From Haloimpatiens lingqiaonensis (GTDB lineage: Bacteria; Bacillota; Clostridia; Clostridiales; Clostridiaceae): a stretch of 46,224 bases of DNA. Both the position numbers and the translations under genes were made by a program. This document shows positions 1 through 46,224 of the stretch, one piece after another; within the stretch, counting starts at the first letter, position 1, and each line of letters begins with the position of its first letter. The notes beneath the pieces were generated by a model. The model searched no databases. It saw only the letters and a program-made list of their open reading frames with translations, and had not been told where the DNA came from. The stretch covers positions 1 to 46,224 of the forward strand of contig NZ_CABDWS010000018.1 in assembly GCF_901447495.1 (NCBI RefSeq). Reading direction: 5' to 3'.

Positions 1-1
1 C

Positions 2-523
2 ATTAAGGACGATATATTAAGAAATCCATATATATTAAAGGTAGAAATAAAAAGGAAATTGCCTGATAAAATATTAATAAATGTTAATGAAAGAAGTGCA
101 GCTTTTTATACTCAAAAGGATTCTAATTATTATATAGTAGATAAAGAATCTATTGTCCTTGAAAAAAGAAGTAATATTAATACAATGAAATTGGTAAAAT
201 TAGTTGGATATGATAAAAATAATTTAGTTATAGGACAAGTACTTCCTTATAAAGATAATAGAAAAGTTCAGGTGGTAAGTAATATAACAGATTTGATAAT
301 TGATAACACTTCAAAAATAAATATGAGTATTGTAGATGTAACTAATTTATATGATATAAAAATTTATTATGGCAATATTTGTGTTAAAATGGGTGATTGT
401 AATAACTTAGAGGGAAAACTCAACAAAGCTATATCCATAATAAAAACGCAGAACTTACAAAATAAAAAAGGTTATGTAGATGTTAGTTTTAAAGGGAATC
501 CTGTATTTCATATAGAAAATTAG
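2..523 (+). CDS. ftsQ: Cell division protein FtsQ/DivIB, C-terminal part (gene runs off the left edge)
   Basis: The reading frame is open from base 2, so the upstream part of the gene is missing; about 173 residues are visible. The motif NPYILKVEIKRKLPDKI, followed by INVNERSAAFY, is the end of the POTRA domain and start of the beta domain of FtsQ/DivIB, a bitopic divisome protein that bridges early and late division proteins outside the membrane. A TTG at base 59 could be mistaken for a start, but the conserved domain continues upstream of it. The SD of the next gene overlaps this stop codon, so the two are co-transcribed. The order DivIB-DUF881-Sbp matches the Bacillus division cluster and supports the call. 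Confidence 0.88.
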   Translation: MKDDILRNPYILKVEIKRKLPDKILINVNERSAAFYTQKDSNYYIVDKESIVLEKRSNINTMKLVKLVGYDKNNLVIGQVLPYKDNRKVQVVSNITDLIIDNTSKINMSIVDVTNLYDIKIYYGNICVKMGDCNNLEGKLNKAISIIKTQNLQNKKGYVDVSFKGNPVFHIEN

Positions 524-534
524 GAGGAATATGC

Positions 535-1254
535 ATGAAGAATTTAAGAGCACAAATTTCTATAGCAGTAGTATGTTGTCTATTGGGTTTTATGCTCACA
601 TATCAATTTAAACTTGTAAACAAGAGACAAGAAGGAACTGGCACAAAAAAAACTGATCCAGAAATAGTTATTGAAATAGAGCAATTGAAAAAAGAGAAAA
701 AGGATATGGAGTCCAAAATAAATGATTTACAATATAAATTAAAGCAATATGAAACAGAAGTAGTAGGTAGGGATGATGCTACTAAAAAGTTAAAAGAAGA
801 ATTAGATAATTCAAGAAACTTTTTAGGGGAAACAGATTTAGAAGGAGAGGGTATAATTGTTTATATTACTCCTAGAAGCGATTTTTTTAATGTAGGATTT
901 GATAATTTTCCTATTAATGATAGGGATATATTGTATATAATCAATGAACTATACGCAGGGGGAGCGGAAGCTATATCTGTAAATGATATTAGAATAACTT
1001 CTAATACTGGAATAAGAAATGCAGGAAATGCTATAAGAATAGATAATGATAAAATATCCCCTGTTAAAAGAGTAGTTATTAAGGCTATAGGTGATAAAGC
1101 AGCTTTAGAATCAGCTGTAACTTTTCCGGATAGTATACCAGTAGGGTTAAATGAAAGTTGTGACATTAAATGGAATGTTGAGAAAAGTGTATCCATAAAG
1201 AAGACTAATAAAATATTCAAGTTTAAGTATGCTAATACTGTAAAAGGTAAATAG
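535..1254 (+). CDS. DUF881 family membrane-anchored coiled-coil protein (YlxW-like)
   Basis: The 239-residue protein has one N-terminal membrane segment (about residues 8-26), a charged coiled coil (about 42-95) and a DUF881 domain with the motif GEGIIVYITPR and a GGAEAISVNDIRI core. Proteins of this family sit beside divIB in many Firmicutes; their biochemical role is unknown. The start is the ATG at 535, placed 7-8 bases after an AGGAGG that overlaps the ftsQ stop codon. An earlier ATG at 531 is in another frame. A second DUF881 gene follows two genes on, with the sbp gene between them. Confidence 0.85.
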   Translation: MKNLRAQISIAVVCCLLGFMLTYQFKLVNKRQEGTGTKKTDPEIVIEIEQLKKEKKDMESKINDLQYKLKQYETEVVGRDDATKKLKEELDNSRNFLGETDLEGEGIIVYITPRSDFFNVGFDNFPINDRDILYIINELYAGGAEAISVNDIRITSNTGIRNAGNAIRIDNDKISPVKRVVIKAIGDKAALESAVTFPDSIPVGLNESCDIKWNVEKSVSIKKTNKIFKFKYANTVKGK

Positions 1255-1265
1255 GGGGATTCAAT

Positions 1266-1607
1266 ATGATAGCTCTAGTAGGATTAATTTTAGGAATAAT
1301 TTTAGGTGCTGTTTGGAATATAAACATTCCAGATAAGTTTTCACCATACATTTCTGTTGCTATATTTGCATGCTTAGATTCAGTATTTGGAGCATTAAAA
1401 GCAAGTTTAGCTAAACAATTTAGAGTAGATATATTTATATCTGGCTTTTTTGGAAATGCAGTTCTTGCAGCAGCATTAGCTTATTTAGGAGATAAATTGG
1501 GAGTGCCAATTTATTTAGCGGCAGTTATAGTTTTTGGAGGAAGGATTTTTGACAACTTTGCTACTATAAGAAGAGTGCTTATCGAAAAAGCTAAATCACA
1601 TCAGTGA
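1266..1607 (+). CDS. sbp: Small basic protein (DUF1290, Sbp family)
   Basis: The 113-residue protein is very hydrophobic, with about three membrane segments, and carries the typical core KFSPYISVAIFACLDSVFG and a C-terminal FGGRIFDNFATIRR. The family is DUF1290/Sbp, found between divIB and ftsA in Bacillus; function is unknown but membrane location is clear. It lies 11 bp after the first DUF881 gene and 10 bp before the second, which indicates one operon. Length is normal for the family. Confidence 0.85.
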   Translation: MIALVGLILGIILGAVWNINIPDKFSPYISVAIFACLDSVFGALKASLAKQFRVDIFISGFFGNAVLAAALAYLGDKLGVPIYLAAVIVFGGRIFDNFATIRRVLIEKAKSHQ

Positions 1608-1617
1608 GGGTGATTAA

Positions 1618-2340
1618 ATGAGGACTAACGAGGCTCATATATTTCTATTTATTTCATGTATAATAATAGGAATTTTAATTTCTATGAACATTGATTTTAA
1701 AAATGAAAAAGTAAATAATTTTTTGACAGTGGATCAATATCAAAATGCTTATACAGAGAGAAGTAAACTGTACAATGAAATCAGTGGCTTGAAAAGTCAA
1801 TACAGAAAATATAATTCAAAGTTGTCTAAGTATAAGAATAGTGAAGAAGATAGATATAAAATTATAGGCGAAATAAAAGAAGAATTACAAGAAAATAAAG
1901 CTATTTTAGGGATGGAAGATGTAGAAGGAGAAGGAATAACTATTACAGTTAATGATGCTATTGATGAGTATAATGCTACAGGTAATGAACAGCACCTGGT
2001 GCACTTTTACGATATTATATTTATAATAAATGACTTGAAAAATGCAGGGGCAGAAGCAATTGAAGTAAATGGTCAGAGGATAGTGGATGGAACTTATGAT
2101 TATTGTGGAGGAACTAATATAAAATTAAATGAAGTAACTATAGTATCTCCTTTTTATATTAGTGCCATAGGAAATAAAAGTGTTATGGAAAAATATATGC
2201 TTATGGATGAAAATTATTTAAAATCTATGATGATTCTTAGAAAGATATCTGTAGATGTAAAAACTCAAGACCACATAAAGATAAATGCATATGTAGGTAG
2301 TAAAAAATATGATAAAGCAAAACCTAAAATAAAAAATTAA
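1618..2340 (+). CDS. DUF881 family protein, second copy (YlxX-like)
   Basis: The 240-residue protein has the same plan as the DUF881 protein encoded at 535-1254: an N-terminal membrane segment (about 7-23), a coiled coil (about 40-95) and a DUF881 domain containing VEGEGITITVND and NAGAEAIEVNGQRI. It is diverged from the first copy, so this is an old duplication. Bacillus also has two DUF881 genes next to sbp. The gene ends 105 bp before the yggS start, the first real gap in the cluster. Confidence 0.85.
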   Translation: MRTNEAHIFLFISCIIIGILISMNIDFKNEKVNNFLTVDQYQNAYTERSKLYNEISGLKSQYRKYNSKLSKYKNSEEDRYKIIGEIKEELQENKAILGMEDVEGEGITITVNDAIDEYNATGNEQHLVHFYDIIFIINDLKNAGAEAIEVNGQRIVDGTYDYCGGTNIKLNEVTIVSPFYISAIGNKSVMEKYMLMDENYLKSMMILRKISVDVKTQDHIKINAYVGSKKYDKAKPKIKN

Positions 2341-2445
2341 ATTTAATTAAAAATTCTTGCCTTTTAAAAGGATTTTAAACATTTTTGAAGAATACTATAA
2401 ATAATTTACCATTTATGACGTAATTTTTGTTAGGGAGCGATAAAA

Positions 2446-3105
2446 TTGTCTATAGAGGAAAATGTTCAACAAATATTAAAAGAATTAAAAGAAGATGTAA
2501 AACTTATTGCAGTTTCAAAAACTAGAACTGTAGAGGAAATGGAACAAGCATATAAAATTGGCATAAGAGACTTTGGAGAAAATAAGGTACAGGAATTAGT
2601 GGATAAATATGATAAGTTCCATAAGGATGTCCATTGGCATTTACTAGGGCATTTACAAACCAATAAGGTTAAGTATATAGTAGGCAAGGTTCATTTAATT
2701 CATTCTTTAGACAGTATAAAATTATTAGAGGAAATAGAAAAAAGATTCAAAGCTAAAGATGCTATTGCTAATGTATTAATACAAATTAACATAGGCAAGG
2801 AGGAAAGCAAAACAGGCATTTACTTAAATGAATTAGAAGAAATTATGAATAAGTGTGAGCAGTGTACAAACGTTAAAGTAAAAGGGCTTATGTGTATAAT
2901 ACCTAAAGGAACAGAAGAAGAAAATAGAAAGTACTTTAGAGAGATGAATGATATTTTTCAAGAGTTGAAAGGCAAAAATTACAAAAATATAAGCATGAAT
3001 ATATTATCCATGGGAATGTCTGGTGATTACAAAATCGCATTAGAAGAAGGTTCAAATATGATAAGAGTAGGTCAAGGAATATTTGGGCCTAGAAATTATA
3101 AATAG
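2446..3105 (+). CDS. yggS: YggS/YlmE family pyridoxal phosphate homeostasis protein
   Basis: The 219-residue protein is a single alanine-racemase-like TIM barrel. LIAVSKTR places the PLP-binding lysine at about residue 25, and FGENKVQEL, WHLLGHLQTNKVK and LSMGMSGDYKIALEEGSNMIRVG are family signatures. The family has no firm enzymatic activity; it binds PLP and affects vitamin B6 and amino-acid balance. The start is a TTG at 2446 preceded by AGGGAG. In Firmicutes the gene (ylmE) is a standard neighbour of sepF, as here. Confidence 0.92.
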   Translation: MSIEENVQQILKELKEDVKLIAVSKTRTVEEMEQAYKIGIRDFGENKVQELVDKYDKFHKDVHWHLLGHLQTNKVKYIVGKVHLIHSLDSIKLLEEIEKRFKAKDAIANVLIQINIGKEESKTGIYLNELEEIMNKCEQCTNVKVKGLMCIIPKGTEEENRKYFREMNDIFQELKGKNYKNISMNILSMGMSGDYKIALEEGSNMIRVGQGIFGPRNYK

Positions 3106-3117
3106 GAGGTTGATACA

Positions 3118-3570
3118 ATGTCAGGTAAAATGTTAAATAAGGTTATGGGTATATTTGGATTAGAAGATGAGTATGAAGAGTTAGAAGAGGATGAAATGGA
3201 AGTAGAAGAAGAAAAAGAAGAAGAAATAGAACGTTATGATATTCCTAACAATAAAAAGCAAAACAAAGTGGTAAATATACATACTAATGCTTCAGCAAAG
3301 GTTGTGATAGTAAAGCCAGAATCCTTTGATGAGGCAGCAGGCATATGTGATGATTTAAAAAACAGAAAAATAGTTGTGGTAAATACATCAAATTTAGAGG
3401 GTAAAATAGCTCAACGACTTTTAGATTTTATAGGTGGCGCAAGCTATGTTTTAAATGGAAATTTACAAGAAGTAGAAAGAAATGTATACATACTATCTCC
3501 ATCAAATGTAGCAGTGAGTAATGAATTGAAAAATGAGCTTTCCAAAGGAATATTCAGTTTTACTAAATAG
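3118..3570 (+). CDS. sepF: Cell division protein SepF
   Basis: The 150-residue protein has an N-terminal membrane-targeting stretch ([15 protein letters not shown]), a very acidic linker (about 17-45) and the SepF fold (about 58-145, with [20 protein letters not shown] and [15 protein letters not shown]). SepF polymerises into rings and tethers FtsZ to the membrane. It starts at ATG 3118 with GGAGG ahead, 12 bp after yggS. No ftsZ or ftsA is in this window, so its main partner must be encoded elsewhere. Confidence 0.93.
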
Positions 3571-3601
3571 ATAAAATATAAAAATAACTATGGAGGAAAA
3601 A

Positions 3602-3868
3602 ATGTTTTTTCTTAAATTTTTCAGTATACTATTTAATGTTTTAGAATATGCAATACTTATAGATGTTGTTTTATCATGGGTTTCATTTGGAAGAGAAAAT
3701 GCATTTACAAATATAGTTCATACTATTACTGAGCCTTTATTGCGTCCAGGAAGAGAATTGCAACAAAGATTGATGCCCGGATTAATGATAGATTTTTCTC
3801 CTATAATAGCAATACTTATTATAGGTCTATTAAAAAGAGTTGTATTTACAATATTTGCAGGCTTTTAG
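3602..3868 (+). CDS. ylmG: YggT family membrane protein (YlmG)
   Basis: An 88-residue protein with two membrane segments (about 5-25 and 64-86) and the central signature LRPGRELQQRLMPGLMIDFSP, which defines the YggT family. An ATG at 3590 is in frame but overlaps the GGAGG at 3592-3596; that SD is correctly spaced for the ATG at 3602, which I take as the start. The family sits beside sepF and is linked to division or membrane organisation without a known activity. Confidence 0.88.
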   Translation: MFFLKFFSILFNVLEYAILIDVVLSWVSFGRENAFTNIVHTITEPLLRPGRELQQRLMPGLMIDFSPIIAILIIGLLKRVVFTIFAGF

Positions 3869-3878
3869 GAATGATATT

Positions 3879-4616
3879 ATGGATAAAAACAAATTATCTA
3901 ATGTAGAAGAAAAAATTTGTTTAGCCTATAAAGCTAACATGGTTGTTTATTCTAATGAATTTTATACCCCTGATGAGTGCAATGAAATTAAAATAATAAG
4001 TAACAAAAGAGCTATTAATTTTTATTCTTATGGTGTTTTTAATGAGGCAGAGAGGAAGATGCTGGCTTTTGCACCAGAAGAGGAAGAATTATTTTATCCA
4101 CTTCAATTAATAAAGATAAAAGCTAATACTAAGTTTATAAACTTAGAGCATAGAGACTTTTTAGGCTCCATTATGGCTTTGGGAATTAAAAGGGAAAAGC
4201 TAGGGGATCTAATTTTAAAAGATGACTGTTGTTACCTTCCAGTAGCATCGGATCTTGTGGATTTCATAATGTATAATTTGAAACATATAGGTAAAAGTCC
4301 GTGCAAAATATCACTTTTAGATGTTACAGATGATGAAATACCACAGTATAGCTTTGAAGAAAAATTAATAATTACATCGTCTATTAGGTTAGATGCTATA
4401 GTTTGTGGTTTGTGTAATATGTCTAGAGGTAAATCCATTCAATACATTGAAATGGGTAATATTTTAGTAGATTATGCAGTAGTGGATAAAAAGGATTATA
4501 GAGTTAAAATTGATTCAATTATAACTGTAAGAGGTTATGGAAAATATAAAATTGAGAATATTATAGGATATACTCAAAAGGATAGAATTAAAATACAAAT
4601 AAAAAAATTTATTTAA
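3879..4616 (+). CDS. ylmH: YlmH family RNA-binding protein with S4 domain
   Basis: The 245-residue protein has an N-terminal YlmH domain (LGSIMALGIKREKLGDLIL, CCYLPVASDLVDFI) and a C-terminal S4 RNA-binding domain (about 170-235; RLDAIVCGLCNMSRGKSIQYI and the loop VRGYGKYKI). B. subtilis YlmH binds ribosomal complexes and takes part in rescue of stalled 50S subunits. The frame is open further upstream, but that would overlap the YggT gene; ATG 3879, just after AGGA, is the sensible start. The gene lies between ylmG and divIVA as in Bacillus. Confidence 0.9.
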   Translation: MDKNKLSNVEEKICLAYKANMVVYSNEFYTPDECNEIKIISNKRAINFYSYGVFNEAERKMLAFAPEEEELFYPLQLIKIKANTKFINLEHRDFLGSIMALGIKREKLGDLILKDDCCYLPVASDLVDFIMYNLKHIGKSPCKISLLDVTDDEIPQYSFEEKLIITSSIRLDAIVCGLCNMSRGKSIQYIEMGNILVDYAVVDKKDYRVKIDSIITVRGYGKYKIENIIGYTQKDRIKIQIKKFI

Positions 4617-4631
4617 ACTGAGGTGATGGGT

Positions 4632-5249
4632 TTGATTACTCCTGTAGATATAAACAATAAAGAATTTAAAAGAGGTTTTAGGGGATACGACATAGACGAT
4701 GTAGATGAATTTTTAGACCTTATAGTGGAAGATTACGAAAAGGTATATAAAGAAAATATATCCTTAAAGGAAAAGCTACATCTTCAAAATGAAAAAATTG
4801 AGCATTATTCAAAAATTGAAGAAACTATTCAAAACACATTGATTTTAGCACAAAATGCAGCGGAACAAGCTAAGAAGACTGCTCAACAAGAGTCAGATTT
4901 AATTATTAAAAATGCTAATGATTCTGCACAAAGAATATTGGATAAGGCTCATAATGATGTAGTTAAGATAAATGATGATTACGACATAATAAAACAGGAA
5001 TTTCTTAAGTTTACAAATAAATTTAGGAACTTTATGAAGAGTCAATTAGATATGTTCGAAAGTTTAGAGAAAGATTTTGTAAAGAACTACAATGTAGGAA
5101 ATCCTGTTGAGGACATAGGAGAAAAAAGCATAGAGGATTTTTCAGATAATGAAAAAAACACTGGATTAGATATAAAGGATTTTGAAGACAAGGATTTAAA
5201 GGAAGAGGATTTAAACCAGATAAAAAGTTTTTTTGCAAAAGAGGATTAG
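4632..5249 (+). CDS. divIVA: DivIVA domain protein
   Basis: The 205-residue protein opens with ITPVDINNKEFKRGFRGYD, the DivIVA membrane-binding lipid-insertion motif, followed by DDVDEFLDLIVEDYE and long coiled coils (about 35-150) and an acidic tail. DivIVA marks negatively curved membrane at poles and septa and recruits partners. GTG 4623, ATG 4626 and TTG 4632 are all in frame. The GAGGTG at 4620-4625 is spaced for the TTG and would overlap the others, and the family starts right before ITP, so TTG 4632 is chosen. A strong terminator follows. Confidence 0.9.
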   Translation: MITPVDINNKEFKRGFRGYDIDDVDEFLDLIVEDYEKVYKENISLKEKLHLQNEKIEHYSKIEETIQNTLILAQNAAEQAKKTAQQESDLIIKNANDSAQRILDKAHNDVVKINDDYDIIKQEFLKFTNKFRNFMKSQLDMFESLEKDFVKNYNVGNPVEDIGEKSIEDFSDNEKNTGLDIKDFEDKDLKEEDLNQIKSFFAKED

Positions 5250-5256
5250 ATAATTT

Positions 5257-5303
5257 AAATGTGACAATAAGGTACTTCAAAGGGAAGTATAATTGTCACA
5301 TTT
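5257..5303 (+). terminator. Intrinsic terminator after divIVA
   Basis: A perfect 12-bp stem (AAATGTGACAAT at 5257-5268 with ATTGTCACATTT at 5292-5303), with an inner TACTTC/GAAGTA helix, runs into a T tract. It separates the division cluster from aroB. Confidence 0.9.
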
Positions 5304-5354
5304 TTTATTATCCATTATGGAATTTCAATAAAAATGGTTTTAAGGAGGAATTTT

Positions 5355-6443
5355 ATGCACGAAATAATAGTAGGTAAAGAAGGAAAGATTTATAGAGTAT
5401 ATGTAGAAAATACTATGGACAGATTTAAAATAGCGCTTAAGGATTACAAGATAAGTGGAGAAAGCAAAGTATTCGTAGTAACTGATGATTTAATATATAA
5501 CACTTATAAGAACAATATTGAATGGCTAAAAATAAAAATTCCTTTCAAAATATTCTATTTTAAAAATGGAGAACAAAGTAAAAATATAAATACAGTGAAA
5601 AAAGTATATGATTTTTTAATAGAAAATAAAGTGGATAGAGAGAGTATATTAATAGCTTTAGGTGGTGGCGTAGTTGGAGACTTGGTTGGATTTGTAGCAT
5701 CAACATATATGAGAGGAATAAGGTATATAAATGTTCCAACTACCCTTTTATCTCAAGTGGATAGTTGTATAGGCGGTAAGGTGGCCTTTAATTATGGAGG
5801 CATAAAAAATATAATAGGAAGTTTTTATGATCCAGAGTTTGTATATATATCACTAAATTTTTTAAAAACCTTAGATAGAAAAGAAATATTAAATGGGTTA
5901 GGTGAGATAATAAAGTATGGTTTAATTTCTGATGGAAAACTATTGAGTTTTTTAAATGAAAATGCAGTACCAATTTTAAATTTGGAACATGATAAATTAT
6001 TGCATATAGTAATAGAATGCTTAAAAATCAAAAATAGAATAGTGGTTCAAGATGTTCAAGATTTATCCATAAGAAATGTATTGAATTTTGGACATACTAT
6101 AGCACATGGAATAGAAGTAGATTCAAAATACAAAATACCTCATGGTGTAGCGGTGGCATTGGGTATATTAGTTGCAATAAAAATTTCTGAGATTAAATTG
6201 GGTCTTGATAAAACTCTTTATAATAAACTGGAAAATTTATATAGAAAATTTGGTTTGCCTACTAGGTATAAGGTTGACAATTATAAATCCTTTATGTATG
6301 CTATTAATCGTGATAAGAAAAATATAAATGAAAATATTAACATGGTATTGCTTGAGAATATAGGTAAATATAAAATAAAAGTTAATGTAAAATCTGAGGA
6401 AATTTTAGAGGCATTAAAATTGAGCATTATTAAGGAGGAGTAA
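5355..6443 (+). CDS. aroB: 3-dehydroquinate synthase
   Basis: The 362-residue enzyme converts DAHP to 3-dehydroquinate, the second shikimate step, in the cytoplasm. The NAD-binding stretch GGGVVGDLVGFVASTYMRG, then PTTLLSQVDSCIGGKVAFN, and the metal ligands in EIIKYGLI (Glu), NFGHTIAHGIE (His) and PHGVAVALG (His) are all present. The frame opens at 5334, but AAGGAGGAA at 5342-5350 fits the ATG at 5355. It follows a terminator, so it probably has its own promoter, and is 3 bp from the nucleosidase gene. A DAHP synthase two genes on gives the first two shikimate steps together. Confidence 0.95.
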   Translation: MHEIIVGKEGKIYRVYVENTMDRFKIALKDYKISGESKVFVVTDDLIYNTYKNNIEWLKIKIPFKIFYFKNGEQSKNINTVKKVYDFLIENKVDRESILIALGGGVVGDLVGFVASTYMRGIRYINVPTTLLSQVDSCIGGKVAFNYGGIKNIIGSFYDPEFVYISLNFLKTLDRKEILNGLGEIIKYGLISDGKLLSFLNENAVPILNLEHDKLLHIVIECLKIKNRIVVQDVQDLSIRNVLNFGHTIAHGIEVDSKYKIPHGVAVALGILVAIKISEIKLGLDKTLYNKLENLYRKFGLPTRYKVDNYKSFMYAINRDKKNINENINMVLLENIGKYKIKVNVKSEEILEALKLSIIKEE

Positions 6444-6446
6444 CAA

Positions 6447-7142
6447 ATGGCTATAGGAATTATAGGAGCTATGGATGAAGAAATAGAAATATTATTAAAG
6501 GATTTAGATTTACAAACAAAAAAAGTAAAGGCTTCAATGGAATTTAATAGAGGAACATTATGGGGAAAAAATGTAGTACTTGTGAGAAGTGGCATAGGAA
6601 AGGTGAATGCTGCCATGTGTGCACAAATACTTATAGATGATTTTAAGGTGGATTCAGTGATAAATGTAGGAATTGCTGGAGGAGTAGGAGAAAAAATATA
6701 TCCAGGTGATGTGGTTATTGGAGATAGTTTGATTCAACATGATATGGATACTTCTGCTTTTGGAGATAAAATAGGTCAAGTACCTAGATTGGATACTTTT
6801 GATTTTAAGAGTCATTCTAAGCTTGTAGAATATGCAAAAAAAGCCTGTAAAAATATAAATGAACACAATTGCTTTGTAGGAACTATAGTTTCAGGAGATC
6901 AGTTTATAAATAATGTAGAAAAAATAAAGTGGTTTTATGAAGAATTTGGAGCCTATGCATGTGAAATGGAAGGAGCTAGCATTGCTCAAGTTTGCTATTT
7001 AAATGAAGTGCCTTTTGTAGTAATAAGATCTATTTCAGATAACGCTAATAATGGTGCTCATATAGACTATGAAACTTTTAAGGATATAGCAGTAAAAAAC
7101 TCTTGTAGTATATTGAGAAACATGTTAAGTAATATGTTGTAA
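6447..7142 (+). CDS. mtnN: 5'-methylthioadenosine/S-adenosylhomocysteine nucleosidase
   Basis: The 231-residue enzyme hydrolyses MTA and SAH to adenine plus methylthioribose or S-ribosylhomocysteine. Key residues are visible: Glu12 in GAMDEEIEILL, the VGIAGGVG loop, CEMEGASIAQV (ribose-binding Met/Glu) and the catalytic Asp in RSISDNANN. Length is normal. It starts 3 bp after aroB in the same operon, sitting between two shikimate genes without an obvious pathway link. Confidence 0.94.
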   Translation: MAIGIIGAMDEEIEILLKDLDLQTKKVKASMEFNRGTLWGKNVVLVRSGIGKVNAAMCAQILIDDFKVDSVINVGIAGGVGEKIYPGDVVIGDSLIQHDMDTSAFGDKIGQVPRLDTFDFKSHSKLVEYAKKACKNINEHNCFVGTIVSGDQFINNVEKIKWFYEEFGAYACEMEGASIAQVCYLNEVPFVVIRSISDNANNGAHIDYETFKDIAVKNSCSILRNMLSNML

Positions 7143-7162
7143 TATGTAGGTGATAATTTAAA

Positions 7163-7963
7163 ATGAAAAATTTATTGGTAGATAAAAAAAGCGGAGAAGA
7201 TATAAAAGTCAAAGTAGGAGATTTTTCCATAGGAGATAATGAAAAAATAATAATATCTGGACCTTGCTCAGTGGAAAATTATGAAACCATGGCTCAAATA
7301 ACAAAAGAATTAAAAAATGCTGGAGTGCATATGTTAAGAGGAGGAGCTTTTAAACCTAGAACTTCTCCCTATGATTTTCAAGGCTTAGAGTTTCAGGGAT
7401 TAAAGATACTTAAGCAAGTAGGAAATGAATTTTCTATGCCTGTGGTTTCAGAAATAATGGACACAAAAGATTTAGATGAAGCTTTAAAGTATATAGATGT
7501 TATACAAATAGGGTCTAGAAATATGTATAATTATAGTTTACTAAAGGAAGTAGGTAAACTAAAGGTTCCTGTGCTTTTAAAAAGAGGAATGAGTGCTACT
7601 ATAGCTGAATGGCTTTATGCTGCTGAATACATTATGGTAGAGGGAAATACCAATGTTATTTTATGCGAAAGAGGCATAAGAACCTTTGAAACTTATACAA
7701 GGAATACATTGGATTTAAATGCTATAGCAGTTATAAGGAAAAAATATAGATTGCCAGTGATTGTAGATCCTAGCCATGGAACTGGACATAGAGAATTGGT
7801 AGAGCATATGTCTATGGCAGCTATAGCTGCTGGGGCTCATGGACTTATAATAGAAAGCCATATAGAACCAGAAAAGGCTATTTCAGATTCTAAGCAGACT
7901 ATTTCAATTGAAAGCCTAGAAAGAATAATTAAAAAAGTAAAGAAGCTAGAAGAAATATTATAA
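7163..7963 (+). CDS. aroF: 3-deoxy-7-phosphoheptulonate (DAHP) synthase, type I beta
   Basis: The 266-residue enzyme condenses PEP and erythrose 4-phosphate, the first shikimate step. Signatures are SGPCSVENYE (about 31-40), GGAFKPRTSPYDFQG, VIQIGSRNMYNY, LLKRGMSATIAEWL and DPSHGTGHRE. The length matches the KDO8P-synthase-like short type; no ACT or chorismate-mutase regulatory domain is attached. It is the last gene of the aroB-mtnN-aroF set and is followed by a reversed copy of the two-hairpin repeat. Confidence 0.95.
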   Translation: MKNLLVDKKSGEDIKVKVGDFSIGDNEKIIISGPCSVENYETMAQITKELKNAGVHMLRGGAFKPRTSPYDFQGLEFQGLKILKQVGNEFSMPVVSEIMDTKDLDEALKYIDVIQIGSRNMYNYSLLKEVGKLKVPVLLKRGMSATIAEWLYAAEYIMVEGNTNVILCERGIRTFETYTRNTLDLNAIAVIRKKYRLPVIVDPSHGTGHRELVEHMSMAAIAAGAHGLIIESHIEPEKAISDSKQTISIESLERIIKKVKKLEEIL

Positions 7964-7980
7964 GATTATATAATTTTAGG

Positions 7981-8116
7981 ATAAACAGAGCTCTTAGCTT
8001 CAGATGGAGTTTTCACTCCAACTGAAGGTTAGAGATCGTTATCCAGGGACGTAGCTGCCGTAACACTTCCACTTTGTTAGAAGTGGGAGTGTTACGGCAG
8101 GTAGTCATTGGATAAA
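7981..8116 (-). repeat. Two-hairpin interspersed repeat, copy A (inverted orientation)
   Basis: This 136-bp copy is bounded on the + strand by ATAAA (7981-7985 and 8112-8116), which is TTTAT on the strand shared with the other copies; here the direct repeat is extended to GGATAAA. It contains a long stem starting CTGCCGTAACAC with a matching arm GTGTTACGGCAG, and a second stem of the form CTTCAG..GGAGT/ACTCC..CTGAAG. Other copies are at 12264-12398, 22144-22277 and 30547-30681. No ORF is present. Confidence 0.88.
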
Positions 8117-8137
8117 ATAAAATACAGAATAAAAAAA

Positions 8138-8180
8138 GCTCCTTTAGAAAAACTAAACTTAAAAGTACTTTTAAAGGAGT
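8138..8180 (+). promoter_or_regulatory. Hairpin sequestering the ribosome-binding site of the DksA-type gene
   Basis: CTCCTTTA (8139-8146) is an exact complement of TAAAGGAG (8172-8179), the SD for the ATG at 8188. Between them is a 16-bp perfect palindrome (8159-8174, centred on AAAGTACTTT) whose end overlaps the SD, so two alternative folds are possible. There is no T tract, which argues against a simple terminator. Confidence 0.5.
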
Positions 8181-8187
8181 TGATGGT

Positions 8188-8820
8188 ATGAACCTTAAAG
8201 ATAGGGAACATTTTAAAAATAAACTTTTAAATCAAAAGAGGGATGTAGAAAACTTACTAAAGCAAATGGAAGACAATGATACTATAAATACTAATATGGG
8301 TTTAGAAGATGAATTATCCAATTATGACAATCATCCCGCAGACTCAGGTGGAAATCTCTACGAAAAAGAAAAGGGTATAGCACTTAAAGAACATGAAGTA
8401 ACTATAATAAAAAAAATTGACGATGCTTTAAGGAGCATTGAAGATGGATCCTATGGTAAGTGCAAAGGCTGTGGAAAAGAGATACTTAAGGAAAGATTAG
8501 AATTTATACCTTATGCACAGTACTGTACCAAATGCCAAAAGGAAGTTAATACTGCTGCTGTAGTGGATGAAAGGCCAGTGGAAGAAGAAGTATTAAGGAT
8601 GCCCTTCGGATATGGATATAATGATTTAACTGACAAAGTAGGATTTGATGCAGAGGATAGTTACCAAAGTGTAGAAAGATTTAACGAGCCTTATAATAGC
8701 TATAGTTCAATTAAATATTATAATTATGGAGATTTTCATGAGAGTGAGGATGAAATAGGTTATGTAGAGCCTATTGAAAGGGTAAGCAATTCTCAATATA
8801 AAAATCAATTACCAGATTAA
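8188..8820 (+). CDS. TraR/DksA-type C4 zinc-finger protein (YteA-like)
   Basis: The 210-residue protein has an N-terminal coiled-coil region, an acidic DNHPADSGGNLYEKEKG motif typical of the YteA subgroup, and a zinc finger CKGCGKEI...YCTKCQ at about residues 92-117. The rest is a poorly conserved tail. DksA-type proteins bind RNA polymerase through the secondary channel; the YteA subgroup is linked to sporulation in annotation, but the function is not established. The SD at 8173-8180 lies in a hairpin. The gene has its own transcription unit between a repeat and lspA. Confidence 0.82.
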   Translation: MNLKDREHFKNKLLNQKRDVENLLKQMEDNDTINTNMGLEDELSNYDNHPADSGGNLYEKEKGIALKEHEVTIIKKIDDALRSIEDGSYGKCKGCGKEILKERLEFIPYAQYCTKCQKEVNTAAVVDERPVEEEVLRMPFGYGYNDLTDKVGFDAEDSYQSVERFNEPYNSYSSIKYYNYGDFHESEDEIGYVEPIERVSNSQYKNQLPD

Positions 8821-8920
8821 ATATATTGGAATGTAATACAATATTATAGCTTCATATTTTTAAGTAAACCTGCGATTAATTAAATATATTGTAACATTAA
8901 TATGAAATTGGGGGATGGGA

Positions 8921-9382
8921 ATGGAAATAAGCATAATTATATTTGGCGTATTATTAGATAGACTTACCAAATATTGGAGTGTGAATATATTATCAAAAAT
9001 AGGCGAAATAAAAATAATAGATAAATTTTTTAGTTTTTATTATTTAGAGAATACTGGTGCAGCTTTTGGTATAATGAAAAATAAAATATATTTTTTAAGT
9101 ATAGTAACAGTGTTGGTATTAGGTGGTATAATTTATTATTTATTATTTAAGAGACCAAAGGATAAATTAATAAGAATAAGTTTATCTTTAATAATAGCGG
9201 GGGCCATAGGTAATTTAGTAGATAGGGTATTATATAAATATGTAATAGACTTTATACTGCTTCATTTTAAGGATGTTTACTATTTCCCAGTATTTAATGT
9301 GGCAGACATATTGGTGTGTATAGGTACTTTTTTATTGATAATTTTTTTAATAAAGGAAGATAAAGATGAAGGAACAAAATAA
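8921..9382 (+). CDS. lspA: Lipoprotein signal peptidase (signal peptidase II)
   Basis: The 153-residue membrane protein has four membrane segments and the two catalytic aspartates in GNLVDRVLYKYVIDF and FPVFNVADILV. It cleaves lipoprotein signal peptides before the lipidated Cys. ATGs at 8915 and 8921 are both in frame; the GGGGG at 8910-8914 touches the first but is well spaced for the second, so 8921 is preferred. It overlaps the following rluD-type gene by 17 bp. A likely substrate, the lipoprotein after dapF, is encoded at 15726. Confidence 0.93.
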   Translation: MEISIIIFGVLLDRLTKYWSVNILSKIGEIKIIDKFFSFYYLENTGAAFGIMKNKIYFLSIVTVLVLGGIIYYLLFKRPKDKLIRISLSLIIAGAIGNLVDRVLYKYVIDFILLHFKDVYYFPVFNVADILVCIGTFLLIIFLIKEDKDEGTK

Positions 9383-10289
9383 TTATTTATTTAAAATAGA
9401 AGAAGAATTTGATGGGGAAAGAATAGATATATTTCTGGCAGAAGCTTTAGAAACCAAATCTAGATCCTATATACAAAAGTTAATTAAAAGTGGAAATGCC
9501 ACTGTAAACAATGAAGAGAAAAAAAGTAATTATAAACTAAAGGAAAATGATATAGTAGAGTTAAAAATACCGGAGCCTATAGAATTAAATATAAAACCTG
9601 AAAACATATCATTAGATATATTATACGAGGATAGCGACGTTATAGTAGTAAATAAATCACAAGGTATGGTAGTTCATCCAGCACCAGGGGTTTACAGTGG
9701 AACATTGGTGAATGCACTGTTATATCATTGTAGGGATTTATCAGGCATAAATGGTATAACCCGTCCAGGAATTGTCCATAGAATAGATAAAGATACTTCT
9801 GGAGTTTTAGTAGTAGCTAAAAATGACAATTCTCATAATTGTTTAGCAGCACAACTTAAGGAACATTCAATGAATAGAGAGTACATTGCACTTACAGAAG
9901 GTGTTGTAAAAGAAGATGAAGGAAAAGTAGACGCACCTATAGGAAGACATGCAACGGAAAGAATTAAAATGGCTGTTATTTCAGGTGGTAAAGAAGCAAT
10001 TACTCATTTTAAAGTGGAAAAACGTTATAAAAACAACACACTTATAAGATGTAAGCTAGAAACAGGAAGAACACATCAAATAAGAGTACACATGGCGTAT
10101 ATAGGACATCCACTTGTAGGGGATCCAGTGTATGGATACAAAAAACAAAAATTTAAATTGCAGGGACAAATGCTTCATGCGCATAAACTAGGATTTATTC
10201 ATCCTACTACAGGGCAGTATATAGAATTTTCTACGCCTATTCCAGATTATTTTCAAAATGTCATTGAAAAATTGGAAAATTGTCTGTAA
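9366..10289 (+). CDS. rluD: RluA/RluD family 23S rRNA pseudouridine synthase
   Basis: The 307-residue protein has an N-terminal S4 domain (about 15-75, RIDIFLAEAL..SRSYIQKLI) and a catalytic domain with HRIDKDTSGVLVVAK (catalytic Asp), LETGRTHQIRVHMAYIGHP and GDPVYG. It isomerises uridines in 23S rRNA; the exact sites cannot be read from sequence. The gene overlaps lspA, the standard Firmicute arrangement (lsp-rluD-pyrR). Confidence 0.92.
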   Translation: MKEQNNYLFKIEEEFDGERIDIFLAEALETKSRSYIQKLIKSGNATVNNEEKKSNYKLKENDIVELKIPEPIELNIKPENISLDILYEDSDVIVVNKSQGMVVHPAPGVYSGTLVNALLYHCRDLSGINGITRPGIVHRIDKDTSGVLVVAKNDNSHNCLAAQLKEHSMNREYIALTEGVVKEDEGKVDAPIGRHATERIKMAVISGGKEAITHFKVEKRYKNNTLIRCKLETGRTHQIRVHMAYIGHPLVGDPVYGYKKQKFKLQGQMLHAHKLGFIHPTTGQYIEFSTPIPDYFQNVIEKLENCL

Positions 10290-10301
10290 AATAGTATTTA
10301 A

Positions 10302-10901
<600 letters not shown>

Positions 10902-10931
10902 TAATATGAATATTTAGGAGATGAATAATAG

Positions 10932-12041
10932 ATGTATGAATTGATAGCAACATCCACTTTCGGATTAGAGTCAGTGGTTGCAAAAGAATTAAAAGAATTG
11001 GGTTATGATGACTTGAAGGTGGAAAATGGAAAGGTAACTTTCGAGGGAGATGAATATGATATAGCTTTGTGTAATATTTGGCTTAGATGTGCCGATAGAG
11101 TTCTTATAAAGGTATCTGAATTTAAAGCTGAAACCTTTGAAGAATTGTACCAAGGGGCACTAAAAGTAAATTGGGGAGAGATAGTGCCAGAAGATGGTTT
11201 TATGCATATCACAGGTAAATCAGTAAAATCAAAGCTATTTAGTGTTCCAGATTGTCAAAGTATAGTAAAAAAAGCTGTAGTAGAATCTATGAAAAGAACA
11301 TATAACAAAGAATGGTTTTCAGAGGATGGCCCAGAATATAAAATAGAAGTGGCTCTTTTAAAAGATGTAGTAACATTAACCATTGACACCTCAGGCCCAG
11401 GATTGCATAAAAGAGGATATAGAGCAAAGGCTGGAGAAGCTCCTATGAAAGAAACATTAGCAGCAGCTTTGGTACTTTTAAGTAATTGGGATAGTTCAAA
11501 ACTTCTTATAGACCCTTGCTGTGGTTCCGGTACTATAGCTATAGAAGCAGCTCTTATAGGTAAAAATATAGCTCCAGGACTAAATAGAAGTTTTGTATCA
11601 GAAACTTGGCCTTTGATCCCTAAAGAAGTTTGGGAACAAACAAGAGATTATGCTAAAAGAAAAATAAATAATGATGATATAAAAATAATGGCTTTAGATA
11701 TAAATAATGGTGTTTTAAGAACTGCCAGAGAAAATGCCAAAGGCGCAGGAATTTCAGAATACATTCATTTTCAACAAATGCCAATCCAAGAGTTTACCAC
11801 AAAGAAAAAAGGTGCATGTATTATATGTAATCCACCTTATGGTGAGAGAATAGGAGAAGCAAAAGAGGTTGAAGCAATATACAAAAGATTAGGAGAGCTA
11901 TATAAGGAAAATGATACTTGGTCATTTTTTGTTATAACATCTAATGAACAATTCCAAAAGGATTTTGGTAGAAAAGCGGATAAAAACAGAAAGCTTTATA
12001 ATGGCAGAATCAAGTGCTACTACTATCAATACTTAAGATAA
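10932..12041 (+). CDS. THUMP-domain class I SAM-dependent RNA methyltransferase (RlmL/YpsC type)
   Basis: The 369-residue protein has a ferredoxin-like plus THUMP N-terminal region (about 1-160) and a Rossmann methyltransferase domain with DPCCGSGTIAIEAALIG (SAM site) and the catalytic NPPYGERIG (about 298-306). The family methylates N2 of guanosine in 23S rRNA or tRNA; B. subtilis YpsC is the closest namesake. Older annotation as a DNA adenine methylase is misleading, because NPPY alone does not separate the two. It ends just before two hairpins. Confidence 0.87.
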   Translation: MYELIATSTFGLESVVAKELKELGYDDLKVENGKVTFEGDEYDIALCNIWLRCADRVLIKVSEFKAETFEELYQGALKVNWGEIVPEDGFMHITGKSVKSKLFSVPDCQSIVKKAVVESMKRTYNKEWFSEDGPEYKIEVALLKDVVTLTIDTSGPGLHKRGYRAKAGEAPMKETLAAALVLLSNWDSSKLLIDPCCGSGTIAIEAALIGKNIAPGLNRSFVSETWPLIPKEVWEQTRDYAKRKINNDDIKIMALDINNGVLRTARENAKGAGISEYIHFQQMPIQEFTTKKKGACIICNPPYGERIGEAKEVEAIYKRLGELYKENDTWSFFVITSNEQFQKDFGRKADKNRKLYNGRIKCYYYQYLR

Positions 12042-12068
12042 GAAAATTGTGACGCTGTCACAATTTTC
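12042..12068 (+). terminator. Perfect 12-bp hairpin just after the methyltransferase gene
   Basis: GAAAATTGTGAC (12042-12053) pairs exactly with GTCACAATTTTC (12057-12068) around a 3-base loop, starting right at the stop codon. There is no T tract beyond the stem, so it may protect the 3' end instead of terminating. Confidence 0.5.
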
Positions 12069-12095
12069 AGTGGGCTAGTGTGCTAGAGGACTAGT

Positions 12096-12146
12096 AAAAG
12101 ATAAATAACATAATTTCACGTTGTGAAATTGTGTTATTTATCTTTT
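12096..12146 (+). terminator. Long bidirectional terminator
   Basis: A 24-bp stem (12096-12119 with 12123-12146, one wobble) runs from AAAAGATAAATAAC to its complement ending TCTTTT, with loop GTT. It can terminate transcripts from the methyltransferase gene on the + strand. Confidence 0.8.
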
Positions 12147-12263
12147 AGGGCTTAACTTAAATCTTTTATTGGCGATAGCCAGCCTTAATATATAAATAAT
12201 AAATATCAGATATCAAATATCAATTAATGTGGATTTTCTTCATTTTATTTAGGAAATTTTTAA

Positions 12264-12398
12264 TTTATCCGATGACTACCTGCCGTAACACTCCCACTTC
12301 TAACAAAGTGGGAGATAACGGCAGCTACGTCCCTGGATAACGATCTCTAACCTTCAGTTGGAGTAAAAACTCCATCTGAAGCTAAGAGTTCTGTTTAT
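12264..12398 (+). repeat. Two-hairpin interspersed repeat, copy B
   Basis: This 135-bp copy is bounded by TTTAT at 12264-12268 and 12394-12398. The first hairpin has a mismatched centre: the left arm reads CTGCCGTAACACTCCCACTT, while the right arm ends GGGAGATAACGGCAG, combining arms that pair perfectly in copies A and C respectively. The linker GCTACGTCCCTGGATAACGA and the second hairpin are intact. Confidence 0.88.
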
Positions 12399-12554
12399 AA
12401 AAAGGGAGTGTTCATAATCTTTTTTTAGGCGTAGCCTTTCGAAAGTTATTTGCTTAAAGGGCTGGTAAGGCCACAGACCGATAGGTCGCAAAATAGCTAT
12501 ACCTTCACCTACACTCAGCGGGCTTACGCGCAAAACACTTTTTAAGTGCTAAAC

Positions 12555-12596
12555 TTCTGACTTTTTACCTATTAGTTCTGACTTTTTTAACTATTC
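12555..12596. repeat. Imperfect 21-bp tandem duplication
   Basis: Two 21-bp units, both opening TTCTGACTTTTT (12555 and 12576), lie head to tail inside the inverted-repeat segment. They differ at a few positions in their 3' halves. Confidence 0.6.
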
Positions 12597-12720
12597 CCCA
12601 TTACTTATCTACAAGTTCCTATTCACTCAACAATTAAAATTACATATTCTTATCTATAAACCCTAATCGTACTTACGTATTTAGCCTGGCTATCGCCAAT
12701 AAAAGATTTTTAAAGCGTTT

Positions 12721-12769
12721 AAAAGAAAGCTATAACTATTCCATTAAATGAAACAGTTATAGCTTTTCT
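12721..12769 (-). terminator. Terminator for rqcH
   Basis: AGCTATAACT (12728-12737) pairs perfectly with AGTTATAGCT (12755-12764). Read on the minus strand the stem is followed by CTTTCTTTT. It lies about 220 bases past the rqcH stop. Confidence 0.65.
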
Positions 12770-12829
12770 TACTATCCTATTTATTTAATTAAAGATTTTC
12801 CGTAACGTAGTGGAGAAAAATCATCCTTT

Positions 12830-12902
12830 CCTAGCACCTAGCACCCAGTACCTAGTACCTAATCTCGTATTTCTTATTTCTTACTTTTTACTTCTTACTT
12901 AA
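12830..12902. repeat. Two adjacent degenerate 7-bp tandem arrays
   Basis: Five heptamers of the form CCTAGCA, CCTAGCA, CCCAGTA, CCTAGTA, CCTAATC occupy 12830-12864. After three bases, five heptamers TATTTCT, TATTTCT, TACTTTT, TACTTCT, TACTTAA occupy 12868-12902. Unit length is the same although the sequences differ. Confidence 0.65.
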
Positions 12903-12987
12903 TTCTTAGCGTACTGTTCACAGTCCCAAATTTCAATTTTATCACGGAATTAAAAGCAGATTTTTCCTAAGCCACTTACTTCACAAT

Positions 12988-14721
12988 CTATTCTTCTTCT
13001 GTAACTAAGATTTTTGGCTCTGCCAATATGGTTTTATTAGTATAGTAAATAACCATGCCTGGCTTAGCTCCAGAAGGTTTTTTTACATTTTTAATTTCTG
13101 TATAATCCACAGCTACCTTTGATGAATTTCTCCCCTTACTGTAGTAAGCTGCAAGGGAAGCTGCTTCTTCAAGGGTTTTATCGGTTATGTCACCGGTATT
13201 TTTAATTATTACGTGAGAGCCATGTACCTCTTTTGTATGCATCCATATATCATTTTTTCTAGCAAACTTTAATGTTAAATAATCATTTTGTAAATTATTT
13301 TTTCCTACGTAAATATGAAAGCCGTCGCTGGATATAAAGTGTAGAGGAGTGGATTCTTTTTTATTTTTATTTTTCAAAGATTTTCTAAATTTTATATAGC
13401 CAGTTTGGACTAATTCCTTTTTTATATCGTCAATTTCATCATAGTTATCAGCATTTTCTATATTGCTTAAAACAGATGATAAATATTCAAGTTCCTCTTC
13501 TGTACTTTTAAGTTGAAGAGTACCCATTTCTTCTGAAGTTTTTAATTTGTTATATTTTTTATAATAATATTGAACATTTTCTGAAGGAGTTTTATTTTCA
13601 TCCAGGCCTATAGTAAGGTATTCTTCTTTTTCACTATAGTAATTTAGTAGTGTGGCTTCAGAATCTCCTTTTTTTATACTATATATATTGGCAGTTAACA
13701 ATTCGCCATAAAGTTTAAAGGTATCCTTAGATTTACATTTTTCTAAAGTTTCATTTAAAATTTTTATCTTTTTTAAACATCTATCCATGTTAGTATGAAT
13801 TAATTTTTCTAAATCAGCGCTTTTCGATTTAAGCCTATCTATTTTATCTTTTGCAAAGTAAAAATCCTCCAATAACAATGATGGGGAAGCGTATTGTTTT
13901 TTTATGTTATTTTCCTCAAGACTTAATAAGTCCATGCAGTGAAAGTCTTTTAATAAACCATTTTTATCCATATAATAGGAAAATTCAAATTGGTTACTTA
14001 AAAATTTAGTGAAAAATTCTTTTGAGAATTTAAATAAATCTTCCAAACTACTTTTTTCATATACATTATAAGTATTAAATCTATAAAAAATTTCTTTTGA
14101 AAGATCAGTGCTTATGCCCGTAAAGGTTTTAGAAAAAAACTTTTCAGAAATAGTTATGTTGTTTTCATTTATATGTTTTGTGAAATCTTCCATTGAAAAG
14201 TCTCCAGGGTTAAGCTTATTAGACTTTGGAGGATAGATATATTCTATTCCTGCATAAAGATTTCTATAACTATTTATATCCGAGGTAATGTGCTTTATAC
14301 TATCCATTATTATATTATCTCTTTCCCTTACAAGAGTTATATTACTGTGTCGTCCCATGATTTCTATTATTAAATTGTATTTACTATTAAAGCCCATTTC
14401 ATCAGAACTCTCAAAAGTTATATTCAGTATTCTATCAAAATTTAACTGTTGAACGTCTATTATTTTAGCAGCATTTAGGTACTTTCTTAAAATCATGCAA
14501 AACATAGGTGCCTTTTGGGGATTTTGTTTTTGAATATTTGTAAAGTGTATTCTTGGATAATTGGAACTAGCACTTATTAAAAGTTTTTTATTTTGTCTAT
14601 TTTCTCTTATACTTAATATTATTTCATCCTTTTCAGGTTGATTTACTTTATCTACTTTACAGCCTATTAAGTTTTTTAATTCTTCTTTTATACTATATAA
14701 AAATAATCCATCTAAAGCCAA
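12988..14721 (-). CDS. rqcH: RqcH: NFACT-family ribosome quality control protein (Rqc2 homologue)
   Basis: The 577-residue protein has an NFACT-N domain (about 1-180) with the conserved Asp96-Arg97 pair in QLNFDRILN, a helix-hairpin-helix and coiled-coil middle (about 290-430) and an NFACT-R domain (about 455-560) with DIWMHTKEVHGSHVIIK. In B. subtilis this protein binds obstructed 50S subunits and recruits tRNA-Ala to add alanine tails to stalled chains. Older names are fibronectin-binding protein or FbpA; no secretion signal is seen. It is the only confident minus-strand gene and is transcribed away from dapF. Confidence 0.93.
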   Translation of the reverse strand: MALDGLFLYSIKEELKNLIGCKVDKVNQPEKDEIILSIRENRQNKKLLISASSNYPRIHFTNIQKQNPQKAPMFCMILRKYLNAAKIIDVQQLNFDRILNITFESSDEMGFNSKYNLIIEIMGRHSNITLVRERDNIIMDSIKHITSDINSYRNLYAGIEYIYPPKSNKLNPGDFSMEDFTKHINENNITISEKFFSKTFTGISTDLSKEIFYRFNTYNVYEKSSLEDLFKFSKEFFTKFLSNQFEFSYYMDKNGLLKDFHCMDLLSLEENNIKKQYASPSLLLEDFYFAKDKIDRLKSKSADLEKLIHTNMDRCLKKIKILNETLEKCKSKDTFKLYGELLTANIYSIKKGDSEATLLNYYSEKEEYLTIGLDENKTPSENVQYYYKKYNKLKTSEEMGTLQLKSTEEELEYLSSVLSNIENADNYDEIDDIKKELVQTGYIKFRKSLKNKNKKESTPLHFISSDGFHIYVGKNNLQNDYLTLKFARKNDIWMHTKEVHGSHVIIKNTGDITDKTLEEAASLAAYYSKGRNSSKVAVDYTEIKNVKKPSGAKPGMVIYYTNKTILAEPKILVTEEE

Positions 14722-14780
14722 TTTATTTCATCCTCTCTAAAAAAGTTATAAAATAAATAATCATTGTAACCAAACTTGTA

Positions 14781-14808
14781 TTGATTATTTATTTAAATAT
14801 TGTATACT
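14781..14808 (+). promoter_or_regulatory. Likely sigma-A promoter of dapF
   Basis: TTGATT (14781-14786) and TATACT (14803-14808) are separated by 16 bp, about 90 bases before the dapF start, in the divergent gap with rqcH. Confidence 0.5.
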
Positions 14809-14900
14809 TTAGTATAGCATTAATAAAACACTAATAAAACATTAAGAGAATTAAATTTTTATGTTACAATATATTTATAGAAATGTGGAAGGTGATGTAA

Positions 14901-15725
14901 GTGAAAATGTATTTTACTAAAATGCATGGTTGTGGAAATGATTTCATAGTTATAAATGATTTGGAGAACAAATTAAATAATTTAAGTGAATTAGCCAGTA
15001 AATTGTGTCATAGAAATTTTGGAATAGGTGCAGATGGAATAATATGTGTAAAAAGAAGTAGTTTAGGGGATATAAGGATGGAAATAATAAATGCAGATGG
15101 TTCCTATGCTGCAATGTGCGGTAATGGCATAAGATGCTTTGCAAAATACCTTTGGGAAAAGGATATTGTAAAGAAAGATAAGATAAATATAGAAACAGGA
15201 GATGGCATAAAAATAGCTCATCTTAATATAAATAATAATAAATTAGAGAATGTTACTATAAATATGGGAAGTCCCGAATTTGAACCGGATAAAATACCTT
15301 CTTTAAGTAGCGAAAAGGTAATTGATAAAGCCATAGAGGTAGGTAACAAGAAATATAATATAACTAGCTTATTAATGGGAGTTCCTCATACCGTTGTTTT
15401 TGGAAAATTAAATGATTTTAATGTGGAGGAGGGAAAAGTAATAGAAAAATATAATCTTTTTCCTCAAGGCACCAATGTTAATTTTGTAGAAATAGTTAGT
15501 AGAGAAGAAATAAGAGTTATGACTTGGGAAAGAGGTGCTGGAGCGACTATGGCTTGTGGTACTGGCAGTTGTGCTTCGGTAGTAGCAGGAAACACATTGA
15601 ATTTATTAGGTGAAAAAGTAAAAGTTCATGTTCCAGGTGGCATTTTACAAATAGAGATACAAGATAATAAAGTTTTAATGACAGGTAGTGCAGAAATTTC
15701 TTTTGAAGGAGTATGTGAAATATAA
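14901..15725 (+). CDS. dapF: Diaminopimelate epimerase
   Basis: The 274-residue enzyme interconverts LL- and meso-diaminopimelate for lysine and peptidoglycan synthesis. The two catalytic cysteines are Cys73 in MCGNGIRC and Cys219 in ATMACGTGSC; FTKMHGCGNDF is the typical N terminus. The start is GTG 14901, six bases after AAGGTG; ATG 14907 is also in frame but less well spaced. The next gene begins at the base after the stop. Confidence 0.95.
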   Translation: MKMYFTKMHGCGNDFIVINDLENKLNNLSELASKLCHRNFGIGADGIICVKRSSLGDIRMEIINADGSYAAMCGNGIRCFAKYLWEKDIVKKDKINIETGDGIKIAHLNINNNKLENVTINMGSPEFEPDKIPSLSSEKVIDKAIEVGNKKYNITSLLMGVPHTVVFGKLNDFNVEEGKVIEKYNLFPQGTNVNFVEIVSREEIRVMTWERGAGATMACGTGSCASVVAGNTLNLLGEKVKVHVPGGILQIEIQDNKVLMTGSAEISFEGVCEI

Positions 15726-16829
15726 ATGAAACGCACTGGTAGATTATTATCAACAACTTTAGTATTAATAATAGCTTTAAATATTTCAGCTTGTAGTAAA
15801 TCTAATACAAATAAAAACAATAGTCAAAATACCCCAGAAGTTTCTATAGACATAGGCAGTATAAAGTTTCCAAATGTAACCATACTGTGTAGAAAAAGTG
15901 ATTATAATCAATTATTTAGTATAAATGGAGATACCTTAGATAAAATTGGGAAGATACCTACAGAGGATATTTTAGATTTAATTTACAGCAAAGAAAAAGA
16001 TGTATATATCTTCCTTGTGAAAAAAATAGATAAAAATGGGAAAATTGCAAATCAGATAAAAATTAAAAAAGGTAATAATACTAAAATATTAAATGAATCT
16101 TCTATTTATGCAGATATTAAAATATCTCCAAATAATAATAATATATTATTTAGAAGTTTTAAGGATGCAAACATGAATATGCCTGAAGGAATTAGGATAT
16201 ATAATATAGATGAGGATAAAGAAATCAAGATTAAAACAAAAGTTTTAGTATCTGGAAATGTATATCAGTGGTTGGACGATGAAAATATAATTTATTATGG
16301 TATTATATCAGATAAACCTAATTCAGGACATATATATAAGTATAATATAAAATCTGGAGAGGAATCTGTATATTTAGATAAATTAGAGGGGCTTTGCTGT
16401 AATATATATTCAATATCTAAGGATGAAATATTAGTTTTAGACAATAGAGAAGATGAATATAAACTTACTTATTATAATGTAAAAACAGGAGATAAAAAGC
16501 TTATATGTAAAAATATAAGTGACATGACGGCAGTAGTCCAAAATAAAGATAAAAAACTATTATATTTTATAGGAGAATCTTTACAAAGCGGTGGGTATTC
16601 ATTATTTTCAATAGATTTAAATACTTTTGAATGTTCTCAGCTAACCTATGATTTACCTAAAAATGTAGATAAATTGGGAGGCTTGGCCTTAGATCCAAAG
16701 GGGAATGTTATATTTGCAGGGAAAGATAGTGAAGATAAAAATGATATATATATTTACGATACAAAAAACAATTCTACTAGTCTAATAACAAATAGTTCAA
16801 ATAATTATAAGATTTATAAGAACAATTAA
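15726..16829 (+). CDS. Predicted lipoprotein with beta-propeller-like repeats, function unknown
   Basis: The 367-residue protein starts with a lipoprotein signal (MKRTGRLLSTTLVLIIALN) and a lipobox ISAC, so the mature protein would begin at Cys23 and be anchored outside the membrane. The rest has repeated short blocks such as ISPNNNNILFRS, YNIDEDKEIKI and YNIKSGEESVYLDKL, which resemble TolB/WD-type propeller strands. The start codon follows the dapF stop directly, with an AAGGAG inside dapF, so translation is probably coupled. No enzymatic motif was found. Confidence 0.75.
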   Translation: MKRTGRLLSTTLVLIIALNISACSKSNTNKNNSQNTPEVSIDIGSIKFPNVTILCRKSDYNQLFSINGDTLDKIGKIPTEDILDLIYSKEKDVYIFLVKKIDKNGKIANQIKIKKGNNTKILNESSIYADIKISPNNNNILFRSFKDANMNMPEGIRIYNIDEDKEIKIKTKVLVSGNVYQWLDDENIIYYGIISDKPNSGHIYKYNIKSGEESVYLDKLEGLCCNIYSISKDEILVLDNREDEYKLTYYNVKTGDKKLICKNISDMTAVVQNKDKKLLYFIGESLQSGGYSLFSIDLNTFECSQLTYDLPKNVDKLGGLALDPKGNVIFAGKDSEDKNDIYIYDTKNNSTSLITNSSNNYKIYKNN

Positions 16830-16844
16830 AAATAGTATAAAGTT

Positions 16845-16883
16845 AAATCTGGATTATTTAATAAAATAATCCAGATTTTTTTT
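16845..16883 (+). terminator. Intrinsic terminator after the dapF-lipoprotein operon
   Basis: A perfect 15-bp stem (AAATCTGGATTATTT at 16845-16859 with 16864-16878), a 4-base loop and a long T tract to 16883. It separates this operon from pilB. Confidence 0.92.
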
Positions 16884-16944
16884 ACATACATGTTTAAAAA
16901 ATACATTAAAGGATATAAATATAGTATAAAAAAGGTGGGGTAAT

Positions 16945-18444
16945 ATGGTTGTAATTAAAGAACATAATTTAGATATTTTTAATTTAAAACTAAATATGGA
17001 TGTATTAACTAAAATATCTAGAAGTGCAGCTAATAAATTTTGTATTTTACCGTTTAATATAGAAGATTACAAGGTCTGCGTTTTAGCTTCAAAGGAATTA
17101 AATGAAAGTGCTATAGATTATATTAAATTCATATATAAAATGGATTTAAAAATATATTTAGTAGAGAAAAAACAATTAAGTATGGTGATAGAAAAATATC
17201 ATAAGAAAATAATTCTTCAGGGAGCTATAAAGGAAATTGAGAAAAGTAATGGATTAGATGAGAACATTCAAGGTATTGAAAATTCAAAAGAGGTAGAGAA
17301 TGCTCCAGCGGTTAAAATAGCTAATACTATAATCAATGAAGCTATATCAATGAGAGCTAGTGATATACATATAGAACCATTTCAAGATTATGTTATTGTA
17401 AGATTTAGGATAGATGGAGCATTAATAGTGTATACAGAATTGTCCAAAAGAGTATATAGCTTTTTAGTTTGCAGAATAAAGATTATGGCAAACATGGACA
17501 TATCTAAAAAGTTTATGCCAGCAGATGGAAAAATTTATTATAAGCTTGAGGAAAATAGATATGACCTTAGAGTATCTACTTTACCTACGGTGTATGGTGA
17601 AAAGGTAGTAATAAGAATTTTGCACAAGGAGGGAGGAGAAATTTCACTAGATTCTTTAGGATTTAAAGAGGAAAGTTATAAATTAATAAAAAAATGTATT
17701 GAAAAGCCTAATGGGATGATATTGGTAGTTGGGCCCACGGGAAGTGGAAAAAGTACTACCTTGTATTCTCTTTTAAAGGAGCTAAATCAAAAGCAATACA
17801 ATATTACTACCATAGAAGATCCAGTAGAATACAATATGCCTTTTGTAAATCAAATTAATATAAACAATAAAGTGGGCTTGACTTTTGCACAGGGCTTAAG
17901 AAGTATATTAAGGCAGGATCCAGATGTAATTATGGTAGGAGAAATAAGAGATAGTGAGACTGCAAAAATAGCAGTAAAAGCTGCTATGACAGGACATTTA
18001 GTATTTTCTACACTTCATACCAAGGATTCTTCAGGAACCATACTTAGACTCATGGATATGGGGGTTGAAAATTATTTATTAGCAGATACCTTATTAGCTG
18101 TTATTTCTCAAAGACTTGTAAGAAAGATATGCAATTATTGCAAAGAAAGTTATAAACCCTCTGAGGAAGAGAAAAGAGTTTTGAATTTAAATGAAGAACA
18201 GTTGCTTTTTAGAGGAAAGGGATGTGCTTATTGCAATAACACAGGGTATTCTTCTAGAACTGTACTATATGAAATACTGGTTATAGGTGATAAGGAAAGA
18301 GAATTTATAAGAAATATAAATTCTATAGATGAAAAATCTCATAAGTATAATTTCTATGTAGGAAAATCATTAAAAGAAAGAGCAATTGAATTAGTTAAAA
18401 TGAGCACAACTACCTATGAAGAGATAGTGAAACACATTATATAA
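16945..18444 (+). CDS. pilB: Type IV pilus assembly ATPase PilB (GspE family)
   Basis: The 499-residue hexameric ATPase powers pilus extension from the cytoplasmic side. It has a short N-terminal domain (about 1-110), Walker A GPTGSGKST (about 262-270), the Asp box TIEDPVEY, Walker B DPDVIMVGEIRD (about 324-335), STLHTKDS, and the paired-cysteine zinc site CNYC...CAYC (about 395-429) typical of PilB and absent from PilT. The SD AAGGTGGGG precedes the ATG. It is the first gene of the pilus operon; no retraction ATPase pilT is in the window. Confidence 0.93.
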   Translation: MVVIKEHNLDIFNLKLNMDVLTKISRSAANKFCILPFNIEDYKVCVLASKELNESAIDYIKFIYKMDLKIYLVEKKQLSMVIEKYHKKIILQGAIKEIEKSNGLDENIQGIENSKEVENAPAVKIANTIINEAISMRASDIHIEPFQDYVIVRFRIDGALIVYTELSKRVYSFLVCRIKIMANMDISKKFMPADGKIYYKLEENRYDLRVSTLPTVYGEKVVIRILHKEGGEISLDSLGFKEESYKLIKKCIEKPNGMILVVGPTGSGKSTTLYSLLKELNQKQYNITTIEDPVEYNMPFVNQININNKVGLTFAQGLRSILRQDPDVIMVGEIRDSETAKIAVKAAMTGHLVFSTLHTKDSSGTILRLMDMGVENYLLADTLLAVISQRLVRKICNYCKESYKPSEEEKRVLNLNEEQLLFRGKGCAYCNNTGYSSRTVLYEILVIGDKEREFIRNINSIDEKSHKYNFYVGKSLKERAIELVKMSTTTYEEIVKHII

Positions 18445-18538
18445 AACATAGTGTATAAAAGATAGAGTTAGTAATTCAACTTTATAAGTTATAAAAGAAA
18501 AATGTAAAATTAATATTTATGTGCTGTAGGTGAAAAAG

Positions 18539-19711
18539 ATGAAGAAATATAGTTATAAAGCTTTAGATATAGATAGAAAAATCATTAAAGGGGTATATAA
18601 CAATATTAGTGTAGAGGAAATGGTTAGGGACTTAAACAAAAGAAAATTATTTCTATTAGAATGCAAGGAAGTAAGAGAAGAGAGAATAGGGTTAAAAAGA
18701 AAACTTAATTTAAAAGAGACATTTTTATTTTGTCAGCAAAGTTATTATTTGATAAAATCTGGTATAAGTGTACCTGAATCTTTACGGTTATTAAGTGCTA
18801 GATTCAAGGAACAGTTTCTTAAGAAAAAAACTTGGCAGCTTTTTCAATTGGTTTCCCAAGGAGAAAGTTTATATAGTGCTATGGAAAGCTTAAATGGTAT
18901 ATATCCATCCTTTATGATGTGTATGATCAAAATAGCAGAAGAAAGCGGGAATTTAGAGGGGATATTTTATAAATTGGCAAGGCACTATTACTATTTAGAA
19001 GAACTGAAGAATAAGATTAAAAAATCATTAACCTATCCAATAATAACATTAACGGTTTCATCTATTGCTATAATTTTGCTTAGGATAAAGGCTATACCAA
19101 CTTTTATTAATATGATTGTAGAAATGGGTGGTGTGGTTCCCAAAAGTACCAAAATACTTATATTTTTATTTGACAAAGGAATTATGTTTATGGCCATGGT
19201 TATAATGTCAGTTTTATTATGTTTTAAATTTAATAAAAGTTATAGTCAAAAGATAAAATTTAAAATACCCTTTATTGGAAAATACATTTTAAGATGGGAA
19301 GAGATAAAGTTTGTAAAAAGTTTAAGTATATTGCTAAGTAGCGGTACAAATATAGTAACGGCTTTGAACACTATAATAGAATCCACAGATAATGGGTACA
19401 TAAAAGATAAATATACAGCTGCTTTAGATAAAATAAAGAGGGGAAGCGGTATTTATAAAACATTGGAGTGCATAGATATATTTCAAAGTTTTACTATTTC
19501 CATGCTTTCTATAGGGGAGACTAGTGGAGACATGGAAGAGGCATTAAATAATATAGAAATAATTTTGGAGCAGGAATTTAAATATAAATTAAATAAAATC
19601 TCTGAAATTATAGAGCCAGCGCTGATAGTTTTTATATCCATATTTATAGGAAGTATAATTATTGCTGCTTTAATACCTGTTATAAATATGACATCATCTA
19701 TGAAGCTGTGA
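18539..19711 (+). CDS. pilC: Type IV pilus inner-membrane platform protein PilC (GspF family)
   Basis: The 390-residue protein carries two GspF domains, each with LLSSGTNIV- or LIKSGISVPESLRLL-like helices, and three membrane segments (about 165-185, 212-232 and 365-387). It forms the platform under the pilus that couples to PilB. A GTG at 18530 is in frame but is part of the TAGGTG SD, which is spaced for ATG 18539; the latter is used. Confidence 0.92.
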   Translation: MKKYSYKALDIDRKIIKGVYNNISVEEMVRDLNKRKLFLLECKEVREERIGLKRKLNLKETFLFCQQSYYLIKSGISVPESLRLLSARFKEQFLKKKTWQLFQLVSQGESLYSAMESLNGIYPSFMMCMIKIAEESGNLEGIFYKLARHYYYLEELKNKIKKSLTYPIITLTVSSIAIILLRIKAIPTFINMIVEMGGVVPKSTKILIFLFDKGIMFMAMVIMSVLLCFKFNKSYSQKIKFKIPFIGKYILRWEEIKFVKSLSILLSSGTNIVTALNTIIESTDNGYIKDKYTAALDKIKRGSGIYKTLECIDIFQSFTISMLSIGETSGDMEEALNNIEIILEQEFKYKLNKISEIIEPALIVFISIFIGSIIIAALIPVINMTSSMKL

Positions 19712-19730
19712 CTTAGGAGGGAGTGTTAGG

Positions 19731-20138
19731 GTGAGTAAGTTTGTAAATAAAGGATTTACAATGATAGAGTTGATTATAGTTTTATCTATAATTTCAATAA
19801 TAACTTTAATAGCCACTCCTAATTATTTAAAATATAGGGATTATGTTATTGAAGAGGAGGCTTTAACTGTAGGTAAAGGAATATATTTAAGTGCTGTGGA
19901 CTGTTATTTTATTAATAAAAAAAGTGATTTGAAATCTATAAAGGAATTTATCCAGAAGGATTTAGGGAGTTCTGTAATTAGCGTGAGTAATGAGGGATCA
20001 GCAAAAGAAAGTTATTTGGAAGTTAAATACAATTACAATGGAAAAGAATATAAATGTTTAATGGATTTAGAAAAAAATATATGTGAGATATTCTATTTAA
20101 ATAGTAAAAGTGAAAGTCTAATTTATAAAAATTACTAA
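19731..20138 (+). CDS. Type IV prepilin, likely structural pilin
   Basis: The 135-residue protein has a class III leader KFVNKG followed by FTMIELIIVLSIISIITLIA: Gly at -1, Phe at +1, Glu at +5 and a long hydrophobic helix. This is the canonical prepilin site for PilD cleavage and methylation. The small globular part has two cysteines in its last third (KCLMD, ICEIF). Being first after pilC and having the best leader, it could be the major subunit, which is inference. The start is GTG 19731 with AGGAGG upstream. Confidence 0.85.
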   Translation: MSKFVNKGFTMIELIIVLSIISIITLIATPNYLKYRDYVIEEEALTVGKGIYLSAVDCYFINKKSDLKSIKEFIQKDLGSSVISVSNEGSAKESYLEVKYNYNGKEYKCLMDLEKNICEIFYLNSKSESLIYKNY

Positions 20139-20257
20139 GGGGTTGTTGCACCAGCCACAAATACTATGATATCTTGTATTAGATTTAAAGCCACAAAACA
20201 ATATATTGTATGTAAATTCATTAATGCAACGGCCTTATTACTTGGGGTGAAAGATAT

Positions 20258-20695
20258 ATGAAAAAAGCATATACACTGATAGAAATTATAATAGTAATGG
20301 CCTTAATTACAGGGATTTCTTGTGGAATGGTATTTGCTTATAGAAACTTTAAAAAATTAAAACAAGATGTAGAAGTAAATTTCTGTGTACACAATGTAGT
20401 ATTATTTATAAATAAATGTAAAAGTTATTGTAAAGGTCATGAACAGTCAGGGACAATAGAAAAACTTCAAAATGGATCGGGTTTTGTGTTTAAACATAAT
20501 TCCCTAAAAATAGATACATTAATAGTACCTTCTGGTATAGAAGTGGAAAGTATGAATAGTACGTTAGAAAAGATAGAAATAGATAGATTAGGTTTTACCA
20601 GCAGTGCATGTACTATAAAAATTAATACCAATTCGGGAAAAAAAAGAGTGACAATTCAAGTAGGTTCAGGCTATGCCAGTGTAAAGGTGGAGTAA
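20258..20695 (+). CDS. Prepilin-like protein with Ala at -1
   Basis: The 145-residue protein begins MKKAYTLIEIIIVMALITG. The hydrophobic N helix with Glu at +5 marks a type IV pilin-like protein, but -1 is Ala, not Gly. The C-terminal half is beta-rich (IEIDRLGFTSSACTIKINT), as in GspH/FimT-type minor pilins. It is separated from the previous pilin by about 120 bp and abuts the next gene by 1 bp. Confidence 0.78.
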   Translation: MKKAYTLIEIIIVMALITGISCGMVFAYRNFKKLKQDVEVNFCVHNVVLFINKCKSYCKGHEQSGTIEKLQNGSGFVFKHNSLKIDTLIVPSGIEVESMNSTLEKIEIDRLGFTSSACTIKINTNSGKKRVTIQVGSGYASVKVE

Positions 20696-20696
20696 A

Positions 20697-21158
20697 ATGA
20701 TTAAAAAAAGAAGGGGTTTTGGTTTTGTAGAAGTTTTATGCAGTGCAGTGATATTTTTTATGGTAATTGCATCCGTATTTAGACTTAAAATATTTATTAA
20801 TAAAATAAACCATAGGCAAGAAAATATACAGAGGTATTGTTGTTTTCTATCAGGGTTAAAGTACAATTTGTTGAAAAATACTACCTATGAACAAATAAAA
20901 TTCCTTAAGGAAAATAATAAATTAAATATTTCAAAAGATAAAATAGATGTGGATATGCTTGGTAATGGGGATTTTAATAAGAACTTTAATGAGATTTTCA
21001 ATGAAACCATTAGTGTAGATGATTATCCTAGGGTAAAGGTGGAAATAGAGGATTTTAGAAGTGAAAAGGTATTTAAAATAAAATTAAAGGTATTTTTTTT
21101 AGTAAACAATAAAATTGAAAATATTAGTACAGAATTTTTGAAGGGGAATTATCAATGA
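20697..21158 (+). CDS. Minor prepilin-like protein (PilV/GspI-like)
   Basis: The 153-residue protein begins MIKKRRGFGFVEVLCSAVIFFMV: Gly at -1, Phe at +1, Glu at +5 and a hydrophobic helix. Size and the FVEVLCSAVIF stretch resemble PilV/GspI minor pilins, which form the pilus tip complex. The stop codon overlaps the next start by 4 bp, so the minor pilins are translationally coupled. Confidence 0.75.
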   Translation: MIKKRRGFGFVEVLCSAVIFFMVIASVFRLKIFINKINHRQENIQRYCCFLSGLKYNLLKNTTYEQIKFLKENNKLNISKDKIDVDMLGNGDFNKNFNEIFNETISVDDYPRVKVEIEDFRSEKVFKIKLKVFFLVNNKIENISTEFLKGNYQ

Positions 21159-21601
21159 AGAAAAAAGCTTTTACACTTATAGAATTAGTAATAGCTGTGA
21201 GTATTGCATCTATATTATTTTCATTAGAAATTAGGGTTTTAGCAAGAGAAATAAGAAGTTTTTCTAGAAATCTTCAATGTACAGTTAATTATTCATCTAT
21301 AAATGAAGGAATTAATTTTATACATAAAGTATTACATGGTAAATCAGATATTCAAGTGCAGGATAATACAATTAAAGTAGTAGACAATAAGAAAAATAAA
21401 ATAAAAACCATTAAATTAGAAAAAGGTGTATTAAAGATAGAGTATGAAGATGTAAATTACCATTCTGGTAAAAAGACTTTCAATACAATATGCAAAGATG
21501 TTAAGAATTTTAATGTATATAAAAATGCCAAAGTTTTGTTTGTGAAAATTCAAGATATTACAGGAAAGGAGTGTTCAAGATTTATACCATTAGAAAACTA
21601 A
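21155..21601 (+). CDS. Minor prepilin-like protein (PilW/GspJ-like)
   Basis: The 148-residue protein begins MKKKAFTLIELVIAVSIASI, a pilin N terminus with Ala at -1 and Glu at +5. It has a beta-rich remainder (YEDVNYHSGKKTFNTICKDVKNF) reminiscent of PilW/GspJ. It overlaps its upstream neighbour by 4 bp and the next gene by 31 bp. Confidence 0.75.
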   Translation: MKKKAFTLIELVIAVSIASILFSLEIRVLAREIRSFSRNLQCTVNYSSINEGINFIHKVLHGKSDIQVQDNTIKVVDNKKNKIKTIKLEKGVLKIEYEDVNYHSGKKTFNTICKDVKNFNVYKNAKVLFVKIQDITGKECSRFIPLEN

Positions 21602-22080
21602 AGAAAAAGGGATATATATTTATTTATACTATATTTGCAGTATTAATTCTTATTACATTAGTGAACTATAGTTTATTATTGAACACTTCCACTATAACTG
21701 TAAATAATTATATTAAAGAATATCAGCTTAAAAGTGATATAAAAGAAGATAGCAAAGAAGTGTTATTGAGTGAAATATACAATTCCATTAATTTGAATGT
21801 TCAACCTTTAAGTTGTGAGGGAGTAAAAGAATATTTGGTAGAGGAATTAAATAACAATGTTATACAAGAAGGAGCATCTAAATTAAATGATAATTTTATC
21901 TGTGAAAAATCATTTATAGAATATGTAGAGCCAGATAAGGAATATGAATTTTTGGAGGCAGGAGTATATTTTCAAATAGTTACCATATTTTCGAAAGCAT
22001 ATAGGATAAGGGAAATATATAAGTGTACTATAGAGAAAGAAAATATTAAATTCACATATGTATTACTAAGTAAATATTAA
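21571..22080 (+). CDS. PilX/GspK-like small membrane protein of the pilus operon
   Basis: The 169-residue protein has a basic start (RKLKKKG) then YIFIYTIFAVLILITLVNYSLLL, a hydrophobic helix preceded by Gly but with no Glu at +5, as in GspK/PilX pseudopilins that cap the fibre. The start is uncertain: GTG 21571 follows directly on AAAGGA inside the previous gene, and no better start is seen downstream. Repeat copy C follows the stop. Confidence 0.68.
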   Translation: MFKIYTIRKLKKKGYIFIYTIFAVLILITLVNYSLLLNTSTITVNNYIKEYQLKSDIKEDSKEVLLSEIYNSINLNVQPLSCEGVKEYLVEELNNNVIQEGASKLNDNFICEKSFIEYVEPDKEYEFLEAGVYFQIVTIFSKAYRIREIYKCTIEKENIKFTYVLLSKY

Positions 22081-22143
22081 TTTTATTTTTCTGAATTATT
22101 TTCTAATGAGAAACAGTTTTAAATGCTATTTGAAAATTAATGT

Positions 22144-22277
22144 TTTATTCGATGACTACCTGCCGTTATCTCCCACTTCTAACAAAGTGGGAGATAACGG
22201 CAGCTACGTCCCTGGATAACGATCTCTAACCTTCAGTTGGAGCAAAAACTCCATCTGCAGCTAAGAGCTCTGTTTAT
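22144..22277 (+). repeat. Two-hairpin interspersed repeat, copy C
   Basis: This 134-bp copy is bounded by TTTAT at 22144-22148 and 22273-22277. Its first hairpin is fully paired: left arm CTGCCGTTATCTCCCACTT and right arm AAGTGGGAGATAACGGCAG around CTAACA. It lies within the pilus operon, ending 26 bases before the next start codon, and is read in the same direction as the genes. Confidence 0.88.
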
Positions 22278-22302
22278 AGAAATATAATGAGGAGGTTTTT
22301 AT

Positions 22303-23034
22303 TTGATTAAAAAAAATACAATAATTAAAATAGAGGATAGGGATACTTTTTTATGGAACAAAAATAATTTTGAAAGCATTAAAAACGTAAATGTAGATTT
22401 AAAAAATAGAAATTTATATTTAATAGTAGAAGGAGAAAGAGTTTATATTAAACTTTTGAATCTTCCTAAGGTATCAAAGGATAAATTGTACAAAATGATA
22501 GAGTATCAGTTAAAGTACTATTTCACAGATATGGAGGATATTCTATTTGACTATTATATATGTAAAAAGCTAAAAAAGTCTTATGAAATAATGGTCTTTT
22601 GTATTAATTCTAGAAAAATCAATAATTTGCATGGATTATTAGAAAAGGGAACTAAATTGAAATTAGTGAATTTAATTCAATTTGTTATTTTAAATTATGT
22701 AAAAAATTATGTGGATGATAAGGAATATACATTGCTATTTGAAAATAATAGAAATGTATATATAATGGCTATAAAAAATGATATTTTGGTAGATAATTCT
22801 ATGATTAGAGATTTTACTGGGGATTTTCAGGAGTTTTTTCTGGAGTTTAGCCCTATAATAGAAAATCAATTGATGGATATAGAGAACAATAAAGTTTATG
22901 TATTGTGGTTTGAATATGAGGATATATTAAAGGAACTAGAAAGAAAATATAAATTAGTTATATTGGATTATAAGGAAAAGAATATAATAGAAAACTTTAC
23001 AAAAGATTGGAAGTATAGAATGTGTATAAAGTAA
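22303..23034 (+). CDS. PilM/GspL-like cytoplasmic protein of the pilus operon
   Basis: The 243-residue protein has no signal peptide or membrane segment. VYIKLLNLPKVSKDKLYKMI followed by YQLKYYF resembles the start of PilM/GspL/ComGB-neighbour proteins that contact PilN. It is shorter than classical PilM (about 350 residues), and I cannot see a clear actin-like nucleotide site, so the assignment rests mostly on position before PilN- and PilO-like genes. The start is TTG 22303 after GGAGG, just behind repeat copy C. Confidence 0.6.
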   Translation: MIKKNTIIKIEDRDTFLWNKNNFESIKNVNVDLKNRNLYLIVEGERVYIKLLNLPKVSKDKLYKMIEYQLKYYFTDMEDILFDYYICKKLKKSYEIMVFCINSRKINNLHGLLEKGTKLKLVNLIQFVILNYVKNYVDDKEYTLLFENNRNVYIMAIKNDILVDNSMIRDFTGDFQEFFLEFSPIIENQLMDIENNKVYVLWFEYEDILKELERKYKLVILDYKEKNIIENFTKDWKYRMCIK

Positions 23035-23543
23035 ATTTTTTACCTAGGGAATATAAAGAAAAAAATAGAAATGAAATTTTTAATAAAATTATAATTATAT
23101 TTACCATAATTAATATAATGATGATAATAAATGCTCTTTTCTATAAAGAGAAAGTTCAAAAGATCTCTAAGGAAATTAAAATATGTGAGGAAAATATGGA
23201 TAAATATAATTACAGTAGTAAAAACATCAGTAAATATAGTAATGAAGATGATAGCAAAAATAATAGCAAGGATAGTATTAAATATAATAGCAATGATAAA
23301 GCAAGTATAGAATCTATAAATAATTTTATAGATTTATATAATTTTTCTAAAAGTAGTATTAGTTTTAATAGTATAAATGTAAATGAAAAAGAAATCCAGT
23401 TTAATGCAAACGCTAGTGGTATAAGTAGTTATATAAATTACTTAGAAAAAATGGAAAAGGAAAATAAATACCAGATTAAAGATTTTAGCAATTCAAAGAA
23501 AGAAGAAAATATAGGTTTTAGTGTAAAAATGGAAGTGAAGTAA
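23022..23543 (+). CDS. PilN-like membrane protein
   Basis: The 173-residue protein begins with VNFLPREYKEK, the short cytoplasmic motif of PilN that docks into PilM, then one membrane helix (about 23-42), a coiled coil and a low-complexity Ser/Asn/Lys linker (about 63-95), and a small periplasm-facing-type domain. The GTG start lies inside the previous gene (13-bp overlap), showing coupling to the PilM-like protein, its expected partner. Confidence 0.7.
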   Translation: MYKVNFLPREYKEKNRNEIFNKIIIIFTIINIMMIINALFYKEKVQKISKEIKICEENMDKYNYSSKNISKYSNEDDSKNNSKDSIKYNSNDKASIESINNFIDLYNFSKSSISFNSINVNEKEIQFNANASGISSYINYLEKMEKENKYQIKDFSNSKKEENIGFSVKMEVK

Positions 23544-23980
23544 TGAATAGAAAAAAATTTTTAACTATAATAATTGTTATTACTATGTCTACAGTATTAG
23601 TATTGTATAATTATTTTTTACATAGGGAGTTGAGTATAAAAGGCAAGGATTTGAAAGGAGTTAAACAGCGCACACAATTGTGGCAGTACAAAAATAAAGT
23701 AAATATAAAGGAAAATAAAGAACAAAATAAAAATAAGTATAGCCATGTACTAAAAGAAATACATAGTTTAAAATTATTGGAGATAAATGAAATGTCATTA
23801 GAAGAAGTTAATGGCAGTAAATGTGCAAAGTTACAGCTATGTTATACCAAAACTTTAGAGGAGTTTGCTAATGATATTAATATTAAAAAATTCTTTTTAA
23901 AAAATAAAAATTTTAAAATTAAAAGTGTTATTTTTAAAGAAAATAAGGTAATAATAAATATGGAATGTATTGTGCTTTAA
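23543..23980 (+). CDS. PilO-like small membrane protein
   Basis: The 145-residue protein has a basic start and one membrane helix (about 6-26), then a charged coiled-coil stretch and a small alpha/beta domain (KLLEINEMSLEEVNGSKCAKLQL). PilO has this architecture and follows pilN. Sequence motifs for PilO are weak, so the call is by architecture and position. It overlaps the PilN-like gene by one base and is the last gene of the pilus operon. Confidence 0.6.
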   Translation: MNRKKFLTIIIVITMSTVLVLYNYFLHRELSIKGKDLKGVKQRTQLWQYKNKVNIKENKEQNKNKYSHVLKEIHSLKLLEINEMSLEEVNGSKCAKLQLCYTKTLEEFANDINIKKFFLKNKNFKIKSVIFKENKVIINMECIVL

Positions 23981-24170
23981 AAAGTACTATGAATATTTAA
24001 CGTTGGGTATATTTAACAAGAAACTTTCACTTCAATGAAGTATGTGAAGGTAGTTCACAACTGCATTATAAAGAAATATTTGCAAATATTGATTAGTTTT
24101 GATAAAATATCATTGTTCAACATATGAAGTTGCATTGAGTATGCATATGATGGATATAGATACAATATAA

Positions 24171-24200
24171 TTGTATTGATTGCCTATTAAAGGTTATAAT
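24171..24200 (+). promoter_or_regulatory. Likely sigma-A promoter of efp
   Basis: TTGTAT (24171-24176) and TATAAT (24195-24200) are 18 bp apart, 38 bases before the efp start. The rest of the gap from 23981 is AT-rich with small inverted repeats and no gene. Confidence 0.55.
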
Positions 24201-24237
24201 AATAAATGAAATTTATTTTTTTTTGGAGGGATACCGA

Positions 24238-24795
24238 ATGATTTCAGCAGGAGATTTAAGAAAAGGAACAACTTTTGAATTTGATGGACAAGTTTTTACA
24301 GTAGTAGATTTCTTACATGTAAAACCAGGTAAAGGAGCTGCTTTCGTTAGAACTAAAATAAAAAATGTTATATCTGGCGGAGTAGTAGAAAGAACATTTA
24401 ACCCAACTGAAAAATTACAAGAAGCTGTTATAGAAAGAAAAGAAATGCAATACTTATACTCTGATGGAGAATTATATTACTTCATGGATCAAGAAACTTA
24501 TGAGCAAATTCCTTTAAACTATGAAAAAGTAGAAGATGCAATAAAATTCTTAAAGGAAAATATGTTTGCAGTTATAAAATTCTTTAAAGGAGAAGCTTTC
24601 TCAGTAGAAGCTCCAAACTTTGTAGAACTTCAAGTAGTTGAAACAGAACCAAGTGTTAAAGGTAATACAGCTACTAACGTTACAAAAGCAGCTAAAATGG
24701 AAACAGGAGCAATGATTCAAGTTCCTTTATTTGTAGAAGAAGGACAAATGGTAAGAATAGATACAAGAACTGGAGAATATATGGAAAGAGTTTAG
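24238..24795 (+). CDS. efp: Elongation factor P
   Basis: The 185-residue protein has three beta-barrel domains and rescues ribosomes stalled on proline stretches. The domain I tip reads [13 protein letters not shown], with Lys32 at the position that is modified in other bacteria; no modification enzyme is in the window. [15 protein letters not shown] and the C-terminal [14 protein letters not shown] are EF-P signatures. The frame extends to 24223, but that TTG precedes the GGAGGG SD, so ATG 24238 is the start. Confidence 0.96.
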
Positions 24796-24839
24796 GTTAT
24801 ACTAATTATAACTTAAATTGTTTATAAGGATGTGGTTAT

Positions 24840-25250
24840 ATGAATTCGGTTAAGCAAAAAGTATCCTATCTTAAGGGATATATAGATGGATTGCACATAG
24901 ATTCGGAAACAAAAGAAGGAAAAGTAATTAAAGAAATGGTAGATATATTAGAATGCATGGCAGATGAAATTTGTTCTCTTAAGAATTCTAATGGTGAAAT
25001 AAAAGAATACATAGAGCAGATTGATAATGACTTAATAAATGTTGAAGATGAAATATATGGGTTAAGTGAAGAGATTATTGATGAAGGCTGTGAATACAAT
25101 GATGAAGACTTTGAAGAAATAAAATGTCCTAGTTGTAGTGAGTCCATATTCATTGACAAAACACTATTCCAAAGTAACGAACATTTAGAATGTCCTAATT
25201 GCAGATATAATATGGTTTTATGTTGCAAGGAAAAAGAAAAAACTGAATAA
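24840..25250 (+). CDS. Clostridial CD1247-type protein with C-terminal zinc ribbon
   Basis: The 136-residue protein has an N-terminal helical part (KQKVSYLKGYIDGLHID, KVIKEMVDILECMADEI), an acidic middle and a zinc ribbon CPSC...CPNC at about residues 98-121. It resembles small clostridial proteins named after C. difficile CD1247, which have no known function. It lies between efp and the spoIIIA operon and is followed by a terminator. A nucleic-acid-binding or adaptor role is possible but unproven. Confidence 0.72.
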   Translation: MNSVKQKVSYLKGYIDGLHIDSETKEGKVIKEMVDILECMADEICSLKNSNGEIKEYIEQIDNDLINVEDEIYGLSEEIIDEGCEYNDEDFEEIKCPSCSESIFIDKTLFQSNEHLECPNCRYNMVLCCKEKEKTE

Positions 25251-25275
25251 AATGTAACCAAAGCATTGATAAAAT

Positions 25276-25308
25276 GAGAGTATACACTAGTGGTATGCTC
25301 TTTTTTTA
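25276..25308 (+). terminator. Intrinsic terminator before the spoIIIA operon
   Basis: GAGAGTATAC (25276-25285) pairs with GTATGCTCTT (25293-25302) over 10 bp with two wobbles, followed by TTTTTT. Confidence 0.8.
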
Positions 25309-25468
25309 TGCCTTAAAATATAATATTTTAAATTGTAAAAGTAATATCTCAAAATAATTAATTTTTAATAGGATCTTTTGTATTTTCTTATTTGTAAATA
25401 TTTCAAAAATTAAGTAATAAATTAGATAGATAATAAATAGAAATTAATTAAGAGAGGAGGAAATGTTG

Positions 25469-26374
25469 ATGTACTTATATGGTTTAGAAAAATTCTTAAA
25501 TGAAGCTTTAATTAAACTAATACAAAACACAGAAGAATTGGACAAACTTCAGGAAATACGAATAAGACTTGGAAAACCTATAATTTTGGGGATAAATAAC
25601 AAAGAAATTTTAAAGAATTATATTCCTAAGGAAGAGGAACTTAAAAGTATTATTCAAAGATTTAGTAGTTATTCATTATATGCCTTTGATGAAGAAATAA
25701 GACAAGGATATATTACCATAAGGGGCGGACATAGAATTGGCATATGTGGCAGCTGTGTGGTGGAAAAGGACAAAATAAAAACCATAAAAAATATAAGCTC
25801 CATAAATATTAGAATTTGTAGGCAAATAATAGGTTGTGCAAACAAGGTAATGCCTTTTTTAATTGAAAATGGAGAGCCTATGAATACTATAATAATTTCA
25901 CCGCCTAAATGTGGCAAAACCACTTTGATAAGAGATATAACAAGAAATATATCTAATGGAATGGATGGGCGTATAAATGGCAAAAAAGTTTCTGTAATAG
26001 ATGAGAGAAGTGAAATAGCCGGATGCTATCTAGGGGTGCCGCAAATGGATGTAGGAATAAGAACCGATGTTTTGGATAGTTGTCCTAAAAGCTACGGTAT
26101 ATCCATGGCCATAAGAAGTATGGGGCCTGAAGTTATAGTTTGTGATGAAATAGGAACTTATAGGGACATGGAAAATATAATACTTGCACTAAATTCTGGA
26201 GTAAAGGTTATCACAACTATACATGGATACGATGAAAACGATCTTTATAGAAGAGCTGTGTTTAAGGAAATAATAGATAATAAGGTATTCTCTAGAGCCA
26301 TTATACTCAGTAACACTAAAGGAGTTGGCACTGTTGAATATGTATATGATTTTAATAAAGGAAGTAAAGTTTAG
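25469..26374 (+). CDS. spoIIIAA: Stage III sporulation protein AA (secretion-type ATPase)
   Basis: The 301-residue protein is a GspE-like ATPase of the SpoIIIA-SpoIIQ channel that links mother cell and forespore. Walker A SPPKCGKTTLIRDITR (about 143-158), VIDERSEIAG, and VIVCDEIGTYRDMENI (Walker B region) are present. ATG 25463 is only two bases from GAGGAGG (25454-25460); ATG 25469 is eight bases away and is preferred. The 150-bp gap upstream should hold a sigma-E promoter; I could not pick one with confidence. Confidence 0.95.
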   Translation: MYLYGLEKFLNEALIKLIQNTEELDKLQEIRIRLGKPIILGINNKEILKNYIPKEEELKSIIQRFSSYSLYAFDEEIRQGYITIRGGHRIGICGSCVVEKDKIKTIKNISSINIRICRQIIGCANKVMPFLIENGEPMNTIIISPPKCGKTTLIRDITRNISNGMDGRINGKKVSVIDERSEIAGCYLGVPQMDVGIRTDVLDSCPKSYGISMAIRSMGPEVIVCDEIGTYRDMENIILALNSGVKVITTIHGYDENDLYRRAVFKEIIDNKVFSRAIILSNTKGVGTVEYVYDFNKGSKV

Positions 26375-26386
26375 AAAGAGGTTATT

Positions 26387-26902
26387 ATGATTAAAATAAT
26401 TGGAAGTTTAATTATAATTATATCTTCTACTTATACCGGGTTTTACTATGGTGGGGAATTTAAAAAAAGGGTAGAACAATTAAGAGAGTTTGAAAAAGCT
26501 GTATATCTATTGAAAAACGAAATGTTTTACACATATACATCACTGCCAGATGCTTTTAAGTCTATAAGTTTTAAAGCAAAGGGGGAAGTTAAAAAGATTT
26601 TTAATCGTATGTGGGAGCTTTTAAATAATAATAAAGTAGAAGATGTATACGAAGGATTTAAAATAAGTATTGATGAGCAGAAGGATTTAAAATTAAAGGA
26701 GGAGGATATAGATATACTTTTAAATTTAAGTAAGAGCTTAGGAAAATCTGATTTAGAAGGACAAAGGGCAATAATACTATTTACTATGGAAAGATTAAAA
26801 AAGCAAATTGATGCTGCAGAAAAAGCTATGGAAAAAAACATCAAGATGTATAGATATTTAGGTTTTTCTATAGGAGCTATGTTAGTAATCATGTTGTTAT
26901 AG
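26387..26902 (+). CDS. spoIIIAB: Stage III sporulation protein AB
   Basis: The 171-residue protein has membrane helices at both ends (about 3-18 and 155-170) and a cytoplasmic helical domain resembling a single GspF domain (LREFEKAVYLLKNEMFYT, LPDAFKSIS). It is thought to act as the platform partner of SpoIIIAA. It follows spoIIIAA by 12 bp. Confidence 0.93.
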   Translation: MIKIIGSLIIIISSTYTGFYYGGEFKKRVEQLREFEKAVYLLKNEMFYTYTSLPDAFKSISFKAKGEVKKIFNRMWELLNNNKVEDVYEGFKISIDEQKDLKLKEEDIDILLNLSKSLGKSDLEGQRAIILFTMERLKKQIDAAEKAMEKNIKMYRYLGFSIGAMLVIMLL

Positions 26903-26911
26903 GAGGTAGGC

Positions 26912-27109
26912 ATGTTAGACGTAGGTTTAATATTTAAAATTGGAGCTGTTGGTATACTTATAATAATCCTAGACAAGGTTCTTAAAAGTGGAGGAAAGGA
27001 TGAATATGCAGTAATAACTAATTTGGCAGGAGTGGTTATTATACTTATGATGGTTATTAATTTAATAAGTAAATTGTTTTCTACAGTTAAAACATTATTT
27101 CAGCTATAG
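26912..27109 (+). CDS. spoIIIAC: Stage III sporulation protein AC
   Basis: The 65-residue protein has two membrane helices (about 4-22 and 33-56) and the family core IGAVGILIIILDKVLKSGGKDEYA. It is a small membrane component of the SpoIIIA channel. The start follows GGAGGTAGGC. Confidence 0.92.
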   Translation: MLDVGLIFKIGAVGILIIILDKVLKSGGKDEYAVITNLAGVVIILMMVINLISKLFSTVKTLFQL

Positions 27110-27176
27110 TATAGCAATATGTAAAGAATTTAATTTTAGGTTTCTAAATAAACATATTAAACAATAGGAGGAAGGT

Positions 27177-27560
27177 ATGGAAATTGTTAAGATAGCCACT
27201 TTTGCTTTTATAGCTTTGTTTATACTATCCATATTCAAAAAAAGAAGAGATGATATAGCCCTGCTTATTAGTATATTTTGCGGGTGTTCTATATTTGTAT
27301 TTATGATAGATAAACTATCGGTAATAATTAAATTTCTACAAAATTTAGCTACAAAGGCTAATATTGATTTTGTTTATCTGAACATAGTTTTTAAAGTATT
27401 GGCTATTGCTTTTTTAGCCACCTTTTGCAGTGAAATATGCAAGGATGCAGGAGAGGGCACTATAGCATCGAAAGTGGAGTTTGGTGGAAAAATACTTATT
27501 TTAGCATTGTCAATACCAATATTAATGGCGGTTTTAGATACTATTACAAAAATTTTATAG
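27177..27560 (+). CDS. spoIIIAD: Stage III sporulation protein AD
   Basis: The 127-residue, very hydrophobic protein has about four membrane segments and the family signature ATFCSEICKDAGEGTIASKVEFGGKILIL. It is paired with SpoIIIAC in the channel base. A 67-bp gap separates it from spoIIIAC, the largest in the operon; an SD AGGAGGAAG precedes its ATG. Confidence 0.93.
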   Translation: MEIVKIATFAFIALFILSIFKKRRDDIALLISIFCGCSIFVFMIDKLSVIIKFLQNLATKANIDFVYLNIVFKVLAIAFLATFCSEICKDAGEGTIASKVEFGGKILILALSIPILMAVLDTITKIL

Positions 27561-27579
27561 ATAAAAAAGTGAGGTAGAT

Positions 27580-28743
27580 ATGAAGAAAATAATAAGCTTA
27601 GTAATAATATTTACCCTGTTTTTTACAAATTATAATGTACAAGCATCTTCAAAGAACTACAGTGAAACAAATGAAATTGCTAATGAAGAGCAAATAGAAA
27701 GTTTGTATAAGTATATTTCTAATATGAAAAATAAATATGAAATAATACAAGAATTAAATCCTAAAGAATATGTTATGGATTTTATGAAAACTGGTGATGG
27801 TAAATTTTCAATTAAAAAGCTAGGTAAAGCTTTATGGTCCTATGCTTTTAGAGAAATATCGGCATCTTTAAAAATAATGATAAATATTCTTGTAATAGGA
27901 ATTATAAGTGCACTACTAAAAAATTTAGAAAATGCCTTCAGTAATGAAAAGATGACAAAGGTAGCATATTTTGCTTGCTATTCTATTGTGATAATAATTG
28001 TAGCTAAGAGTTTTAAAATAGGAGTATCGCTGGTTATAGGTACTATAAATTCCATGGTAGACTTCATGACTGCACTTATACCAGTACTTTTGGTAATGCT
28101 GGCTAGTATAGGTGGCATTGCAGAAGCAGCAGTTATGAATCCAATAATAATTGTGGCTATAAATGTATGTTCTAGAATTTATGTAAGCTTTATTATACCT
28201 ATGATACTTATGAGCTTTGTATTAAATTTTGTAAATAACATATCTAATGATTATAAAATAAGTAATTTAACAAAAATATTCAGTAAGGTAGCTTTATGGA
28301 CGCAAGGAATAATTATGACAGTTTTTGTAGGCATGGTAAGTATAAGAGGTATTACTTCTAAAACTTTAGATGCAGTTACGTCTAAGACAGCAAAATATGC
28401 AGTAGATAATTTTGTTCCAGTGGTAGGTAAATGTCTTTCAGATGCAGTATCCACAGTAGCGGGATATTCACTTTTAGCTAAAAATGCTTTAAGTAGCTTA
28501 GGGCTTGTGATACTTTTAGCTATTATAATTTTCCCTATAATGAAAATATTTATTATAGCTTCTATGTATAAAATAAGTGCAGCACTGATAGAGCCTATAT
28601 GTGACAAGGGTATAGTGAAATGTATAAGTGACTCTGGAGATTCTTTGATCATGCTAATGTCCACTTTAATTAGTGTTTCATTTATGTTTTTTATAATGAT
28701 AAGCATTATAGCAGCAGCTGGAAGTGGGGTTTTAGGAGGATAA
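27580..28743 (+). CDS. spoIIIAE: Stage III sporulation protein AE
   Basis: The 387-residue polytopic protein has an N-terminal signal peptide (KKIISLVIIFTLFFTNYNVQA), a short extracytoplasmic domain and about seven membrane segments. VLLVMLASIGGIAEAAVMNP and KTAKYAVDNFVPVVGKCLSDAV are SpoIIIAE signatures. It is the largest integral part of the channel. Confidence 0.95.
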   Translation: MKKIISLVIIFTLFFTNYNVQASSKNYSETNEIANEEQIESLYKYISNMKNKYEIIQELNPKEYVMDFMKTGDGKFSIKKLGKALWSYAFREISASLKIMINILVIGIISALLKNLENAFSNEKMTKVAYFACYSIVIIIVAKSFKIGVSLVIGTINSMVDFMTALIPVLLVMLASIGGIAEAAVMNPIIIVAINVCSRIYVSFIIPMILMSFVLNFVNNISNDYKISNLTKIFSKVALWTQGIIMTVFVGMVSIRGITSKTLDAVTSKTAKYAVDNFVPVVGKCLSDAVSTVAGYSLLAKNALSSLGLVILLAIIIFPIMKIFIIASMYKISAALIEPICDKGIVKCISDSGDSLIMLMSTLISVSFMFFIMISIIAAAGSGVLGG

Positions 28744-28745
28744 AA

Positions 28746-29321
28746 ATGATAGAATTTATGAAAAATTGGGTAATAACTATAAGTGTTTGTGTATTTTTTA
28801 TAATAGCAGTAGAATCCATATTGCCCTCTAATGATTTGAAAAAATACGCAAAATTTGTATTAGGATTAATATTAATAATCACAATAATAAATCCTATTAT
28901 AAAGATCATTAATGGAAATTTAAATATTACAAGTGCTATAAACATGGATAAATATACTGAAGATAAGTTATATAAAAATACTTATGAAGAATATAAAAAT
29001 AAGAATATTGAAAGTACTTGTAAAAATTTTGAATATAATTTAGAAAAGCAGTGCATGAATAAACTTAAGGAAAAATATAGTGATAATAATTTTAAGATAG
29101 CTGTAAAAGTAAAATATCAAGAGGACACTAATAGCTTTAAAATAATGAGCATGAATGTGGGAGTAAAAAAACACAAGGTGGTAGAAAAAGTTGTGATAAA
29201 TACCAAAAGGGAGCCTAAAAGTAAGGAAAAAGTTGAGGATAAATTAGATAAAGAGATAAAAAATTATATTAATAAGGAATTTGAAATTCCAATTAATGTT
29301 ATAAATATATATAAAATCTAG
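28746..29321 (+). CDS. spoIIIAF: Stage III sporulation protein AF
   Basis: The 191-residue protein has two N-terminal membrane helices (about 6-23 and 35-55; PSNDLKKYAKFVLGLILII is typical) and an extracytoplasmic domain that in the family resembles ring-building motifs. It begins 2 bp after spoIIIAE. Confidence 0.92.
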   Translation: MIEFMKNWVITISVCVFFIIAVESILPSNDLKKYAKFVLGLILIITIINPIIKIINGNLNITSAINMDKYTEDKLYKNTYEEYKNKNIESTCKNFEYNLEKQCMNKLKEKYSDNNFKIAVKVKYQEDTNSFKIMSMNVGVKKHKVVEKVVINTKREPKSKEKVEDKLDKEIKNYINKEFEIPINVINIYKI

Positions 29322-29332
29322 GGAGGGATAAA

Positions 29333-29944
29333 ATGAACTTTAAGGATAAATTATTAAAGTTTAAAAATGAATTAAATAAGGACAAGGATGGTAATAAAAA
29401 AATTTTTAATTTAATAGTAATAATATTAATTGGATGCATATTGATGATAGCTGGCAGTAGTTTCAAGGGGAAAAAGAGCATAAACACAGTTGCAGCCAAT
29501 AATCAAAATACTAAAGAAAATATAGAGTACACAGGAAATAATGATAAGGAGTATGAAATATTCCTTCAAAATCAACTAAAGGATAAACTAGAAAAAATTC
29601 AGGGAGTTGGAAGGGTAGAGGTGATGATTTATTTTGAAAGTGGTGAAGAAAAAGTACCTGCAGTGAATATCAGCAATTCTGATAATGTGACTAATGAAGA
29701 AGATACAGCAGGTGGAAAGAGAAAAATTTCTCAAAACAATAACGATAAAAACGTAGTGATTACTAATGAAGATGGAAGTAATAAACCACTTATAGTGAAA
29801 AAAAATAAGCCTAGGATTACAGGAGTATTAGTAGTGGCACAGGGGGCTGAAAGTAAGGTAACGGAACTAAGGATAAGTAAGGCGGTATGTGCATTATTTG
29901 ACATACCAAATATTAAAGTCAATGTATATCCTATGAAAAAGTAG
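29333..29944 (+). CDS. spoIIIAG: Stage III sporulation protein AG
   Basis: The 203-residue protein has one membrane helix (about 22-42) and a ring-building domain with ELEKIQGVGRVEVMIYF-like sequence (LEKIQGVGRVEVMIYFESG) and RITGVLVVAQGAES. In Bacillus it forms a large ring in the intermembrane space. A Lys/Asn/Glu-rich insert (about 110-150) matches the long beta-loop region of that protein. Confidence 0.94.
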   Translation: MNFKDKLLKFKNELNKDKDGNKKIFNLIVIILIGCILMIAGSSFKGKKSINTVAANNQNTKENIEYTGNNDKEYEIFLQNQLKDKLEKIQGVGRVEVMIYFESGEEKVPAVNISNSDNVTNEEDTAGGKRKISQNNNDKNVVITNEDGSNKPLIVKKNKPRITGVLVVAQGAESKVTELRISKAVCALFDIPNIKVNVYPMKK

Positions 29945-29982
29945 CATATAATTCTATGTAAGAAGAAATGGGGGGTTTTGTA

Positions 29983-30495
29983 ATGAATAAGAAACAAGCT
30001 ATTATTATTGCAACATTATTAGTGTTAATTGTTTGCTTAGGTATGGTGGCAACTAAGGTAAATACTTCAGTAATATCTAAAAGTGGTGGAAAGACTGGAG
30101 AGAAAAGTGCTATATCTTTTAATAATAACCAAAAGGAAGAAAGTAAAAGCAACTATTTTACAGAATCAAAAATGTTAAAAGAAGAGCGTACTATTCAAAC
30201 TCTTGAAGAATTAAAATCTATAATCGATGATGAAAAGATCGATAAAGAACAAAAATCCAAGGTTATAGAAGAATTCAAAAACATATCAACTAATGCAGAT
30301 AAGGAAAATAAAATTGAAATAGCACTTAAAGGAAAAGGCTTTGAAGATGTTGTATGCATGATAGAGAAGAACAATAAGGTCAGAGTAATAGTTAAGTCTA
30401 GTAAAAAATTATCAGATAAACAAGCAAAAGAAATTCAAGATGTGGTTATGAGTGTTACTGGATCAAATAATGTGGAAATTGAAAATAAGGAATAA
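29983..30495 (+). CDS. spoIIIAH: Stage III sporulation protein AH
   Basis: The 170-residue protein has one N-terminal helix (about 5-25), a linker and a ring-building domain (about 90-168). It is the mother-cell partner of SpoIIQ. ATG 29968 is in frame but lies before the GGGGG at 29970-29975, which is spaced for ATG 29983. It ends the spoIIIA operon. Confidence 0.92.
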   Translation: MNKKQAIIIATLLVLIVCLGMVATKVNTSVISKSGGKTGEKSAISFNNNQKEESKSNYFTESKMLKEERTIQTLEELKSIIDDEKIDKEQKSKVIEEFKNISTNADKENKIEIALKGKGFEDVVCMIEKNNKVRVIVKSSKKLSDKQAKEIQDVVMSVTGSNNVEIENKE

Positions 30496-30498
30496 TAA

Positions 30499-30527
30499 TT
30501 GTAAATGCAAAATGTATTTGATATAAT
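30499..30527 (+). promoter_or_regulatory. Strong sigma-A promoter upstream of repeat copy D and yqhY
   Basis: TTGTAA (30499-30504) and TATAAT (30522-30527) are 17 bp apart, and TGA directly before TATAAT makes an extended -10. The predicted start near 30534 puts the whole of repeat copy D inside the 5' leader of the Asp23 gene. Confidence 0.7.
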
Positions 30528-30546
30528 GTATCTAAGGGTAAAGAGA

Positions 30547-30681
30547 TTTATTCGATGACTACCTGCCGTAACACTCCCACTTCTAACAAAGTGGGAGATA
30601 ACGGCAGCTACGTCCCTGGATAACGATCTCTAACCTTCAGATGGAGTAAAAACTCTATCTGAAGCTAAGAGCTCTGTTTAT
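30547..30681 (+). repeat. Two-hairpin interspersed repeat, copy D
   Basis: This 135-bp copy is bounded by TTTAT at 30547-30551 and 30677-30681. Like copy B, the first hairpin joins a left arm containing GTAACAC to a right arm containing GATAAC, leaving an internal loop. The second hairpin is CAGATGGAGT/ACTCTATCTG around AAAA. It ends 25 bases before the yqhY start. Confidence 0.88.
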
Positions 30682-30706
30682 TTAAGAGACTTAAGGAGGT
30701 AAAGAG

Positions 30707-31105
30707 ATGGATGAAAGTTTAAAAAACACAGAGTCTGTAGGAGTTGTAAAGATTTCTGATGAAGTTGTTAGTGTCATTGCTGCATTAGCTGCTGATGAAA
30801 TAGAAGGAATAGAGGAAATAAATGCTGGCTTAGCTGGAGGCATATCACAAATACTTGGAGGCAAAAAAAATATATCTAAAGGTGTTAAGGTATCTGTGAA
30901 TGAAGGAAGTGCAACCATAGATTTATACGTAGTTGTGAGATACGGCGTTAGAATTCCTGAAATTTGTGAGAAAGTGCAGAAGAATGTTATGAAAACAGTA
31001 GAAACCATAACAGGATTAAAAGTTTCAGCAGTGAATGTGTATGTTCAGAACGTAGCAATTCCTAAACTTGAAGATCAAAATAGTAAAGAAGAGAAAGAAG
31101 ATTAA
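30707..31105 (+). CDS. yqhY: Asp23/Gls24 family protein (YqhY-like)
   Basis: The 132-residue cytoplasmic protein is an Asp23/Gls24 domain: VVSVIAALAADEIEGIEEIN, the Gly-rich SQILGGKKNISKGVKV, and VRYGVRIPEICEKVQKNV. B. subtilis YqhY is linked to acetyl-CoA carboxylase regulation; in many Firmicutes the gene sits before nusB, as here. It has a strong promoter and a structured 5' leader made of repeat copy D, and a terminator directly after it. Confidence 0.9.
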   Translation: MDESLKNTESVGVVKISDEVVSVIAALAADEIEGIEEINAGLAGGISQILGGKKNISKGVKVSVNEGSATIDLYVVVRYGVRIPEICEKVQKNVMKTVETITGLKVSAVNVYVQNVAIPKLEDQNSKEEKED

Positions 31106-31110
31106 AATAT

Positions 31111-31134
31111 ACCCTCTGATTTCAGAGGGTTTTT
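31111..31134 (+). terminator. Intrinsic terminator after yqhY
   Basis: ACCCTCTG (31111-31118) pairs with CAGAGGGT (31123-31130) around ATTT, then TTTTT. Confidence 0.9.
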
Positions 31135-31146
31135 CCATGTTCAACA

Positions 31147-31174
31147 TTGTGAATAATTTTAGTATATTTACAAT
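31147..31174 (+). promoter_or_regulatory. Possible sigma-A promoter of nusB
   Basis: TTGTGA (31147-31152) and TACAAT (31169-31174) are 16 bp apart and lie between the yqhY terminator and nusB. Confidence 0.42.
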
Positions 31175-31231
31175 TTTTTTGATAATAATTAAATAATAGA
31201 GGTAAAAACAAATATTGAAGGGAGAATTTTT

Positions 31232-31630
31232 ATGAACAGAAGAAAATCAAGAGAAGCTACAATGAAATTATTATATGGAAGAATTATAAACAAAGGTGAG
31301 TATGAGGATTTAATAGAGGACTTTAAAGAAAATGCAGAAGAAAATATAGAAGATATAGATTTTTCATATGTAATAAAAACTTTAAAAGGAATTGAAGATA
31401 ACATAGTAGAAATAGATAGTGAGATAGAAAAATATTTAAGTGGTTGGAAAATTAGCAGAGTTTCTAAGGTGAATCTTTCAATTTTAAGATTAGCAATTTA
31501 TGAGATAAAATTTATAGAAGAGATACCATATAGAGTAGCTGTAAATGAAGCTATTGAACTTGCAAAAAAATATTCAGATGATAAGTCACCAGCATTCATA
31601 AATGGTATATTAGGTAATATGGCAAAGTAA
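31232..31630 (+). CDS. nusB: Transcription antitermination factor NusB
   Basis: The 132-residue all-helical protein has NRRKSREATMKLLYG at the start, SRVSKVNLSILRLAIYEIKF and the C-terminal IPYRVAVNEAIELAKKYSDDKSPAFINGIL, all NusB signatures. It acts with NusE/S10 in rRNA antitermination. It heads the nusB-xseA-xseB-ispA run. Confidence 0.95.
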   Translation: MNRRKSREATMKLLYGRIINKGEYEDLIEDFKENAEENIEDIDFSYVIKTLKGIEDNIVEIDSEIEKYLSGWKISRVSKVNLSILRLAIYEIKFIEEIPYRVAVNEAIELAKKYSDDKSPAFINGILGNMAK

Positions 31631-31661
31631 TAATAAAATATGGGAGGTTAGCTGCCAAGAT

Positions 31662-32873
31662 ATGTTTATTAAAACTTTAACTGTGGGTAAACTAAATAGT
31701 TACATAAAGAAGATAATGGACAGCGATTTTATACTTAAAAATATATATGTAAAAGGGGAAATATCAAATTTAAAGATACATAGTAGTGGACACATATATT
31801 TTTCTTTAAAGGACTCAGAAGGTAAAATTAGTTGTGTTATGTTTAAGGATTCCGCTGAAGGTCTCACTTTCCAACCTGAGAATGGAATGAAGGTTTTAGC
31901 TACAGGAAGGGTATCTGTATACATAAAAGATGGAAACTATCAATTATATTGTAGTGAGATGCAAATAGAAGGATTGGGAGAATTACATATTGCCTTTGAA
32001 AATTTAAAGAAAAAATTATATGAAAAAGGAATGTTTGAAGAGGACAATAAAAAGCCTCTTCCTAAGTATCCTAAAAAAATAGGAGTAATAACTTCACCTA
32101 CTGGTGCGGCTGTAAGAGATATAATAAATGTATGTAAAAGACGAAATACTAAAATGGATATATTAATTTATCCCACATTGGTACAGGGAGATGCTGCCAG
32201 CCTGGGAATTATAAATGCTTTGAAATATTTAGATGAAAGAGAAGACATAGAAGCAATAATAATAGCTAGAGGTGGAGGATCATTAGAGGAACTTTGGGCT
32301 TTTAATGATGAAAAGTTAGCAGAAGCAGTATATAAATGTAAAACTCCAGTGGTGTCAGGGGTAGGTCATGAAACGGATTTTACTATAATAGATTTTGTGT
32401 CAGATAGGAGAGCTCCCACTCCTTCAGCAGCTGCAGAAATATTAGTTCCCAAATTAGAGGATATGGTCAAGGAAATATCTTACTATGGTGAATATTTATT
32501 CTCATATATGGAAAAGTTTATAGATATATCATATAATAAAATTAATTCTTTAAGAAGTGTACTAGAGGTAAACAGTCCTTTAAATCGTATTGTAAATGAA
32601 TATAGAATACTGGACAATTATAAAAATACTATGGAAAGTATTATTAAAAATAGATTATATGAAGAAAAAAGCAAATTAAATGAATATAAAATAATATTGG
32701 AATCAAACAATCCTTTAAATTCCTTAAGTAAAGGGTTTTCAATTATATATGATGATAAATATAATATAATAAAAACTAAAGAAGATATAATAAAAAATGA
32801 TATAATAAACATAAGGTTACGAAATGGAGAAGTAAGATTAAAAATACAAGTTCTGGAGGAGAGCAATGGCTAA
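31662..32873 (+). CDS. xseA: Exodeoxyribonuclease VII large subunit
   Basis: The 403-residue protein has an N-terminal OB fold (about 1-100; YVKGEISNLKIHSSGHIYFS) and a catalytic domain with IGVITSPTGAAVRDIINVCKRR, ARGGGSLEELWAFNDE and SGVGHETDFTIIDFVSDRRAPTPSAAAE, then a coiled coil. With XseB it degrades single-stranded DNA. The SD GGGAGG is rather far (about 13 bases) from the ATG. It overlaps xseB by 8 bp. Confidence 0.95.
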   Translation: MFIKTLTVGKLNSYIKKIMDSDFILKNIYVKGEISNLKIHSSGHIYFSLKDSEGKISCVMFKDSAEGLTFQPENGMKVLATGRVSVYIKDGNYQLYCSEMQIEGLGELHIAFENLKKKLYEKGMFEEDNKKPLPKYPKKIGVITSPTGAAVRDIINVCKRRNTKMDILIYPTLVQGDAASLGIINALKYLDEREDIEAIIIARGGGSLEELWAFNDEKLAEAVYKCKTPVVSGVGHETDFTIIDFVSDRRAPTPSAAAEILVPKLEDMVKEISYYGEYLFSYMEKFIDISYNKINSLRSVLEVNSPLNRIVNEYRILDNYKNTMESIIKNRLYEEKSKLNEYKIILESNNPLNSLSKGFSIIYDDKYNIIKTKEDIIKNDIINIRLRNGEVRLKIQVLEESNG

Positions 32874-33084
32874 AAAAATATCCTATGAAGAGATGTTAAA
32901 AGAATTAGAAGGCATTGTTAAACTTATGGACAGTGAAGAATTATCTTTAGATGATGCCATTAAAAATTATGAAAAAGGCATAAAATTATATAATAAGTTA
33001 AATTCTACACTTAGTACAGCAGAGGGTAAAATAAAGATAATCAAGGATGAAGAAGAGAAAGATTTCTTAGATGAAAGGGAATAG
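32866..33084 (+). CDS. xseB: Exodeoxyribonuclease VII small subunit
   Basis: The 72-residue protein is two helices with the signature SYEEMLKELEGIVKLMDS and LDDAIKNYEKGIKLY. It coats the coiled coil of XseA. The start overlaps the xseA end, with GGAGAG inside xseA as SD. Confidence 0.94.
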   Translation: MAKKISYEEMLKELEGIVKLMDSEELSLDDAIKNYEKGIKLYNKLNSTLSTAEGKIKIIKDEEEKDFLDERE

Positions 33085-33086
33085 TT

Positions 33087-33953
33087 ATGATAGAGAGACA
33101 AATAAAAGAGGAAATAGAGCTTTGGATTGAAGATTATTTTAAGGATAAGGGAAATTATAATAAAATAATATACGATGCAATGAAATATAGTTTAACTGTG
33201 GGAGGCAAGAGAATAAGACCTATATTAATGCTTCTTACCTATAAAATGTATAGGGAGGATTATAAAAAAATTATTCCTTTGGCTTGTGCAGTGGAAATGA
33301 TACATACGTATTCTCTTATTCATGATGATTTACCTTGTATGGACAATGATGACTTAAGAAGAGGAAAACCTACTAATCATAAGGTTTTTGGATATGCTAT
33401 GGCAGTTTTAGCAGGAGATGGATTGCTAAATGAAGCTATGAATATAATGTTTAAATATATATTGGATAATAAGGAAGGTTTAGAAGCTTGCTATACTATT
33501 TCAAAATCTGCAGGAGTAGAGGGTATGATAGGAGGGCAAGTAGTTGACATTTTAGGAGAAGGCAAAAAAGTTACAGAGGATGAACTTACATATATGCATA
33601 AAAAAAAGACAGGGGAGCTTATTACAGCACCTATAGTAGCAGGAGCATTATTGGCAAAAGCACCTAATGAACATGTGGAAAAGCTTAAATTATATGGTGA
33701 GAAATTAGGGGTTGCCTTTCAAATTAAAGATGATATTTTAGATGTAACTGGAGATGCAAATGTCCTTGGAAAAAATGTCCATAGTGATGATAAAATGCAC
33801 AAGACTACTTTTATAACCACCTATGGATTAGAGGAATGTAAGATAAAATGTGAACAATTAACTAGAGAATGTATTAAAATATTAAGAGAATTAAACTTAC
33901 ATTCAGAGCCGTTGGTGGCATTAACCAGGTTTCTTTTAGAAAGAAATAATTAG
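33087..33953 (+). CDS. ispA: Polyprenyl synthetase, farnesyl/geranyl diphosphate synthase type
   Basis: The 288-residue enzyme condenses IPP with allylic diphosphates. The first Asp-rich motif is DDLPCMDNDDLRRGKPTNH, the second is FQIKDDILDVTGD; GGKRIRPIL precedes them. Length fits IspA. Product chain length cannot be fixed from sequence. It begins 2 bp after xseB and is directly upstream of OLE RNA, with dxs beyond, so two isoprenoid genes flank the RNA. Confidence 0.93.
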   Translation: MIERQIKEEIELWIEDYFKDKGNYNKIIYDAMKYSLTVGGKRIRPILMLLTYKMYREDYKKIIPLACAVEMIHTYSLIHDDLPCMDNDDLRRGKPTNHKVFGYAMAVLAGDGLLNEAMNIMFKYILDNKEGLEACYTISKSAGVEGMIGGQVVDILGEGKKVTEDELTYMHKKKTGELITAPIVAGALLAKAPNEHVEKLKLYGEKLGVAFQIKDDILDVTGDANVLGKNVHSDDKMHKTTFITTYGLEECKIKCEQLTRECIKILRELNLHSEPLVALTRFLLERNN

Positions 33954-33983
33954 TAAATTTATTTTAAATTTAATTTAAACATT

Positions 33984-34012
33984 TTGAATAATTAATATCC
34001 ATATGATATAAT
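33984..34012 (+). promoter_or_regulatory. Consensus promoter of OLE RNA
   Basis: TTGAAT (33984-33989), a 17-bp spacer and TATAAT (34007-34012), with TGA before the -10 giving an extended -10. The expected start, about 7 bases on, falls at 34019-34021, exactly where the 5' strand of the terminal OLE stem begins. Confidence 0.78.
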
Positions 34013-34020
34013 TATTCTGC

Positions 34021-34604
34021 GAGGTGGTGCAGTATTCTAGTCGGGTAAGTGTTTTTTGAAGACGGGGCTAAAAATCCGTTAAAGGGCACATCGATGAAGT
34101 TCCTGGTGCTGGCTTATGACGCCCAGTTATGGGTTGGTGCTGGGAGTAAGGGGGATGGGGCAATCGCAATGGCATGCGACACTGACCCTACCTTCGTGGA
34201 GACCACTGCTTGTGGGTTAAGCTAGTCGCCTAATCTACGACAGTGGATTAAACCTGCATTGTGGTAAAAAAGCTATGTGCAGCGTAGCCTGCCTTGAAGT
34301 GGTGTAGGGAGAGGTGTGAACAAGTTAAATGACTTTGGCCGAAGGCATTTAACCATTGCATGCTGAAACCTATGCTGCAAAAGAGGCTAGAGAAACACCT
34401 AACTGTCGAGGAAAACTCCTAGACTGTTCCATAAGAGATATATTAGGGATTAAAGTACGGACTAAGTGGTAATCCAGTCCTATTTCTGGTAACAAAATAG
34501 ATAGTCTATTAAAGGGAAACCGTCAAAGTGGCGACACTTAGATTAGACTATGGGAAATCCTACTGGACCTAAGCCGTAAGATTTACTTAATATATCACCA
34601 CCTC
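34021..34604 (+). ncRNA. ole: OLE RNA (ornate, large, extremophilic)
   Basis: A 584-base, non-coding and visibly G+C-richer stretch lies between ispA and an oapA-like gene with dxs beyond, the exact setting of OLE RNA in Bacillus halodurans and anaerobic Firmicutes. Its ends pair perfectly: GAGGTGGTG (34021-34029) with CACCACCTC (34596-34604). Inner helices can be seen, for example GTTAAATG/CATTTAAC (34324-34331/34346-34353), GGACT/AGTCC (34459-34463/34476-34480) and ATAGTCTA/TAGACTAT (34501-34508/34544-34551). OLE RNPs sit at the membrane with OapA and have been linked to alcohol, cold and magnesium stress in B. halodurans. Length is close to the usual ~600 bases. A promoter sits directly upstream. 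Identity rests on synteny, structure and the partner gene, not on a covariance-model search. Confidence 0.93.
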
Positions 34605-34609
34605 TTAAT

Positions 34610-34647
34610 CTTATAATTACCAAAAATAAATTTTTTATTTTTATAAG
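34610..34647 (+). terminator. Possible weak AT-only hairpin after OLE RNA
   Basis: CTTATAA (34610-34616) pairs with TTATAAG (34641-34647) and AAAAATAAA with TTTATTTTT inside. It could end part of the OLE transcripts before oapA, but it is almost all A-T and has no clear T tract beyond it. Confidence 0.3.
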
Positions 34648-34720
34648 TTAAAAAGAATTCATATAGATTTTAAAATTTTTAGAAATCTAGTTTTAATGTA
34701 TAAAATGGGGGAATGATTGG

Positions 34721-35317
34721 TTGGGAAGTCGGAGTAAGAATGATGGTAAAAAAAGTAATAGAAAATGGGTAATTACTATTGTTATTTGGAGTATATTAAT
34801 TGGAGGAAGTGTTACCCTTTTGTCAGATACGCTACTAAGAGAAGTGGACACTTTAGTAGCTTTTATTATATTAGTTTTTATAGTTTCTATTGGAATTGCA
34901 TTTGATGCTATAGGGGTGGCGGTAACTGCAGCTGATGAGGCTCCCTTTCATTCTATGGCGTCTAAAAAAATTCCAGAAGGGAAGATTGCAGTAAATCTAA
35001 TAAGAAATGCTGATAAGGTATCAAACGTCTGCAATGATGTAGTAGGAGATATTTGCGGTATAGTCAGTGGTTCTGTTGGTATTTTAATATTGCAAAAGAT
35101 TGTTGAAGTTTTTCCGAAATTAAACATGCCCATAGCTAGTGCTTTTGTGGGAGCTATTATAGCTTCTGTAACTATAGGAGGAAAAGCCTTGGGAAAGGGA
35201 ATAGCTATAAATAAAAGTAATAATATAATTCATAATGTAGCAAAAGTCATTAAAGGGTTCAAAAAATTAAGTTTAAAAAGGAAAGATGATAATGGGAAAT
35301 TTATTAAAAAATTATAA
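34721..35317 (+). CDS. oapA: OLE-associated membrane protein OapA
   Basis: The 198-residue protein has a basic N terminus ([13 protein letters not shown]), four predicted membrane segments (about 15-35, 45-70, 112-130, 137-158), a central DVVGD (Asp106-Asp110, matching the DxxxD motif described for OapA) and a basic tail. OapA binds OLE RNA and brings it to the membrane. The start is TTG 34721, eight bases after GGGGGA; an ATG at 34713 is in a different frame. It overlaps dxs by 26 bp. The identification leans on the RNA next to it and on topology. Confidence 0.9.
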
Positions 35318-37151
35318 GGACATGCAACAAATTAAAAAAATGTCCTTTGAGGATTTAGATATATTTGCAAAGGAAATAAGAGAATTTTTAATAGAGGAAG
35401 TATCAAAAACAGGAGGACATCTGGCATCAAATCTAGGTGTAGTTGAACTTACTTTAAGTTTATATAAAGTCTTTAATTTTCAAAAGGATAAACTTATTTG
35501 GGATGTGGGACATCAAGCATATGTACATAAAATACTTACGGGAAGAAAAGATGACTTTAAATCCCTAAGACAATATGATGGTATGAGTGGATTCCCAAAA
35601 AGAAAAGAAAGTCCTTACGATGTATTTGAAGTAGGGCACAGTAGTACATCTATTTCTGCAGCTATTGGAATGGCTAGGGTTAGAGACTTAAATAGTGAGA
35701 ATTACGAGGTTATACCTGTAATAGGCGATGGAGCTTTAACCGGGGGAATGGCTCTAGAAGCTCTAAATGATTTAGGATATTCAAAAAACAAGGTTATAAT
35801 AATATTGAATGATAATCAAATGTCTATAGATAAGAATGTAGGTGGATTATCTACATACTTAAGCACCATAAGAACAGATCCAAAATACAATAAATTTAAA
35901 AGTGATTTTAATAGTACTATTAGAAAAATGCCTTTAGGAGAGGGAGTAGCAAACTCAATTCAAAAATTAAAGGATGGCATAAAGCAATTAGTAGTGCCAG
36001 GAATGTTATTTGAAGATATGGGCATTAAATATTTAGGACCAGTAGATGGTCATAATATAAAGCAAATGGTTAAAATTTTATCCATGTGCAAGAATATAAA
36101 TGGTCCAGTACTTATACATGTTATAACTAAAAAAGGTAAAGGATATACTTATGCAGAAAGTTACCCAAATAAATTTCATGGAATTGGGCCTTTTGATTGG
36201 AAAACTGGTAAATCACTTTCTTCTGGAAAGATTACATATTCAAAAGTGTTTGGAGATGAAATGGTTAAAATTGCAGAGAAAAATAAAAAAGTAGTGGCTA
36301 TAACTGCAGCTATGCCCGATGGAACAGGACTTAAGGAATTTTCTCAAAAATATCCTAAAAGGTTTTTTGATGTGGGAATAGCAGAACAGCACGCGGTTAC
36401 TATGGCTGCAGGCATTGCTTCTGGGGGATTTAAGCCTGTGTTTGCGGTATATTCTACTTTTTTACAAAGAGCTTATGACCAAGTATTGCATGATGTGTGC
36501 ATGCAAAATCTTCCGGTAGTTTTTGCTATTGATAGAGCAGGAATTGTAGGAAATGATGGAGAAACACATCAAGGGGTATTTGATATATCTTTTTTATCTC
36601 ATATTCCTAATTTAACAATCATGAGCCCTAAAAGCACGGAAGAATTAAGGGCTATATTAAATTGGTCCATAAAGCAAAATTTCCCTATAGCCATAAGATA
36701 CCCAAGAGGCGGGGATGATGGGGAACCATTAAAACCAGTGGAGAATATAAAGCTTGGTAAGTGGGAAGTTTTAAAGGATGAAGGTGATATAGCCATAATA
36801 GCTACAGGTAATATGGTAGAAAAGGCTTTAAAAGTTAGAGAAAAATTATATGATTTTGGAATAAAAGTATCTGTTGTAAATGGGTATTTTATAAAACCTA
36901 TGGATGAGATGCTTTTAGAAGATTTAGCCCAAAGAAAGAAGTACATATTTACTATAGAAGATAATGTAGTAAGTGGTGGATTCGGAAGTAATATATTGAA
37001 TTACTTGAATAAAATAAATAAAAAAGTTGATATTGTTAATATTGGATATAAAGATGAATTTATTCCTCACGGTGATACCAAAACTCTTTACAAAGTAAAT
37101 GATATGGACATAGAGGGAATGGTCCAGACAATTTTGAGAACTGTTAATTAA
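35292..37151 (+). CDS. dxs: 1-deoxy-D-xylulose-5-phosphate synthase
   Basis: The 619-residue thiamine-diphosphate enzyme makes DXP from pyruvate and glyceraldehyde 3-phosphate, the entry to the MEP pathway. Motifs: [48 protein letters not shown] with [13 protein letters not shown] (TPP/metal site), [16 protein letters not shown] (catalytic Glu). ATG 35286 and ATG 35292 are both possible; AGGA at 35279-35282 is better spaced for the second. It lies beyond ispA and OLE RNA. Confidence 0.95.
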
Positions 37152-37164
37152 AGGTGAGATTATT

Positions 37165-37977
37165 ATGTGTGCAGAAAAAGAAAGATTAGATATAGAATTA
37201 GTAAGAAGAGGCCTATTCCCTTCCAGAGAAAAAGGAAGGGAGAGTATAATAAAAGGTGAGATATATGTAAATGGAATTAAAGTCAATAAGGCATCCCAAA
37301 AGGTTTCTTCAGAAGACAAAATAGAATTTATGGGAGAAAAATTGCCCTTTGTAAGTAGAGGGGGATTAAAGTTAAAAAAGGCTTTAGAGAGTTTTGAAAT
37401 AGATTTAAAAGGTAAGGTATGTTTTGACATAGGTGCATCTACAGGTGGATTTACTGATTGTATGCTTCAAAATGGAGCAGTTAAAGTCTGGGCAATAGAT
37501 GTGGGAACAGGTCAATTGGACAAAAGGCTAATAGAAGATGAAAGAGTTGTTAATCTTGAAAAAACTAATATTAGATACTTAACTAAAGAAAAAATAAACC
37601 AAGAGGTTAATTTTGCTAGCATAGATGTTTCTTTTATATCTTTGGAGAAGGTGGTACCAACAGTTATTGATCTTTTGTGTGAGGTTGGAGAAGTGGTGGC
37701 ACTTATAAAACCTCAATTTGAGGCTGGAAAAGGCAAAGTAGGAAAACATGGTGTTATAAAAAAACCTTCAGTACATTTAGAGGTTATAAAAAGAATGGTA
37801 AATTTTTTGAGGGCAGAAAATTTAAAAATCAAAGGTTTAAACTATTCGCCTATTAAAGGACCAGAAGGTAACATAGAATATTTAATTTATTTTACTAAAG
37901 ATATTTCCCATGTGGACATTATAACAGATGAAAATATAGAAATGACAGTAAAATCAGCACACGGTTGTTTAAGGTAG
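37165..37977 (+). CDS. tlyA: TlyA family rRNA 2'-O-methyltransferase (YqxC)
   Basis: The 270-residue protein has an N-terminal S4 domain (about 7-65; RLDIELVRRGLFPSREKG) and a FtsJ-like methyltransferase domain with CFDIGASTGGFTDCMLQNGA (SAM site), AIDVGTGQLD and ALIKPQFEAGKG. Mycobacterial TlyA methylates 16S and 23S rRNA; the old hemolysin name is not supported. It follows dxs by 13 bp, as in Bacillus. Confidence 0.92.
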   Translation: MCAEKERLDIELVRRGLFPSREKGRESIIKGEIYVNGIKVNKASQKVSSEDKIEFMGEKLPFVSRGGLKLKKALESFEIDLKGKVCFDIGASTGGFTDCMLQNGAVKVWAIDVGTGQLDKRLIEDERVVNLEKTNIRYLTKEKINQEVNFASIDVSFISLEKVVPTVIDLLCEVGEVVALIKPQFEAGKGKVGKHGVIKKPSVHLEVIKRMVNFLRAENLKIKGLNYSPIKGPEGNIEYLIYFTKDISHVDIITDENIEMTVKSAHGCLR

Positions 37978-37985
37978 GGTTGAAA

Positions 37986-38810
37986 ATGAAAAATGTAGGA
38001 ATTAATATTAATAGTCAAAAGGATCCAGAAAATCAAATTTTAAATAGAATATTAAGAAAGTTGCAAAAAAAATGCAATGTAGTGGTATTTAGTGACGCTG
38101 AAGAGTTAAAGGAAAGCCGCAGCGAATTTGACTTTGTAATTTCCGTTGGTGGAGATGGAACTATATTGAGAACTGCTAGAGCTATAGGTAATAGAGAAAT
38201 ACCTATACTAGGGATAAATTTTGGAAATTTAGGATTTTTAACTACTGCAGAAGGAAGAGAATTGGAAGATGCTTTGGAAAAAGCCTGTAATGATGAATAT
38301 TCTATAGAAGAAAGAATGATGTTGGAATGTACCATAAAGCATTGTGGAATAGAGCAAAAATTGTTAGCTTTAAATGATGTGGTGGTTTGTAAGGGCACTT
38401 TATCTAGAGTAATTAATTACAATATTAATATAGATGGTACACATTACAATAGTATATTGGCAGATGGTATTATTATATCAACACCTACTGGTTCTACAGC
38501 CTATTCTTTATCAGCTGGTGGACCAATAATATATCCTACTTTAGAGCTTGTTACTATAACTCCTATATGTCCAATATCCTTAAGTGCAAGAAATTTTGTA
38601 TTAGATGGTGGCAGCGAGATAAATATAAATTTTGACCAAAATAAAGAAAATGCCTTTTTGACTGTAGATGGACAGGAGGCCTTTGAACTTAATAATAGTA
38701 GTGAAATTTCTATAAAGAAATCTAAAAATAAAACTAAGTTAATAAAGACTCATAACTATGATTATTTCAATGTATTAAGAAAAAAAATAATATCAAGAAT
38801 TAAAGAATGA
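37986..38810 (+). CDS. nadK: NAD kinase
   Basis: The 274-residue enzyme phosphorylates NAD to NADP. The GGDGTILRTAR motif, GINFGNLGFLTTAEG and the second Gly-rich stretch TPTGSTAYSLSAGGPII are present; LNDVVVCKG replaces the usual NE(V/A) segment with Asn-Asp. The frame opens at 37965 inside tlyA, but the ATG at 37986, after AGGGTTG, gives the family N terminus MKNVGININ. Confidence 0.94.
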   Translation: MKNVGININSQKDPENQILNRILRKLQKKCNVVVFSDAEELKESRSEFDFVISVGGDGTILRTARAIGNREIPILGINFGNLGFLTTAEGRELEDALEKACNDEYSIEERMMLECTIKHCGIEQKLLALNDVVVCKGTLSRVINYNINIDGTHYNSILADGIIISTPTGSTAYSLSAGGPIIYPTLELVTITPICPISLSARNFVLDGGSEININFDQNKENAFLTVDGQEAFELNNSSEISIKKSKNKTKLIKTHNYDYFNVLRKKIISRIKE

Positions 38811-38824
38811 GAAGGTGATTATTT

Positions 38825-39277
38825 ATGAAGATAGCCCGTCATGCTAAGATAATAGAAATAATAAACTCAAAGGAAATCGAAACTCAAGAGGAGTTAGCTG
38901 ATGAATTAAGAAAAAGCGGTATTGAAGTTACACAAGCTACAGTTTCTAGAGATATAAAGGAACTTAAGTTAATAAAAGTTTTAGGAACTACAGGAAGATA
39001 TAAATATGCCACCATATCTCCTACAGAAAGTTTTTTATCTGACAAATTGATATCCATATTTTCTCAAACTGTACTTTATGTAGAAAATATTTCTAATTTC
39101 GTAGTGGTGAAAACCATTTCTGGTTCTGCTCCAGGTGCTGCAGAAGCAATAGATTCAATGAATTTTGAAGGTATAGCAGGAACGATAGCAGGAGATAATA
39201 CTATATTTTTATTAATAAGAAGTGAAGAAAAAGCTAAGGAAATAGTTCAAAAACTTAAAAAAATGATAAATGAATAG
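38825..39277 (+). CDS. argR: Arginine repressor ArgR/AhrC
   Basis: The 150-residue protein has a winged-helix DNA-binding half (about 1-70; [26 protein letters not shown]) and an oligomerisation/arginine-binding half with [14 protein letters not shown] and [12 protein letters not shown]. The arginine-contact pair, usually Asp-Asp, is Asp124-Asn125 here. It represses arginine synthesis and activates catabolism in relatives. In Firmicutes it sits before recN, as here. It follows nadK by 14 bp. Confidence 0.93.
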
Positions 39278-39289
39278 GAGGTATAATAA

Positions 39290-40993
39290 ATGCTCCTACA
39301 GTTAAATATAAGGAATTTTGCATTAATAAGAGACATAAGTGTATCCTTTGAAAAGGGATTTAATGTACTACTTGGTGAAACTGGTGCGGGTAAATCTATA
39401 TTAATTGATGCTATAGATTATGTATTAGGTGGAAAGTTTGAAAAAAGCTTAATAAGAATAGGAGAAAATAAAACTTATGTAGAAGCTATTTTTTCTATAG
39501 AAAATGAAAATACCAGAGAAATATTAGATAAAAAAGGTATAGAGTATGAAGAGGATATTCTTATAATAAGCAGAGAAACTTTTCAATCTGGTAAAAATGT
39601 GGCTAAGGTCAATGGCAAAAGTATGATTTTATCTGATTTAAAGGAAATTACCACCTGCCTTCTAGATATACATGGCCAACATAAAAATCAAAGTCTATTA
39701 GATAGTAGCAATTACATAGACTATTTAGACTCCTATGGTAGAGAGAAAATAGAGAAGTTATTAAGTCAGTATACAATTTATTATAACCGATTAAAAGAAA
39801 TAGATTCTAAGATAGATGAATTAATAGGTGAAACAGGAGAAAAAGAGAAATTAGTAGATTTTTTAAAGTATCAAATAGATGAAATTAATAAAGGAAACTT
39901 AAAAATAGGTGAAGAGGAAGAACTAGAGGAAAAATTCACCAATCTATCAAACTATGAGAAGTTAAATAAAGCTTTAGGAAGTTCCTATGCTTTGTTAAAT
40001 AGTGGAGATGGAGACAGTTTAGCTATTTGTGATGCAATAAATTTGGTTTTAAAAAATATTAAAGAGGTAGAAAACTTTTCTGAAAGATTAGGGAAGATAT
40101 ATAGCTTTTTTGAAGAAACTTATTATAATATTCAAGAGGCTGCAGAGGACTTAAGAGATATAGTTGATAATTTATATTATGATCAAGAAGAATTAGAAAT
40201 AATTAATAAAAGAATGTACGAAATAGATAACTACAAAAGAAAATATGGCAACTCTATAAAAGAAATATTAGATTATAGAGAAGAAATGAATTCTAAATAC
40301 GAAGAAATGATTAATTATAAGGAAATAGTAGAAGGATTAAATAAAGAAAAGAAAAAAATAATAAGTAATATGGAAGAAAAAAGTGAACAAATTCATATTA
40401 TAAGAAGTGATTTAGCAAAAGATTTGGAAGAAAAAGTTAAAGAGGAATTAAGCTACGTGGGATTAGATAAAGCAGATTTTAAAATTAATGTGCAGTATTC
40501 TAGGGAATTTAATGAAAAAGGAAGAGATATTGTACAGTTTTTAATATCCACTAATCCAGGACAGCCACTTAAGGAGTTAGCAAAGGTAGTGTCTGGTGGA
40601 GAACTATCAAGAATAATGTTGTCTTTAAAAACAGTATTTATTGATAAGGACGATATACCATCTATAATTTTTGATGAAATTGATACAGGTATAAGTGGAA
40701 GAATAGCCGAGAGAGTTGGAGAAAAAATGTACATGGTATCTACAAAGCATCAAGTATTTTGCATAACTCATTTACCTCAAATAGCAATTATGTCTGATAA
40801 TCATTACTTAGTTCAAAAAAATGTGGAAGAAAATGAAACTTATACCAATATAATTAAAATATCTGAAGATGACAAAGTTAAAGAGATAGCAAAGATGATT
40901 AGCGGTAGCAATTTAACAGATTTAGCTTTAAAAAATTCTAAAGAACTTATAAATAATGGCTATAATAAAAAACATAGTTTATGCAAAAAATAA
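39290..40993 (+). CDS. recN: DNA repair protein RecN
   Basis: The 567-residue SMC-like ATPase has Walker A LGETGAGKSILIDAID (about 29-44), GQHKNQSLLD, long coiled coils (about 150-360), the ABC signature VSGGELSRIMLSLK and Walker B SIIFDEIDTGISG, followed by ITHLPQIA. It acts early in double-strand-break repair. The SD AGGAGG lies 9 bases before the ATG. A short terminator follows. Confidence 0.95.
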   Translation: MLLQLNIRNFALIRDISVSFEKGFNVLLGETGAGKSILIDAIDYVLGGKFEKSLIRIGENKTYVEAIFSIENENTREILDKKGIEYEEDILIISRETFQSGKNVAKVNGKSMILSDLKEITTCLLDIHGQHKNQSLLDSSNYIDYLDSYGREKIEKLLSQYTIYYNRLKEIDSKIDELIGETGEKEKLVDFLKYQIDEINKGNLKIGEEEELEEKFTNLSNYEKLNKALGSSYALLNSGDGDSLAICDAINLVLKNIKEVENFSERLGKIYSFFEETYYNIQEAAEDLRDIVDNLYYDQEELEIINKRMYEIDNYKRKYGNSIKEILDYREEMNSKYEEMINYKEIVEGLNKEKKKIISNMEEKSEQIHIIRSDLAKDLEEKVKEELSYVGLDKADFKINVQYSREFNEKGRDIVQFLISTNPGQPLKELAKVVSGGELSRIMLSLKTVFIDKDDIPSIIFDEIDTGISGRIAERVGEKMYMVSTKHQVFCITHLPQIAIMSDNHYLVQKNVEENETYTNIIKISEDDKVKEIAKMISGSNLTDLALKNSKELINNGYNKKHSLCKK

Positions 40994-41020
40994 GACTACA
41001 GTTTAATGTAGTTTTATTTT
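40994..41020 (+). terminator. Intrinsic terminator after recN
   Basis: ACTACA (40995-41000) pairs with TGTAGT (41007-41012), followed by TTTTATTTTTTTT. The stem is short but the T tract is long. Confidence 0.6.
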
Positions 41021-41249
41021 TTTATATAAAAATAAATTTTATATAAAAATAAGTTGTTTAAATTTGACTTTTTAAATTTTTTTCAATAATATTCTAAAGA
41101 AAATTAACACAGAAATATTATAAAATTTTAATAAGTATAATAAATTAGTTTATTAATAAATCATTGACTTTTAAAGCATTAAAATTATAGCATAAGAAGA
41201 TTACTAAAAGGGTAACTTAAAATTAAATAAAGAGTTAGGAGGAGATAGA

Positions 41250-42326
41250 ATGGACAAAAAAATAAATAAATCCATTATGATTTTAATAGCTCCTTTCTTC
41301 TTTTTTATTTTAAGTTTCCAGTATAAAATATATCCTGGGTACTTAAACATATCTGCTGTTAGTGCCAAACCTAATATTCAGGTCTATCCCGGAGGCCAGC
41401 CAATAGGAGTTAAATTAAATACTAAAGGTGTTTTAGTTGTGGGGCTATCCAATTTAAAGGGAACGGATGGAAAAATGCATAACCCTGCCAATGATAACGG
41501 TGTAAAAGCTGGAGATATAATAATTGCTATCAATGGAATGGAGGTAAATACCTGTGAAGAAGTTTCAAAAAAAATAAAAGAATCGGAAGGTAAGGGTTTG
41601 GATTTAACTATACAAAGAAAAGAAGCTAAAATAAATAAAACCTTGGTGCCTATAAAGACTTTAGAAGAAGGTAAATATAAAATAGGATTATGGATAAGAG
41701 ACTCTACTGCAGGAATTGGAACATTAACATTTTATCATTCTGAAACGGGAAGTTTTGGTGCCCTAGGTCATGCTATAACTGATATGGATACAGGTGATAT
41801 ATTAAAAGTAAGAGAAGGAAAGATAATATCATCATCTATAGTATCAGTAAAAAAGGGTGTACGAGGTGAACCAGGAGAATTAAGGGGAATATTTACTGAT
41901 GAAAATAATAATTTGGGTAGTATACAGTACAATACTAATTGCGGTATTTTTGGTAAATGTCAAGAGCAATTAATAAATAAAAGCTTTAATAAACCTATGA
42001 GTATAGCTTATAAAAATGAGGTTAAAACAGGAAAAGCACAAGTTTTAACTACCATAGAAGGCGAAGAGCCTAAACTTTATGATATAGAAATAGAAGAAAC
42101 GTTAAATCAAAGAGAACCAGGACCAAAAAGCATGGTTATAAGAATAATTGATAAAAGACTATTAAATACCACTGGAGGAATAATTCAAGGAATGAGTGGA
42201 AGTCCAATTATCCAAAATAATAAAATAGTTGGAGCAGTAACTCACGTACTTGTAAACAAGCCTGATGTAGGATATGGAGTATATATTGAGTGGATGCTTA
42301 AGGATTCAGGTATTCTAGAGAAATAA
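41250..42326 (+). CDS. spoIVB: SpoIVB peptidase (stage IV sporulation protein B)
   Basis: The 358-residue protein has an N-terminal membrane/signal helix (about 8-26), a PDZ domain (about 50-130; NDNGVKAGDIIIAINGMEV) and an S55 serine-peptidase domain with His174 in ALGHAITD and Ser318 in GMSGSPIIQ as probable catalytic residues. In Bacillus it is made in the forespore and triggers pro-sigma-K processing across the intermembrane space. It is flanked by recN and spo0A as in Bacillus. Confidence 0.95.
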   Translation: MDKKINKSIMILIAPFFFFILSFQYKIYPGYLNISAVSAKPNIQVYPGGQPIGVKLNTKGVLVVGLSNLKGTDGKMHNPANDNGVKAGDIIIAINGMEVNTCEEVSKKIKESEGKGLDLTIQRKEAKINKTLVPIKTLEEGKYKIGLWIRDSTAGIGTLTFYHSETGSFGALGHAITDMDTGDILKVREGKIISSSIVSVKKGVRGEPGELRGIFTDENNNLGSIQYNTNCGIFGKCQEQLINKSFNKPMSIAYKNEVKTGKAQVLTTIEGEEPKLYDIEIEETLNQREPGPKSMVIRIIDKRLLNTTGGIIQGMSGSPIIQNNKIVGAVTHVLVNKPDVGYGVYIEWMLKDSGILEK

Positions 42327-42353
42327 TGGTGGAAAAAGTATATTAAAAATAGT

Positions 42354-42417
42354 AAAATAAGAGTAAAAGAAGTTTAAAATTGATTCTTTTGCTCTTATTT
42401 TATATAATTTTTTTTTA
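42354..42417 (+). terminator. Strong terminator after spoIVB
   Basis: An 18-bp stem (42354-42371 with 42384-42401, one wobble), 12-base loop, then ATATAA and TTTTTTTTT. It isolates spo0A from upstream transcription. Confidence 0.9.
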
Positions 42418-42420
42418 CAG

Positions 42421-42447
42421 GAAGGAATCGAAGTTTATTTGTCGAAT
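42421..42447 (+). promoter_or_regulatory. Sigma-H-type promoter of spo0A
   Basis: GAAGGAATC (42421-42429) fits the sigma-H -35 form RNAGGAWWW except for the last base, and GTCGAAT (42441-42447) fits the -10 form RNNGAAT exactly; the spacer is 11 bp. It sits between the spoIVB terminator and the spo0A start. Confidence 0.6.
42440..42446 (+). promoter_or_regulatory. Spo0A box overlapping the spo0A -10 region
   Basis: TGTCGAA is an exact 0A box. It overlaps the -10 of the sigma-H-like promoter, which suggests direct autoregulation of spo0A. Confidence 0.6.
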
Positions 42448-42491
42448 AGTATTGTTAAGATATGGTAATTATTTATAAGGGAGCGTGTGAA

Positions 42492-43307
42492 ATGGAGGAT
42501 TCAAGAATTAATGTAGTTATTGCAGATGATAATAAGGAATTCTGTAATATCTTAAATGATTATTTAATGAGCCAAAGAGATATAATGGTATCAGGAATAG
42601 CAAAAGATGGATTAGAAGCATTAAGATTAATTGAAGAAAGAGAACCGGACTTGGTAATATTAGATATAATAATGCCTCATTTAGATGGATTGGGGGTATT
42701 GGAAAGAATTAATAGCATGGAAATGAAAAAAATACCTAGAATAATAGTATTATCTGCTGTGGGTCAAGATAAAATAACTCAGAGAGCAATAAATTTGGGA
42801 GCAGATTATTATGTGGTAAAACCTTTTGATATGGATGTATTTATAAAAAGAATAAGACAAATGTTTAATAATACCATATCTAATTGTGATATTGTAAAAA
42901 CTAATAATCGTTATCCAAAAGTAGAATCTAATATGAGTGATGAAAATAAACCAGTGGATTTAGAAACAGAAATAACAAATATAATTCATGAAATAGGAGT
43001 TCCAGCACATATTAAAGGTTATATGTATTTAAGAGAAGCTATAACTATGGTGGTAAACAATATAGAGTTGTTGTCAGCGGTTACAAAGGAATTATACCCA
43101 TCCATTGCTAAAAAGTATAATACTACCGCTAGTAGAGTTGAAAGGGCTATAAGACATGCTATTGAAGTAGCTTGGAGCAGAGGACAAGTTGATACAATTA
43201 ATAAGCTATTTGGCTATACTATACACAATGATAAGGGCAAGCCAACAAATAGTGAATTCATTGCTATGGTAGCAGACAAGCTAAGACTTAAAAATAAGGT
43301 TTCTTAA
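42492..43307 (+). CDS. spo0A: Sporulation master response regulator Spo0A
   Basis: The 271-residue protein has a receiver domain (about 1-125: acidic pair Asp12-Asp13, phospho-acceptor Asp58 in [10 protein letters not shown], Lys in VVKPFD) and the Spo0A C-terminal DNA-binding domain (about 155-268; [42 protein letters not shown]). It commits the cell to sporulation. The frame opens at 42462, but AAGGGAG and the family N terminus favour ATG 42492. A terminator follows at 43371. Confidence 0.97.
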
Positions 43308-43676
43308 GCCGCATGGTTGATGGATTTGTTAATTTTTTATATGGATAGACTATAGAAAAATCCCTATGGAACAGGTGGTTGGTATTTTGTCAAATTTATA
43401 TTAAAAAACCAACTAACTGTTTTTTAGGATAACAAACTAGTTATTAGATAAGCCTATAAACACTTCTATTATCAACTGCAGAAATGTATTTGAAAATGGA
43501 GGTGTTATTTTATTATGCAAAATTATTAAAATTGAAGAAGTATTTTTAGTATAATTAAAATAAATGATATATTTGTATTAAGAGAATAAATTTATACTTC
43601 AGCATGAATAAGTGAAGATAAAGTTAATGGTGACGCTGTTTTGTATATATACATAATATATAGAGAGGTGGTATAT
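43308..43676 (+). other. Gene-free gap between spo0A and the amidase gene
   Basis: This 369-bp AT-rich gap holds the spo0A terminator (43371-43425). Beyond that I see no ORF worth calling, no strong promoter and no repeat found elsewhere in the window. Confidence 0.6.
43371..43425 (+). terminator. Intrinsic terminator after spo0A
   Basis: ACAGGTGGTTGGT (43371-43383) pairs with ACCAACTAACTGT (43408-43420) with one mismatch and one wobble across a 24-base loop, then TTTTTT. Confidence 0.75.
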
Positions 43677-44336
43677 ATGAAAATAGCAATTGACATGGGA
43701 CATTGTGTATCTGGATATGATTTAGGTGCACGAAGTTTAGGGATTAAGGAAGAGTTTTTGACTAGAGAGGTTGGAAGAGAAGTAATAAAAAAACTTGGAT
43801 TTAGGAGTAGAGGGATTAAAGAAGGAAGTTGGATATATGTTGTGAGAAGGACTAAATGCCCAGCTATGCTTATTGAAGTTTGTTTTTTAGATAATAAAAG
43901 TGATATGGACATGTATAGAAGTTTAGGTAAAACTAAAATTGCAGAAGCAATTGTGAAAGGGTTAGAACTGGAGGATTTAAATTCCCAAAAGGATATTATA
44001 CAAAGTGATCCTATTCCAGAGTATAGGAAAAATAATATGGTTTTAAGGTTTCAAAAACAATTAAATATTCAATTTAATGCTAAGCTTGTAGAAGATGGCA
44101 TACTAGGTCCTAAAACTTTAGCTGCCTTGGTTAATGTTAAAAAAGGCGCTAAAGGTGAAATAACCAAAATAATTCAAGAAATATTGCAGAAAAAAGGATA
44201 TAATTTAGGTTCAGCAGGTGTAGATGGTGTATTTGGACAAATTACTGAAAATGTAGTGAAGGCTTTTCAAAAGCGTAGAAATCTAGTGTCAGATGGTATA
44301 GTAGGTATAAATACTTGGAAAGCTTTACTTGATTAA
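43677..44336 (+). CDS. Amidase_3-type N-acetylmuramoyl-L-alanine amidase with internal deletion, plus two peptidoglycan-binding domains
   Basis: The 219-residue protein starts like an Amidase_3 enzyme (MKIAIDMGHC with zinc ligand His9; KEEFLTREVG with a candidate zinc Glu) and ends that domain with GIKEGSWIYVVRRTKCPAMLIEVCFLDN (catalytic-type Glu67). The middle of the fold, including the S(I/L)HxNA segment with a zinc-binding His, is missing: EVIKKL (to residue 40) runs straight into GFRSRGIK. Two PG_binding_1-like repeats follow (about 118-160 and 165-218). It has no signal peptide. The frame opens at 43641, but the GAGGTGG SD fits ATG 43677. Peptidoglycan binding is likely; hydrolysis is doubtful. 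Confidence 0.82.
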   Translation: MKIAIDMGHCVSGYDLGARSLGIKEEFLTREVGREVIKKLGFRSRGIKEGSWIYVVRRTKCPAMLIEVCFLDNKSDMDMYRSLGKTKIAEAIVKGLELEDLNSQKDIIQSDPIPEYRKNNMVLRFQKQLNIQFNAKLVEDGILGPKTLAALVNVKKGAKGEITKIIQEILQKKGYNLGSAGVDGVFGQITENVVKAFQKRRNLVSDGIVGINTWKALLD

Positions 44337-44342
44337 AGATAA

Positions 44343-44372
44343 GTAATATTCCTCCTTGGTTTATCATAAATA
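44343..44372 (+). promoter_or_regulatory. Candidate sigma-E promoter of spoIIM
   Basis: GTAATATT (44343-44350) fits the sigma-E -35 form KMATATT, and CATAAATA (44365-44372) matches six of eight bases of CATACAHT, with a 14-bp spacer. The start would be near 44379-44381. SpoIIM is a sigma-E product in Bacillus. Confidence 0.45.
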
Positions 44373-44396
44373 TAATATGACGATAAACTGAGGAGG
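44351..44396 (+). promoter_or_regulatory. Hairpin that hides the spoIIM ribosome-binding site
   Basis: CCTCCTTGGTTTATC (44351-44365) pairs with GATAAACTGAGGAGG (44382-44396) over all 15 positions, two of them G-T wobbles. The 3' arm contains the AGGAGG SD of spoIIM. The loop is 16 bases. It could also act as a weak terminator for the amidase gene, as ATTTTATATAT follows. Confidence 0.72.
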
Positions 44397-44405
44397 ATTT
44401 TATAT

Positions 44406-45029
44406 ATGATAAGTAATGTTGAAAATAATTTGAATAGGCATATAAAAGAAAATACTTGGTTATACGTGGGAAGTATAGTATGCATTTTAATAGGAATGTT
44501 TTTGGGGGTGTATTGCGTTAAATATATGGGACAAGCTGAAAAAAACACTTTGTATGAGTATTTAAATAAATTTGTAGAAAATATATCCCTAACTAGTGCT
44601 GAACCTAAAGAAATTTTTATTCAAGCCATAAAAAATATTCTTCCAATGATTTTAGGTATATGGTTTTTGGGGTTAACTGTTATTGGAATACCTATAATAT
44701 TGATAATAGATATGGTAAAGGGATTTACCTTGGGATTTTCTATAAGCTCCTTAATAAATGCTTTAGGAATGAAAGGTATTTGGATGAGCATATTTGGACT
44801 TATCCCACAAAATATAATATATATACCCTGTATAGTATTTATATCTGTTTTGGCTATGGAGTTTTCATTATCTATGGTTAAAAACCGATTAAATAAGCAG
44901 TGGACCACAAATGTCATTAGTAAAATAGCTTCTTATTCAGTCATAGTAATGATTTGTACATTAATATGCTTTATTGGTTTTTTTATAGAGGGATATATAG
45001 TACCTCATATAATAAAAATGATACTTTAA
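44406..45029 (+). CDS. spoIIM: Stage II sporulation protein M
   Basis: The 207-residue membrane protein has about five membrane segments; SIVCILIGMFLGVYCVKYMG, LPMILGIWFLGLTVIGIPII and MVKGFTLGFSISSLI are SpoIIM features. With SpoIID and SpoIIP it forms the engulfment peptidoglycan-remodelling complex in the mother cell. The ATG is 9 bases after AGGAGG, which lies in a hairpin. It is followed by the XerD-like gene, as spoIIM and xerD are near each other in Bacillus. Confidence 0.93.
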   Translation: MISNVENNLNRHIKENTWLYVGSIVCILIGMFLGVYCVKYMGQAEKNTLYEYLNKFVENISLTSAEPKEIFIQAIKNILPMILGIWFLGLTVIGIPIILIIDMVKGFTLGFSISSLINALGMKGIWMSIFGLIPQNIIYIPCIVFISVLAMEFSLSMVKNRLNKQWTTNVISKIASYSVIVMICTLICFIGFFIEGYIVPHIIKMIL

Positions 45030-45050
45030 ATTTTTAAATTTTAAATTCTA

Positions 45051-45079
45051 TTGAAAAAATAATGAAATTAGTTTAATAT
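45051..45079 (+). promoter_or_regulatory. Likely sigma-A promoter of the XerD-like gene
   Basis: TTGAAA (45051-45056) and TAATAT (45074-45079) are 17 bp apart, 28 bases before the ATG. Confidence 0.45.
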
Positions 45080-45106
45080 ATTCTATGAGAGATTAGGTGA
45101 TTACAT

Positions 45107-45988
45107 ATGAATGAGTTAAATTTAATAGAATATGTAGAAAATTTGAGAAAAAAGAAATTAAGTGAAAATACCATAGAGGCATATAAAAGAGACATAAAAA
45201 GATATATAAAATTTTTAAGTGCCAGAGATGAAAAAATAAGCGAAGTAGATACAATAACTATAATGGCTTATGTTCAGGAACTTCAAAAGGGAAAAATGGC
45301 CAATAGTTCTATAGTGAGGAGTATAATTTCTATAAGAGGATTTTATGTATTTTTAATGAGTAAGGGAATAGTGGATGAAGATCCTACGTATAAATATGAA
45401 GTGCCTAAAGTTAAAAGAGATATACCAAAGGTATTGACGGTAGAAGAAGTAGATAAACTTTTAAATATGCCGGATTTAAGTAGCCATAAAGGTATAAGAG
45501 ATAAGGCAATGCTTGAGGTTATGTATGCTACAGGTATAAAAGTAACAGAACTGTTAAATTTAAATATTTATAGTATAAATTTAAAATTAGGATATATAAA
45601 GTGTAAAGGAACTAAGGAAAAAGAAAGAATAATTCCCATAGGTTCCTATGCATCAAATTGTATTGAAGAGTATTTGAAAATAAGGTCTAGCTTTAATGTA
45701 AACAATTTAGATTATTTATTTTTTAATTCGCAAGGAACTAAATTAACAAGGCAGGGATTTTGGAAAATCATAAAGGAATATGCTAAGGATGCAAAAATAG
45801 AGAAAAATATAAATTTATATACTTTAAGACATTCTTTTGCTGTGCATTTGCTTCAAAATGGAGCAGATATAAGAATAGTGCAGGAATTATTAGGACATAC
45901 AAGCATAGCAGCTACACAAATATATAGCAGTATTTCTAAAAAAAGTAGGATAGCAGAGGTATATAATAAAACTCATCCTAGGGCATAA
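45107..45988 (+). CDS. xerD: XerD-like tyrosine recombinase with two altered catalytic positions
   Basis: The 293-residue protein has the N-terminal SAM-like core-binding domain (about 1-90) and the catalytic domain (about 108-285). The alignment to XerD is clear: [44 protein letters not shown]. Arg241, His264 and nucleophile Tyr273 are present. The first catalytic Arg is Lys145 ([10 protein letters not shown]) and the HxxR His is Tyr238 (YTLR). Normal XerC/D resolve chromosome dimers at dif; activity of this version is uncertain. The gene has its own likely promoter after spoIIM. Confidence 0.88.
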
Positions 45989-46035
45989 TTATAATGATAA
46001 TATATTTACCATATGGATTTTAATTAAAATAATTT

Positions 46036-46071
46036 GATTATTTGATAAATTAAATACTTTATCAAATAATC
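46036..46071 (+). terminator. Hairpin after the XerD-like gene, probable terminator
   Basis: GATTATTTGATAAA (46036-46049) pairs perfectly with TTTATCAAATAATC (46058-46071), loop of 8. The following sequence is AT-rich but not a clean T tract. Confidence 0.55.
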
Positions 46072-46224
46072 ATAATATAAATTTTATATAAAAAAATAAG
46101 CAATTTGGTAATATGTCAAGAACAAAATAAAAGAAAAATGAAATGATTTCTTTAAAAAAGGGTAACCTTAACAAGCATACAGTCCAATAAGAATGTATGT
46201 TTGTATAATTATGAAATTTAATCT

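Follow-up and report, generated by a model that had tools for sequence, protein, structure and literature searches.

A predicted sigma-E promoter interleaved with a Shine-Dalgarno-masking hairpin in the spoIIM leader of Haloimpatiens lingqiaonensis and other Clostridia

Described leader hairpins and the spoIIM locus

Two described systems come closest to the leader analyzed here. In the phage T4 lysozyme gene e, long early transcripts fold the Shine-Dalgarno (SD) sequence into a helix (passages of PMC3014915). For Bacillus subtilis sigG (spoIIIG), a large hairpin has been proposed to form on RNA reading through from spoIIGA-sigE and to be absent from the transcript of the gene's own promoter (parts of PMC5942855 and PMC2530871). 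The same B. subtilis gene carries a small hairpin that likewise occludes its ribosome-binding site (RBS), but whose five pairs lie wholly within the gene's own transcript and whose effect is a 2-4-fold dampening (Mearls 2018; passages of PMC5942855). The spoIIM leader of Haloimpatiens lingqiaonensis shares two features with T4 gene e and the large sigG hairpin, as judged by prediction: the SD is paired in long RNA, and the start of an internal promoter lies 3′ of the 5′ arm. It thus belongs to a known regulatory logic, within which it is unusual in its breadth and compactness. Unlike sigG, which depends on sigma-F/G in the forespore, spoIIM is a different gene of a different compartment with a sigma-E-type promoter, and its anti-SD arm is placed between the -35 and -10 elements. 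Unlike the small sigG hairpin, the spoIIM hairpin would lose its 5′ arm altogether in sigma-E RNA. T4 gene e differs in serving the timing of phage lysis from T4 late promoters and in having been demonstrated experimentally, whereas the spoIIM case comes from prediction. A search of open-licence papers found no description of a spoIIM leader hairpin.

The window, by which we mean the whole analyzed stretch of 46,224 nucleotides, ends in spoIVB, spo0A, an amidase-like gene, spoIIM and xerD, all in the same direction. The start codon of spoIIM is the ATG at 44406, and the stop codon of the amidase-like gene lies 69 nt 5′ of this ATG and 14 nt 5′ of the hairpin's 5′ arm. The features of the locus are as follows.

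43677..44336, + strand: upstream co-directional gene for an amidase-like protein with a peptidoglycan-binding domain (Pfam Amidase_3, C-terminal part only; PG_binding_1)
44343..44349, + strand: -35 element GTAATAT of a predicted sigma-E-type promoter, fitting the profile built from CATA-aligned spoIIM leaders
44350..44365, + strand: hairpin 5′ arm (anti-SD arm) within the promoter spacer, from the fold and nested 5′ ends
44365..44372, + strand: predicted -10 element CATAAATA, from sequence and profile
44366..44381, + strand: loop, from the fold, with a predicted sigma-E start at about 44379-44381 deduced from the -10 spacing
44382..44397, + strand: hairpin 3′ arm including the SD GAGGAGG (44390-44396), from the fold and nested 5′ ends
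44406..45029, + strand: spoIIM coding sequence, 207 aa (TIGR02831, E 3.3e-66; PF01944)

An earlier note on this DNA had read the leader as a sigma-E-like promoter built into a hairpin that silences read-through RNA, and our results support that interpretation. Transcripts reading through from the upstream gene would carry both arms and fold into a 16-bp hairpin, which would hide the SD and leave spoIIM untranslated. The sigma-E-type promoter spans the 5′ arm, so its start would fall in the loop; RNA made by sigma-E RNA polymerase during sporulation would then lack the 5′ arm, and its SD would therefore stay single-stranded. Sigma-E acts in the mother cell, and it is on this established knowledge that the proposed restriction of SpoIIM synthesis to the mother cell draws. 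The spacer has no consensus beyond a C/T bias, which would allow one stretch of DNA to serve as both promoter and silencer. Where the intergenic gap is short, the element would take the place of a terminator. We put the probability that the spoIIM leader is such a combined promoter and read-through silencer at roughly three in four.

Fold, promoter and energy of freeing the SD

The minimum free energy fold of 44330-44440 has a single long stem in which 44350-44365 pairs with 44382-44397, with 16 bp including two G-U pairs, a 16-nt loop (44366-44381) and an energy of -25.3 kcal/mol (z -3.83; 1 of 200 shuffles equally good). The SD-hiding hairpin claimed by the earlier note is thus borne out by fold and shuffles; the 15 bp given there are in fact 16. 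The note had also placed a sigma-E-like promoter across the 5′ arm, and we find GTAATAT at 44343-44349 followed by CATAAATA from 44365, the two being separated by the 14 bases between 44350 and 44365. The leader thus has both an ATA-containing -35 and a CATA-type -10 element at the fixed spacing of a sigma-E-type promoter. ATA is likewise part of the -35 in the C. difficile sigma-E motif (passages of PMC3789822).

The computed cost of opening the SD is 14.9 kcal/mol in read-through RNA versus 0.6 kcal/mol in sigma-E RNA, in agreement with the prediction that RNA lacking the 5′ arm keeps its SD free. When the leader was folded with nested 5′ ends, the four ends tried at or before 44350 gave opening costs of 14.9-15.8 kcal/mol, loss of the first four arm bases (5′ end at 44354) gave 7.2 kcal/mol, and the nine ends tried from 44358 on gave 0.5-1.2 kcal/mol, so that any start 3′ of the -10 element should free the SD. 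Long and short RNA differ by 14.3 kcal/mol; when the leader was shuffled with its dinucleotides preserved, 1 of 3000 shuffles gave as large a difference. Among 313 genes sampled from the genome of the window, each given a fixed start at -26, spoIIM had the largest difference (14.3 kcal/mol; 99th percentile 9.5). It also ranked first by promoter score, with the window excluded from the profile, although that profile was derived from other spoIIM leaders and favours spoIIM in this ranking. The sample covered 446 kb: 20 kb from the start of each of contigs 1-17, the window, and extra stretches from contig 5 (two) and contig 12 (one). Genes were admitted only if their SD was clear and their leader spanned 130 nt. 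Rfam 15 yielded no family at gathering score in 43300-45100 (three sub-gathering matches, E up to 1), and a search of the plasmid collection gave no match. Elsewhere in the window, the leader of 8188-8820 has another strong SD hairpin (CTCCTTTA...TAAAGGAG) and lacks a sigma-E-like promoter.

Conservation and co-variation among spoIIM leaders

We gathered spoIIM loci by a search of relatives, which found the gene in 53 of 58 genomes, and by a class-wide draw, which found it in 98 of 147 and contributed 30 listed loci (some repeating the relatives search) plus 40 further stretches, taken as the best-scoring of the 98 genomes. After removal of duplicates, 119 matches gave 116 leaders (L051, L053 and L054 had no usable start), and 111 were kept for energy measurements, the other five having too weak an SD. 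Start codons were assigned from the strength of the SD, and some of these assignments are wrong (that of L048, for example), which blurs the counts below. For each leader we compared the SD opening cost in long RNA with that in RNA beginning 14 bases after the C of CATA. Of the 111 spoIIM leaders, 66 lost at least 4 kcal/mol of opening cost on truncation. For the relatives the count was 37 of 49 (median difference 6.9 kcal/mol); this set consists of the relatives-search loci with follow-ups, the window and L066, mostly with one genome per genus and with two members outside the order. Control leaders reached this threshold in 5/30 (spoIID), 6/30 (spoIVA), 3/28 (spoIIIAA) and 1/33 (other window genes). 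The hairpin is not universal, since 45 of the 111 spoIIM leaders fall below 4 kcal/mol. A second comparison set the start at -26 for every gene and was therefore independent of the promoter profile; here a difference of at least 5 kcal/mol was seen in 31/47 relatives' spoIIM and 23/30 sigG leaders, compared with 4/29 for spoIID, 4/30 for spoIVA, 0/19 for spoIIIAA and 1/35 for window genes. Our original metric was the mean probability of SD pairing with upstream bases (at least 0.7 in 50/108 spoIIM leaders versus 23% of shuffles); wrong starts and long SDs weakened its signal, and opening energy took its place for that reason.

The leaders follow a recurring and much similar plan of -35 element, 14-nt spacer, CATA, loop and an SD that forms the 3′ arm. 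In 84 of 116 leaders a CATA lies at -56 to -26, and alignment of these on CATA alone brought out a (G/T)(C/A)ATA block 17-21 bases upstream, which resembles a sigma-E -35 element at constant distance and is separated from CATA by the C/T-biased spacer. The earlier note had suggested a search of other clostridia for the same overlap, and it is indeed present before spoIIM, with at least one leader reaching 4 kcal/mol, in 19 of the 34 Clostridia families sampled, and in part of the spoIIM loci from other classes of the phylum. For the latter, a phylum-wide search matched 55 genomes, from which the best 30 loci, one of them the window, were taken; among these best loci, 14 of 29 from other classes reached at least 4 kcal/mol and 8 of 29 also had a promoter score of at least 12. 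Closer to the window, Clostridium sp. KNHs214, a genus mate, has an identical 3′ arm and four changes in the 5′ arm; two of these replace G-U by Watson-Crick pairs, one makes G-U out of A-U and one abolishes a pair. Variants of the plan were also observed. Leaders of family f23 (L062, L064, L067 and L069-L071) have a stem of the type GGGCATAAC.../...TGCCCGGAGG, with the -10 element inside the stem and the SD paired at its edge only. In another genome of the window's genus (G001; L034 and L058), spoIIM is split between frames and the leader hairpin is retained; the spoIID of this genome is likewise split, which may point to assembly errors.

The two arms vary together. Since a bulge shifts the outer stem in several members and blunts column-wise pair counts, we added an alignment-free test in which arms were swapped among leaders. 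Cognate arms paired with -13.0 kcal/mol versus -8.5 kcal/mol for swapped ones, and none of 5000 permutations was as good (z -16.4, n=89); related leaders are not independent and these counts span kin lineages, and with one leader per family the z was -5.1 (n=25). Omitting the SD itself left a z of -8.3 (n=86). Controls gave z -0.8 for spoIID, -1.2 for spoIIIAA and -3.0 for spoIVA, the last indicating some cognate excess; spoIIM leaders in this test were filtered at a promoter score of at least 9, whereas controls were taken at their best site with any score, and for spoIID the permutation z alone was used because one unpairable sequence spoilt the swap means. A column alignment was made of 14 of the 20 listed leaders of the window's family, themselves chosen for promoter and hairpin. 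Here 75.9% of cells pair in the true register and 42-57% in slid ones, and the covariation score is higher than in any of 500 shuffles or any slid version. Double-sided changes occur in 10 of 16 pairs; 31 of 500 shuffles had at least as many. Double-changed cells were more numerous in one slid version (21) than in the true register (20).

Hairpins of this kind also occur before other sporulation genes. Among sigG leaders, 17/26 reached at least 4 kcal/mol, and 23 of 30 clostridial ones (L216-L245) lose at least 5 kcal/mol of SD occlusion when truncated at -26, suggesting that the B. subtilis sigG read-through hairpin has clostridial counterparts. The threshold was also reached by 7/24 sigK leaders, which have a -10 element of the sigma-E/K type (one of 25 was left out), so spoIIM is not alone; in a few of them (L316, L317, L318 and L308) a comparable SD hairpin surrounds a CATA -10 element. 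The idea that sigma-E genes in general carry the device was rejected, as few spoIID, spoIVA and spoIIIAA leaders have it and sigK leaders only in the above fraction.

Upstream neighbours and alternative readings

If the hairpin silences read-through, it is expected where a co-directional gene ends close upstream. A hairpin of at least 4 kcal/mol was found in 53 of 69 leaders with a co-directional stop within 130 nt versus 13 of 42 without. This cut was picked after inspection of the data, and the lineages compared here are related rather than independent; cuts of 110 nt (47/62 versus 19/49) and 150 nt (55/73 versus 11/38) agree with it in direction. Within family f1, the hairpin is present in 17/18 leaders with a close neighbour versus 6/16 without. 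There are exceptions of both kinds: 16/69 close-neighbour leaders fall below 4 kcal/mol (L092 and L094, for instance, have no hairpin), while 13/42 keep a hairpin without a close co-directional neighbour, and L066, L001, L038 and L123 combine a strong hairpin with no callable close neighbour. The upstream genes themselves are unrelated, which indicates that the hairpin goes with spoIIM rather than with its neighbour. A NUDIX-like gene was detected by tblastn in 53/115 loci (family confirmed for L004), ten hand-picked hairpin loci have NUDIX (1), NT5C (1), Spo0A (1), DUF3866 (3), RuvB (1), pyrroline-5-carboxylate reductase (2) and an unmatched gene (1) upstream, and in the window's genus the gene is an amidase. 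Of the 53 hairpin leaders that have a close neighbour, 36 place the neighbour's stop codon 7-22 nt 5′ of the arm (median 15), and in 3 the two overlap. A distance of 7-22 nt is about the reach of a terminating ribosome, which at such a stop would hardly melt the stem.

With the SD hairpin excluded, our home-made scan found terminator-like sites in the gap of 3/66 leaders with the hairpin versus 8/45 without (Fisher p 0.048). A scan of 43200-46224 found no site, with loops of 3-8 nt admitted, so that the 16-nt-loop hairpin was invisible to it; in the window, a co-directional gene thus precedes spoIIM with no separate loop-3-8 terminator between them. The SD stem might itself be, or also be, a terminator or attenuator, with read-through RNA ending after the SD and before the start codon and sigma-E RNA escaping because it cannot form the stem, an outcome that would be the same for spoIIM. 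We regard this as unlikely. The 16-bp stem of the window is directly followed by TTTTATAT, with 6 T in 8 bases, but part of this run is itself paired in the fold and the loop is 16 nt long. Across leaders, a tail of at least 5 T among the 8 bases 3′ of the stem was counted in 11/66 with the hairpin and 3/45 without, compared with 0/30 for spoIID, 2/30 for spoIVA, 1/28 for spoIIIAA, 1/33 for window genes and 4/26 for sigG, and the mean T count was 2.98 with the hairpin versus 2.31 without (p 0.046); the T tail is nonetheless absent from 55/66 hairpin leaders, and T-rich leaders are seen most often in families f2 and f3. Termination at the SD stem may add to SD masking in some lineages. In L026, L027, L030, L037 and L049, among others, a T run comes after the SD stem and immediately precedes the start codon.

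Two other readings would dispense with the read-through logic or with the RNA helix. A sigma-E promoter might coincide with a chance or generally dampening SD hairpin, as might be suspected from the 45 of 111 leaders in which the hairpin is weak or absent and from the small dampening hairpin of B. subtilis sigG (passages of PMC5942855). We consider such coincidence quite improbable: in 78/111 leaders most SD pairing is with bases that lie 5′ of the predicted start and would hence be absent from sigma-E RNA, and both the co-variation of the arms and the link to close neighbours speak against it. SD pairing of at least 0.4 with bases inside the sigma-E RNA was seen in 4/111 spoIIM leaders. The dyad could alternatively be a DNA operator for a dimeric regulator acting at the sigma-E promoter, with the RNA hairpin as a by-product. 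The palindrome does overlap the promoter, and its inner stem ATCAT...ATGAT is fairly constant in family f1, but the outer arms diverge greatly among species and yet remain complementary, G-U pairs break the symmetry at the DNA level, and the spacing of the arms varies widely. Co-variation argues for an RNA helix rather than an operator, and we hold the operator to be very improbable indeed.

The combined promoter and read-through silencer remains our preferred reading. Computation has shown the predicted fold, the promoter pattern, their conservation, the co-variation of the arms and the link to close neighbours. From these we infer a start site in the loop, read-through into spoIIM and the translational silence of that RNA, together with the purpose of the arrangement. 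With somewhat less assurance, we lean towards a wider account in which an ancient sigma-E promoter with a spacer-encoded anti-SD arm insulates spoIIM across Clostridia and beyond, and has been gained and lost with the closeness of a co-directional neighbour. If so, tightly packed sporulation loci would possess a general alternative to terminators, the position of the transcription start would set the timing of the engulfment protein SpoIIM, and the link between neighbour and hairpin would be a natural experiment on how developmental genes are insulated without ordinary terminators. It would also account for sigma-E dependence going unnoticed where only RNA is measured, and the moment of SpoIIM synthesis would be misread from spoIIM counts in RNA-seq or array data. 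A sigE mutant of C. difficile showed no differential expression of the spoIIM-like gene CD1221 (passages of PMC3789822); read-through could have masked a sigma-E start there, and the result also fits a lack of sigma-E control. SpoIIM is dispensable in that species (passages of PMC6221140).

The supposed source of read-through RNA in the window, the amidase-like gene at 43677..44336, has features of its own. Its product matches Amidase_3 at profile positions 106-173 of 174 only, and for this reason is probably not a working enzyme. At 219 aa, it is without about 75 internal residues that are found in the 294-aa copy of KNHs214 (L035, 2042-2926). Just 5′ of that copy, at about 1800-1891 of L035, inspection by eye found sequence resembling the 3′ end of spo0A, preceded by unrecognised sequence, as if an element had been inserted near the end of spo0A.
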